A DNA stretch of 41,266 nucleotides from Xanthobacteraceae bacterium (lineage in GTDB: Bacteria; Pseudomonadota; Alphaproteobacteria; Rhizobiales; Xanthobacteraceae). Both the position numbers and the translations under genes were made by a program. Positions 1-41,266 of the stretch are shown here, in pieces; position 1 is the stretch's first letter, and every line of letters starts with the position of its first letter. The DNA lies in assembly GCA_030037885.1 (NCBI GenBank), contig JASHPU010000019.1:1-41266 (forward strand), written 5' to 3'. The notes under the pieces are model-generated. The model worked only from the letters and a program-made list of their open reading frames with translations, searched no databases and was not told the DNA's origin.

Positions 1-152
1 CCATCGCCGATGCGGAATACCATCGTGCCGGCGGACAGCGAACCAATACTGCTTCCGTCACGTACCGGCAGCGGCATGATGCTCGCCGCGACCAGCAGGC
101 GGCCGCTCGGATCTAGAGCATGTTCCGCTGTAATCGAATCGAGTTCCTTCAT
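1..152 (-). CDS. possible partial gene running off the left edge, start codon inside a repeat
   Basis: An open minus-strand frame runs from an ATG at 150-152 to the window edge with no stop. From position 112 downward the codons mostly end in G or C, as in the neighbouring genes, and the translation (DPSGRLLVAASIMPLPVRDG and onward) looks protein-like. The first 13 codons lie inside the 113-302 repeat, so the repeat may have replaced the true 5' end or may supply the start. A plus-strand frame over the same bases ends at the TAG of the repeat boundary but has poorer codon bias. No family is recognised, and about 37 non-repeat residues are too few to assign a function. Confidence 0.22.
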   Translation of the reverse strand, partial: MKELDSITAEHALDPSGRLLVAASIMPLPVRDGSSIGSLSAGTMVFRIGD

Positions 153-302
153 TCGTCATTGCCGGGCTTGACCCGGCAATCCATGCTGCGTTGAAGCCGC
201 ATGGATGCCCGGGTCAACGGGGCCCCCGCGACGCAAGCGTCGCGGGGAACCCGTCCCGGGCATGACGAGAACGTGGTGCTATCTAAGCGAGATAGGCTCT
301 AG
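113..302. mobile_element. MITE-like repeat, copy 1 (190 bp, CTAGAGCAT-type ends)
   Basis: This segment is nearly identical to 39533-39686. Both begin CTAGAGCATGTTCCGCTGTA and end in CTCTAG, giving imperfect terminal inverted repeats (CTAGAGCAT against ATGCTCTAG; this copy has GGCTCTAG at its right end). Internal palindromes include TTGCCGGGCTTGACCCGGCAA. Copy 1 is 36 bp longer because a second small palindrome (CCCCGCGACGC, AA, GCGTCGCGGGG) sits where copy 2 has a single G. There is no coding capacity for a transposase, so if mobile the element is non-autonomous. Confidence 0.75.
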
Positions 303-318
303 CTGCTTCCTCCAGACC

Positions 319-1338
319 ATGAGTGCGACAGTGTTAAGCTCTCTCTTCTGCCGCCTGACCGGCACAGTCCGGCTGGCTTGGTTTGCTCCATCGGCTGCAA
401 TCGTCTTGCTGCCGGCGCTTGGCGGGCAACCGGCGCTCGGCGCCGCATGCGCATCCAAGCCGGCCACCTCCATCGTCATCGTGCTCGATGTCGGGCACAC
501 GCCGACCAAACCGGGCGCAATAAGCGCACGCGGCGTGCCGGAATACGACTTCAACCTGAACCTGGCGCGGCGCGTGCGGGATGAACTGGTCCGCTCGGGC
601 TTTACGTCGGCTTATCTGATGCTGACCCAAACGGACGATGAGGCCGGGTTGAAAGAGCGCGCCAACCGCGCCAATGCCATGGGGGCCGATATAGTCCTCT
701 CCATCCACCACGATTCGGTGCAGCAGAAATACCTCGTTCCGTGGTTTTACCAGAACGAGGAGCACTTTTATTACGACGATTCTACGGGCTTTTCGCTGCA
801 CGTTTCGCCGGAAAACCGGCAGTTCGGCGACAGCATGCGTCTGGCCCGGATCCTTGGCGACCAGCTGCTGGCCCGCGGCTTGACGCCCAACCTGATCCAC
901 GAAGCGGGCAATCCGATCGGCGCGGGCGTTCCCTTGATCGATCGCGCGCGAGCCATTTACCGCAGAAACCTGGCGGTCCAAATTTACACGAATATGCCGG
1001 CGGTGCTTCTTGAAGCCGGCGTCATCGTCAATCGTCAAGAAGAGCTGAAAGTGGCGACCCCGGCCTATCAGTCCCTGATAGCGGCGGCGGTCACGACGGC
1101 AATCGAGAAATTCTGCAATTCTACCGCCTCCGCGGCCTACAAAGTCGTCAATGTCGCGGCCGACGACGTGCTCAACATCCGGTCCGGACCGAGCGCGAGC
1201 CTGGCCATTGTCGGCACCATTCCGCCCGACGGCCGCGGCGTTCGCATGGTCGGCTCCTGCGCCGGGCAATGGTGCGAGATCAATTACCGCGGCACCAAAG
1301 GCTGGGTGAATCGGCAGTACCTCTCGAGCGAGCCGTAA
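319..1338 (+). CDS. N-acetylmuramoyl-L-alanine amidase with C-terminal SH3 domain
   Basis: Exported zinc amidase of the Amidase_3 family, expected to cut the bond between N-acetylmuramic acid and L-alanine in the periplasm. From the ATG at 319 the protein has 339 residues: a hydrophobic export segment (about 16-45), then the amidase fold. Zinc ligands visible are H60 (LDVGH), E75 (GVPEYDFN) and H130 (SIHHDS); a Glu in PAVLLEAGVIVN near residue 235 is the probable catalytic base. Residues about 275-335 form a bacterial SH3 domain (VLNIRSGPS, GWVNRQYL), usually a wall-binding module. An earlier in-frame start at 205 lies in the upstream repeat and adds basic, repeat-derived residues, so 319 is preferred. 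Its stop is 5 bp from the stop of the convergent M15 peptidase gene. Confidence 0.88.
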   Translation: MSATVLSSLFCRLTGTVRLAWFAPSAAIVLLPALGGQPALGAACASKPATSIVIVLDVGHTPTKPGAISARGVPEYDFNLNLARRVRDELVRSGFTSAYLMLTQTDDEAGLKERANRANAMGADIVLSIHHDSVQQKYLVPWFYQNEEHFYYDDSTGFSLHVSPENRQFGDSMRLARILGDQLLARGLTPNLIHEAGNPIGAGVPLIDRARAIYRRNLAVQIYTNMPAVLLEAGVIVNRQEELKVATPAYQSLIAAAVTTAIEKFCNSTASAAYKVVNVAADDVLNIRSGPSASLAIVGTIPPDGRGVRMVGSCAGQWCEINYRGTKGWVNRQYLSSEP

Positions 1339-1343
1339 CCGGA

Positions 1344-2276
1344 TCAAAAGTCAGGCCGGCCGCCCGGCGTGCTGCTGGCAACGCACGCGGTGCGGCTCGC
1401 GTGCGCCGAACCGGCGCGGCACGCCCGGTAGCGTTCGACAACCGCGTCGAAAGCGCTCGCTGCCTGCGCGGGCGGCAGCCGGGCAAGCTCCTCGGCAAGC
1501 CTGCGGCCGGCTTGAAAATGCTGATAATCGATGGGGTCGCTCCAATAGCCGCCCCAGATCAAAAAACCGCCATCGGCAAAAACATCGATGACGGATTCCG
1601 CCATTCCGGGACGCGCCTTCTTCCAGGGGCGGTCGTTGAACCGGTTGGCATACGCGATGGCTGCGGGCGGATCGAACTTCAGGCTCGGGCCCGAGCGCGT
1701 CACGAACGGGTTTTGCACGGGATTGACGTCGATGGCCAAGCCATAGGCATGGAGCGAAATCGAGCTGCCGCCGACGATTTTTCTGGCATTGAACGCCGAA
1801 GTGTTGTCGTCGGCCATCGAGGCGTCGTCATTGCCGTCGTACTGATTCATCAGTTTCGCCTTGGCGATCGGGAACCGCATCTCTGCCAGCTTGGAAAATA
1901 TACCGACGACGTGCTTTGCGGCAGCATCCATCACCACGATTTCGCCGTCGCCATGGACGCGGCCATCGAAGCCGAAATACGGAAAGGTGACGAGGCTCAA
2001 TCTGTTGCAACCGACCGGCGCCTCGGAGGTCAGGACCTTATGAATCCTCATGTCCTCGCACAGCGCCGGGCTGATCGCTTCGATCTTCCCCGCCTTCGTC
2101 TGGTCCCGCCCGACCGCCTCGACCTGGCCCGGCTGGCCCTGCGCCGGGTTGACCGGTTGGATTTTTCCCAGCTGCCTCTGCATTGCGAGAGCGGCCACAC
2201 TCGAGGCAACCAGCAGCACGGCGACGGCGGCTGAGAACATGCAGGTTGGAGCAGAATAACGGCTCGGCGCGGGCAT
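1344..2276 (-). CDS. M15-family D,D/L,D-peptidase (VanY/CwlK-like), exported
   Basis: Predicted zinc peptidase acting on the peptide stems of peptidoglycan. The 310-residue protein has an N-terminal hydrophobic segment (about 11-32) typical of a signal peptide or membrane anchor, a Gln/Pro-rich linker, and a catalytic domain in the C-terminal two thirds. The M15 metal site is visible as H176 and D183 (SLHAYGLAIDV) and H253 (DYQHF), with the SSxSLHxxGxAxD signature intact. The frame stays open upstream to 2576, but that extension overlaps the next gene on the same strand and reads as arginine/alanine-rich shadow, so the ATG at 2276 is chosen. Substrate (D-Ala-D-Ala or L-Ala-D-Glu) cannot be decided. 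It converges with the amidase gene. Confidence 0.85.
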   Translation of the reverse strand: MPAPSRYSAPTCMFSAAVAVLLVASSVAALAMQRQLGKIQPVNPAQGQPGQVEAVGRDQTKAGKIEAISPALCEDMRIHKVLTSEAPVGCNRLSLVTFPYFGFDGRVHGDGEIVVMDAAAKHVVGIFSKLAEMRFPIAKAKLMNQYDGNDDASMADDNTSAFNARKIVGGSSISLHAYGLAIDVNPVQNPFVTRSGPSLKFDPPAAIAYANRFNDRPWKKARPGMAESVIDVFADGGFLIWGGYWSDPIDYQHFQAGRRLAEELARLPPAQAASAFDAVVERYRACRAGSAHASRTACVASSTPGGRPDF

Positions 2277-2335
2277 CAGACATCGTCCCCCGAATCGCTG
2301 ATCGAACGATAGCACAGGATTGCCGCGCTGACGCC

Positions 2336-2872
2336 TCACCGATGCTGCGGCTCGGGATCGATGGCGAGCGCGGTGAACACGCGCGTGTGCATGTTGTAGA
2401 TGCCGATCAGCACGGTGAGCTCGACGATCTGCCGCTCGGAGAAATGCGGCCGCAGCGCGTCGAACACCGCATCGGGCACGGTCACCTCGCGGGTCATGGC
2501 ATCCGCATAGGCGAGCGCGGCGCGCTCGCGCGCGGAAAAGAACGACGACTTTTGCCAATCGGCGAGCGCGTCGCATTCGGCTTGGCTCAAGCCTTCGGGC
2601 GCGGCCAGTTCCGGCACGTGCTGCTTCACCACGTAATCGGTGCAGTTGAGGTAGCCGACGCGAAGGATGGCGATCTCGCGCAGCCGGCCGTCGAGCGCGG
2701 TCGCAAAGCGCGCCTTGCCGATCAGCTCGAACCAGCTCGCGGCAAGCTCAGGCGCGTGCAGCAGCAACTTATAGACGTTGATCAGCGTGCCGCGCCGGCC
2801 GGCGCGCACCTTGCCGATCAGCTCGGCAAGTTCGGGATGATCTTTCTCGTCGATATAGGAGATGCGGGCCAT
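2336..2872 (-). CDS. carboxymuconolactone decarboxylase (CMD)-family protein
   Basis: Small all-helical protein of the CMD/AhpD superfamily (178 residues). The fold signature is the central block around FELIGKARFATALDGRLREI followed by ILRVGYLNCTDYVVKQH and the C-terminal IVELTVLIGIYNMHTR helix. The AhpD redox motif CxxC is reduced to a single Cys (NCTDYVVKQH), so a thiol peroxidase-reductase function like AhpD is unlikely; many such proteins are annotated as decarboxylase-like or peroxidase-related without known substrate. The ATG at 2872 gives the family-length protein; the same frame stays open to 4183 only as the antisense shadow of the next gene. It lies 59 bp upstream of the M15 peptidase on the same strand. 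Confidence 0.82.
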   Translation of the reverse strand: MARISYIDEKDHPELAELIGKVRAGRRGTLINVYKLLLHAPELAASWFELIGKARFATALDGRLREIAILRVGYLNCTDYVVKQHVPELAAPEGLSQAECDALADWQKSSFFSARERAALAYADAMTREVTVPDAVFDALRPHFSERQIVELTVLIGIYNMHTRVFTALAIDPEPQHR

Positions 2873-2974
2873 GATGTGTGCGTGGTGACGACGAGGCGCC
2901 GTCAGTCCTAGCGCACATTGAGCACTCGCGAAATCCACGATAAAAGTTCGCCGGCGCCACAGCGAGCAAAACCC

Positions 2975-4117
2975 ATGATCCTGTTGTCCAACGGCGGCAG
3001 CAATATTCAGCGCGGCAAGACGGCATCCGACACGATGGCCGTCGGCACGGTCGACGGCGTTGCCGTGCTGCAAAAATCCGCGCGCGGCTGGACGGTGACG
3101 CACCGCGCGCTGCAGGGCGTGTTCGTGTCCGGCGTATCGGCGCTCGACGACGGCACGCTGTTCGCCTCGACCCGCGGTGTCGGCATGGCGCGGAGCGATG
3201 ACGGCGGCATCACATGGCGCTGGATCAACGACGGCCTCGCCCATCACGAGTTCTGGTCGACCCGCGCCGGCCACCTCGCCGGCCGCGAAGTCGTGTTCGC
3301 TGGCGCGCTGCCGGCGCACCTTTATGTCAGCGAGGACCGCGGCGCGAGCTGGCGCGAGCTGTCGACTTTCCGCCAAGCGAAATCGCTGCCGCACTGGACC
3401 TTTCCGCCGCCGCCGCGCATCGGCCACATCAAAGACATCGTGCTCGACGGCGACCGGCTGTGGGTCGGCGTCGAGATCGGCTCGCTGCAAGTATCCGATG
3501 ATTTCGGCCAAAGCTTTCGCGAGCTCACCGTCGATCCCGATCCGCGCGAATGCGACATCCACCGCATCCTGGTGCATCCGGCGCGGCCCGACCGCATCAT
3601 CATCGCCAACGGCATCGTCGGCATGATGGCGAGCGACGATGGCGGCGCATCGTTCCATCGCCTGCCGATGCCGGCCGACGCCAATTATCCAGACGCGGTG
3701 GTGCTGCATCCCGGCGAGCCCGATCTCGTTTTCATGTCGGCCGGCGTCGGCTGGCCGGTGCACTGGTACGAGCTCGGCCGCGCCCGCGGCAAGATTTTTC
3801 GCAGCCGCGATGCCGGCAAAACCTGGCAGCGCCTGCTCGGCGGCCTGCCCAACGGCCAGCGCGCGCTGTTCTCGGCGCTGACCATCGAGGTGCACGAGGC
3901 CGGCTATTCGCTCCATGCCGCCGACACCGACGGCCAGGTGTTCGAAAGCCGCGACGGCGGCGACGGCTGGACCGTCATCGCCGACGTGCCGCCGGTGTCG
4001 AAAGCCGATTTCTACAAGGGCTTGGTGCGCGACCGCGTCAAGCTCGCCAATGTCGACGATATCGTCGCCAGCCCCACTGCAGCACAGCGCTGGCAGGAAG
4101 CCGCCAAGGCGCTGTGA
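2975..4117 (+). CDS. BNR/sialidase-like beta-propeller protein
   Basis: A 380-residue protein made of repeated propeller blades with BNR-type motifs (SDDGGITW near 70, SEDRGASW near 125, SDDFGQSF, SDDGGASF, SRDAGKTW, SRDGGDGW). This matches the WD40/YVTN/BNR-like exo-alpha-sialidase superfamily as used in annotation, where most bacterial members have no shown glycosidase activity. No signal peptide is visible, so it is probably cytoplasmic. The ATG at 2975 is preferred over a TTG at 2918, which adds a charged stretch without homology features. It diverges from the CMD gene and is followed by a long inverted repeat. Substrate or ligand cannot be told from sequence. Confidence 0.75.
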   Translation: MILLSNGGSNIQRGKTASDTMAVGTVDGVAVLQKSARGWTVTHRALQGVFVSGVSALDDGTLFASTRGVGMARSDDGGITWRWINDGLAHHEFWSTRAGHLAGREVVFAGALPAHLYVSEDRGASWRELSTFRQAKSLPHWTFPPPPRIGHIKDIVLDGDRLWVGVEIGSLQVSDDFGQSFRELTVDPDPRECDIHRILVHPARPDRIIIANGIVGMMASDDGGASFHRLPMPADANYPDAVVLHPGEPDLVFMSAGVGWPVHWYELGRARGKIFRSRDAGKTWQRLLGGLPNGQRALFSALTIEVHEAGYSLHAADTDGQVFESRDGGDGWTVIADVPPVSKADFYKGLVRDRVKLANVDDIVASPTAAQRWQEAAKAL

Positions 4118-4129
4118 GGCACCGCGATC

Positions 4130-4215
4130 GTAGCCCGGATGAGCGAAGCGACATCCGGGAGCAGCGCTGAAGCGTCCATGCACTTCCCGGATGTCGCTTC
4201 GCTCATCCGGGCTAC
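4130..4215. repeat. long perfect inverted repeat (31-bp arms)
   Basis: Arms at 4130-4160 and 4185-4215 are perfect reverse complements over 31 bp (GTAGCCCGGATGAGCGAAGC and onward), separated by 24 bp. The core CCCGGATG(A)GCG...CATCCGGG is a dispersed intergenic palindrome of the kind common in Rhizobiales. It begins 13 bp after the stop of the BNR-protein gene, so the transcript would end in a very stable hairpin, though no T-run follows. Confidence 0.85.
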
Positions 4216-4224
4216 AAGCTGCCC

Positions 4225-4380
4225 ATCATTGCGAGCGACGCGAAGCGATCCAGTGCGGCGCCGCCGTGCTGGATTGCTTCGTCGCGGAGCTTGTCATCGG
4301 GCCGGCCCGGGGTCCCCATCGCGCAAGCGCGATGGGGTACCCCTCTTCGGGCCGGACCCGTTGGCTCCTCGCAATGACGA
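4225..4380. repeat. composite intergenic repeat with TCATTGCGAG ends
   Basis: The segment begins TCATTGCGAGCGACGCGAAG and ends CCTCGCAATGACGA, so its termini are inverted repeats. Inside are further palindromes, including CCCCATCGCGC, AA, GCGCGATGGGG at about 4314-4337. No coding frame in it is convincing. With 4130-4215 it fills the first half of the gap before the DUF3617 gene. The remainder (4381-4609) holds no recognisable gene. Confidence 0.6.
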
Positions 4381-4609
4381 TGGACTATCAACGTCGCCAC
4401 GCCGGCTAGGTCCGGTCCGCCCTCGAAGGTGTGGATTTGTCGCAATGCACAACGCGGGCATGGCGCCAAGGGTCGCGATCCAAATGGCCTTTGGGATTGC
4501 AGCAGTATGTCGTGCGCTTTCGGCCCGTCGGGAAAATAGATATAGATAATGTGAAGCGCGCATTCGAGGCCGTTCGGGCGAATACGGTTTGCGCGACTGG
4601 GAGGCGACG

Positions 4610-5125
4610 ATGGCGGTATTGAAGAAAGCTCTGTTCATTCTTGTTCTCGGTGTGACGGCCGCTGCCGCGGCGGAGTTTCCGACCCGCAAAGCCGGGTTAT
4701 GGATTCTCGGCATGAAGACCCCCGGTGGCCGCGTCGTTTCGATGCAGCAGTGCGTCGACGCCAGGACCGATGCAGCGCTGCAAGCGATGGGCGGCGGCAT
4801 GGCCCAGCGCGCGTGTTCCAAGCGCAGCATCCAGCGGTCAGGCGATACGACAACGATCGACTCGGTCTGCACCATCGCCGGACGAACCCGCACGACGCGC
4901 GCGGTCATCACCGGCAGTTTCGACAGCAACTACACGATGGTGATAACGAGCCAGGGCGACGGAACGCCGACGACAAGCACCACCATGACGGCGAAGTGGA
5001 CCGGACCATGCGCGGCAGGCCAGAAGCCGGGCGATGTGATCATGGCAAACGGCTTCAAGATGAACATTCTCGACATGCAAAACGGCATAGGTCGGCCCGG
5101 AGCGCCCATGCCGCCCAGCCGTTGA
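4610..5125 (+). CDS. DUF3617-family secreted protein
   Basis: A 171-residue protein with a short signal peptide (residues about 1-21, cleavage near AAAAA/EFP). It then shows the DUF3617 pattern: an opening GLW segment (RKAGLWILGMK), conserved cysteines (QQCVDA, ACSKRS, SVCTIAGRT), a SFDSNYTM strand, and the closing WTGPCAAGQKPGD. The family is common in the periplasm of proteobacteria and has no established biochemical role. Start choice is firm: ATG at 4610 is preceded at a good distance by GGGAGG (4600-4605). An upstream in-frame start at 4589 would put residues before a clean signal peptide. It is a stand-alone gene flanked by repeats and long non-coding stretches. Confidence 0.82.
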   Translation: MAVLKKALFILVLGVTAAAAAEFPTRKAGLWILGMKTPGGRVVSMQQCVDARTDAALQAMGGGMAQRACSKRSIQRSGDTTTIDSVCTIAGRTRTTRAVITGSFDSNYTMVITSQGDGTPTTSTTMTAKWTGPCAAGQKPGDVIMANGFKMNILDMQNGIGRPGAPMPPSR

Positions 5126-5603
5126 TCGCGCCTGGAAGCCGCTCTTAACAAAACAACGCGGCGGCGGAAGCGAAATCCAGGGGCGGCGACACACGTCGAG
5201 CCCCGGGTTTCGCTGCGCTCAACCCGAGCTACTAGCTGCGGCAGGTAGTCCGTGAGGCGCGGTACGCGTCAGCCATGTCGGCAGCGCGGGCAAGGGTTGC
5301 GTGCGCCGGCTTCTTGGGTTCGCGGATTTATGCGGACGTCATGTGAGCGGTGCCCGGAGCGGCGTTCTCCAGGATCATCGGGGCTCAGCTTTGCAATTCG
5401 CAGCGCATTGTCAGCGGCCTCGGCAGCAATTATCGGCCCTGCCATTTCTCATAAACGGTGGGATAAAAACCGCATTAGCGGATTCTTCGCAACCCGCATT
5501 TCCATGAACAATCTTTCATTCCATGAACAATCTTTAATTTGTTCATCGCACGGTCTGTCCATACTTGCCGACTGTAACATCTCACGCAATCAAGGGCAGA
5601 AGA
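5126..5603. other. 478-bp non-coding stretch upstream of a small secreted-protein gene
   Basis: No frame here has both family features and the local codon bias. It holds a short palindrome at 5195-5232 (CCCGGGTTTCGC, then GCTCAACCCGAGCTAC), the same kind of element as at 37168-37202. It also holds an AT-richer segment at 5455-5600 with a 19-bp tandem duplication (5502-5539). Open frames through 5252-5845 and 5301-5507 are rejected as chance. Confidence 0.6.
5502..5539. promoter_or_regulatory. 19-bp tandem direct repeat, possible operator
   Basis: Two adjacent 19-bp units, CCATGAACAATCTTTCATT (5502-5520) and CCATGAACAATCTTTAATT (5521-5539), differ at one position. They are followed at once by TGTTCAT (5540-5546), the inverse of ATGAACA. 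They lie 65-102 bp upstream of the ATG at 5604 in a locally AT-rich patch. A regulatory protein binding two adjacent sites is the natural reading, but this is inference. Confidence 0.4.
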
Positions 5604-5873
5604 ATGACCAACAAATCGAAACTCGCTTGTGTCGCGGCAATTGCATTGGCGACCGTCGCATCACCGGTATTCGCTCAGACCACCGCAATTGCGGCGCATC
5701 GGCACCACTACGTGCATCGGCCGGTCTACAGTTCCCGAGCCGATCGGGGCTACCGAGCCAATGCATCCGTCGTGCCGCCCGCTGGTCCGGCCGTCAATCC
5801 GGTGGACGATCCGGCGCTGACCGGTGGCGGAAGCGCGGGCTATAATGTGTGTGCGGGACATCCGCGTTGTTGA
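5604..5873 (+). CDS. small secreted protein of unknown function
   Basis: An 89-residue protein with a clear signal peptide (MTNKSK, hydrophobic core LACVAAIALATVASPVFA, cleavage near AQTT). The mature part is short and polar, with His/Tyr residues early (HRHHYVHRPVYSS) and a Cys pair at the end (VCAGHPRC). ATG at 5604 is chosen because it follows a purine-rich GGGCAGAAG and begins the signal peptide; the in-frame ATG at 5565 does not. Such short His/Tyr-rich exported proteins are widespread in Bradyrhizobium-like genomes with no known role. A strong terminator follows 25 bp after the stop. Confidence 0.72.
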   Translation: MTNKSKLACVAAIALATVASPVFAQTTAIAAHRHHYVHRPVYSSRADRGYRANASVVPPAGPAVNPVDDPALTGGGSAGYNVCAGHPRC

Positions 5874-5897
5874 TCGCGGTTGACGGCGACCTTCAGT

Positions 5898-5932
5898 GCG
5901 AAGCCCGGCCAACGTGCCGGGCTTCGCCTTTT
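5898..5932 (+). terminator. rho-independent terminator
   Basis: A 12-bp perfect GC-rich stem (GCGAAGCCCGGC at 5898-5909, GCCGGGCTTCGC at 5916-5927) with a 6-nt loop is followed by CTTTT. It lies just downstream of the small secreted-protein gene ending at 5873. Confidence 0.85.
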
Positions 5933-6064
5933 AAGGAAGTCGATGCGTGGCACGGGCAGGCGCCGCTGCGAGTTGTTCCTTTTGCCGGCACAAAAGTTTG
6001 TGAGCGAACGAATGGCGGCGGCGGGGTTTTTCCCTGTTAGTAGACATGACAGGGAGATTGAACC

Positions 6065-6313
6065 ATGACAGCGAAGGAACTCATTGTCGGCTCGGCAATC
6101 GTGCTCGGCGCGGCCTTCACGGCGGCCCTGGGCACATCGAGCGCCACCTTGGCTCAGGGGTATTACGGCTACCATCACCATTGGCGCGGCCACCGCTACC
6201 GCGGTCTCTACAATGACTACGGCGGTGGGTATGCCGAACCCGACACCATGAGGGGCGGCCCAGGCCCGCGTGTTGGCGCCGGCAGCGGCATGGGCATCGG
6301 CGCCGAGCGATAA
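6065..6313 (+). CDS. small secreted Gly/Tyr/His-rich protein
   Basis: An 82-residue protein with a signal-peptide-like start (MTAKELIVGSAIVLGAAFTA, cleavage near LAQG). The mature segment is rich in Gly, Tyr and His (YYGYHHHWRGHRYRGLY) and ends in a Gly-rich tail. It is preceded by AGGGAGATTG, a good ribosome-binding site, 5 bp before the ATG. No domain is recognised. It resembles in style, not clearly in sequence, the proteins at 5604 and 14884. A perfect 15-bp hairpin follows. Confidence 0.7.
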   Translation: MTAKELIVGSAIVLGAAFTAALGTSSATLAQGYYGYHHHWRGHRYRGLYNDYGGGYAEPDTMRGGPGPRVGAGSGMGIGAER

Positions 6314-6338
6314 TCGCGCGTCTTCGGACGGGAAATCC

Positions 6339-6375
6339 GAACAGGGCCGCATCAAACAACGATGCGGCCCTGTTC
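6339..6375 (+). terminator. terminator-like hairpin without T-run
   Basis: Perfect 15-bp arms (GAACAGGGCCGCATC at 6339-6353 and GATGCGGCCCTGTTC at 6361-6375) around a 7-nt loop lie 25 bp after the stop of the small secreted-protein gene. There is no T-tract on the plus strand, so it may act as an RNA-stabilising hairpin rather than a classical terminator. Confidence 0.6.
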
Positions 6376-6384
6376 ATGAGCTAT

Positions 6385-6435
6385 CACCCCCTCCCTTCCC
6401 TCCCTCCCTCACAGGGGGGAGGGTTAGGGTGGGGG
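6385..6435. repeat. C-run/G-run palindromic repeat
   Basis: CACCCCCTCCCTTCCCTCCC faces GGGGGGAGGGTTAGGGTGGG across a short spacer. The same family appears at 12887-12930, 13289-13340 and, inside the E2 gene, at 33566-33637. Confidence 0.7.
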
Positions 6436-6600
6436 ACGCCGTCACACTTGCAGGACGATTTGGCACGCGAGACCTTGGGCGTGACAGGCTACACCTATAC
6501 GAAGGCGTGACCTCGCAGATGGGCGACGAGCTTTATCGCCCGCCGGCCGATCTGCGCGCGCCGGTTACCGCGTGAAGCGCGAGCGGCACGCTCTTTATTT

Positions 6601-6703
6601 CCTCATCCTGAGGCGCGAGCGAAGCGAGCCTCGAAGGATGAGGCCGAGGCGCTGGGGCCTGCATCCTTCGAGGCGCGCCTGCGGCGCGCACCTCAGGATG
6701 AGG
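6601..6703. repeat. inverted repeat of the CCTCATCCTGAGG family
   Basis: Starts CCTCATCCTGAGGCGCGAGC and ends GCACCTCAGGATGAGG, with an inner pair CTCGAAGGATG/CATCCTTCGAG. A second copy of the family is at 36041-36141. This is an intergenic repeat type frequent in Rhizobiales genomes. Confidence 0.8.
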
Positions 6704-6971
6704 AATGAGGACAGCGAATAGAGCGTCAATGCACCACGATGGCGGTGGCGCTCATGCCTCCATGCTGGACGAGATCGAACAGCGTGGTGGCGCCGGGCAT
6801 CGGCGCTTGTAAAGCAAACAACGCGTTGAGAGTTAATCGGCCGCGGTCGTCGCGACCATCCAGGCCATGCGGCAATGTGCGGCAATGACACGTGGCCCAA
6901 GCCATGAATCCGTCAAGGCGTTCAGGTTAAATTAGCCGCCATCCGCCGCGCCGAGCCTTGAGATAAAGAGC

Positions 6972-7937
6972 ATGCCCCCTCTGATCCGTCCGCTGTTGAT
7001 CGCTTTCCTGCTCGCAACCAGTTCGGCTTTGGCCCAGGATTCCGGGTCGGAAACCAACCGGGCGGCGAGCACCATCGATACGACGCCGCCCGGCACGCTC
7101 AATCCGAAGCCGCTGCCGCCGCTGCCCAACCCCGATGCGCCGGACGTGCCGGCGCGGGAATTGTTCGCCCGCAAGCTGACGCCGTTGCCGGGACCGGCGC
7201 GCGCGATCGGCTCCTATGCGGACGGCTGCATGGCGGGCGCCGTGGCGCTGCCGATCACCGGACCGACCTGGCAGGTGATGCGGCTGTCGCGCAACCGCAA
7301 TTGGGGCAATCCGGAACTCATCCAATTCATCGAGCGGCTCGGCGCCAACGCCAGGAAGGTCGGCTGGAACGGGCTGCTCATCGGCGACATGGCGCAGCCG
7401 CGCGGCGGCCCGATGATCAGCGGCCACGCCAGCCATCAGATCGGGCTCGACGTCGACATCTGGTTCACGCCGATGCCCAACCACGTGCTGTCGCGCGAGG
7501 AGCGCGAAATGGACGGCGCCGCCAACATGGTCGAACCGAGCGGGCTTGACGTCGATCCCAAAGTCTGGACGCCGGCCCGTATGGCGGTGGTGCGCGCCGC
7601 CGCCGAAGATCCGCAAGTGATGCGCATCTTCGTCAATGCCGCGATCAAGAAGGAAATGTGCAGCGAGGCCGGAACCGACCGCGTCTGGCTCGCCAAGGTG
7701 CGGCCGTGGTGGGGCCACGCCGAGCACTTCCACGTCCGCCTCGCCTGCCCGCCCGACAGCCCGCAATGCAAGTCGCAGCCGCCGGTGCCGCCTGGCGACG
7801 GCTGCGGCCACGCGCTCGATTATTGGTTCAAGGAGTCGGTGCTGCACCCAAAACCGCCGCCGGGGCCGGCGCACCCGAAGTATATTACGCTCAAAGGATT
7901 GCCGGCGGCGTGCCGCGCCGTCGTCAAGGCGCCGTGA
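6972..7937 (+). CDS. mepA: penicillin-insensitive murein endopeptidase
   Basis: Periplasmic zinc endopeptidase of the MepA (M74) family, which cuts D-alanyl-meso-DAP cross-links in peptidoglycan. The 321-residue protein has a signal peptide (about 1-21, cleavage at ALA/QD), a Pro-rich linker (35-60) and the full catalytic domain. Zinc ligands match E. coli MepA in spacing: H152 and H155 (GHASHQIGLDVDIW), D162, then H252 and H254 (WWGHAEHFHVRL). The paired Cys residues typical of the family are present. The length is slightly above the E. coli enzyme because of the C-terminal Pro-rich end. With the amidase and M15 peptidase it is the third peptidoglycan hydrolase within 8 kb. Confidence 0.95.
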   Translation: MPPLIRPLLIAFLLATSSALAQDSGSETNRAASTIDTTPPGTLNPKPLPPLPNPDAPDVPARELFARKLTPLPGPARAIGSYADGCMAGAVALPITGPTWQVMRLSRNRNWGNPELIQFIERLGANARKVGWNGLLIGDMAQPRGGPMISGHASHQIGLDVDIWFTPMPNHVLSREEREMDGAANMVEPSGLDVDPKVWTPARMAVVRAAAEDPQVMRIFVNAAIKKEMCSEAGTDRVWLAKVRPWWGHAEHFHVRLACPPDSPQCKSQPPVPPGDGCGHALDYWFKESVLHPKPPPGPAHPKYITLKGLPAACRAVVKAP

Positions 7938-7961
7938 CGGCGACGCGCCGTTTCATGAATT

Positions 7962-8023
7962 CCGCTCATTCCCGCGAAAGCGGCAATCCGGGACTGGGTC
8001 CTCGCTTTCGCGGGGACGAGCGG
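7962..8023. repeat. CGCGAAAGCGGG-family palindrome
   Basis: CCGCTCATTCCCGCGAAAGC at the left and GCTTTCGCGGGGACGAGCGG at the right form an imperfect inverted repeat of about 62 bp between mepA and the Yip1 gene. Related copies lie at 11532-11592, 20069-20144, 20160-20236 and, inside a gene, 34046-34108. Confidence 0.85.
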
Positions 8024-8051
8024 AAGCTGAACGTCGATCGGCGTTTTGTTG

Positions 8052-8633
8052 TTACATCCCCGCCGGACCGGCAAACACCCTGTGCTGCGCCCATTGGGCG
8101 AGCAGCGTGAGGACGAGCGCGCAGGCGACGATCAACGCGGCAAAGGCGTGCGAGCGTGGCGGCGGCGTCTGCAGCATCGGCGGCAGCCCGACAAGCAGAA
8201 TATAGGTGCCGTAGAAGCCGGTGAGCATGAGGAAGTGCAGCCCCGGCAACAGCAGAAAAATTCCGGTGAGCCACACCGGCGTGTACGAATAAACCGCAAG
8301 CGCAAGCGCGGCGGCGAAATCCCGCCGTCCGCCGAACCGCGGCGCGGCGAGATGAAGCAAAAGCCCGAGCACCAACACCACGGCGAAGTTTTCCAGATAG
8401 AAGAAGATCGCGCCGAATACGCCGTCGAACAGCGCGGCGCGCACCACGCCCGTCCCCGGAACGATGACGCCGATGATGCACGCGCCGATGAACCCGCACA
8501 GCGCCGGAACGAGCGCCAGCAGCACCACGGTGCGGGTCATCAGAGCGACCCAATCGATCGGCTCCTTGGCGATGCGCGGCCAGGCGCGAGCCGGATCGAT
8601 CAGGATCGCTAGCGCGTGCAAAAAGTCTTTCAT
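8052..8633 (-). CDS. Yip1-family integral membrane protein
   Basis: A 193-residue protein with an N-terminal cytoplasmic segment containing the family pattern (P-A-R-A-W-P-R-I near residues 14-21, then DWVALMTR) followed by about five membrane segments (roughly 32-60, 65-93, 105-130, 132-152, 160-182). This fits bacterial YIP1/DUF1282-type proteins, whose role is unknown; in eukaryotes the family acts in membrane trafficking, which does not transfer. The gene starts 15 bp after the stop of the GMC oxidoreductase gene, so the two are probably one transcript. Start ATG at 8633 gives the family-typical N-terminus. Confidence 0.75.
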   Translation of the reverse strand: MKDFLHALAILIDPARAWPRIAKEPIDWVALMTRTVVLLALVPALCGFIGACIIGVIVPGTGVVRAALFDGVFGAIFFYLENFAVVLVLGLLLHLAAPRFGGRRDFAAALALAVYSYTPVWLTGIFLLLPGLHFLMLTGFYGTYILLVGLPPMLQTPPPRSHAFAALIVACALVLTLLAQWAQHRVFAGPAGM

Positions 8634-8648
8634 TGCGGAAAAACTTGC

Positions 8649-10274
8649 TCAGGCGGCGGCGCCGATCAGCGCTGCACCTTTTTCGGCGATCATCATGGTC
8701 GGCGCGTTAGTGTTGCCCGAGGTGATGGTCGGCATCACCGAAGCGTCGACGACGCGCAGCCGCTCGAGGCCGATGACGCGTAGCCGCTCGTCGACCACGG
8801 CCAGCGGATCGCTCGGCAAGCCCATTTTGGCGGTGCCGACCGGATGGAAAATCGTGGTGCCGATGTCGCCCGCGGCCTTGATCAGCGCCTGCTCGTCGTC
8901 TTCCGGCACCGACGGGCCCGGCAGATATTCGGTCGGGCGATAAGCCGCGAGCGCCGGCTGCCGCACGATGCGCCGCGTCAGACGGATCGCGCTCGCCGCG
9001 ATGCGGCGGTCCTGGTCGGTGGCGAGATAATTGGGCTTGATCGCCGGCGCATCGGCGGCTTGTCGCGAGGCGAGCCGTACCTGACCGCGGCTTGACGGCT
9101 GCAGGTTGGCGACGCTCGCCGTGAACGCCGGAAACCCGTGCAGCGGGTCGCCGAACTTATCGAGCGACAGCGGCTGCACGTGGTATTGCAGGTTGGCGCG
9201 CACCTGATCGGAATCGGAGCGGGTGAACAGACCGAGTTGCGACGGCGCCATGGTCAGCGGGCCGCGGCGGAACAGCGCGTATTCGGCGAGCATGCCGGCA
9301 AAGCCGAGCGGCGCATGATAGCGCTCGTTGAGCGTCTTGATGCCTTCGACCTTGTAGATCAGCCGCAGCTGCAAATGGTCCTGCAGATTGGCGCCGACGC
9401 CCGGCCGGTCGAGCACGACCGCGATGCCGCACTCGCGCAAATGCTCGGCCGGGCCGACGCCGGACAACAACAGAAGCTGCGGCGAGCCGATCGCGCCGGC
9501 GGCCAGAATCACCTCGCCGCGGCAGCGCGCGCTGCGCGTTTCGCTGCCCTGCCGCCAGCGCACGCCGATGGCGCGCCGGCCGTCGAACAAAACGGCCTCG
9601 GCCAGACAGCCGGTCTCGAGCCGCAGATTGGGCCGCTGCAGTACCGGTTTGAGAAACGCGGTCGCCGACGACCAGCGCCGGCCGCGCTTCTGGTTCACAT
9701 GAAAGGCGCAGCAACCTTCGTTGTCGCCGGTGTTGAAGTCGGCGATGGATTTGATGCCGGCCTCGGCGGCGGCGGCGCGGAACGCTTCGAGCAGTTGCCA
9801 GTGCACGCGCGGCGGTTCGATGCGCAATTCGCCGCCGACCCCGTACTTGTCGCTGTCGCCGAGAAAATGGTTCTCGTGCTTCTTGAAATACGGCAGCACG
9901 TCGTCCCAGCCCCAGCCGGCGAGGCCGAGTTGGCGCCAATGGTCGTAATCGGCGGCCTGGCCGCGCATGTAGATCATGGCGTTGATCGCCGACGAGCCGC
10001 CGATCGCCTTGCCGCGCGGATAATTGAGCACGCGGCCGTTGAGGCCGGCTTCCGGCTCGGTCTTGAAACACCAGTCCGAGCGCGGGTTGCCGATGGCGAA
10101 CAGATAGCCGACCGGAATGTGGAACCAGATCCAATTGTCGCGGCCGCCGGCTTCGAGCAGCAGCACGCGCCTTTGCGCATCGGCGGATAGGCGATTGGCG
10201 AGCAGACAGCCGGCCGAACCGGCGCCGACGATGATGTAGTCGTATTCGCCTTCGATCGGCGTCGGCTCGGTCAT
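8649..10274 (-). CDS. GMC-family FAD-dependent oxidoreductase (choline dehydrogenase-like)
   Basis: A 541-residue flavoprotein that oxidises an alcohol. The N-terminal FAD-binding motif is clear (YDYIIVGAGSAGCLLANRL, about 11-29) with E37 in LLEAGG binding ADP-ribose. The first GMC signature appears as YPRGKAIGGSSAINAMIYMR (about 80-99) and the second in the EVILAAGAIGSPQLLLLSGV region. The C-terminal catalytic block is present: HPVGTAKMG and TSGNTNAPTMMIAEKGA. The substrate could be a polyethylene glycol-type, aliphatic or choline-like alcohol; context does not decide. ATG at 10274 is used rather than the upstream 10325 start because it immediately precedes the FAD domain. Co-transcribed with the Yip1 gene. 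Confidence 0.9.
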   Translation of the reverse strand: MTEPTPIEGEYDYIIVGAGSAGCLLANRLSADAQRRVLLLEAGGRDNWIWFHIPVGYLFAIGNPRSDWCFKTEPEAGLNGRVLNYPRGKAIGGSSAINAMIYMRGQAADYDHWRQLGLAGWGWDDVLPYFKKHENHFLGDSDKYGVGGELRIEPPRVHWQLLEAFRAAAAEAGIKSIADFNTGDNEGCCAFHVNQKRGRRWSSATAFLKPVLQRPNLRLETGCLAEAVLFDGRRAIGVRWRQGSETRSARCRGEVILAAGAIGSPQLLLLSGVGPAEHLRECGIAVVLDRPGVGANLQDHLQLRLIYKVEGIKTLNERYHAPLGFAGMLAEYALFRRGPLTMAPSQLGLFTRSDSDQVRANLQYHVQPLSLDKFGDPLHGFPAFTASVANLQPSSRGQVRLASRQAADAPAIKPNYLATDQDRRIAASAIRLTRRIVRQPALAAYRPTEYLPGPSVPEDDEQALIKAAGDIGTTIFHPVGTAKMGLPSDPLAVVDERLRVIGLERLRVVDASVMPTITSGNTNAPTMMIAEKGAALIGAAA

Positions 10275-10545
10275 TGCGGCCTCGCTGCTGGTCCCCGTCA
10301 CCAGAACACGCCGACCATAACACACGCATTGGCGATCGGCTCAAGCGAGCCATTTGTCTCGGCCCGGTGCGCCACGTCGCGACCCACGTGGTTTGCCTGA
10401 ACCTGGCCGCATCGTCGCCGCCGACGGCATCGGCTTGTTCAAGAGAAGCGATGCGGATGCGTTCCGCCTAAGCTTCGTCTGCGGCGAAGCGAGCCATAAA
10501 CAATCGCTGTTTGTCTGCCGCGGCGGCGGCGGATTATGATTCGGG

Positions 10546-11430
10546 ATGGACATTTCTGCACCGCTGACCGGCCGGCGCAATGCGGTTGTGGGCATGCTGT
10601 GCGGCGCCGGCTCGGCATTATTTTGGGCCTTGGGGTTCGTCGCGGCGCGGCACGGCGTGCTGGCCGGCATGTCGCCGCTGGTGCTGTCGCTGCATCGTTT
10701 CGTCTGGCCCGGCCTGGCGCTGCTGCCGCTCGTCGCGACCAACGGGCTCGGCGATCTCGGCGGGCTCGGCTGGCGCCGCGGTATCGCGCTGACGGCCTGC
10801 GGCGGCCTGCCGCTCGCGCTGTGGAGCTATGTCGGCTACGTCTACGTGCCGCTCGGCCATGGCAGCATCATCCAGCCGTCGTGCGCGGCGGTCGGCGGGC
10901 TCATCCTGGCGCGGCTTGTCGTCAAGGAACCGTTGCCGCCGCGCCGGATTGCCGGCGCCGGGATCATCGTCGCCGGCCTTGCGGTGATCGGCGCCGAAGC
11001 TTGGCGCACCATGGGGCGGCAAGGCCTCTTGGGCGATCTCTTGTTCGTCGCCGCCGGCAGCTCGTTTGCGGTGTGCGGGATGCTGCTGCGATTGTGGCAC
11101 ATTGCGCCGATGCGCGCCGCCGCAATCACCAGCGTGCTGTCGCTCATCGGGCTGCCGATCCTGTTCTTCACCTACGATAATCTCGTCGCCGCCGGATTTT
11201 GGGAAAACCTGCTGCAGGCCGTGGTGCAGGGCGTGTTCGCCGGCCCCGCGGCGCTCTATCTGTTCACCCGCGCCGTGATCCTGCTCGGCGCCGGCCGCGC
11301 CGCGCTCTATCCGTCGCTGGTGCCGCCGTTCTCGCTGCTGCTCGGTTTTCTGACGCTCGGCGAAGTGCCGAGCTTGGCGCAGCTCGCCGGCCTCGCCATC
11401 GTGGTGGTTGGATTTCGGCTGACGCAGTAA
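10546..11430 (+). CDS. EamA/DMT-superfamily transporter, probably shortened at the C-terminus
   Basis: A 294-residue inner-membrane protein with about ten hydrophobic helices in two EamA halves (about 12-140 and 155-292), as in drug/metabolite transporters. The conserved helix ends (GSALFWALGFVAARHG, YVPLGHGSIIQPSCAAVGGL, LGAGRAALYPSLVPPFSLLLGFLTLGE) fit the family. The substrate is unknown. An oddity lies at the 3' end: the last coding bases CGGCTGACGCAG recur as a direct copy at 11499-11510, after an intervening repeat, and there read on in frame as FRLTQTG and a stop. The original protein probably ended two residues later and was cut by the repeat. Confidence 0.88.
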   Translation: MDISAPLTGRRNAVVGMLCGAGSALFWALGFVAARHGVLAGMSPLVLSLHRFVWPGLALLPLVATNGLGDLGGLGWRRGIALTACGGLPLALWSYVGYVYVPLGHGSIIQPSCAAVGGLILARLVVKEPLPPRRIAGAGIIVAGLAVIGAEAWRTMGRQGLLGDLLFVAAGSSFAVCGMLLRLWHIAPMRAAAITSVLSLIGLPILFFTYDNLVAAGFWENLLQAVVQGVFAGPAALYLFTRAVILLGAGRAALYPSLVPPFSLLLGFLTLGEVPSLAQLAGLAIVVVGFRLTQ

Positions 11431-11500
11431 TCGTCATTCCGGGGCCGAGCGAAGCGAGGAGCCCGGAATCCATAACCCGGCGCAGGGCTTATGGATTCCG
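11431..11500. repeat. TCATTCCGGGG-family repeat, half element, flanked by 12-bp duplication
   Basis: CGTCATTCCGGGGCCGAGCG to ATGGATTCCGG resembles the left part of the fuller elements at 18921-19053, 21038-21139 and 34435-34523. It is flanked by CGGCTGACGCAG at 11416-11427 and 11499-11510, which looks like a target-site or slip duplication at the end of the transporter gene. Confidence 0.7.
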
Positions 11501-11531
11501 GCTGACGCAGACCGGCTGAAGAGCCACACCT

Positions 11532-11592
11532 CCGCTCATTCCCGCGAAAGCGGGAATCCAGGCTGGGTCCCCGCTTTCGCGGGGACGAGCGG
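11532..11592. repeat. CGCGAAAGCGGG-family palindrome
   Basis: CCGCTCATTCCCGCGAAAGC to GCTTTCGCGGGGACGAGCGG, the cleanest copy of this family in the window. It lies just downstream of the stop of the acyl-CoA dehydrogenase gene and would fold into a strong hairpin there. Confidence 0.85.
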
Positions 11593-11617
11593 ACGAGGAA
11601 CGGCAATGCCGTGTTTC

Positions 11618-12847
11618 TCACTCCGGCCCGGCATATTTCCCCGCCGTGTGCGGGAACAGCGATTTGACAATCTTGAAGCGCGAGATGTCGACGGTCGCGT
11701 CCATGTGCAAAAAGATCGCCGCGTCGCGGAACAGCTTTTCCACGCCGAAATCGAGCATGGCGCCATTGCCGCCGTGCAGTTCGAGCGCGTGTTGCGCCAC
11801 TTTGAGGATTTCCTCCGAGGCGAACACCTTGGCCATGTTGCACAGCGTGTCGGCCTCAGCCGCGGTGTCGTCGACCGCGCGCGCGGCGCGCTCGAGGAGC
11901 CCGCGCACCGCCTCGATCCGCGTCGCCATGTCGGCCAGCCGCAGCGCCACCGCCTGGTGCTTGATCAGGATGCGGCCGCCCTGCACGTAATTCTGCACGT
12001 AGTCCGAGGTGACCTCGAAGGCGCGCACGCCGACGCCGAGATTCTTGGCCGCCTGGATGATTTTTCCCGGCCGGAAATAGACCGCGGCCTTGCCCAGCGC
12101 GTCGCCTTCGACCAGCAAATGATCGGCCGGCACCCGCATGTCCTCGAACACCAGTTCGCCGTTGTTCATGAAGCGGCAACCGATCGTTTCGTTGCAGCGC
12201 GCGATGGTGAGCCCGGGCGTATCGCGCGGCACCAAAAAACTCGACGTGCCGGCCAACATGCCGACCTGCGGATTGGTGTTGGCGTAGACCACGAACAGGC
12301 CGGCGTCATAGCCGTTGGAAATGAATTGCTTGCGGCCGTTGATGATCCACTCGCCGTTCTTCTTCACGGCGCGGGTCGCCATCGCGGCTTCCGGCACATT
12401 GTAAGGCAGCCAGCGGTCCGAGGCGCCGCGCGGCTCGGTCAGGCAATGCGCCAGAAGAAACTGCGGATCGGCAAGCAGTCGCGTAAACCATTTTTCCTGC
12501 AAGGCGCGCGGCGCCAGGTTGCGCAACAGCACCGCCACTTTCCAGTTCTGCACCAGCTTGTCGGCGAGCCCGGAATCGCCGCGCGCGATTTCTTCGGCGA
12601 TCAGCGCAAACGTCGCCACTTCGCTCGCGCGGTCGAGTTCGACGCCGCCGAATTCTTCCGGCACGCCGAGCGTGCGGATGCCGACCTTCTCGGCGCCTTC
12701 GAGGATCGCGCGCGGCAGCCGGTCCTGCGGATTCATCAGCCATTCGCGCTGCCAATTGCCGCGAATGAACGGAATGACGACCGCATCGACGAAATCGCGG
12801 CAGCTCTGCCGCATCAGGCGCTGTTCTTCGGAGAGGTGGGTTTCCAT
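11618..12847 (-). CDS. acyl-CoA dehydrogenase-family protein with Asp at the catalytic-base position
   Basis: A 409-residue flavoenzyme of the acyl-CoA dehydrogenase fold: N-terminal helices (1-130), middle beta domain (LTEPRGASD at about 137-145, WIINGRKQFISNG at 167-179), C-terminal helices. FAD-contact motifs and the closing LHGGNGAMLDFGVEKLFRDA block (358-376) are present. In medium-chain enzymes this block reads GGNG, three residues, then the catalytic Glu followed by Y-P-V-E-K-L; here the aligned residue is D366 (LDFGVEKL). The usual YEGT near the flavin is replaced by MDATVD. The protein may use Asp as base, use a base elsewhere as in isovaleryl-CoA dehydrogenase, or have altered chemistry. 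The ATG at 12847 overlaps the end of the DUF559 gene by 34 bp. Confidence 0.87.
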   Translation of the reverse strand: METHLSEEQRLMRQSCRDFVDAVVIPFIRGNWQREWLMNPQDRLPRAILEGAEKVGIRTLGVPEEFGGVELDRASEVATFALIAEEIARGDSGLADKLVQNWKVAVLLRNLAPRALQEKWFTRLLADPQFLLAHCLTEPRGASDRWLPYNVPEAAMATRAVKKNGEWIINGRKQFISNGYDAGLFVVYANTNPQVGMLAGTSSFLVPRDTPGLTIARCNETIGCRFMNNGELVFEDMRVPADHLLVEGDALGKAAVYFRPGKIIQAAKNLGVGVRAFEVTSDYVQNYVQGGRILIKHQAVALRLADMATRIEAVRGLLERAARAVDDTAAEADTLCNMAKVFASEEILKVAQHALELHGGNGAMLDFGVEKLFRDAAIFLHMDATVDISRFKIVKSLFPHTAGKYAGPE

Positions 12848-13263
12848 GACGGGGTTGTGCTCAGATGAGAGGCCGGCGCATGCCTAAGCCCCTCCCCCTT
12901 GCGGGGAAGGGGTTGGGGTGGGGGGTAGGGAGCCTGCAATGCCTCGCGGATGAGGTACATCACACCCTCAATATTGCCCAACACCTCGTTATTCCAAAAG
13001 CGCAGCACGTTGAAACCTTGAAAATACAGATGGGCATCTCGCGCAGCGTCCGTGCGCAGTCCCTCATCTGTATTGTGTTGGCCGCCATCGACTTCAATGA
13101 CAAGCCGCGCGGAATAACAGGCAAAATCGACTATCAAATGATCAATCGGGACCTGTCGGCGAAAGTGAAATCCTTCGGCCTTCAGCGGGCGCAATTGCTG
13201 CCAAAGCCTCCTTTCGGCAAGGGTCTCATTTTTCCGCAGCTTGCGGGCAATCTGGTTTGCCAT
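12814..13263 (-). CDS. DUF559 (Vsr-like) endonuclease-domain protein with repeat-derived tail
   Basis: A 149-residue protein whose first 110 residues match the DUF559 domain, a PD-(D/E)XK-like fold related to very-short-patch-repair endonucleases: ARKLRKNETLAERRLWQQLR, then D46 (IVDFACY), E57 (LVIEVDGGQH) as putative metal-binding acids, and RFWNNEVLGNIEGV at 88-101. Residues from about 113 (YPPPQPLPRKGEG) are translated from a G/C-run repeat (12887-12930) and from the first codons of the next gene in another frame. An upstream in-frame start at 13329 would add residues from another repeat; ATG at 13263 begins the real domain. No biological role is known for these stand-alone proteins. Confidence 0.82.
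   Translation of the reverse strand: MANQIARKLRKNETLAERRLWQQLRPLKAEGFHFRRQVPIDHLIVDFACYSARLVIEVDGGQHNTDEGLRTDAARDAHLYFQGFNVLRFWNNEVLGNIEGVMYLIREALQAPYPPPQPLPRKGEGLRHAPASHLSTTPSWKPTSPKNSA
12887..12930. repeat. C-run/G-run palindromic repeat inside the DUF559 3' end
   Basis: CCCCTCCCCCTTGCGGGGAA followed by GGGGTTGGGGTGGGGGG. It is in the coding sequence of the DUF559 gene, where it encodes PPPQPLPRKGEG on the minus strand. Confidence 0.75.
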
Positions 13264-13288
13264 CTCGCAGACCGAGTTTGCGGCTTCA

Positions 13289-13340
13289 CCCCGCCCCGGC
13301 GGCCTGCGGCCGCCGACCCTCCCCGTCAAGGGGAGGGTTT
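13289..13340. repeat. C-run/G-run palindromic repeat
   Basis: CACCCCGCCCCGGCGGCCTG, then CGGCCGCCGACCCTCCCCGT and AAGGGGAGGG. It fills the space between the aminotransferase stop and the DUF559 start. A GCGGCC palindrome is nested in its middle. Confidence 0.7.
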
Positions 13341-14521
13341 TATGCCGCCTTGCGGCTCGCCAAAAACTCGCCCATGCGATCGAGCGCCTGCAAAATGTTT
13401 TCGGTCGAGTTGGCGTACGACACGCGCAGATAGCCCTCGCCCAAAACGCCGAAGTCGGGGCCGCCGATCAGCGCCACGCCGGATTCGTCAAGCAGCGCGT
13501 TGGCCAGCGGTTTTGATTTCCAGCCGGTGCGCTTGACGTTGGGAAAAGCATAGAACGCGCCCTTGGGCGTCGTGCACGACATCCCGGGCAACTCGTTCAG
13601 GCCGGTGACCACGACTTTGCGGCGGCGGTCGAACTCGGCAACCATCTTGGCGCACTCGTCCTGCGGGCCGGTGAGCGCGGCAAGGCCGGCATATTGGGTG
13701 GCGGCGTTGACGCAAGAGTGGAGGTTCACCGCGAGCTTGCGCGCATAATCGTAGAGCTTGCCGGGCCACACCGCGTAGCCGAGCCGCCAGCCGGTCATCG
13801 CGTAAGTCTTCGACCAGCCGTTGAGCAGGATCAGCCGGTCGCGGATCGACGGATACGACAACAGACAGACATGAGTCTCGCCGTCGTAGAGCATGTGATC
13901 GTAAATCTCGTCGGACATGATCGCGACGTCGGGATGGCGGTCCAGTCCGGCGACGAGCTTGTCGACTTCGGCCTTCGGCGTGACGCCGCCGGTCGGATTG
14001 ACCGGCGAGTTGAGGATGATCAGACGCGTCCGCGGCGTGATCAGCTTGAGCGTCTCTTCGGCCGAGAAAGCAAAACCATTCTCCTCGCGGATCGGCACCG
14101 GGATCGGCCGCGCCCCGGTATATTCGATCATCGAGCGATAGATCGGAAAGCCCGGATCGGGATAGAGGATGTCGGCGCCCGGCTCACCGAACATCAGGAC
14201 CGTCATGTACATGGTCGGCTTGCCGCCCGGCATGATCATGACGTCGTCGGGCGAGACGGCGACGCCGAAGCGCTTGCCGAGATCGGCGGCGACCGCCTCG
14301 CGCAGCGGCAGAATGCCGACCGCCGGCGTGTAGCCGTGATGGCCGTCGCGCAGCGCCTTCACGGCCGCTTCGACGATAAACTCGGGGGTGCGGAAATCGG
14401 GCTGGCCGATGCCGAGATTGATGATGTGGCGGCCGGCCGCGGCCAACTGGGTGGCGCGCGCCAGCACCGCGAACGCGTTCTCTTCGCCGATGCGGTCGAA
14501 AGCGGCGACGGTTTTGAGCAT
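13340..14521 (-). CDS. PLP-dependent class I aminotransferase (AspC/MalY-like group)
   Basis: A 393-residue fold-type I aminotransferase. Visible landmarks are NLGIGQPDFRTP (35-46), GYTPAVGILPLREAVA (63-78), NSPVNPTGG (171-179, substrate-arginine loop Asn), D204 and Y207 (SDEIYDHM) contacting PLP, the Schiff-base lysine K238 in GWSKTYAMTGWRLGY, and a C-terminal LRVSYANSTE segment that holds the substrate-binding Arg. This subgroup is commonly annotated as aspartate aminotransferase, but the amino-acid specificity cannot be told. The start is ATG 14521, because GGGGAAAG lies 3-10 bp upstream; an in-frame ATG at 14536 is inside that region. The stop is in a repeat. Confidence 0.9.
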   Translation of the reverse strand: MLKTVAAFDRIGEENAFAVLARATQLAAAGRHIINLGIGQPDFRTPEFIVEAAVKALRDGHHGYTPAVGILPLREAVAADLGKRFGVAVSPDDVMIMPGGKPTMYMTVLMFGEPGADILYPDPGFPIYRSMIEYTGARPIPVPIREENGFAFSAEETLKLITPRTRLIILNSPVNPTGGVTPKAEVDKLVAGLDRHPDVAIMSDEIYDHMLYDGETHVCLLSYPSIRDRLILLNGWSKTYAMTGWRLGYAVWPGKLYDYARKLAVNLHSCVNAATQYAGLAALTGPQDECAKMVAEFDRRRKVVVTGLNELPGMSCTTPKGAFYAFPNVKRTGWKSKPLANALLDESGVALIGGPDFGVLGEGYLRVSYANSTENILQALDRMGEFLASRKAA

Positions 14522-14612
14522 GACTTTCCCCGGCACTCGTTGGATTGAGCGTGCAGTTCAACCCAACCGGCCGGCAAATGCAAACCGCCGCCACAGCGGA
14601 AGACAGCTCGCG

Positions 14613-14648
14613 AAAACGAAGGGCTCCGAAGCAGTTCGGAGCCCTTCG
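14613..14648 (-). terminator. rho-independent terminator for the small secreted-protein gene
   Basis: On the minus strand, CGAAGGGCTCCGAA pairs perfectly with TTCGGAGCCCTTCG (14 bp, 4-nt loop, arms 14617-14630 and 14635-14648) and is followed by TTTTCG. It is placed 27 bp after the stop of the 14675-14884 gene. Confidence 0.88.
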
Positions 14649-14674
14649 ACGTTACGCAGCAACGCTGCAAACAC

Positions 14675-14884
14675 TCAGTAGCCGTAGTCGAGGTTGAACG
14701 CGGCGCCTGATTCGACCGACTCCGCGCTGCCGCTGCGGGTGACCGGGTTGGGATAGGTGGGCAGCCGATAGACGTTGGCCAGCCGCGCCGGCGCATGACG
14801 GTGCGGCCGTTGCGCCAGGGCGGGCGTGGCGATGAGCGCGATGCCGAGCGCGCACAGGAGCAACTTGCTAGTCAAAGACTTCAT
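14675..14884 (-). CDS. small secreted protein of unknown function
   Basis: A 69-residue protein: signal peptide MKSLTSKLLLCALGIALIATPALA with cleavage before QRPHRH, then a short mature peptide beginning with His/Arg/Pro residues and ending NLDYGY. The reading frame has a GAAT/GGA-rich leader before ATG 14884 (AAAGGAATCC) and a strong terminator after its stop, which supports it as a real gene despite its size. It shares the design of the 5604-5873 protein (signal peptide, then RH-rich start, Pro, NPV/NPVD motif), suggesting one loose family. Confidence 0.7.
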   Translation of the reverse strand: MKSLTSKLLLCALGIALIATPALAQRPHRHAPARLANVYRLPTYPNPVTRSGSAESVESGAAFNLDYGY

Positions 14885-15246
14885 TGGTGGATTCCTTTGC
14901 GAAACGTGGCCCCTGCCTCCGAATTATTCCAACTTTTGCGGCGCACAAGGCCGAAAAGGGTCACGCCAATTTCACAAAAATGTTAGTTTATTCAGCAAGT
15001 TAATGGAGATTTTATTGGCCGATTTATTGTGAATTGCTGCGCTGCAAAATAAATCAAGACCGAGCCAAAAGGCCGGCCCATCGGGCAAAATGCTCCATGT
15101 GAGCGTGTGGCAAAGCTGTCGCGCAGAATCGCTTGTCCGCGATGGCCTTCTCGCCCGAGTCGCGCCGGCATTTATTCGCTATATCTACCGGACGGGCTCC
15201 GCATGAATCCAATGCGGCCGATGCATAACGAACACGGACAACAGCA
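14885..15246. other. 362-bp AT-richer intergenic region upstream of the sugar-acid cluster
   Basis: Divergent promoter region between the small secreted-protein gene and the dehydratase. It is visibly AT-richer than its surroundings at 14965-15055 (for example GTTAGTTTATTCAGCAAGTT), where promoters for both directions are likely. No palindromic repeat of the families seen elsewhere and no convincing gene are present. A short plus frame at 15107-15334 overlaps the dehydratase start in the wrong frame and is rejected. Confidence 0.5.
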
Positions 15247-17058
15247 ATGGCCAACACCAAGGGCCCGCACGGGCCGCAGCAGCGCCGCCTGCGTTCGCAA
15301 TTGTGGTTCGACAATCCGGACAATCCCGGCATGACCGCGCTCTATCTGGAGCGCTATCTCAATTATGGGCTGACGCGCACCGAACTGACCTCGGGCAAGC
15401 CGATCATCGGCATCGCCCAGACCGGCTCCGACTTGAGCCCCTGCAACCGCCATCACCTGCAGCTTGCCGAGCGGGTGCGCGAAGGCATCCGCACGGCCGG
15501 CGGCATCGCCATGGAATTTCCGGTGCATCCGATCCAGGAGACCGGCAAGCGGCCGACCGCGGCGCTCGACCGCAATCTCGCCTATCTCGGTCTCGTCGAA
15601 GTGCTGTTCGGCTATCCGCTCGACGGCGTCGTGCTGATGACCGGCTGCGACAAAACCACGCCGGCCTGCCTGATGGCGGCCGCGACCGTCAACACGCCGG
15701 CGATCGTGCTCTCCGGCGGTCCGATGCTGGACGGCTATCATAACGGCAAGCTCGCCGGTTCCGGCACGGTGCTTTGGCAGGCGCGCCAGGACGTTGCCGC
15801 CGGCAGGATCGACTACAACGCATTCATCGACATCGCCGCCTCGTCGGCGCCCTCGATCGGCCATTGCAATACCATGGGCACCGCCTCGACCATGAACGCC
15901 ATGGCCGAGGCGCTGGGCATGTCGCTGCCCGGCTGCGCCGCTATCCCGGCGCCGTATCGCGAGCGCGCCCGCATCGCCTATGAGACCGGCCTGCGCGCGG
16001 TCGAAATCGTGCGCGAGGATCTCAAGCCCTCCGACATCCTGACCCGCGCCGCATTCGAGAACGCCATCATGGCGTGCTCGGCGATCGGCGGCTCGACCAA
16101 CGCGCCGATTCATCTCAATGCCATCGCCCGCCATGTCGGCGTGCCGCTGCAGATTGGCGATTGGGAAACGGTCGGCTACGACGTGCCGCTCCTGGTCAAC
16201 ATGCAGCCGGCCGGCGCGTATCTCGGCGAGGATTATTATCGCGCCGGCGGGCTGCCGGCGGTGATGCACGAATTGTCGGAGGCTCGGCGACTGCACGGCG
16301 ACGCGCTCACCGTCAACGGCAGGACCTACGCCGAGAACGTCGCGCGCGCCAAAGCGAGCAATGCCGACGTCATCCGTCCCTACGGCCGGCCGCTCAAGCC
16401 GCATGCCGGCTTCAAGGTGCTGCGCGGCAATCTGTTCGATTCCGCGATCATGAAGACGAGCGTGATCTCCGACGAGTTCCGCCAGCGCTATCTCTGCAAT
16501 CCCAAGGATCCGAACGCCTTCGAGGGCCGAGCCGTGGTGTTCGACGGACCGGAGGATTACCATCGCCGCATCGAAGATCCGGCGCTCGGCATCGACGAGC
16601 ACACCATTTTGTTCATGCGCGGCGTCGGTCCGATCGGCTATCCCGGCTCGGCCGAGGTGGTGAACATGCAACCGCCCGCGGCTTTGATCAAAAGGGGCGT
16701 GACCTCGCTCGCCTGCATCGGCGACGGCAGGCAGTCGGGCACGTCCGGCTCGCCGTCGATCCTCAACGCCTCGCCGGAAGCGGCGGCCGGCGGCGGCCTT
16801 GCGCTTCTGCAAACCGGCGACCGCGTGCGCATCGATCTCAACAAGGGCAGCGCCGATATTTTGATTCCGGCCGCGGCGCTCGCCGAACGCGCCGCAGCGC
16901 TCAAGCAGAACGGCGGCTATCGCTATCCGGAAAGCGAGACGCCGTGGCAGGAAATCCAGCGCGCCATGGTCGACCAGCTCGGCAGCGGCATGGTGCTGGA
17001 GCCGGCGATCAAATATCAGCGCGTCGCACAAAAGTACGTGCCGCGCGACAATCACTGA
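15247..17058 (+). CDS. IlvD/Edd-family dehydratase, sugar-acid (pentonate) type
   Basis: A 603-residue iron-sulfur dehydratase of the IlvD/Edd family, expected to convert a sugar acid into its 2-keto-3-deoxy derivative. The three cluster cysteines are C66 ([10 protein letters not shown]), C134 ([12 protein letters not shown]) and C207 ([13 protein letters not shown]). The spacing 68 and 73 matches characterised pentonate dehydratases (L-arabinonate and D-xylonate types with a [2Fe-2S] cluster). The C-terminal domain has [18 protein letters not shown] (about 496-513). The length is close to those enzymes and longer than 6-phosphogluconate-unrelated IlvD (about 560). It begins a four-gene co-directional set. 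True dihydroxy-acid dehydratase of branched-chain synthesis is less likely given the catabolic neighbours. The actual sugar acid is unknown. Confidence 0.88.
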
Positions 17059-17140
17059 TCGGCCCGGCTTTTCAGGCTGTCATCGCGGCTCGCTTCGTGG
17101 CAATTTGCCGGGCTTTGCCAAGAAAAACAGGGTGTTTGCC

Positions 17141-17992
17141 ATGAGCCAGTCCCGTCCATCGACCGCCGATAAGCGCAAAACTTTCCGCAAGCTGCACGAG
17201 GCCGGTTGCTTCGTCATTCCCAATCCGTGGAATGTCGGCAGCGCGCGCTATCTGCAGGGCCTCGGTTTTCCGGCTCTGGCAACGACCAGCTCGGGTTTCG
17301 CCTTTTCGCAAGGGTATCCCGACGGCGGGCAAAACCGCGAGCAGGTGCTGGCGCATTTTGCCGAGATCGCGGCGGCGGCCGATGTGCCGCTCAACGCCGA
17401 TTTCGAGGACGGCTTTGCCGCCACGCCCGAAGGCGTCGCCGACAGCGTCGTCAAATGCATCGCCACCGGGGTGGCCGGCCTCTCGATCGAGGATTCGCCG
17501 AATGACGGCAAGACGCCGCTCTACGACATCGAGACCGCCGTCGCTCGCGTCAAGGCGGCACGGGCGGCGATCGATCGCGCCGGCGGCGACGTGGTGTTCA
17601 CCGCGCGTGCGGAAAATTTCATCCGCGGCGTCAACGATCTCGACGATGCGATCCGGCGGCTCAAAGCCTACGCCGCGGCCGGCGCCGATTGTCTCTACGC
17701 ACCGGGCATCAACAAGCGCGAGCAGATCGAGGCCGTGGTCAAGGCGGTGGCGCCGAAGCCGGTCAATTTCCTCAACAGCGGCGCGTTCGGCTTTACCGTC
17801 GACCAGATCGCCGCGATGGGCGTGCGCCGCATCAGCGTCGGCGGCTCGCTGGCGCGCGTCGCCATGCATGCCTTCATCCGCACCGCCAGCGAAATCGCCC
17901 GCGACGGCAACTTCGACGGCTTCGGCGGCGGCATCACCAATGCCGAGCTGAACAAGTTTTTTGCCGAGGACCGCAGGAAGCTTTCGTCATAA
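17141..17992 (+). CDS. isocitrate lyase/PEP mutase-superfamily lyase
   Basis: A 283-residue TIM-barrel protein of the ICL/PEPM superfamily. Landmarks are FRKLHEAGCFVIPNPWNVGSA (15-35), LATTSSGFAFSQGYPDG, the metal-binding NADFEDGF (about 86-93), LSIEDS (109-114), TARAENF, and YAPGINKREQI. The isocitrate lyase KKCGH catalytic loop is absent, so it is not isocitrate lyase. This subgroup includes enzymes that cleave or decarboxylate 2-oxo acids or related compounds, mostly uncharacterised. ATG at 17141 is chosen over 17105 because it begins the conserved part. It starts 82 bp after the dehydratase and is followed by the SDR gene, so cleavage of the product of those two enzymes into pyruvate plus a smaller fragment is a plausible role (inference). 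Confidence 0.82.
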   Translation: MSQSRPSTADKRKTFRKLHEAGCFVIPNPWNVGSARYLQGLGFPALATTSSGFAFSQGYPDGGQNREQVLAHFAEIAAAADVPLNADFEDGFAATPEGVADSVVKCIATGVAGLSIEDSPNDGKTPLYDIETAVARVKAARAAIDRAGGDVVFTARAENFIRGVNDLDDAIRRLKAYAAAGADCLYAPGINKREQIEAVVKAVAPKPVNFLNSGAFGFTVDQIAAMGVRRISVGGSLARVAMHAFIRTASEIARDGNFDGFGGGITNAELNKFFAEDRRKLSS

Positions 17993-18153
17993 CTGGCCGG
18001 CAGTCGCCTCCGCAAACCGGCGAGCCGACCGGGCTGCCGGGCGAGCGCGCACCGCGCGCGGCACCGAAACCCGGTACCCGTTGGCGCGTTACGTCTCCGA
18101 GCCGGCACAAGCTCAGCCTCGCGATCTTGACGGGCAGCAAGCATGAGGAGCCG

Positions 18154-18912
18154 ATGACCAGTCGATTGCAGGGCAAAGTCGCACTGATTACCGCCGCCGG
18201 CCAAGGCATCGGCCGCGCCATTGCCGAAGCCTTCGTCGCCGAGGGCGCGAGCGTGATCGCGACCGATCTCGCCGGAGACAAACTCGCCGGGCTGAACGCC
18301 AAGAAACGCAGCAAGCTCGACGTCCGGTCGGAGCGCGACATCGAGGCGCTGGCCCGCGATATCGCCGGTGCGTTCGGCGCGCTCGACATCCTGGTCAATT
18401 GCGCCGGCTACGTGCATCACGGCACGGTGCTCGACTGCACCGACCGCGACTGGGACTTTTCCTTCGACCTCAACGTCAAGTCCATGCACCGCATGATCAG
18501 GGCGTTCCTGCCCGGCATGCTGGAGAACAAACGCGGCTCGATCGTCAACATTTCCTCCGCCGTATCCTCGATCCGCGGCGTGCCGAACCGCTATGCCTAT
18601 GGCACCACCAAGGCCGCGGTGATCGGGCTCACCAAGGCGGTGGCCGCCGACTTCATCCGCGAGGGCATCCGCTGCAACGCGATCTGTCCGGGCACCATCG
18701 AATCGCCGTCGCTCGACGAGCGGGTGGCAACGCTCGCCAAGGCGACCGGCCGCTCGCTCGACGCCGTGCGGCAAGACTTTGTCGCGCGACAGCCGATGGG
18801 GCGGCTCGGCACGCCGGCCGAAGTCGCCACGCTCGCCGTCTTCGTGGCCAGCGACGAGGCAAGCTACATTACCGGCCAAGCCCATCTCGTCGACGGCGGG
18901 ATGGCGGTGTAA
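18154..18912 (+). CDS. short-chain dehydrogenase close to BDH2 / 2-keto-3-deoxy-L-fuconate dehydrogenase
   Basis: A 252-residue classical SDR. The cofactor motif is TAAGQGIG (13-20), D38 in ATDLA indicates NAD rather than NADP, and NCAGYVHHG (82-90) and the catalytic S134/S135, Y149, K153 (NRYAYGTTKAA) are intact. The whole sequence resembles vertebrate BDH2 (DHRS6) in unusual blocks such as LITAAGQGIGRA, NCAG.VHHGTVLDCT.RDWDF and ADFIREGIRCNAICPGT. Bacterial relatives include 2-keto-3-deoxy-L-fuconate 4-dehydrogenase. With the dehydratase upstream, oxidation of a 2-keto-3-deoxy sugar acid at C4 is likely. Start ATG 18154 has GAGGAG 5-10 bp upstream. The frame stays open leftward to 17689 only by chance. 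Confidence 0.88.
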   Translation: MTSRLQGKVALITAAGQGIGRAIAEAFVAEGASVIATDLAGDKLAGLNAKKRSKLDVRSERDIEALARDIAGAFGALDILVNCAGYVHHGTVLDCTDRDWDFSFDLNVKSMHRMIRAFLPGMLENKRGSIVNISSAVSSIRGVPNRYAYGTTKAAVIGLTKAVAADFIREGIRCNAICPGTIESPSLDERVATLAKATGRSLDAVRQDFVARQPMGRLGTPAEVATLAVFVASDEASYITGQAHLVDGGMAV

Positions 18913-18920
18913 TTCTCTCG

Positions 18921-19053
18921 CGTCATTCCGGGGCGCGCGCCGCGCGAACCCGGAATCCGTAGCCATAGCCGTTTCCGCTCCGCACCGCGGAGCCGGTTCT
19001 GCACGCTTCGTGGTTATGGATTCCGGCTCTCGCTTCGCTCGGCCGGAATGACG
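18921..19053. repeat. TCATTCCGGGG-family inverted repeat
   Basis: Starts CGTCATTCCGGGGCGCGCGC and ends CGGCCGGAATGACG, with inner CCGGAATCCGTA against TATGGATTCCGG. It fills the gap between the SDR and DenD genes and would be within their shared transcript if they are one operon. Confidence 0.8.
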
Positions 19054-19070
19054 GCAATGTGGTTGAAGCC

Positions 19071-20054
19071 ATGCACATTCTCATCACCGGCGCGGCCGGC
19101 ATGATCGGCCGCAAGCTCACGGCGCGGCTCGTTGCGGCCGGCGCGCTCAATGGCCGGCCGATCGACACGCTGACCTTGATCGACATCGAGGCGCCGCAGC
19201 AGCCGGAAAAATTCGGCGGCAAGGTTGTCACGGCGGCCGCCGATATCGGCGATTCCGCGACGGCGCCGGCGGCCGTCGGCGGGCGACCGGACGTCATCTT
19301 TCATCTCGCCGCCATCGTGTCGGGCGAAGCCGAGCTCGATTTCGACAAGGGGGCCCGCGTCAACCTCGACGGTTCGCGGGCGCTGCTCGAAGCCGTCCGC
19401 GCGGCCGGCGACGGCTATCGGCCGCGGCTCGTGTTCACGTCATCCATCGCGGTGTTCGGCGCACCGTTTCCGGATGCAATCGGCGACGAATTTTTTCAAA
19501 CGCCGCTGACCTCCTACGGCACGCAGAAAGCGATCGTCGAACTTTTGCTTGCCGATTACACCCGCCGCGGCTTTGTCGACGGCGTCGGCATCCGGTTGCC
19601 GACCGTCACCGTGCGGCCGGGCCGGCCCAACAAGGCCGCATCCGGCTTCTTTTCCTCGATCATCCGCGAGCCGCTTAACGGGCAGGAGGCGGTGCTGCCG
19701 GTCGACGAGGCCGTCATGCATTGGCATGCGAGCCCGCGCGCCGCGGTCGGCTTTCTCCTGCACGCCGCCGCGCTGCCGAGCGAGCAGCTCGGGCCGCGCA
19801 TCAATCTGACCTTGCCGGGCGTGTGCTGCACGGTCGCCGAACAGATCGCGGCGCTGCGCCGCATTGCCGGCGACAAAGTCGCCGCGCGCATCCGCCGCGC
19901 GCCGGACCCGCCGGTCGAGCGCATCGTTGCCGGCTGGCCGCGCCGGTTCGATCCGCGCCGCGCGCTGGCGCTCGGCTTTCGCGCCGAAGCCTCGTTCGAC
20001 GACATCATCCGCGTGCATATCGAGGACGAACTGGACGGCAACATCGTGCTGTGA
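19071..20054 (+). CDS. denD: NAD-dependent epimerase/dehydratase, D-erythronate dehydrogenase-like
   Basis: A 327-residue extended SDR. GAAGMIG (8-14) binds NAD, FHLAAIVSGEAELDFD (about 80-95) and VFTSSIAVFGAPFP (about 124-137) fit the DenD family, and the catalytic Y and K lie in TSYGTQKAIVE. The family oxidises four-carbon sugar acids such as D-erythronate at C2 in the DenD/OtnI/OtnC pathway. The partner isomerase and decarboxylase are not in this window, so the symbol is by similarity. The start is ATG 19071; a GTG at 19059 adds four residues. It is the last gene of the sugar-acid set. Whether it shares the pathway of the upstream dehydratase or acts on a C4 product of it is inference. Confidence 0.78.
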   Translation: MHILITGAAGMIGRKLTARLVAAGALNGRPIDTLTLIDIEAPQQPEKFGGKVVTAAADIGDSATAPAAVGGRPDVIFHLAAIVSGEAELDFDKGARVNLDGSRALLEAVRAAGDGYRPRLVFTSSIAVFGAPFPDAIGDEFFQTPLTSYGTQKAIVELLLADYTRRGFVDGVGIRLPTVTVRPGRPNKAASGFFSSIIREPLNGQEAVLPVDEAVMHWHASPRAAVGFLLHAAALPSEQLGPRINLTLPGVCCTVAEQIAALRRIAGDKVAARIRRAPDPPVERIVAGWPRRFDPRRALALGFRAEASFDDIIRVHIEDELDGNIVL

Positions 20055-20068
20055 GATCCGGCCGCGCT

Positions 20069-20144
20069 CCGCTCGTCTCCGCGAAAGCGGGGACCCAGTT
20101 CCTTTTCATGTCCTCTGGATTCCCGCTTACGCGGGAATGAGCGG
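20069..20144. repeat. CGCGAAAGCGGG-family palindrome (first of a tandem pair)
   Basis: CCGCTCGTCTCCGCGAAAGC to GCTTACGCGGGAATGAGCGG, immediately downstream of the DenD stop. A second related element follows at 20160-20236, so the whole 245-bp gap to sfsA is repeat. Confidence 0.85.
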
Positions 20145-20159
20145 AATACATTACACATT

Positions 20160-20236
20160 CCGCCCGTTCCCGCGAAAGCGGGGGACCCAGCTCTGGCGCA
20201 ATCCTCTGGATTCCCGCTTGCGCGGGAATGAGCAGG
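20160..20236. repeat. CGCGAAAGCGGG-family palindrome (second of a tandem pair)
   Basis: CGCCCGTTCCCGCGAAAGCG to GCTTGCGCGGGAATGAGCAGG. It has the same orientation as the preceding copy but differs in the spacer (CCAGCTCTGGCGCAATCC instead of CCAGTTCCTTTTCATGTC), so the two are independent insertions or an old duplication. Confidence 0.8.
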
Positions 20237-20299
20237 TTTTTGCAGGGCCGGCAAAAAAGCCTTTCCACCGCCGCGTCTGCCCGTCTATGAGTTGCAGCC

Positions 20300-21013
20300 A
20301 TGCGGTTCGGTACTCCACTCATTCCCGCCATGCTGGTGCGCCGTTACAAGCGCTTTCTCGCCGACGTGATGTTCGAGTCCGGCGAGATGACGACGGTGCA
20401 CGTCGCCAATCCGGGCGCCATGACCGGGCTCAACCGGCCCTATTCGCGGGTCTGGCTGTCGGACTCGCAAAATCCAATGCGCACGCTGCGCTACAGTTGG
20501 GAGCTGGTGGAGACCGATCTCGGCAGCGGTCCGGAACTGGTCGGCGTCAACACCGTGCTGCCCAACCTGCTGGTCGCCGAAGCACTGGAGGCCGGGTTTA
20601 TTCCCGAGCTGCGCGACTATCCGTCGATCCGCCGCGAAGTGAAATACGGCGTCGGCTCGCGCGCCGACTTCGTGCTCGAGGACGGCAAGCGCCCGACCTG
20701 TTATCTGGAGATCAAGAACGTCCACCTGATGCGCAAGCCGCACCTCGCCGAATTTCCCGATTGCGTGACGGCGCGCGGCGCCAAGCATCTGGACGATCTT
20801 TCGCTTATGGCGGCCGGCGGCGCCCGCGCGGTGCTCCTGTTCGTCATCCAGATTCCTTCGGCCGGCGGATTCGCCTTGGCGCGCGACATCGATCCCACTT
20901 ACGCGGCCGGTTTCGACCGCGCGCGCCAAAAGGGCGTCGAAATGCTGGCATGGCGTTGCAAGATCACGACCGACGGCATCGAGGTCGCGACGCCGGTTCC
21001 GATCGCGGAGTGA
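20300..21013 (+). CDS. sfsA: SfsA-family protein (sugar fermentation stimulation protein homologue)
   Basis: A 237-residue protein matching SfsA along its length: [12 protein letters not shown] (12-23), [11 protein letters not shown] (34-44), the [16 protein letters not shown] block, and the nuclease-like core with [18 protein letters not shown] and [13 protein letters not shown]. The fold has an N-terminal OB-like domain and a C-terminal PD-(D/E)XK-type domain with D and E-x-K residues (RADF, LEIKN). Its cellular role is unsettled; the name comes from a maltose-utilisation effect in E. coli. It precedes map, an arrangement common in alphaproteobacteria, with a repeat between. Confidence 0.95.
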
Positions 21014-21037
21014 CGCGCAGAATCCGGATAATCACCT

Positions 21038-21139
21038 CGTCATTCCGGATCGCCGCGAAGCGGCGAGTCCGGAATCCATAAGCCCAGCGCAGGGGTTATG
21101 GATTCCGGGTTCCTCGCTTCGCTCGGCCCCGGAATGACG
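21038..21139. repeat. TCATTCCGGGG-family inverted repeat
   Basis: Starts CGTCATTCCGGATCGCCGCG and ends CTCGGCCCCGGAATGACG, with inner TCCGGAATCCATAA against TTATGGATTCCGG. It lies between sfsA and map. The open frame that continues left of map begins inside it. Confidence 0.85.
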
Positions 21140-21259
21140 AATCAAATTGCAGCCGTGACGAGCCCGCCAACTTGCTTGCGTTGCGCACCGGCATGCTTAC
21201 ATTGCGGTTCGACTGGCGGCTTGCAGCCGCTCGCATCGCGGCTGAAAATTTTTAGCGCC

Positions 21260-22084
21260 ATGACCTACGTCGAAGCGGCCTCGGCGCCGCTGCGCAAGAC
21301 CGGACAGATCAAGATCCACGGCGCCGCCGCATTCGAAGGCATGCGCACGGCCGGCCGGCTTGCCGCCGCGTGTCTCGACATGCTGGTCGGCGAGATCAGG
21401 CCCGGCGTGTCGACCGAGCGCATCGACCGCCTGGTCTATGAGTTCGGCCACGACCACCACGCGCTGCCGGCGACGCTGATGTACCGCGGCTACCGCAAGG
21501 CGACCTGTACCTCGGTCAACCACGTGGTCTGCCACGGCATGCCATCCGACAAGCCGCTGCGCGACGGCGACATTCTCAACGTCGACGTGACGCTCATCCT
21601 CGACCACTGGCATGGCGATTCGAGCCGCATGTACGCGGTCGGCGACATCCCGCGCCGTGCCGAGCGGCTGATCGAGGTGACCTACGAGGCGATGATGCGC
21701 GGCATCGCCGCCATCAGGCCGGGCGGCTCAACCGGCGACATCGGCCATGCCATCCAGTCCTACGTCGAGGCGCAGCACATGAGCGTGGTGCGCGACTTCT
21801 GCGGCCACGGCGTCGGCCGGCTGTTCCACGACGAGCCGAACATCGTCCACGTCGGCCGGCCCGGCGAGGGCATCGTGCTCAAGCCCGGCATGTTCTTCAC
21901 CGTCGAGCCGATGATCAATCTCGGCCGGCCGCACGTGAAGGTGCTGTCCGACGGTTGGACCGCGGTGACCCGCGACCGCTCGCTGTCGGCGCAGTTCGAG
22001 CACGCGGTCGGCGTCACGCAGACCGGCGTCGAGATTTTCACGCTGTCGCCGAAAGGGTTCGACAAGCCGCCCTACAAGACGTAA
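21260..22084 (+). CDS. map: methionine aminopeptidase, type I
   Basis: Cytoplasmic enzyme that removes the initiator methionine from nascent proteins. The 274-residue protein has the pita-bread fold and the five metal ligands D109 (LNVDVT), D120 (WHGDSSR), H183 (CGHGVG), E216 (TVEPM) and E247 (QFEHAV), plus the substrate-contacting H91-like CHGMPS segment. There is no N-terminal zinc-finger extension, as expected for bacteria. The ATG at 21260 starts the family-length protein; the frame extends left to 21098 through a repeat and is not used. In most relatives radC follows directly, while here two secreted-protein genes intervene. Confidence 0.95.
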   Translation: MTYVEAASAPLRKTGQIKIHGAAAFEGMRTAGRLAAACLDMLVGEIRPGVSTERIDRLVYEFGHDHHALPATLMYRGYRKATCTSVNHVVCHGMPSDKPLRDGDILNVDVTLILDHWHGDSSRMYAVGDIPRRAERLIEVTYEAMMRGIAAIRPGGSTGDIGHAIQSYVEAQHMSVVRDFCGHGVGRLFHDEPNIVHVGRPGEGIVLKPGMFFTVEPMINLGRPHVKVLSDGWTAVTRDRSLSAQFEHAVGVTQTGVEIFTLSPKGFDKPPYKT

Positions 22085-22172
22085 TGCGGAACCGCTGGCG
22101 AAGCGGGCAGAAACGGAGGTCGCCGCGCCGGCGTTCATCGCCTACATTCCGCGGCCCTGTCGCCTGGACTGA

Positions 22173-22580
22173 ATGACCCGCATGACGCTTGAGCGCGCCG
22201 GTTCGATTGTGGCCCTCGTCGCCGCCCTCGTTATGGCTGCACCTTCGGCCGGCCGCGCCGGCGGCACCGGCTTCACCGACGAGGACCTCAATACGTCCGA
22301 CGGGCCGGCGTTTTTCGGCTTCGTGCGCGAGGTCGGCGGCGCCGGCATTTCGGACGCCAAGGTGACCGCCGAAGTGAAGGACCGCGGCGCGCTGGTGACG
22401 CGCACCGACATCATGGGCGTCTACAAAATTCCCGGCTTCGGCAAGGACGTCAAACCCGACGACGTGACCATCTCGTGCGCCAAGGACGGCTACAAGCAAG
22501 CGAACGTGCAGCGCCAGCCCCATGCCGCGGGCGACACCAAAGACCCGATCGAGGTCGAATGCTATCTGCAGAAGCAATGA
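22173..22580 (+). CDS. secreted carboxypeptidase-regulatory-like domain protein
   Basis: A 135-residue protein: signal peptide (about 1-29, ending SAGRAGG), then an Ig-like carboxypeptidase-regulatory (CarboxypepD_reg/transthyretin-like) fold. The core is [35 protein letters not shown] and [15 protein letters not shown], with two Cys residues (SCAK and the final ECYL) that could form a disulfide. ATG at 22182 is an alternative start. The stop codon overlaps the start of the cytochrome gene (ATGA at 22577-22580), so the two are translationally coupled and probably work together in the periplasm. Function unknown. Confidence 0.7.
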
Positions 22581-23143
22581 ACCGGCGCGGGAGCTGGACC
22601 ATGCACCACCATCCGGCGCTCATCGCAGCGCTCGCGGCGGCCGCTCTGGTCGCGGCTGCATCCACACTCTCGGCGCAGCCGGCGCCAGCCGCACCGCCCG
22701 CGCCGCAGGCCCCGGCACCGCCCCCACCCGCCGCGGCCTACCCGATGACCCTGGGCGACATGATGAATACGCTGGTGCAGCCGCGTCATGCCAAACTGGG
22801 CCTGGCGGGCCAGGCGCAGAACTGGCCGCTTGCCGGCTATGCGGTGATCGAAATCCGCCAGGCCTTCGCCGGCATCGCCAAGGCGCTGCCGAAATTCCGC
22901 GGCTATCCGGTCGGCGAATTGGCCGACGCGGCGCTGGGCCAGCCCTTGAACGCGCTGCAGGACGCTATCCGGCTGCAGGACCCGAAAAAATTCGCCGTCG
23001 CCTACGGCCAGCTCACCCAAGGCTGCAATGCCTGCCACGCCGCGCTGTTTCATCCTTTCGTCGTCATCAAGGCGCCGGACGCTTCGGCCTTTCCCAATCA
23101 GAAATTCAGTCCGGGGCAGGAGCCGGATGGCAAGCAGCCCTGA
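22577..23143 (+). CDS. c-type cytochrome (C-terminal CXXCH), exported
   Basis: A 188-residue protein: signal peptide (about 9-34), a Pro/Ala-rich linker ([19 protein letters not shown]), then a helical domain ending in the haem-attachment motif C-N-A-C-H within [14 protein letters not shown]. The haem site near the C-terminus and the helical prediction resemble class II (cytochrome c'-like) proteins; the Trp/His pattern [16 protein letters not shown] recurs in uncharacterised secreted cytochromes. Only one CXXCH is present, so it binds one haem. The gene is coupled to the preceding one by a 4-bp ATGA overlap. An internal ATG at 22601 could also serve. Electron-transfer partners are not in view. 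Confidence 0.75.
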
Positions 23144-23247
23144 GCGGGCGCCTGCCGCAACACGATTGCAAATTCCGCCCATCACGTCATGCTGACGCAT
23201 GGGGTGTCGCCGCGATGAAAGCGGCGCCCGCCGGGTGCGTAACTTTC

Positions 23248-23964
23248 ATGCCGAACCAAAAACCCGCCAGCGGACACGGCGCCGCCGAAGCGCCGCCGCA
23301 TTATCATGGTCACCGCGAGCGCCTGCGCGACCGCTTCCGCGAGGCCGGCGCCGAGGCGGTGTCGGATTATGAGCTTCTCGAACTCTTACTGTTCCGGGCT
23401 TTGCCGCGTCGCGACGTCAAACCGCTCGCCAAGTCGCTGCTCGCGACCTTCGGCTCGTTCGCCGAAGTGGTCACCGCGCCGCCGTCGCGGCTTGCCGAGG
23501 TCAGGGGGATTGGCGATGCCGCCATCACGGAACTGAAAATCGTGCAGGCCGCGGCGAGCCGGCTCCTTCGCGGCGCTATCCAAAAACGCCCGGTGCTGTC
23601 GTCATGGTCGGCGGTGCTCGACTATTGCCGCACCGCGCAGGCTTTCGCCGACCGCGAAGCGTTCCGCGTGCTGTTCCTCGACAAGCGCAACCAGTTGATC
23701 GCCGATGAGGTGCAGCAGACCGGCACCGTCGATCACACCCCGGTCTATCCCCGCGAAGTGGTCAAGCGCGCGCTGGAATTGTCCGCCACCGCGATCGTGC
23801 TGGTGCACAATCATCCCGGCGGCGATCCGACGCCGTCGCGCGCCGATATCGACATGACCAAACAAATCGTCGACGTGGCCCGCGGGCTCGGCATCGAGGT
23901 ACACGACCACATCATTGTCGGACGCGACGGGCACGCGAGCCTGAAAGGGCTGAAGCTGTTGTGA
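23248..23964 (+). CDS. radC: RadC-family (JAB1/MPN) protein
   Basis: A 238-residue protein with the UPF0758/RadC structure: N-terminal helix-hairpin-helix-like region (RERLRDRF at 23-30, [33 protein letters not shown] at 84-97) and a C-terminal JAMM metalloprotease-like domain with H187 and H189 ([14 protein letters not shown]) and D200. RadC was once linked to DNA repair in E. coli, but that role was withdrawn; members are now seen as JAB1/MPN-fold proteins often linked to natural transformation or mobile DNA. Alternative in-frame start at 23215 adds 11 residues. Confidence 0.93.
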
Positions 23965-23995
23965 TTGGCATGGACGATTATTGTCGCCGGAAAAA

Positions 23996-24382
23996 TTAAA
24001 GCATCCTCCGCAAAGTCAAGCCGGCTGCGAAAAAGACGTTCACGACAGGATGATAGTTCCGAGTAACGCAAGCTCGATTTATATATCTATCAACCCTGGT
24101 TGTGTTCTGACCTGTCACCGTTGGGTCAGCCAATATCGTCGTGTTATCAACTTGCGTCATCGCAATTCGGGTTCCGATGCAGGCACGCACGATCTGCGTA
24201 AGGCTCGGAGGAATCGCCGCCGCTGCGAAAGCTTCATCAAAGAAACCACTCCCGAACTCGGACAGCTCGGTCAGAACGCTGGACGCCTCCCTCAACCCTG
24301 TTAACGGTAGCCGTGCGTTCTCCAGGATAGCAGTCAATGGAATATGAGGCTCCGAAGTAATCCACGATCGCAGACGGACCAA
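23996..24382 (-). CDS. doubtful 128-residue ORF in a lower-GC patch
   Basis: An uninterrupted frame of 128 codons with some protein-like stretches (ASSVLTELSEFGSGFFDEAF, PSLTQIVRACIGTRIAM) but no recognised family, no clear ribosome-binding site and no partner. Its codon bias is weak because the DNA around it has lower GC than the rest of the window. Adjacent minus-strand frames above it (24237-24419 and 24334-24519) also carry protein-like patches, so it could be a relic of a longer, frameshifted gene. Confidence 0.2.
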   Translation of the reverse strand: MVRLRSWITSEPHIPLTAILENARLPLTGLREASSVLTELSEFGSGFFDEAFAAAAIPPSLTQIVRACIGTRIAMTQVDNTTILADPTVTGQNTTRVDRYINRACVTRNYHPVVNVFFAAGLTLRRML

Positions 24383-24478
24383 AGCCTGCCATTGATTGTG
24401 GCGGCAATTTGTGTAACAAAAAGTTGAGCTGAGCTCCCTAGCCGGCTGCCGCGGCCGGCCGTCTTTAAGGCGACTGCT

Positions 24479-25699
24479 GTGGGAAAGAAAATTGTCATCT
24501 GCTGTGACGGTACCGGCAATCAGGTTGAGGGCAACCTGTCGAACGTTCTGAAGCTATTTCGCATGCTGCGAAAGAACGACGGGCAGCGGGTCTATTACAA
24601 TCCGGGAATCGGCACGATCGGCACCGACGACGCCTGGACAAGATTAACTCAGAACACGAAAGGCGTGTTTGAGCTCGCAACAGGATACGGCCTCGACGAC
24701 GAAATTCTTGGCGCCTATCGATTTATTGCTGAAAATTATCAAAAGGACGACAGCATTTTTTTATTCGGATTTAGCCGCGGCGCCTATACGATACGAGCAC
24801 TGGCCGGCTTCATCCACATGGTTGGGCTGCTGCCGCCCGATCAGCTCAACATAGCCAACTATGCTCTGAGCGCATACAAGAAGGGAGGCGAACAACACGA
24901 CTTTCAAATCGCATGGCAGTTCGGTCAGGTAACCGGCGCACACCCGGTCACCATCGAGTTCATCGGTGTATGGGAGACGGTGGCTTCGATGATCGTGCCG
25001 CGTTGGGACCGCGGTATTCCGATTCCTACTCTGCAGACGCTGCCCTATACGCGCACGAACCCCAGCGTGAAGGTGTTCCGCCATGCCAAGGCAATCGACG
25101 AGCGGCGCCGGATGTTTCGGCTTAATCGATGGACAGAGCCGCAAAACTTCATCGAAAATCCGTTCGATAAGGCTGCGCCGACGGTCCATCAAGATATAAA
25201 GCAGGTCTGGTTCGCCGGCGTCCACGCCGATATCGGCGGCGGCTATCCGGAAAAAGAAAGCGGTTTGTCCAAATTTCCGCTCAACTGGATGATCGACGAA
25301 GCCATCAAATATGGACTCGATATCGACACAAGAACGCGAAATCATATCGCGCTGGGACAGAACACCGCCGGTGCGCGCGAGATTTTCGTCGAGCCGGACC
25401 CGCGGGCAAAACTGCATGTTTCTCTCACCGCGGCATGGTGGCCGCTGGAATGGATTCCCAAAAGGACCAAATACGAAGAATGGAATAAGCGGCTGAAGCT
25501 TGCTGGCTTCTACATTCCCTGCGCCGAGCCCCGACCGTTCAAACTCATCGACCCGTACACGCACGCCGAAATCGAAGAGACCGTTCCGCGCGTTCATCAG
25601 TCGGTTTTAGATCGCGTAGATACGACACCGGATTATCGACCCATTAATTTGACCGCCGACCACGTCGTGGAGCCGTGGCCTCACCAAAGCAGTTCCTGA
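24479..25699 (+). CDS. DUF2235-domain alpha/beta hydrolase (Tle1-type phospholipase fold)
   Basis: A 406-residue protein spanning the DUF2235 domain: KKIVICCDGTGNQ at the start, YYNPGIGT (39-46), and the nucleophile elbow FGFSRGAYTIRALAGF with S99 in GFSRG. Asp residues further on (HADIGGGYPE near 260) and HVV near the end would complete a Ser-Asp-His triad. The fold is shared with type VI secretion phospholipase effectors of the Tle1 family, but no VgrG, Hcp, PAAR or immunity gene lies nearby and no signal peptide is seen, so an effector role is not supported here. The start is GTG 24479; no ATG fits the conserved N-terminus. The DNA has lower GC and more A/T-ending codons than its neighbours, suggesting transfer. 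Confidence 0.85.
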   Translation: MGKKIVICCDGTGNQVEGNLSNVLKLFRMLRKNDGQRVYYNPGIGTIGTDDAWTRLTQNTKGVFELATGYGLDDEILGAYRFIAENYQKDDSIFLFGFSRGAYTIRALAGFIHMVGLLPPDQLNIANYALSAYKKGGEQHDFQIAWQFGQVTGAHPVTIEFIGVWETVASMIVPRWDRGIPIPTLQTLPYTRTNPSVKVFRHAKAIDERRRMFRLNRWTEPQNFIENPFDKAAPTVHQDIKQVWFAGVHADIGGGYPEKESGLSKFPLNWMIDEAIKYGLDIDTRTRNHIALGQNTAGAREIFVEPDPRAKLHVSLTAAWWPLEWIPKRTKYEEWNKRLKLAGFYIPCAEPRPFKLIDPYTHAEIEETVPRVHQSVLDRVDTTPDYRPINLTADHVVEPWPHQSSS

Positions 25700-25761
25700 C
25701 CACCGAATGATCATAGCGGGATCCGACGCACGACATCCGGCTGCTTCGCACCGCTGCAAGC

Positions 25762-28700
25762 CTACACCGGGGAAGACGCGGCCGTGCCGTCCGGATGGGG
25801 TGGCGACGGCGCGCCATGGCGCGCGGCGCGGCGTCGCCGTCGCTCGTCGATGCGCTGCATCACAACGTAGAACGAGGGGACGAACACGACGACGAGGCAG
25901 GTCGAGGCGATCATGCCGCTGAAGACCGCGATGCCGATCGAGCGCCGTGCCCCGGCGCCGGCGCCGGTCGCAATGACGAGCGGGAATACGCCGAGAATAA
26001 AGGCGAACGAGGTCATGAGAATGGGCCGGAACCGCAGCCGGGCTCCTTCCACCGCCGCGCTGATGATCGCCATCCCCTCGGCCCGCCTCTGGCGCGCATA
26101 TTCCACGACCAGAATCGCGTTCTTGCTGCCGAGCGCGATCAGGAGGATAAGGCCGATCTGCGTATAGAGATTGTTGGAGGCGCCGAGGACGGTCAGCGCG
26201 CCGACGGTTCCAAGGAGCGCGAGCGGAACGCAGAGGATGACCGAGAGCGGCAGAATCCAGCTCTCGTACTGACCCGCCAGGACAAAATAGACGAGCAGCA
26301 CCGCAAGGCCGAAGACGAAATAGATCTGCTTGCCGACCGCCTTCTCCTGGTAGGACATCGCGGTCCATTCGAAGCCGGTTCCGCGCGGCAGCGCCTGCGT
26401 GCCGATCTGGTCCATGACGTCGAGCGCTTCGCCCGAGCTGAAGCCAGGGGCCGGGTTGCCTACCACCGTTGCCGACGGATAGAGATTATAGAGGCTGATC
26501 AGGGCCGGAGCTTGAACCTCCTGGACGTCGACCACCGTTCCGATCGGCGTCATGACTCCGTTGCCCGCCTTGACTTTCAGGCTGCGGATGTCGTCGATGG
26601 TCGCCCGGTAGTCCGGCAGCGCCTGCGTGTAGACCTGGAAAACGTGTCCGAACTTGTTGAACTGGGCCGCGTAGTCCGATCCGACATAGGTCGAGAGCGC
26701 CGCAAAGACATTGCCGGTCGTGATGCCGAGCGTCTCGGCCTTGATGCGGTCGACGACGACCCTGAATCCGGGGGCGGTGGCCCGAAAGGTCGTGCTCAGC
26801 CGCTGCAGCGACGATTGCGCGTTGCCGTCCCTGATGACGGCGTCGGCCAGGCTCTGCAACAACGCGTAGTCGAACTCGCCGTTCCTGATCTCGACCTGCA
26901 TCGAGAAGCCGCCGACGTTGCCGATGCCCTGGATCGGCGGCGGCGGCAGCGCGAACACGGCGGCCTGGCTCACGGCCTGCAGGGCGCGATTCAGATTCAT
27001 GATGATCGAGCGCAGATCCTGGCCCTTCTGCTTCAGCCGCACGTCCCAGTCCTTGAGAACGACGAACGCCACTCCGGCGTTGGCGAGCGATGCGAAATTG
27101 TCGAGAACGGAAACACCGCTGACGGCGACGACATGATCGACGCCGGGCACTTGCTGAACGATTCGCGAGATCTGTTGCATCACCGCATCGGTACGCTCCT
27201 TCGAGGCGCCGTCGGGCAGTTGCGCACTGACGATCGCATAGCCTTGGTCCTCGTCCGGCAAGAACGCCGTCGGCACCCGCATCAGCCCGCCGATCGCGAC
27301 GACGACCAGAATGAGCGCGAGGACGGTCATTGCGCCGCTGTGGCGTGTCATCGCCCCGATCAGCAGGACATAGAAGCGCTCGAGGCGGCGATAGACGGCA
27401 TTGAAGCCGCGGTAGAAAAGGTTGCGCCTTTCCAGAGGTCGCGGCGGCCGTAGCCACAGCGCGCTTTGCGTCGGCTTCAACGTCATCGCGTTGATGGCGC
27501 TGATGAAGGCCGTGGCGGCGATGACCAGCGCGAATTGCCGGTAGAGCTGGCCGGTGAGCCCGGGCAAAAATGCGGCCGGAATGAACACCGACATCAGCAC
27601 CAGCGTGATGCCGATGACCGGACCGGTCAGGTCGTCCATCGCTCTGCCGGCCGCCTCGCGGCCGGGAATACCCTGTTCGACATAGCGCGAGACACCCTCG
27701 ACGATGACGATCGCATCGTCGACGACGATCCCGATCGCCAGCACGATGGCGAACAGCGTCGCCAGATTGATGGTGAAACCAAGCGCCGCCATGGCGGCGA
27801 AAGCGCCGATGATCGTGACCGGAACGGTCGTCGCCGGCACCAGCATCGCCCGCCAATCCTGCAGGAAAACCAGAATGACGATCAGCACCAGTACAGCGGC
27901 CTCGAACAGGGTGACGTAGACCTCCCTGATCGAGGCGCGCACGAATTTCGTGGTGTCGTAGGGCGTCAGATAGCTCAGGCCGGCAGGAAAGCTCTTGGCG
28001 AGCTCGTCCATCTTGGCCTTGACCTCGTCGGCAACCGCAATGGCGTTGGCATTCGGCAGCAGCGAGATGGCGATACCGGCTGCCGGCCGGCCATCGAGAG
28101 CGAACGATTGGCTGTAGGTTTGGGCGCCGAGCTCGACGCGGCCGATGTCGCGGATCCTGGTGATTTGTCCGCCGTTCGCGGTCCCGGCCTTGACGATGAT
28201 GTTCTCGAATTCGGCGGGATTGTCGAGGCGGCCTTTCAGATCGAGCGAATATTGGAATTGCTGGCCCTGCGGCGCAGGCGGCGCGCCGACCTGGCCGGCA
28301 GGAACGACCTGACTCTGCTGCTGGATCGCATTGATCACGTCCTGCGGCGTCAGCGCCCGCGCCTGAAGCAGGTTCGGATTCATCCAGACCCGCATCGCGT
28401 ATTGCCCGGCGCCGAACACCTGCACGTTGCCGACGCCGTTGAGGCGAGCGAGTTCGTTCTGCAGGTTGATGACGGCGTAGTTCGCCAGGAACAGGCCGTC
28501 GAACCGGCTGTCGGGAGAAACCAGCGTGACGAATTCGAGTATCGAACTCGACCGCTTCGCCGTCGTCACGCCCTCGGCTTGCACGGCCGGAGGCAATGAG
28601 GCGAGGGCGGCGGCGACCTGGTTCTGCACCAGGATCTGCGCTTTATCGGGGTCGGTGCCGATCGCAAACGTGACGGTCAAGGAATAAGTACCGTCGCTCG

Positions 28701-28950
28701 CGCTGGTCGACTGCATGTAGAGCATGTTCTCGACGCCGTTGACGCTCTGCTCGATCGGCAGCGCCACGGTGTCGATCAGGGTCGCGGCGGTGGCGCCGGG
28801 GTACCGCGTCGAGACCTGGATGGTCGGCGGCACGACATTGGGATATTGGGCGCTCGGCAATTGATAGAGCGCGACCAGTCCGATCAGCACGAACACCAGA
28901 GCCAGCACGTTGGCGAGCACCGGCCGATCGATGAAAAAGCGCGAGATCAT
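25762..28950 (-). CDS. RND efflux permease, HAE-1 (AcrB/MexF) family
   Basis: A 1062-residue inner-membrane proton/drug antiporter. It has the standard RND layout: first helix at about 10-30 (FFIDRPVLANVLALVFVLIG), a large periplasmic loop, a helix block at about 340-560, second periplasmic loop, and a last helix block near 870-1035. Family motifs include PSAQYPNVVPPTIQVSTRYPGA at 37-58, the transmembrane acidic residues of the proton relay (AIGIVVDDAIVIVEGV, helix 4), and GGLMRVPTAFLPDEDQGY. The start ATG 28950 is chosen over 28995. It lies 19 bp downstream of the adaptor gene in the same operon. The closest type is MexF/HAE-1; substrates cannot be told. No outer-membrane channel or regulator gene is adjacent. 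Confidence 0.93.
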   Translation of the reverse strand: MISRFFIDRPVLANVLALVFVLIGLVALYQLPSAQYPNVVPPTIQVSTRYPGATAATLIDTVALPIEQSVNGVENMLYMQSTSASDGTYSLTVTFAIGTDPDKAQILVQNQVAAALASLPPAVQAEGVTTAKRSSSILEFVTLVSPDSRFDGLFLANYAVINLQNELARLNGVGNVQVFGAGQYAMRVWMNPNLLQARALTPQDVINAIQQQSQVVPAGQVGAPPAPQGQQFQYSLDLKGRLDNPAEFENIIVKAGTANGGQITRIRDIGRVELGAQTYSQSFALDGRPAAGIAISLLPNANAIAVADEVKAKMDELAKSFPAGLSYLTPYDTTKFVRASIREVYVTLFEAAVLVLIVILVFLQDWRAMLVPATTVPVTIIGAFAAMAALGFTINLATLFAIVLAIGIVVDDAIVIVEGVSRYVEQGIPGREAAGRAMDDLTGPVIGITLVLMSVFIPAAFLPGLTGQLYRQFALVIAATAFISAINAMTLKPTQSALWLRPPRPLERRNLFYRGFNAVYRRLERFYVLLIGAMTRHSGAMTVLALILVVVAIGGLMRVPTAFLPDEDQGYAIVSAQLPDGASKERTDAVMQQISRIVQQVPGVDHVVAVSGVSVLDNFASLANAGVAFVVLKDWDVRLKQKGQDLRSIIMNLNRALQAVSQAAVFALPPPPIQGIGNVGGFSMQVEIRNGEFDYALLQSLADAVIRDGNAQSSLQRLSTTFRATAPGFRVVVDRIKAETLGITTGNVFAALSTYVGSDYAAQFNKFGHVFQVYTQALPDYRATIDDIRSLKVKAGNGVMTPIGTVVDVQEVQAPALISLYNLYPSATVVGNPAPGFSSGEALDVMDQIGTQALPRGTGFEWTAMSYQEKAVGKQIYFVFGLAVLLVYFVLAGQYESWILPLSVILCVPLALLGTVGALTVLGASNNLYTQIGLILLIALGSKNAILVVEYARQRRAEGMAIISAAVEGARLRFRPILMTSFAFILGVFPLVIATGAGAGARRSIGIAVFSGMIASTCLVVVFVPSFYVVMQRIDERRRRRAARHGAPSPPHPDGTAASSPV

Positions 28951-28969
28951 GGCGGTGCCCCGCGATGTT

Positions 28970-30196
28970 TCATTGCGCCGCCGGGTCGGGAGCATTGGCC
29001 GCGCCGGGGCCTGATTGATCGGCCGCGACCGACGTCAGCTTGGTTTGTTGCGGTTCGACCTTGGCGCCTGGAAAAGCCCGCTGAACGCCTTCGGTCACGA
29101 CCCAATCGCCGGCGGCGAGTCCGGATTCAATGATGCGGAGCTGACCCTGCCTTTGGCCGGTTTTGACGATTTTGCGCTCAACGACGTTGTCCGGGCCGAC
29201 CACCAGCACATAGCTGCCTTCCTGGCTCGTTCCGATCGCGTCGTCTTGCGTCAGCAGCGCCTTATCCTGGTGCTCGACCGGAATCCGGACCCGCACGAAC
29301 AGGCCCGGCAGCAGCGCGCGATCCTTGTTGTCGAACAGAGCGCGCCCCGCCAGCGTACCGGTCGCGGTGTCGAGTTGCGGCGAGACGTAGTCCATATGCC
29401 CTTTGTGAGGATAGCCTTCCTCATCCTGCAGCCCGATCTCGACCGGGATGTTCGACAAGCCGGTCGTGCGCAAGTTCTTGCCCTGCCTTTCGAGGTTGCG
29501 CTGGATCGCCAGAACTTGCGGCTCGCTGGCGGTGAAATTGACGTAGATCGGGTCGTTCTGGACGATGGTTGCGAGTGGCGTGACCGTTCCAGCCACGCCA
29601 ACCAGCGTGCCGATATCGACCATGTGATTGGCGACGATGCCGTCGAACGGGGCGAGGACCCTGGTGTAGCCGAGGTTGATGTTCGCGGTATCGACGTTGG
29701 CCTTGTCGAGATCGACGGTCGCCTGGTTCTGCTGCACGACGAAGGCCTGGTCTTCCGCTTGCTGCGCCGCGATCGAATTCTGCTGTCGCAGCGTTTGATA
29801 ACGCTTCAGATTGGTTTGCGCCTGAGCGAGCACCGACTGGTCTTTCGCCAATTGCGCCTTGGCTTGATCGAGCTGCGCTTGATAAAGGCCGCGCTCGATG
29901 CCGAACAGCAGCGTTCCCGCCTTGACCTCGGCGCCGTCCTGATAATCGATCGTTTCCAGATAGCCCTGGACGCGCGCGACCAGATTGGCTGTTCGAAACG
30001 GCGCAGTGTTGCCGGTCAGATCGAGATAAAGGGTCACCGGCTGCTGCAGCGGCTGCGCGACCGTGACTTTCGGAGGCGGCGGCTCGACGTAAGCGTTTCT
30101 GGAGCCGCAGCCCGCAAGCGCGGCCGCGGCAAAAGCTGCAAGCACCGCCGAGCCACGGCGTCGTCCTTTCGCGGACGAAGAAAAGAGCTGCTGCAT
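28970..30196 (-). CDS. RND efflux periplasmic adaptor lipoprotein (MexE/AcrA type)
   Basis: A 408-residue membrane-fusion protein that links the RND pump to an outer-membrane channel. From ATG 30196 the N-terminus is a lipoprotein signal (basic SSSAKGRRR, hydrophobic AVLAAFAAAALAGC), with a lipobox LAGC near residue 30. It then shows the biotinyl-lipoyl half (VARVQGYLETIDYQDGAEVKAG), a Gln/Ala-rich coiled-coil hairpin (AQLDQAKAQLAKDQSVLAQA to QNQATVDLDKANVDT), the second lipoyl half (LGYTRVLAPFDGIVANH), and a beta-barrel. An upstream ATG at 30268 would add 24 residues before the lipobox signal and is less likely. It is the first gene of the efflux pair. Confidence 0.92.
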   Translation of the reverse strand: MQQLFSSSAKGRRRGSAVLAAFAAAALAGCGSRNAYVEPPPPKVTVAQPLQQPVTLYLDLTGNTAPFRTANLVARVQGYLETIDYQDGAEVKAGTLLFGIERGLYQAQLDQAKAQLAKDQSVLAQAQTNLKRYQTLRQQNSIAAQQAEDQAFVVQQNQATVDLDKANVDTANINLGYTRVLAPFDGIVANHMVDIGTLVGVAGTVTPLATIVQNDPIYVNFTASEPQVLAIQRNLERQGKNLRTTGLSNIPVEIGLQDEEGYPHKGHMDYVSPQLDTATGTLAGRALFDNKDRALLPGLFVRVRIPVEHQDKALLTQDDAIGTSQEGSYVLVVGPDNVVERKIVKTGQRQGQLRIIESGLAAGDWVVTEGVQRAFPGAKVEPQQTKLTSVAADQSGPGAANAPDPAAQ

Positions 30197-30336
30197 GAGC
30201 CTTGTCAGAGCCAATGCGACTGAAGCGAGCTGCGCCTTGCCGACCTTATTGAAAGTTCTCCAACGCATATAGAGGCTGCCTTCTATCGGACCAAGGCCTA
30301 TCGGAACAACAGTCGCATCGAGCGCCAGGCGCCGAT

Positions 30337-31923
30337 TTACGCGCGACCGACCGCGCGACGAAGGATCGCGCTTGTGTCGTCGGGCGCACGATCCGCAGCC
30401 CAGGCGACGTAGCGGTCCGGACGCACCAGGAGCCATTTTGCGGCGTAGGCGGTGCGGCCGTCGCGATAGCTGTCGCGGACTGTCTGCAATGGAATGCGCA
30501 GCTTTTGCGCCGCTTGCGCGAACGCCGCGACGGCGCGATCGTCGGCATCGAACGCCAGCAAGGTGAAATACCGGCCGAGTTCCTCGAATACGTTACGGCC
30601 GGAAGACAAAAGCTGCGGCGGCAGGTGATGGCCGGCGCGCGCAGTGAATGTATGCGTGCCCCGCGCGCTCGAAGCGCCGCCCGGCGGGCCGAACATGATC
30701 GGCGAGCCTTCGTAATGCGGCTCATAGGTGAGCACGCGCGGCACCGCGGCGCCCCGGTGCTCGTTCCAGGCGCGATCGAATTCGGCGCGGTCTTTGTCGG
30801 GGCTGTAGCGGGCGAGAAAGGCTGCGTCCTTCTGGATGCCGGCCTCGATGAAATCCCGTCCGGTCTCCACAAAGATCGGCTGCCGCTCTTCGCTGTAGCT
30901 GCGCAACAGCGCGTCGCTGCCCCAGCCTTCCAGCCTGGCGGCGAGCTTCCAGCCGAGATTGGCGACGTCGTCGAGGCCGTTGTTCAGCCCGTAGCCGCCG
31001 TAGGGCGGATGCGAATGCGCGGCGTCGCCGGCAATGAAGACGCGGCCGGCCTGGTAGCTCGCCGCAACGGCGATGCGCAAATCCCAGAAGCCCACATAGT
31101 CGAAATCGCAGGCAAACGGAAAGCCGGCGCATGTCTGCAACAGGCCGTGGAAATCGTAATTGTCGCGGGTGGTGCTCGGCGGCACCGGCGAATGGAAGAA
31201 CCAGCGCTCGCCGAGGTCGACGCGGCCGAAGAACTGCCAGTAGCCTTTGAGCACCGGATGCAGCACGCGGTAGGTCGAGCGCGGCGGAAAGCGCTTGAGC
31301 TTTTCGTGCAGTTCGCGGGAGCGGAACAGCGCCAGCACCATGAGCTGATTGAAATCGGCGCCGCTGCGTTCGATGCCGGTGCGGCGGCGCACCAGCGAAT
31401 GGCCGCCGTCACAGCCGACCACGTAGTCGGCTGCCAAAATCTCGCGGCGCGTTCCGCCATCCTCGGCAATGGTAACGCTGGCGCTGTCTGCGTCCTGCGC
31501 GACGGTTTCGGCCGCCCAGCCGAACCGGGTCTCGACATTGGGCAGCAGCGCCAAACGTTGGCGCAGCACGTTCTCGACCAGATATTGCGGCAGCCTTTCG
31601 TTGTGCTGAAAGTAATACGCGTTGACGATCTCGCGCAGCGGCGGCGCGTACCAGTATTCGTTGGCAAGATCGCGATAGGCGATGATGCCGCTCATCGGAA
31701 ACTCGGGCGGCAGCATGCGCGCGGCGCGCACCGCGTCGGCGACGCCCCAGACGTAAAGATGCTCCATCGAGCGCTGCGTGAGATTTTGGCCCTTCGGGAT
31801 CAGTTGCGGCTCCTTGCGCCGCTCGACCAGCGCGCACGCAACGCCGCGCAACCCGAGCTCGACCGCGAGCGCGACGCCGACCGGACCTCCGCCGACGATG
31901 ACGACCTGATAACGCTTATCCAT
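30337..31923 (-). CDS. FAD-dependent aromatic-ring monooxygenase (PheA/TfdB/PHBH family)
   Basis: A 528-residue class A flavoprotein monooxygenase. The N-terminal dinucleotide motif is VVIVGGGPVGVALAVELGLRG (8-28) with E35 in LVERR, the DG motif is CDGGHSLVRR, and the GD motif is RVFIAGDAAHSHPPYGGYGLNNG. The closing C-terminal thioredoxin-like domain (about 425-525) is as in phenol hydroxylase-type enzymes. It should use NAD(P)H and oxygen to hydroxylate an aromatic or related substrate; the substrate is unknown. It lies 140 bp upstream of the RND adaptor on the same strand, and 96 bp downstream of the 2-hydroxyacid dehydrogenase. The start is ATG 31923 at the FAD domain. Confidence 0.9.
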   Translation of the reverse strand: MDKRYQVVIVGGGPVGVALAVELGLRGVACALVERRKEPQLIPKGQNLTQRSMEHLYVWGVADAVRAARMLPPEFPMSGIIAYRDLANEYWYAPPLREIVNAYYFQHNERLPQYLVENVLRQRLALLPNVETRFGWAAETVAQDADSASVTIAEDGGTRREILAADYVVGCDGGHSLVRRRTGIERSGADFNQLMVLALFRSRELHEKLKRFPPRSTYRVLHPVLKGYWQFFGRVDLGERWFFHSPVPPSTTRDNYDFHGLLQTCAGFPFACDFDYVGFWDLRIAVAASYQAGRVFIAGDAAHSHPPYGGYGLNNGLDDVANLGWKLAARLEGWGSDALLRSYSEERQPIFVETGRDFIEAGIQKDAAFLARYSPDKDRAEFDRAWNEHRGAAVPRVLTYEPHYEGSPIMFGPPGGASSARGTHTFTARAGHHLPPQLLSSGRNVFEELGRYFTLLAFDADDRAVAAFAQAAQKLRIPLQTVRDSYRDGRTAYAAKWLLVRPDRYVAWAADRAPDDTSAILRRAVGRA

Positions 31924-32019
31924 CGGGTTTTGGAGCCTATGCGAAGGCGTGCCGAGGTCGGCGCTCCGCGCCAGCAAAAAAGCCGGCGCCGCGGCGCCGC
32001 AGCCGCGCTGTCTTCGCAA

Positions 32020-33009
32020 TCATCGCATGGCCGCCCTGCCCCACGAGTGCCACGGCGTTTCCGCAACCGGCGTCAGCGGCGGCTTGCCTGCCGCCCAGGC
32101 CAAGATGTTGTCGACGACGAGCTGGTCCATCCTGGCGCGCGTGTAGACCGACCCCGAGCCGAGATGCGGAAACAGCACGACGTTGTCCATCGCAATCAAT
32201 TCCGGCGGCACGTTCGGCTCTTTGGCGTAGACGTCGAGGCCGGCCGAGAGGATGCGCTTGTCCTGCAAGGCCTTGATCAGCGCCGGCTCGTCGACCACCG
32301 AGCCGCGCGCCATGTTGATCAAAATGCCGTCGGGGCCGAGCGCGTCGAGCACCTTGGCGTCGATCATGTTCGCGGTCGCCGCGCCACCCGGCAGGATCGC
32401 GAGCAGGACATCGACGTCGCGCGCCATGTCGATGAGGTTGGCGTAATGGCGATAGGGCAAATGGGCCCGCTGCCGCCGCGTGTGATAGACCACCGGCACG
32501 CCGAACGCGTCGAGCCGCCGCGCAATGGCCTGGCCGATGCCGCCCATGCCGACCAGCCCGACGGTGCGGTCGCGCAAGGTCGCGCTGGTCAGCGGATAGT
32601 CCTTCTCGCGCCACTTGCCGGCGCGCAGATAGCGTTCGGCCTGCGGCAGTTCGCGCACCGTGCAGAGCAAAAGCCCGAGCGCCGTATCGGCGACTTCTTC
32701 GTTCAGCACGCCCGGCGTGTTGGTGAGAATGACGCCGTGCGCGGCGGCCCATTTGGCGTCCATGTGGTCGTAGCCGACGCCGAAGCTGGCGACGATTTCG
32801 AGGTTCGGGAAGCGCTCCATGAAGCGGCCCGGGATTTTTTCCGTCGTAGCGCTGCAGGCGATGGCGCGCACGTCGGCGTGCGCGGCGAGGAACGCGTCGC
32901 GATCCTTCGCTGCGTGCGCCTTATGGACGATGCAGGCGCTTTCCAGCCCGCCCGTGACCACCGGCTTGAGCGGCCCAAGCAGCAGAACCTGTTTTTTCCG
33001 GTCCGGCAT
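32020..33009 (-). CDS. D-2-hydroxyacid dehydrogenase (glyoxylate/hydroxypyruvate reductase-like)
   Basis: A 329-residue NAD(P)-dependent enzyme of the D-isomer-specific 2-hydroxyacid dehydrogenase family. The Rossmann motif is GLVGMGGIGQAIARRL (150-165) and the basic residues THTRRQ after it (YHTRRQR) favour NADPH. The catalytic set is present: R in NMARGSVVDEPAL, E in LDVYAKEPNVP, and H in LFPHLGSGS. The frame ends HSWGRAAMR. Such enzymes reduce glyoxylate, hydroxypyruvate or other 2-oxo acids. It starts 13 bp after the stop of the E2 gene, so it belongs with the 2-oxoacid dehydrogenase cluster, and is followed by the FAD monooxygenase. Confidence 0.9.
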   Translation of the reverse strand: MPDRKKQVLLLGPLKPVVTGGLESACIVHKAHAAKDRDAFLAAHADVRAIACSATTEKIPGRFMERFPNLEIVASFGVGYDHMDAKWAAAHGVILTNTPGVLNEEVADTALGLLLCTVRELPQAERYLRAGKWREKDYPLTSATLRDRTVGLVGMGGIGQAIARRLDAFGVPVVYHTRRQRAHLPYRHYANLIDMARDVDVLLAILPGGAATANMIDAKVLDALGPDGILINMARGSVVDEPALIKALQDKRILSAGLDVYAKEPNVPPELIAMDNVVLFPHLGSGSVYTRARMDQLVVDNILAWAAGKPPLTPVAETPWHSWGRAAMR

Positions 33010-33022
33010 TCTCGATCCTCGT

Positions 33023-34417
33023 TCACACCAGCATGCGCACCGGCGCCTCGATCAAATCCTTGAACGCGGCGAGCAGTTGCGCGCCGAGCGCGCCGTCGAC
33101 CACGCGATGGTCGCACGACACCGTGACGCTGAGCAGGCTCGCGAAGCCCACCCCGCCGTCGGCTTTCTCCACCGCCTGACGCCGCGCCGCGCCGATCGCC
33201 AAAATCGTCGCGTGCGGCGGATTGATGATGGCGGCGAATTCGCGCACGCCGTACATGCCGAGATTGGAGATCGCCGACGAACCACCCTGATATTCGGCCG
33301 GCGCAAGTTTTTTCGCCCGCGCGCGCGCCGACAGATCCTTCATCTCGGCAGAGATGACGGAGACCGATTTGCTCTCCACTCGGCGGAGCACAGGCGCAAC
33401 CAGGCCGTCGTCCAGCGCGACGGCAATGCCGAGATCGCAATGCTTGAAGCGCAGAATGCGGTCGCCGGCCCAGACGGCGTTAGCGGCCGGCACGCGCTGC
33501 AAAGCCAGCGCCCAGGCACGGATCAAAAAATCGTTGAGCGAGAGTTTGAAAGCCGAGCCTGCGCTTTCCTCCCCTGCTTGCGGGGGACGAGCCCCCACCC
33601 TTCCCTCCCCCGCTTGCGGGGGAGGGTTAGGAAGGAGGGCGGTGTTCGCTTCCTCGCGCAAGGCGATGAGCCGGCCGATGTCCACGTCGGCAGTCAGATA
33701 AAAGTGCGGAACGGTCTGTGCTTCGGTTAGACGCGCCGCAATGGTGCGGCGCATGGCATCCAGCTTCACTTCCTCGTACGAGTCGGCGGCATAGAGTGAC
33801 TTGACGCGTTCGGCGCTCGGCGCCTCCGGCGTGCGTTGTTGTTGCGCAGCCGGCGCCTCCTCGACGTCGCGGGCGACGATGCGGCCGTGCGGACCGGAAC
33901 CGCGCAGTTGACGGAGATCGATGCCCGATTCGGCGGCGAGCCGGCGCGCCAGCGGTGTGACGCTGACGCCGCCCGGCAGCCGCGCCGGGCCGAAATTGCG
34001 CGCCGGCGTGCGCACCTCGAAGAACGGATCAAGCGGGACCTTTGGCCGCTCGTCCCCGCGAAGGCGGGGACCCGGAACCTGGATTCCCGCTTGCACGGGA
34101 ATGAGCGGAGATGGGGCTGCTGGCGGCTTGGTTTGACCGGATGCGACAGCTACGTTTACCGGTTGCTCGCGCGGTTGCGTACTCGTCCCGTCGGCAATCA
34201 CCGCGACGACCGCGCCGACCGGCGCCACGTCGCCGGCGGGCACCCGGATTTCAGACAAGAAACCGGCGCTGGTGGCCGGCACTTCCATCGATACTTTGTC
34301 GGTCTCGATCTCGAACAGGTTGTCGCCCGGCGCGACCGCTTCGCCGGCCGACTTGAACCACTTGGTGATTTTTCCTTCGGCGACGGTCTCGCCGAGCTGC
34401 GGCATCAGGATGTTCAT
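33023..34417 (-). CDS. 2-oxoacid dehydrogenase E2 (dihydrolipoamide acyltransferase) with two in-frame palindromic-element insertions
   Basis: A 464-residue E2 core subunit: one lipoyl domain (1-78, lipoyl lysine K41 in ETDKVSMEV), a linker, the E1/E3-binding domain (150-186, VTPLARRLAAESGIDLRQL and GPHGRIVARDV), and the acyltransferase domain (215-464) with the catalytic VSCDHRVVDGA (434-444). Two segments are foreign. Residues 104-124 (PLIPVQAGIQVPGPRLRGDE and R) are a 63-bp CGCGAAAGCGGG-family palindrome in the linker. Residues about 261-284 (NPPPQAGEGRVGARPPQAGE and flanks) are a second, unrelated palindrome inside the catalytic domain, between ANTA and the conserved KLSLNDF. Both keep frame and stop-free reading. 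Probably a pyruvate or acetoin-type complex; no E3 gene is nearby. The start is ATG 34417. Confidence 0.9.
   Translation of the reverse strand: MNILMPQLGETVAEGKITKWFKSAGEAVAPGDNLFEIETDKVSMEVPATSAGFLSEIRVPAGDVAPVGAVVAVIADGTSTQPREQPVNVAVASGQTKPPAAPSPLIPVQAGIQVPGPRLRGDERPKVPLDPFFEVRTPARNFGPARLPGGVSVTPLARRLAAESGIDLRQLRGSGPHGRIVARDVEEAPAAQQQRTPEAPSAERVKSLYAADSYEEVKLDAMRRTIAARLTEAQTVPHFYLTADVDIGRLIALREEANTALLPNPPPQAGEGRVGARPPQAGEESAGSAFKLSLNDFLIRAWALALQRVPAANAVWAGDRILRFKHCDLGIAVALDDGLVAPVLRRVESKSVSVISAEMKDLSARARAKKLAPAEYQGGSSAISNLGMYGVREFAAIINPPHATILAIGAARRQAVEKADGGVGFASLLSVTVSCDHRVVDGALGAQLLAAFKDLIEAPVRMLV
33566..33637. repeat. C-run/G-run palindromic element inserted in frame in the E2 gene
   Basis: On the minus strand CCTCCCCCGCAAGCGGGGGA-type units occur twice (33 bp apart), encoding PPQAGE twice. 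The length is about 72 bp (24 codons). Related intergenic copies lie at 6385-6435, 12887-12930 and 13289-13340. Confidence 0.8.
34046..34108. repeat. CGCGAAAGCGGG-family palindromic element inserted in frame in the E2 gene
   Basis: Exactly 63 bp, CCGCTCGTCCCCGCGAAGGC to CTTGCACGGGAATGAGCGG, same design as the intergenic copies at 7962, 11532, 20069 and 20160. It starts at the first base of codon 104 when read on the minus strand and adds 21 codons. Confidence 0.88.
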
Positions 34418-34434
34418 GCGCCACCCTTTTAGGC

Positions 34435-34523
34435 CGTCATTCCGGGGCCGAGCAACGCGAGGCACCCGGAATCCATAACCTCGGACGGTGCAAGTTCTGC
34501 ACGGACCGGGATTATGGGTTGCG
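34435..34523. repeat. TCATTCCGGGG-family repeat
   Basis: CGTCATTCCGGGGCCGAGCA to GGGATTATGGGTTGCGG, a degenerate copy lacking the closing GGAATGACG. It fills the 125-bp space between the succinate-semialdehyde dehydrogenase stop and the E2 start. The E2 frame is open back into it (34465), which is not taken as coding. Confidence 0.7.
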
Positions 34524-34541
34524 GCTGGTCGCCCTCCCCGC

Positions 34542-35999
34542 TCACCACGCCACCGAAACGTATTGGGTTTCCAGAAACTCCATCATGCCCTCATGGGCGC
34601 CTTCGCGGCCAAGGCCGGATTGCTTGGTGCCGCCAAACGGCGCGGCCGGATCGGAAACGAGGCCGCGGTTCAAACCGATCATGCCGAAGTCGAGTTTTTC
34701 CGACACCCGCATGCCGCGGCTCAAATCCTTGGTATAGAGATAAGCCACGAGCCCATACTCGGTGTCGTTGGCGCGCGCGATCACTTCGTCTTCCGACTTG
34801 AACGTTTGGATCGACGCGACGGGGCCGAAAATCTCCTCGTTGAGCAATTTGGCGTCATCGGAGACGTTCGACAGCACGGTCGCCGGATAGAAGAAGCCCG
34901 GCCCGTCCGGCAGCTTGCCGCCGGTCAACACCTTGGCGCCCTTTTGCACCGCGTCGTCGACCAACTCGACGACCTTGTCGAGGCCGGCTCTGTTGACCAG
35001 CGGCCCGAGCGCGATGCCGTCGTCGAGGCCATTGCCCATTTTCAGGCCGGCCATCTTGGCGGTGAGCTTTTTGGAAAATTCGTCCCGCACCTTCTCGTGC
35101 ACATAGAAGCGATTGGCCGCGGTGCAGGCCTCGCCCATGTTGCGCATCTTGGCGATCATGGCGCCGTCGATGGCGGCATCGATGTCGGCATCGTCGAACA
35201 CGATGAACGGCGCATTGCCGCCGAGCTCCATCGCCGGCTTGACCACGCAGTCGGCGGCTTCGTGCAAAAGCTTTCGGCCGACCTCGGTCGAGCCGGTGAA
35301 CGACACCACGCGCACCCGCGGATCGTGCAGCATGGCGCTGACCACCTTGCCGGACGAACGCGACGGGATGACGTTGACGATGCCGGCCGGCACGCCGGCC
35401 TCTTCGAGGATCGGCATCAGCGCCAGCATGGTGAGCGGCGTATCGGAGGCCGGCTTGAGCACCACCGGGCAGCCGGCGGCGAGCGCCGGGCCGATCTTGC
35501 GCGTCGCCATGGCGGCCGGGAAATTCCACGGCGTCACCAGGACGGCGATGCCGGCCGGCTTGTGCTGCACGAAAATGCGCGCGCCCGAGGCCGGCCCCAA
35601 CGTGTTGGAGCCGATATTGCGCACCGCCTCCTCGGCATACCAGCGGAAGAACTCGGCCGCATAGGCGACCTCGCCGCGCGAATCCGGCAGCGCCTTGCCG
35701 TTCTCGATGGTGATCAGCTTCGCCAGCCGCTCGGCGTCGCGCATGATCAGCTCGTAGGACTTGCGCAAAATCTCGGCACGCTCGCGCGGCTTTTTCGCCG
35801 CCCAGCCGGGAAACGCGGCGCTCGCCGCGTCAAGCGCCGCCATCGCGTCTTCAACCGTGGCGCTCGCCACCGACGCCACCTTGTTCTCGGTCGCCGGATC
35901 GATCACGTCGAAGCGTCCGCCGTCGGAGGATTTGCGCCATTGGCCGCCGATCCACAGATCGGTCGGCACGTTGGCGAGGAGGTTGTCGTATCGAGCCAT
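34542..35999 (-). CDS. gabD: NAD(P)-dependent succinate-semialdehyde dehydrogenase-like aldehyde dehydrogenase
   Basis: A 485-residue aldehyde dehydrogenase of the succinate-semialdehyde (GabD) group, oxidising an aldehyde to its acid. Motifs in order are the N-terminal WIGGQWRKSSDG, VTPWNFPAAM (155-164), KPASDTPL (182-189), FTGSTEVGRKL (234-244), the general base E258 in MELGGNAP, and the catalytic C292 in GEACTAANR. The usual GQ(T/V)C context is changed to GEAC. The C-terminal PFGGTKQSGLGREG block is intact. ATG at 35999 follows AGGAACC and gives family length; the frame stays open into the upstream repeat to 36194. Substrate assignment beyond short semialdehydes is inference. Confidence 0.86.
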   Translation of the reverse strand: MARYDNLLANVPTDLWIGGQWRKSSDGGRFDVIDPATENKVASVASATVEDAMAALDAASAAFPGWAAKKPRERAEILRKSYELIMRDAERLAKLITIENGKALPDSRGEVAYAAEFFRWYAEEAVRNIGSNTLGPASGARIFVQHKPAGIAVLVTPWNFPAAMATRKIGPALAAGCPVVLKPASDTPLTMLALMPILEEAGVPAGIVNVIPSRSSGKVVSAMLHDPRVRVVSFTGSTEVGRKLLHEAADCVVKPAMELGGNAPFIVFDDADIDAAIDGAMIAKMRNMGEACTAANRFYVHEKVRDEFSKKLTAKMAGLKMGNGLDDGIALGPLVNRAGLDKVVELVDDAVQKGAKVLTGGKLPDGPGFFYPATVLSNVSDDAKLLNEEIFGPVASIQTFKSEDEVIARANDTEYGLVAYLYTKDLSRGMRVSEKLDFGMIGLNRGLVSDPAAPFGGTKQSGLGREGAHEGMMEFLETQYVSVAW

Positions 36000-36040
36000 G
36001 ATGCTGGTTCCTATTCGTCCTCCCGCGGCACTTACGTTAA

Positions 36041-36141
36041 CCTCATCCTGAGGCGGCCGCGAAGCGGCCCTCGAAGGATGTAGGCCCCGGCGCCCGGGCC
36101 TCGCCCTTCGAGGCTCGCTTCGCGAGCACCTCAGGGTGAGG
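36041..36141. repeat. inverted repeat of the CCTCATCCTGAGG family
   Basis: CCTCATCCTGAGGCGGCCGC, an inner CTCGAAGGATG, and a right half CCCTTCGAGGCTCGCTTCGC ending CACCTCAGGGTGAGG. Same family as 6601-6703. It separates the aldehyde dehydrogenase gene from the divergent HTH gene. Confidence 0.82.
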
Positions 36142-36184
36142 AATTGAGGCATGTATTGGTGCGCTGGTATAAGACGCCGATACC

Positions 36185-36526
36185 GTGAAGACAACGCGCA
36201 AGCAGGCCAGATCGGTCAAGATAGATTGGCGCCGCTTCGATGCCATGACCGAGGCACAACGGCATCAAGCCGCGCTCGACGATCCCGACGCGCAGCCGCT
36301 CACAGCCGAGGATTTCAAGCGCATGAAGCGGACGCCGCAAGCGAAGATCATTCGCCGCGCGCTGGGCTTAAGCCAGGAAGATTTCGCCGCCCGCTATCAC
36401 ATTCCGCTTGGGACGCTGCGCGATTGGGAGCAGGGCCGTGTCGAGCCGGATCAAGCGGCGCGCGCTTACCTCAAAGTCATTGTGCGGGAACCCGAAACCG
36501 TGCGCGAGGCGCTGAAGCGGCGATAG
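36185..36526 (+). CDS. lone XRE/HigA-like HTH antitoxin-type regulator
   Basis: A 113-residue protein with a C-terminal helix-turn-helix (about 54-95): IIRRALGLSQEDFAARYHIPLGTLRDWEQGRVEPDQAARAYL fits the XRE-type HTH with the YiaG-like LRDWEQGR signature. The N-terminus is basic, then has the acidic ALDDPDAQPLTAEDF motif common in antitoxins paired with BrnT- or RelE-like toxins. No toxin gene is next to it on the usual upstream side. The start is GTG at 36185, overlapping a TGA at 36186-36188 of a short upstream frame, as if a coupled toxin gene once preceded it and was replaced by the repeat at 36041-36141. The RHH/RelE operon starts 64 bp downstream. Confidence 0.75.
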   Translation: MKTTRKQARSVKIDWRRFDAMTEAQRHQAALDDPDAQPLTAEDFKRMKRTPQAKIIRRALGLSQEDFAARYHIPLGTLRDWEQGRVEPDQAARAYLKVIVREPETVREALKRR

Positions 36527-36530
36527 CCAT

Positions 36531-36590
36531 TTGACAAGCCCGCGGCTCTATTACTATGTAACAACGAGTAACAACTATAGAGCCGGCGAG
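36531..36590 (+). promoter_or_regulatory. toxin-antitoxin promoter with direct-repeat operator
   Basis: TTGACA at 36531-36536 is a good -35 box; TACTAT (36552-36557) or CTATGT (36554-36559) may be the -10. Immediately after come two copies of GTAACAAC at 36558-36565 and 36568-36575, spaced 10 bp start to start (one helical turn), within an outer CTAT...ATAG symmetry (36554-36580). This is the arrangement expected for a ribbon-helix-helix repressor acting on its own promoter. Confidence 0.6.
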
Positions 36591-36926
36591 ATGAGCCGCA
36601 CCTCAGCCACGTTCTCAGTATCTCTGCCGCCAGCGATGGCGAACGAACTCGAACGCGTGCGCCGGAAAGAGCATCGCACGCGCTCCGAACTCGTGCGCGA
36701 GGCGCTGCGGCACTACATTCGGGTTGCCGACGCCCGCTCGGTGCAGGAGCGGGCTGCGCTACTCCGGGAGGAGCAGCCCGCAGCCAAGGAGCGCGCCGCG
36801 ATCGCGGCCGGCAGCAAGGAATTTCGCGAAGGCAGCTTTACCGACCTGAGCCAACTCCACAATGAGCTCGGCCGTCGCCGTCAGCAACCGCGCCCGAAGA
36901 AATCTCAAGCGCGTTCCCGCCGCTGA
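36591..36926 (+). CDS. ribbon-helix-helix antitoxin (CopG/ParD-like)
   Basis: A 111-residue protein with an N-terminal RHH DNA-binding domain (residues about 3-45): SATFSVSLPPAMANELERVRRKEHRTRSELVREALRHYI shows the beta strand, the PP turn and the SELVREAL helix. The remainder is a charged toxin-neutralising tail ending in QQPRPKKSQARSRR. ATG at 36591 follows GGCGAG; the longer frame from 36531 begins in the -35 box. The 3' end overlaps the toxin gene by 65 bp. It should repress its own promoter with or without the toxin. Confidence 0.85.
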   Translation: MSRTSATFSVSLPPAMANELERVRRKEHRTRSELVREALRHYIRVADARSVQERAALLREEQPAAKERAAIAAGSKEFREGSFTDLSQLHNELGRRRQQPRPKKSQARSRR

Positions 36927-37119
36927 CCAAGAGCGCATCATGGCGGCGCTCGATGCCATGCGCGCCGACCCGCTGTCCGGCGATGTGGTAAAGCTTGCCG
37001 GGCAGGATGCCTTTCGCCGGCGCGTCGGCAACTACCGGATTATCTTTCGCATCGATTTCAAGGCGGTCGCGGTCGGCGTTCTCGACATTCAGAGGCGGAC
37101 GACGACGACCTATCGGTAA
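36862..37119 (+). CDS. RelE/ParE-family toxin
   Basis: An 85-residue protein of the RelE/ParE superfamily: SNRARRNLKRVPAADQERIMAALDAM helical start, DPLSGDVVKLAGQDAFRRRVGNYRIIFRIDF as the beta-sheet core with the conserved G-x-Y-R-I-I-F motif, and a C-terminal VGVLDIQRRTTTTYR. The conserved basic residues are kept, so it is probably an active mRNA interferase (RelE-like) or gyrase-type inhibitor (ParE-like); the sequence alone does not separate these. It overlaps the antitoxin 3' end by 65 bp, so the two are one operon. Confidence 0.87.
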   Translation: MSSAVAVSNRARRNLKRVPAADQERIMAALDAMRADPLSGDVVKLAGQDAFRRRVGNYRIIFRIDFKAVAVGVLDIQRRTTTTYR

Positions 37120-37167
37120 CAAGTCGCCAGATTGGACAACACGAAATCCGAGGCGGGCGGCAAGGCT

Positions 37168-37202
37168 CATCCCGGATTTCGTTTCACTCAATCCGGGCTA
37201 CG
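37168..37202. repeat. short palindrome downstream of the toxin-antitoxin operon
   Basis: CATCCCGGATTTCGTTTCAC followed by TCAATCCGGGCTACG. Similar in layout to 5195-5232. It lies 49 bp after the toxin stop and 49 bp before the stop of the convergent E1-beta gene and may act as a bidirectional transcription-end hairpin. Confidence 0.5.
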
Positions 37203-37250
37203 CTTGCTGTGAGTTACCGTTGGGCACGCTCCCGCTTTGCCACCCGGTCA

Positions 37251-38231
37251 CTAACTCTGCATCGCCTTCCGCACCCGCTCCGCAATCCGCTCCACCGTCG
37301 GCAGCGCGATGTCTTCCAGGATATCGGCGGCGGGGAGCGGGATGTGCGGGGTGGTGATGCGCACCGGCGGGCCGTCGAGGTCGTAGAACGCTTCGTCGGC
37401 GACGATGGAGACGATCTCGGCGCCCCAGCCGCACAGCCGCGGATTTTCCTCCACGGTGAACAGGCGGTGGGTGCGCGCCACCGACCCCAAGATGGTCTGG
37501 GTGTCGAGCGGCACCAGCGAGCGCACGTCGACGACTTCGCAGTCGATGCCGTGCTCGCTTTTCAGCGTCTCGGCCGCGGCGAGCGCGCGCGGCACCATCA
37601 GGGCGAGCGCCAGCAGCGTCGCATCCTTGCCGGGCCGCACGATCTTGGCGCTGCCGAGCGCGTCGACGATCTCGCCGTCCGGCACCTCGCCCTTGGTCGG
37701 ATAGAGCGACTTGTGCTCGAAAAAGATCACCGGGTCGGGATCGCGCACCGCCGCCGCCAAAAGTCCGATCACGTCGCGCGGGTTAGACGGCGCCACGACC
37801 TTCAAGCCCGGAATCATCATGCACCAGTTCTCGACGCTCTGCGAATGCTGGGCGCCGAAGCGCGAGCCGGCGCCGTTGCCGGTGCGCACCACCAGCGGAC
37901 ATTTGAGCTGCCCATTCGACATGTAGCGGCTCTTGGCGAACTCGTTGGCGATGTAGTCGAAGCAGACCGCGAAGAAATCCGAGAACATGATCTCGGCGAT
38001 CGGCTTCAGGCCGGTCATCGCCGCGCCCATGGCGGCGCCGAGGATCGCCTGTTCGGAGATCGGGGTGTCGCGCACGCGCAACGGGCCGAACTGCTCGTAG
38101 AGCCCGACCGTGGCCTTGAACACGCCGCCGGCCTTGGCGATGTCCTCGCCGAGGAACACCACGTCGGGATCGCGCGCCATCTCTTGCGCAATGCCGCGCG
38201 CGACCGCGTCGCGATAGGTCAGTTCCGCCAT
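37251..38231 (-). CDS. 2-oxoacid dehydrogenase E1 beta subunit
   Basis: A 326-residue E1-beta subunit of a thiamine-diphosphate alpha2-beta2 dehydrogenase (pyruvate or acetoin type). Landmarks are MAELTYRDAVARGIAQEM, VVFLGEDIAKAGGVFKATVGL (24-44), VRDTPISEQAILGAAMGAAMTG (53-74), RTGNGAGSRFGAQHSQSVENW, PVIFFEHKSLYP, and the DIRSLVPLD-type block (VDVRSLVPLDTQT). Closest in kind to PdhB/AcoB, so it acts on pyruvate or acetoin; branched-chain E1-beta is less likely. It overlaps the 3' end of E1-alpha by 13 bp, so the pair is one transcript. It converges with the toxin gene. Confidence 0.9.
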   Translation of the reverse strand: MAELTYRDAVARGIAQEMARDPDVVFLGEDIAKAGGVFKATVGLYEQFGPLRVRDTPISEQAILGAAMGAAMTGLKPIAEIMFSDFFAVCFDYIANEFAKSRYMSNGQLKCPLVVRTGNGAGSRFGAQHSQSVENWCMMIPGLKVVAPSNPRDVIGLLAAAVRDPDPVIFFEHKSLYPTKGEVPDGEIVDALGSAKIVRPGKDATLLALALMVPRALAAAETLKSEHGIDCEVVDVRSLVPLDTQTILGSVARTHRLFTVEENPRLCGWGAEIVSIVADEAFYDLDGPPVRITTPHIPLPAADILEDIALPTVERIAERVRKAMQS

Positions 38232-39250
38232 GCGAAACCTCCGTCGGCGTAAACGTCCTTGGTCAGAATATCGCGCGGCGGCATCGGCGCCGTCTTGCAT
38301 TTTTCCGTGGCGTCGTCGACGCGGCGGCGCACGTCGGCGTCGATTGCGGCAATAACGTTGTCGGCAATGCCGAACTGCTTGAGCCGCTCGCGATAAAGCT
38401 TGATCGGGTCGCGCGCCTTCCACTTTTCCAGCTCGCCCTCCGGCCGGTATTTGGCCGGATCGGCGCGCGAATGGCCGCTGTGGCGGTAGGTCATGCACTC
38501 GACCAGCGACGGCCCGCCGCCGTCGCGCGCCTTGGCGTAGGCGGCGCCGGCGGCGCGGTAGACCGCATCGGCGTCGTTGCCGTCGACCACGATGCGCGGC
38601 AGCCCGTAAGCGGCGGCGCGGTCGGCGGCCGGATGTTGCACGGCGGTAACATCGCCGATCGGCGTGTATTCCATGTAGAGATTGTTCTCGCAGACGAAGA
38701 TCACCGGCAGCTTCCACACCGCGGCGAAATTGAGCGCTTCGTGGAAGGCGCCGATATTGGTCGTACCGTCGCCGAAGAAGCACACCGCCACGTCCTTCGC
38801 ACCCTTGTATTGGGCGCGCCAGGCGGCGCCGCAGGCGATCGGCAGATGCGCGCCGACGATGGCATAGGAACCCATCACGCCGTGCTCGGCCGAGGTCAGG
38901 TGCATCGAGCCGCCCTTGCCGCGCATGAGGCCGTTGTCACGCTGCATCAGCTCGCCCAAGACTTTTTCGATCGGCACGCCGCGGGCGAGCGTGTGGGCGT
39001 GGCCGCGATAGGTGCAGAACGACAGGTCGCCGGGTTTCATGGCGGCGGCAAAGCCGGCAGCGACCGCCTCCTGGCCGAGCGACAAGTGGCTGGTGCCCTT
39101 GACCAGGTTCTGCAGGAACAGATCGAAGGCGCGCTGCTCGGCCTCGCGAATCTCGACCTGGATGCGGTAGAGCCGCAGCCGCGTCGCCTCGCCGATATCG
39201 TCGTTGAGGCCCGCCGCCGCAGCGGGCGCGCGGTCTTCGACCTTGGCCAT
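38219..39250 (-). CDS. 2-oxoacid dehydrogenase E1 alpha subunit
   Basis: A 343-residue E1-alpha subunit with the thiamine-diphosphate motif GDGTTNIGAFHEALNFAAVWKLPVIFVCENN (160-190). It keeps the conserved HLSLGQEAVAAG (55-66), YRGHAHTLARG (81-91), RGKGGSMHL (110-118) and TYRHSGHSRADP (phosphorylation-loop region), typical of PdhA/AcoA. ATG 39250 is used because AAGAGG lies 6-11 bp upstream; the ATG at 39256 is too close to it. It is the first gene of the E1 pair, but E2 is 4 kb further on, past the toxin-antitoxin islet and the aldehyde dehydrogenase. A lone E1 pair without E3 suggests an acetoin- or PDH-like side complex. Confidence 0.9.
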   Translation of the reverse strand: MAKVEDRAPAAAAGLNDDIGEATRLRLYRIQVEIREAEQRAFDLFLQNLVKGTSHLSLGQEAVAAGFAAAMKPGDLSFCTYRGHAHTLARGVPIEKVLGELMQRDNGLMRGKGGSMHLTSAEHGVMGSYAIVGAHLPIACGAAWRAQYKGAKDVAVCFFGDGTTNIGAFHEALNFAAVWKLPVIFVCENNLYMEYTPIGDVTAVQHPAADRAAAYGLPRIVVDGNDADAVYRAAGAAYAKARDGGGPSLVECMTYRHSGHSRADPAKYRPEGELEKWKARDPIKLYRERLKQFGIADNVIAAIDADVRRRVDDATEKCKTAPMPPRDILTKDVYADGGFAWRN

Positions 39251-39256
39251 TGCCAT

Positions 39257-39532
39257 CCTCTTGGAAAACCGGAAATCCGCTATGGGTGTACGCAACTTAG
39301 CGCCAGTTGCGAAGCCGAGGCAACGCCGTTTGCCGCCTTCGGGTTTGCCGCTCCGCCCGGCTTTGTATGCCAGGCACTTCGGCCGCCGCGCTGGCCGCAC
39401 TGCGCGCGATCACAACCCCGTTCCAGCGCCCGTTTAATGCGCTCACCGCGCAAATCGACAACGCGACCAAACATGCTCAACTCGCCACGCAAACTTGACA
39501 CATTCACGCCAAGTGGCGTTCGTTAAACAGGG
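39257..39532. other. 276-bp region upstream of E1-alpha with a small palindrome
   Basis: No gene is recognised. The palindrome ACGCCA, AG, TGGCGT at 39506-39519 is a possible operator; the nearby TTGACA at 39495-39500 on the plus strand has no gene downstream except the MITE-like element. The E1-alpha promoter should lie in this stretch. Confidence 0.35.
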
Positions 39533-39686
39533 CTAGAGCATGTTCCGCTGTAATCGAATCGAGTTCCTTCATTCGTCATTGCCGGGCTTGACCCGGCAAT
39601 CCATGCTGCGTTGAAGCCGCATGGATGCCCGGGTCAAGCCCGGGCATGACGAGAACGTGGTGCTATCTGAGCGAGATATGCTCTAG
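39533..39686. mobile_element. MITE-like repeat, copy 2 (154 bp)
   Basis: Begins CTAGAGCATGTTCCGCTGTA and ends GATATGCTCTAG, a clean pair of terminal inverted repeats CTAGAGCAT/ATGCTCTAG. It is the shorter form of 113-302. Its last bases supply the TAG stop of the small membrane-protein gene on the minus strand, so it sits exactly at that gene's 3' end. Confidence 0.78.
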
Positions 39687-39874
39687 AGAGCGAAACCCGA
39701 GGCAAAAATCACCAGAAAGCCGATGGCCGCGGTGAGGCCGCCGTAAAACACCCAGGCGCGGTCGCCGACCATGAAGCTCTCGGCCGGCCACGGCAGGTAC
39801 CCCGAGCCCTGCGCCATGAACAGAAGCCCGAGCAGCAGCAGGAGCATGCCGAAAATCCGCAGCAGCGCCTTCAT
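39683..39874 (-). CDS. small membrane protein, stop codon supplied by a MITE-like element
   Basis: A 63-residue protein with two hydrophobic helices: MKALLRIFGMLLLLLGLLFMA (1-21) and AWVFYGGLTAAIGFLVIFASGFAL (40-63). The short linker has GSGYLPWPAESFMVGD. No family is recognised. The TAG stop comes from the CTCTAG terminus of the repeat, so the gene may have lost a few C-terminal residues, or the repeat may have landed just at the end. ATG 39874 has a GGTGCG leader, a weak ribosome-binding site. Confidence 0.55.
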   Translation of the reverse strand: MKALLRIFGMLLLLLGLLFMAQGSGYLPWPAESFMVGDRAWVFYGGLTAAIGFLVIFASGFAL

Positions 39875-40078
39875 CGCACCTTATGACCGCCCAGCGCCAA
39901 ATAAACTGCCCAATAAACCCGGCATGCATCCGCGCCGCCACGATGGCAAGCGGGCGGCCATGTTGTGGCCACACGCCTCTGGCCGGATGTGGCTTGCCGG
40001 CAACGGTGGCTTACGGGCGTGCGGTAATTTTGTTAGGCTGCCCGCCGATTCTTCGGGGACTTAAACAGAGGAGTCGCC

Positions 40079-40645
40079 ATGCGACGTATCTTTGCTATCG
40101 CCGCGATCTTATCGCTCGCGGTTCCAAGCTTGGCCTTGGCTCAAGGACCGGCGGGCGGAAATCAGCACGGCAATAATAATAAAGGCGGCGGCCGGCCGCC
40201 GCCCCGCGCCTTCGTGCGTCCCGGACCGGCCGGTCACGGGCCGGTCGTTCACGGCCCAGCCCTTCACGGTCCGGTTGTTCACGGCCCTGTTGTTCATGGC
40301 CCTGTTGTTCATGGCCCCGTTGGTCACGGCCCCGTACGCTTCGGCGGCCCCGCTGTTGGGCATGGACCTTGGCTTTTCCACGGCCATTCGTATGCGTGGC
40401 ATCCGGTGCATTTCCCGCGCCCGTGGATCTATCCGCCGGGCTTTGCCTATCGCCTGTGGGCCGTCGGCGCGATTCTGCCGCCGCTGTTCTGGTCGACACC
40501 GACTTACTACTACACAGGCTGGGCCAGCATGGGATTGCCGCCGCCCGATCCCGGCTTTCAATACGTCGAATACGGGCCGGACCTGCTTCTCGTGAATGTC
40601 GGCACTGGTCAAGTCGTCCAGGTATTCCCCGGAGCCTTTAGCTGA
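40079..40645 (+). CDS. secreted RcnB-like protein with tandem HGPVV repeats
   Basis: A 188-residue exported protein: signal peptide (MRRIFAIAAILSLAVPSLALA, cleavage before QG), an N-terminal Asn/Gly/Pro-rich segment, then a tandem array of five-residue units (HGPVV, with variants HGPAL, HGPVG) at about 53-86. The C-terminal domain (LPPPDPGFQYVEYGPDLLLVNVGTGQVVQVF) matches the end of RcnB/YohN-type periplasmic proteins, which modulate nickel and cobalt efflux in E. coli. The His-rich repeats could bind metal, but this is inference; no RcnA or metal regulator gene is in view. A strong GAGGAG ribosome-binding site precedes the ATG. Confidence 0.7.
   Translation: MRRIFAIAAILSLAVPSLALAQGPAGGNQHGNNNKGGGRPPPRAFVRPGPAGHGPVVHGPALHGPVVHGPVVHGPVVHGPVGHGPVRFGGPAVGHGPWLFHGHSYAWHPVHFPRPWIYPPGFAYRLWAVGAILPPLFWSTPTYYYTGWASMGLPPPDPGFQYVEYGPDLLLVNVGTGQVVQVFPGAFS
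40231..40334 (+). repeat. tandem 15-bp coding repeats
   Basis: Units of about 15 bp with core CACGGCC(C)TGTTGTT encode the HGPVV array. GTTGTTCATGGCCCT is repeated almost exactly at about 40290-40315, so the array is likely to vary in copy number by replication slippage. Confidence 0.75.
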
Positions 40646-40722
40646 CGAGGCGCCGGCGCGCGGCGCCGGAGCAATGCCCGATCGAAGCAGCGGCGCCGCC
40701 ATTGTCAGTGACGTGAACGGCT

Positions 40723-40757
40723 GCCATGCCCCGGATTGAAAAAATCCGGGGCATGGC
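40723..40757. terminator. perfect hairpin between the RcnB-like gene and glpK
   Basis: GCCATGCCCCGGATT at 40723-40737 pairs perfectly over 15 bp with AATCCGGGGCATGGC at 40743-40757 around a GAAAA loop. It lies 78 bp downstream of the RcnB-like stop. Few T residues follow (AATTCT), so termination efficiency is uncertain. Confidence 0.65.
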
Positions 40758-40798
40758 AATTCTATGCCTGAGCCGCACGCGGCACGCGGGAGGCAGGC

Positions 40799-41266
40799 GT
40801 GACGTCTTACGTGCTTGCGATCGATCAGGGCACCACGTCGACGCGGGCGATCCTGTTTGCGGCCGATCTCTCGATCGCCGCTCTGGCGCAGCGCGAGTTT
40901 CCGCAGCATTTTCCGGCCGACGGCGAAGTCGAACACGATCCGCACGATCTGTGGACGACGACGCTCGACACCTGCCATGAGGCGATGCGGCGCGTCGGCG
41001 CCGGCACCAAAAACATCGCCGCGATCGGCATCGCCAATCAGCGCGAAACCACGCTGTTGTGGCGCCGCGCCGACGGCCGGCCCGTGCATCGCGCCATCGT
41101 CTGGCAGGATCGGCGCACCGCGGCGCGCTGCGCCGAACTCAAGGCGAACGGCCATGAGCCGCTGTTTACGGCCGCGACCGGACTGCTGCTCGATCCGTAC
41201 TTTTCCGGCACCAAGCTCGCCTGGCTGCTCGATCACGTGCCGGCCGCGCGCGACTTGGCGGCGCGC
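40799..41266 (+). CDS. glpK: glycerol kinase (partial, cut by the window edge)
   Basis: The first 156 codons of a FGGY-family kinase that phosphorylates glycerol to glycerol 3-phosphate. The N-terminal ATP-binding segment is diagnostic: [17 protein letters not shown], then [25 protein letters not shown] and [13 protein letters not shown], with [11 protein letters not shown]. These match glycerol kinases rather than other sugar kinases (the NQRET and WQDRRT motifs). The start is GTG at 40799, preceded by GGGAGGC, a strong ribosome-binding site. The frame runs off the right edge, so the catalytic Asp region and C-terminal domain are not seen. Confidence 0.93.

Follow-up and report, generated by a model that had tools for sequence, protein, structure and literature searches.

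In-gene REPs were described in 2013 in several species, outside Rickettsia as well as within it and sometimes twice in the same gene, and in the available text of that paper more than half of the intragenic GTAG and CGTC REPs are dimers or groups that code for 20-30 residues (PMC3733652). According to the same excerpts, the CGTC-1 REPs comprise RPE-6 of Rickettsia and dRS3 of Neisseria, the first two stem pairs of CGTC REPs are almost invariably A-T, recB of X. campestris and recB of X. oryzae carry different REPs at roughly one position, and the neutrality of REPs in linkers or loops had already been proposed (PMC3733652). RPEs are about 150 bp long and nearly half of them lie inside ORFs, as stated in the accessible parts of two sources (PMC10969869, PMC3733652). 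A 2024 review, in the portion available, considers in-frame fusions via intragenic MITEs not unusual and the frequency of RPEs unusually high, and regards it as conceivable that proteins of other prokaryotes evolve in a comparable way (PMC10969869).

The first-pass annotation of the DNA described here presented two palindromes read in frame within one E2 acyltransferase gene as special to an unexpected group of bacteria. That part of the proposal is not supported on comparison with the accessible text of the 2013 paper, where in-gene REPs, outside Rickettsia and two per gene, are already known (PMC3733652). What is new is the recurrence of such elements at two fixed sites of a single gene, one of them in the catalytic domain. 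No report of repeats in E2 linkers or loops was found among the titles and abstracts of the literature matches listed, in which subscription journals are poorly covered.

The gene lies in a window of 41,266 nucleotides (the whole stretch of DNA that was analysed) from a Xanthobacteraceae bacterium, and its surroundings are as follows.

30337-32019, minus strand: flavin monooxygenase, on the same strand as the nearby E2
32020-33009, minus strand: 2-hydroxyacid dehydrogenase, on the same strand as E2
33023-34417, minus strand: E2 acyltransferase gene, 464 aa, intact, translated without stops
about 33566-33637, minus strand: element e2, consisting of a C-run/G-run palindrome and part of a second unit, read in frame within a catalytic-domain loop
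34046-34108, minus strand: element e1, 63 bp, an inverted dimer built from a REP-like palindrome, in the E2 linker, in frame, residues 104-124
34435-34480, no strand assigned: member of a third palindrome family, CGTCATTCCGGGG...CCCGGAATCCAT, with CGTC at its end, directly upstream of the E2 start codon
34542-36194, minus strand: aldehyde dehydrogenase, on the same strand as E2
37251-38783, minus strand: E1 beta, on the same strand as E2
38219-39400, minus strand: E1 alpha, on the same strand as E2

The protein encoded at 33023-34417 has lipoyl, E3-binding and 2-oxoacid dehydrogenase acyltransferase domains (PF00364, PF02817 and PF00198). Five other matches to it occur in its own genome (G000), one of which is full-length with 52% identity and lies on contig C230. 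The E2 studied here is therefore an additional, second E2, and its earlier description as an essential-type enzyme is unsupported, since the genome has another. Comparison with the sister genome G018 gives a dN/dS of 0.30 at a dS of 0.115 (372 codons), which shows that the gene is under purifying selection, and the protein is predicted from its sequence to be made and active with its inserts. An ORF at 30253-33063 on the plus strand, the pick of a greedily trained codon model, was set aside as likely false (30505-33063 is without a Pfam match); the codon model used instead was trained on seven ORFs of the window, namely 25762-28995 and six others that match Pfam families.

Read on the coding strand, e1 runs from CCGCTC to GAGCGG and is translated in frame as PLIPVQAGIQVPGPRLRGDER. 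As single-stranded DNA, the segment 34040-34115 folds at -23.1 kcal/mol (z -5.2), with 0 of 200 shuffles as good. The usual arms of the family are CCGCTC-ATTCCCGC-GNAA-GCGGGAAT-CCAG and CTGG-GTCCCCGC-loop-GCGGGGAC-GAGCGG. The stems formed by ATTCCCGC/GCGGGAAT and GTCCCCGC/GCGGGGAC measure 8-9 bp, in agreement with the stem of CGTC REPs, and the loop (mostly GCAA or GAAA) and the inner end CCAG agree with their loop of 4-5 bases and CCA tail. The first two stem pairs are A-T in the ATTCCCGC arm, and the GTCCCCGC arm opens with G-C. The unpaired terminal tag CGTC, TGTC or CCTC is absent, the outer ends being CCGCTC and GAGCGG, and e1 is therefore named CGTC-like rather than a CGTC REP; by its sequence it resembles the CGTC superfamily (RPE-6, dRS3) as portrayed in the available excerpts (PMC3733652). 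Alternative open frames of the E2 copy would give more basic peptides and one contains a stop, and for a 62-bp copy the same comparison is mixed.

Within the acyltransferase domain, where it lies between A260 and K291, the second element, e2, is translated as LLPNPPPQAGEGRVGARPPQAGEE, with CCCTCCCCCGCAAGCGGGGGAGGG at the centre of its palindrome, and the segment 33560-33642 folds with a z of -3.0 (1 of 200 shuffles as good). It is no clean addition: about six native loop residues (KDxxGN-like) are replaced, for a net gain of 19 codons relative to G017. The GTAG end is absent from the e1 and e2 sequences examined (genomic e1 copies and loop inserts), and a search of the window revealed no cross-match between the e1 and e2 families. 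On these points the first-pass annotation was right, both in describing two unrelated palindromes in frame in one E2 gene, e1 at residues 104-124 and e2 between A260 and K291, and in placing one of them inside the catalytic domain, in a loop of PF00198. Its view that the insertions are tolerated likewise holds, the gene being open and its dN/dS against G018 being 0.30.

An AlphaFold2 model of the E2 (34 sequences, mean pLDDT 83, pTM 0.61) has a core that matches known E2 cores and lies mostly above a pLDDT of 90. Both insert segments are of low confidence in this model, indicative of predicted disorder: residues 83-142, the linker with e1, are mostly under 50, and the blocks at 261-290 that hold e2 reach 54-67 between helices 248-261 and 294-308. 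When aligned with PDB sequences, the e2 insert falls on the short connection that precedes KISVNDF in the mammalian E2, and the two element peptides themselves gave no matches to PDB sequences at E up to 1.

Further e1 copies in the window were located at three places.

7961-8023, plus strand: e1 copy (L058), flanking coding frames discontinuous
11527-11592, plus strand: e1 copy (L036), flanking coding frames discontinuous
20068-20233, no strand assigned: two adjacent e1-type dimers, from repeat searches of the window

The statement that the same families also occur between genes of the window is thus clear for e1 but weak for e2, for which a single match of 83% was found at 6387-6428. Both families are repetitive in their own genome, and copies occur in related genomes. 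The search with e1 gave at least 40 matches in the own genome (40 of 159 candidates scored), that with e2 at least 74 (40 of 57 candidates scored) and that with an e1 peptide profile at least 149 (150 of 591 candidates scored), and since matches on the two strands often fall on one and the same palindrome, the e2 and profile figures are not copy numbers. Flanks were analysed for 30 of the 40 scored e1 matches; 27 of these 30 parse as full inverted dimers (L046, L050 and L060 do not), a figure biased by the use of a dimer as query. Outside E2 the parsed copies are mostly 61-62 bp long and 4 of 26 are multiples of three, including the shortened 57-bp L059. Frame neutrality is therefore what an open gene lets through, and the "frame-neutral process" proposed earlier was too strong a wording.

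Among the 27 parsed own-genome copies, the one in E2 is alone in having two coding-like flanks in one open frame. The phase also matches at L039 and L054, yet both have stops inside the element or within 20 codons of it, and for seven copies (L034, L037, L044, L047, L048, L051 and L056) the flanks on one strand look coding and differ in frame; these may represent intergenic spaces or broken genes. This flank test is rough: on blocks from the genes used to train it, the codon model recovered the correct frame in 42 of 46. When 20 e1 matches in long open frames, picked among the matches listed (10 from the own genome and 10 from others), were inspected by eye, none was clearly gene-internal, and they appeared to be chance or antisense frames or elements preceding a start codon. 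A link to RAYT proteins found no support: one (L093) of ten Y1-transposase loci has an e1 arm nearby, the own genome being incomplete, and no mobilising enzyme could be tied to e1 or e2 at these loci. The own-genome Y1 matches have open frames of 39-149 aa, which we take to be IS200-sized or fragments.

Several other repeats were observed in the window. A perfect inverted pair of GTAGCCCGGATGAGCGAAGCGACATCCGGGA with a GTAG end lies at 4130-4160 and 4185-4215, so that GTAG- and CGTC-ended repeats coexist there, and the CGTC-ended family CGTCATTCCGGGG...CCCGGAATCCAT recurs at 11431-11478 and 21037-21140 in addition to its place upstream of E2. Two identical 105-bp copies with inverted repeats in and beside them are found near both contig ends (113-217 and 39533-39637), the two halves of an 80-bp inverted repeat, 85% complementary, lie 29 kb apart (6599-6678 and 36064-36143), and tandem 15-bp repeats of a TCACGGnCCGGTCGT-like type occupy 40219-40293.

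Orthologues of the E2 were taken from the 71 of 296 family genomes with a match at E 1e-125 or better, and all 71 were compared; the G018 row ends at a contig end, and the G223 match covers residues 111-464 only, the upstream part being unlike E2 in the fetched frame. Linker states, called by motif search and by eye, comprise e1-type DNA in 22 of the 71 (20 with both arms, G112 and G156 partial), another repeat family in three (G006, G051 and G134) and no recognised repeat in 46. The left arm is weaker in G187 (19 of 30 bases matching) and in G223 (18 of 30), both of which have a clear right arm. All 20 inserts with both arms are read in phase 0 (CCG CTC ATT CCC or changed forms), and their lengths, 63-105 bp, are without exception divisible by three, a necessity in an open gene. 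The right arm is of the ATTCCC type in G004, G330, G334, G181 and G223 and of the GTCCCC type in G000, G017, G276 and others, so that even the sisters G276 and G334 differ in type. In the linkers of G026 and G109 (L008 and L240) e2 is nested within e1, in frame and with a total of 105 bp, and e1 is also present in the linkers of the single-contig genomes G128 and G255.

The loop from N258 to K291 has 11-17 residues in 63 of the 71 orthologues and 22-35 in the other eight. Seven of these eight carry e2 (G000, G018, G109, G248, G330, G310 and G326), in a single reading phase in all seven, and G026 has a different sequence. The loop carriers belong to genera g1, g8 and g34, and the native KDxxGN-like loop is gone in each. 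Near relatives retain a loop of native length, such as G269 (KDKDGN) beside G310 and G134 (QGADKT) beside G109; relative to G269, about 21 native bases have been replaced by 48 in G310, a net gain of 27. Linker carriers account for 6 of the 8 rows with a loop insert vs 16 of the 63 others (Fisher 0.009), rows that are not independent of one another. The first-pass annotation had called for a search for insert-free orthologues, and these make up 46 of 71 for the linker (as no recognised repeat) and 63 of 71 for the loop. It had also named the same segments in orthologues of distant genera as evidence against insertion: inserts at both sites do occur in orthologues from other genera (G026, G109, G330 and G326), but are read here as recurrence.

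Repeats do not seem to be confined to this E2. A set of 40 paralogous E2s (20 + 20) from the same family, about 50% identical, is taken as putative pyruvate dehydrogenase E2s. None of the 40 has the loop insert, which was found only in the second E2, and 14 of the 40 have, as we read them, another REP-like peptide (PSPQPSPQRGEG and kin) in the linker. The own genome's other E2 (L283, G000:C230:1216-2676) is among them, with two REP-like peptides, PSPQPSPQRGEG and PSPRRGEGGGEG. E2 linkers in general seem to accept repeats. The paralogue linkers of L289, L291 and L310 have in common a SSFETxPxxAPQDE-like peptide, which may be another translated repeat.

The history of the inserts was examined on a tree built without the linker and loop columns, a quick tree in which 26 of 68 forks are open. 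Loop presence takes at least seven state changes for eight carriers (mean with shuffled labels 7.8; as few or fewer in 200 of 1000 shuffles), and the loop inserts look scattered over the tree, not clearly clustered. Linker e1 takes at least 13 changes for 22 carriers (mean with shuffled labels 19.2; as few or fewer in 0 of 1000 shuffles), a clustering that suggests that part of the linker cases were probably inherited; spacers are related within genus g34, and G136 has a possible e1 remnant. Parsimony is blind to gain versus loss. Since the regain of a lost native loop is unlikely, most loop changes are read as gains, and allowing for unsupported forks and counting G000 and G018 once, we read five or more, most of which would be separate events. 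For the e1 arms, distance does not increase with fourfold-site distance, with a rho of -0.19 and means of 0.23 and 0.44 (210 pairs from 21 carriers, with the partial row G112 in and G156 out, the pairs sharing branches and not being independent). This pattern agrees better with elements that arrived separately, or were refreshed by conversion, than with simple inheritance.

Estimates of selection on the inserts differ with the comparison. Against G017 the whole gene has a dN/dS of 0.17 and the linker insert (22 codons) one of 1.03, with a dS of 0.17 in the insert vs 0.96-1.17 in other parts, and against G004 the linker insert gives 1.21. The G000-G018 comparison finds two differences in the linker insert (dN/dS 0.40) and, in the e2 insert (26 codons), a dN/dS of 0.26 with a dS of 0.28, above the gene's 0.115; these are too few sites to call, yet show no sign of relaxed constraint.

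The inserts, their copies elsewhere, the orthologues that lack them, the common phase and the missing native loop residues are probably explained by ordinary palindromes of the REP/RPE type that spread widely, with selection removing most in-gene copies and two disordered E2 segments accepting them repeatedly. We infer that the elements moved as DNA and that in-gene copies were purged. Under this explanation e1 and e2, or repair events copying them, would land at many genomic places, and in-gene copies would mostly be lost because most lengths shift the frame or because the peptide damages the protein. Survival would then be seen at two E2 segments: a surface loop in the catalytic domain, and the swinging-arm linker, which is long and rich in Ala and Pro. 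Persisting copies would keep the frame, be read in the phase whose peptide is rich in Pro, Ala, Gly and Gln, and decay later, and loop events may have proceeded via microhomology-type copying between the C-run and GGC ends of the target. From the sequences, we read recurrence as preferable to a shared old insertion, on the grounds that near relatives have a native-length loop and that family, arm order and spacer vary among the inserts.

In the linker, part of the cases may go back to a shared old insertion. A single ancient e1 insertion, inherited family-wide, refreshed by gene conversion and lost many times, with only the loop inserts being recurrent, is a possibility that we take seriously while leaning against it. 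The same region and phase in 20 of 20 two-arm rows, the clustering on the tree (13 changes against a shuffled mean of 19.2), the similar g34 spacers, the partial copies in G112 and G156 and the possible remnant in G136 would all follow from it, and the uniform linker phase could indeed have its source in one old insertion refreshed by conversion. However, arm order differs between carriers, even between the sisters G276 and G334, spacers and lengths vary widely, and the linkers of G006, G051 and G134 hold other repeat families. A more far-reaching proposal, speculative and rather unlikely in our view, is that E2s of this family repeatedly recruit mobile palindromes as segments of the protein, both as favoured building blocks of the linker and in a loop that is preferentially replaced, the native one having been exchanged for an element at least five separate times; if true, repeat turnover would drive the evolution of E2 linker and loop length. 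It is quite unlikely that selection keeps the elements for a use, whether in setting the length or flexibility of the swinging-arm linker or as RNA hairpins tuning operon expression. Recurrence at two sites of one gene, uniform phase, strong hairpins, repeats in 14 of 40 paralogue linkers and dN/dS values under 1 for the two inserts in the G018 comparison (at few sites) would be compatible with such a use, but the linker insert has a dN/dS near 1 against G017 and G004, most orthologues do without inserts (46 of 71 linkers, 63 of 71 loops) and some copies look decayed. An assembly chimera or decaying gene, which a 309-contig assembly of 90.5% completeness might bring to mind, is extremely improbable. 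Assembly error and pseudogene status were both rejected, as the sister G018 has both inserts, the single-contig G128 and G255 have e1 in the linker, the dN/dS is 0.30 and the matched part is free of stops in 71 of 71 orthologues; gene decay, which had been raised earlier as a possible objection, is rejected on the last two counts.

Through its natural insertions, the gene documents where an enzyme can accommodate added segments. In-gene palindromes are mostly recorded as single cases, whereas this E2 offers many natural replicates together with insert-free near relatives as controls, and these make it testable which element lengths, phases and peptides are tolerated, whether target DNA is replaced and whether "selfish" repeats become protein. 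A caution also follows, in that E2 linker alignments and annotations of this family contain repeat-derived residues.

Set beside the known systems, e1 shares with the RAYT-mobilised REPINs the inverted dimer of short palindromes, but it has no GTAG end, and e1/e2 sequence lies beside only one of the Y1 loci examined. The likeness to CGTC REPs, as far as the accessible text describes them, extends to the 8-bp stem, 4-base loop and CCA tail, to inverted dimers as sampled with a dimer query, to one arm whose stem begins with two A/T pairs, and to many copies in alpha-proteobacteria, also inside genes, for which no dedicated transposase was found; the outer tag of e1, however, is CCGCTC, and its second arm opens with G-C and T-A rather than with two A-T pairs (PMC3733652). 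As in the Rickettsia type, the palindrome lies in frame in a conserved gene and is absent at that site in orthologues, and in-frame palindromes are kept in known genes at fold-tolerant sites. In contrast to RPEs, in what is available of the two sources, 1 of 27 parsed own-genome e1 copies could be shown to lie in frame in a gene here, and one gene has been hit in several genera (PMC10969869, PMC3733652). The recB case is similar in that one site is used by different REPs in related species, whereas, going by the excerpts available, the E2 gene differs from it in having two sites, several repeat families, 71 orthologues for comparison and native residues missing from a loop of the catalytic domain (PMC3733652).
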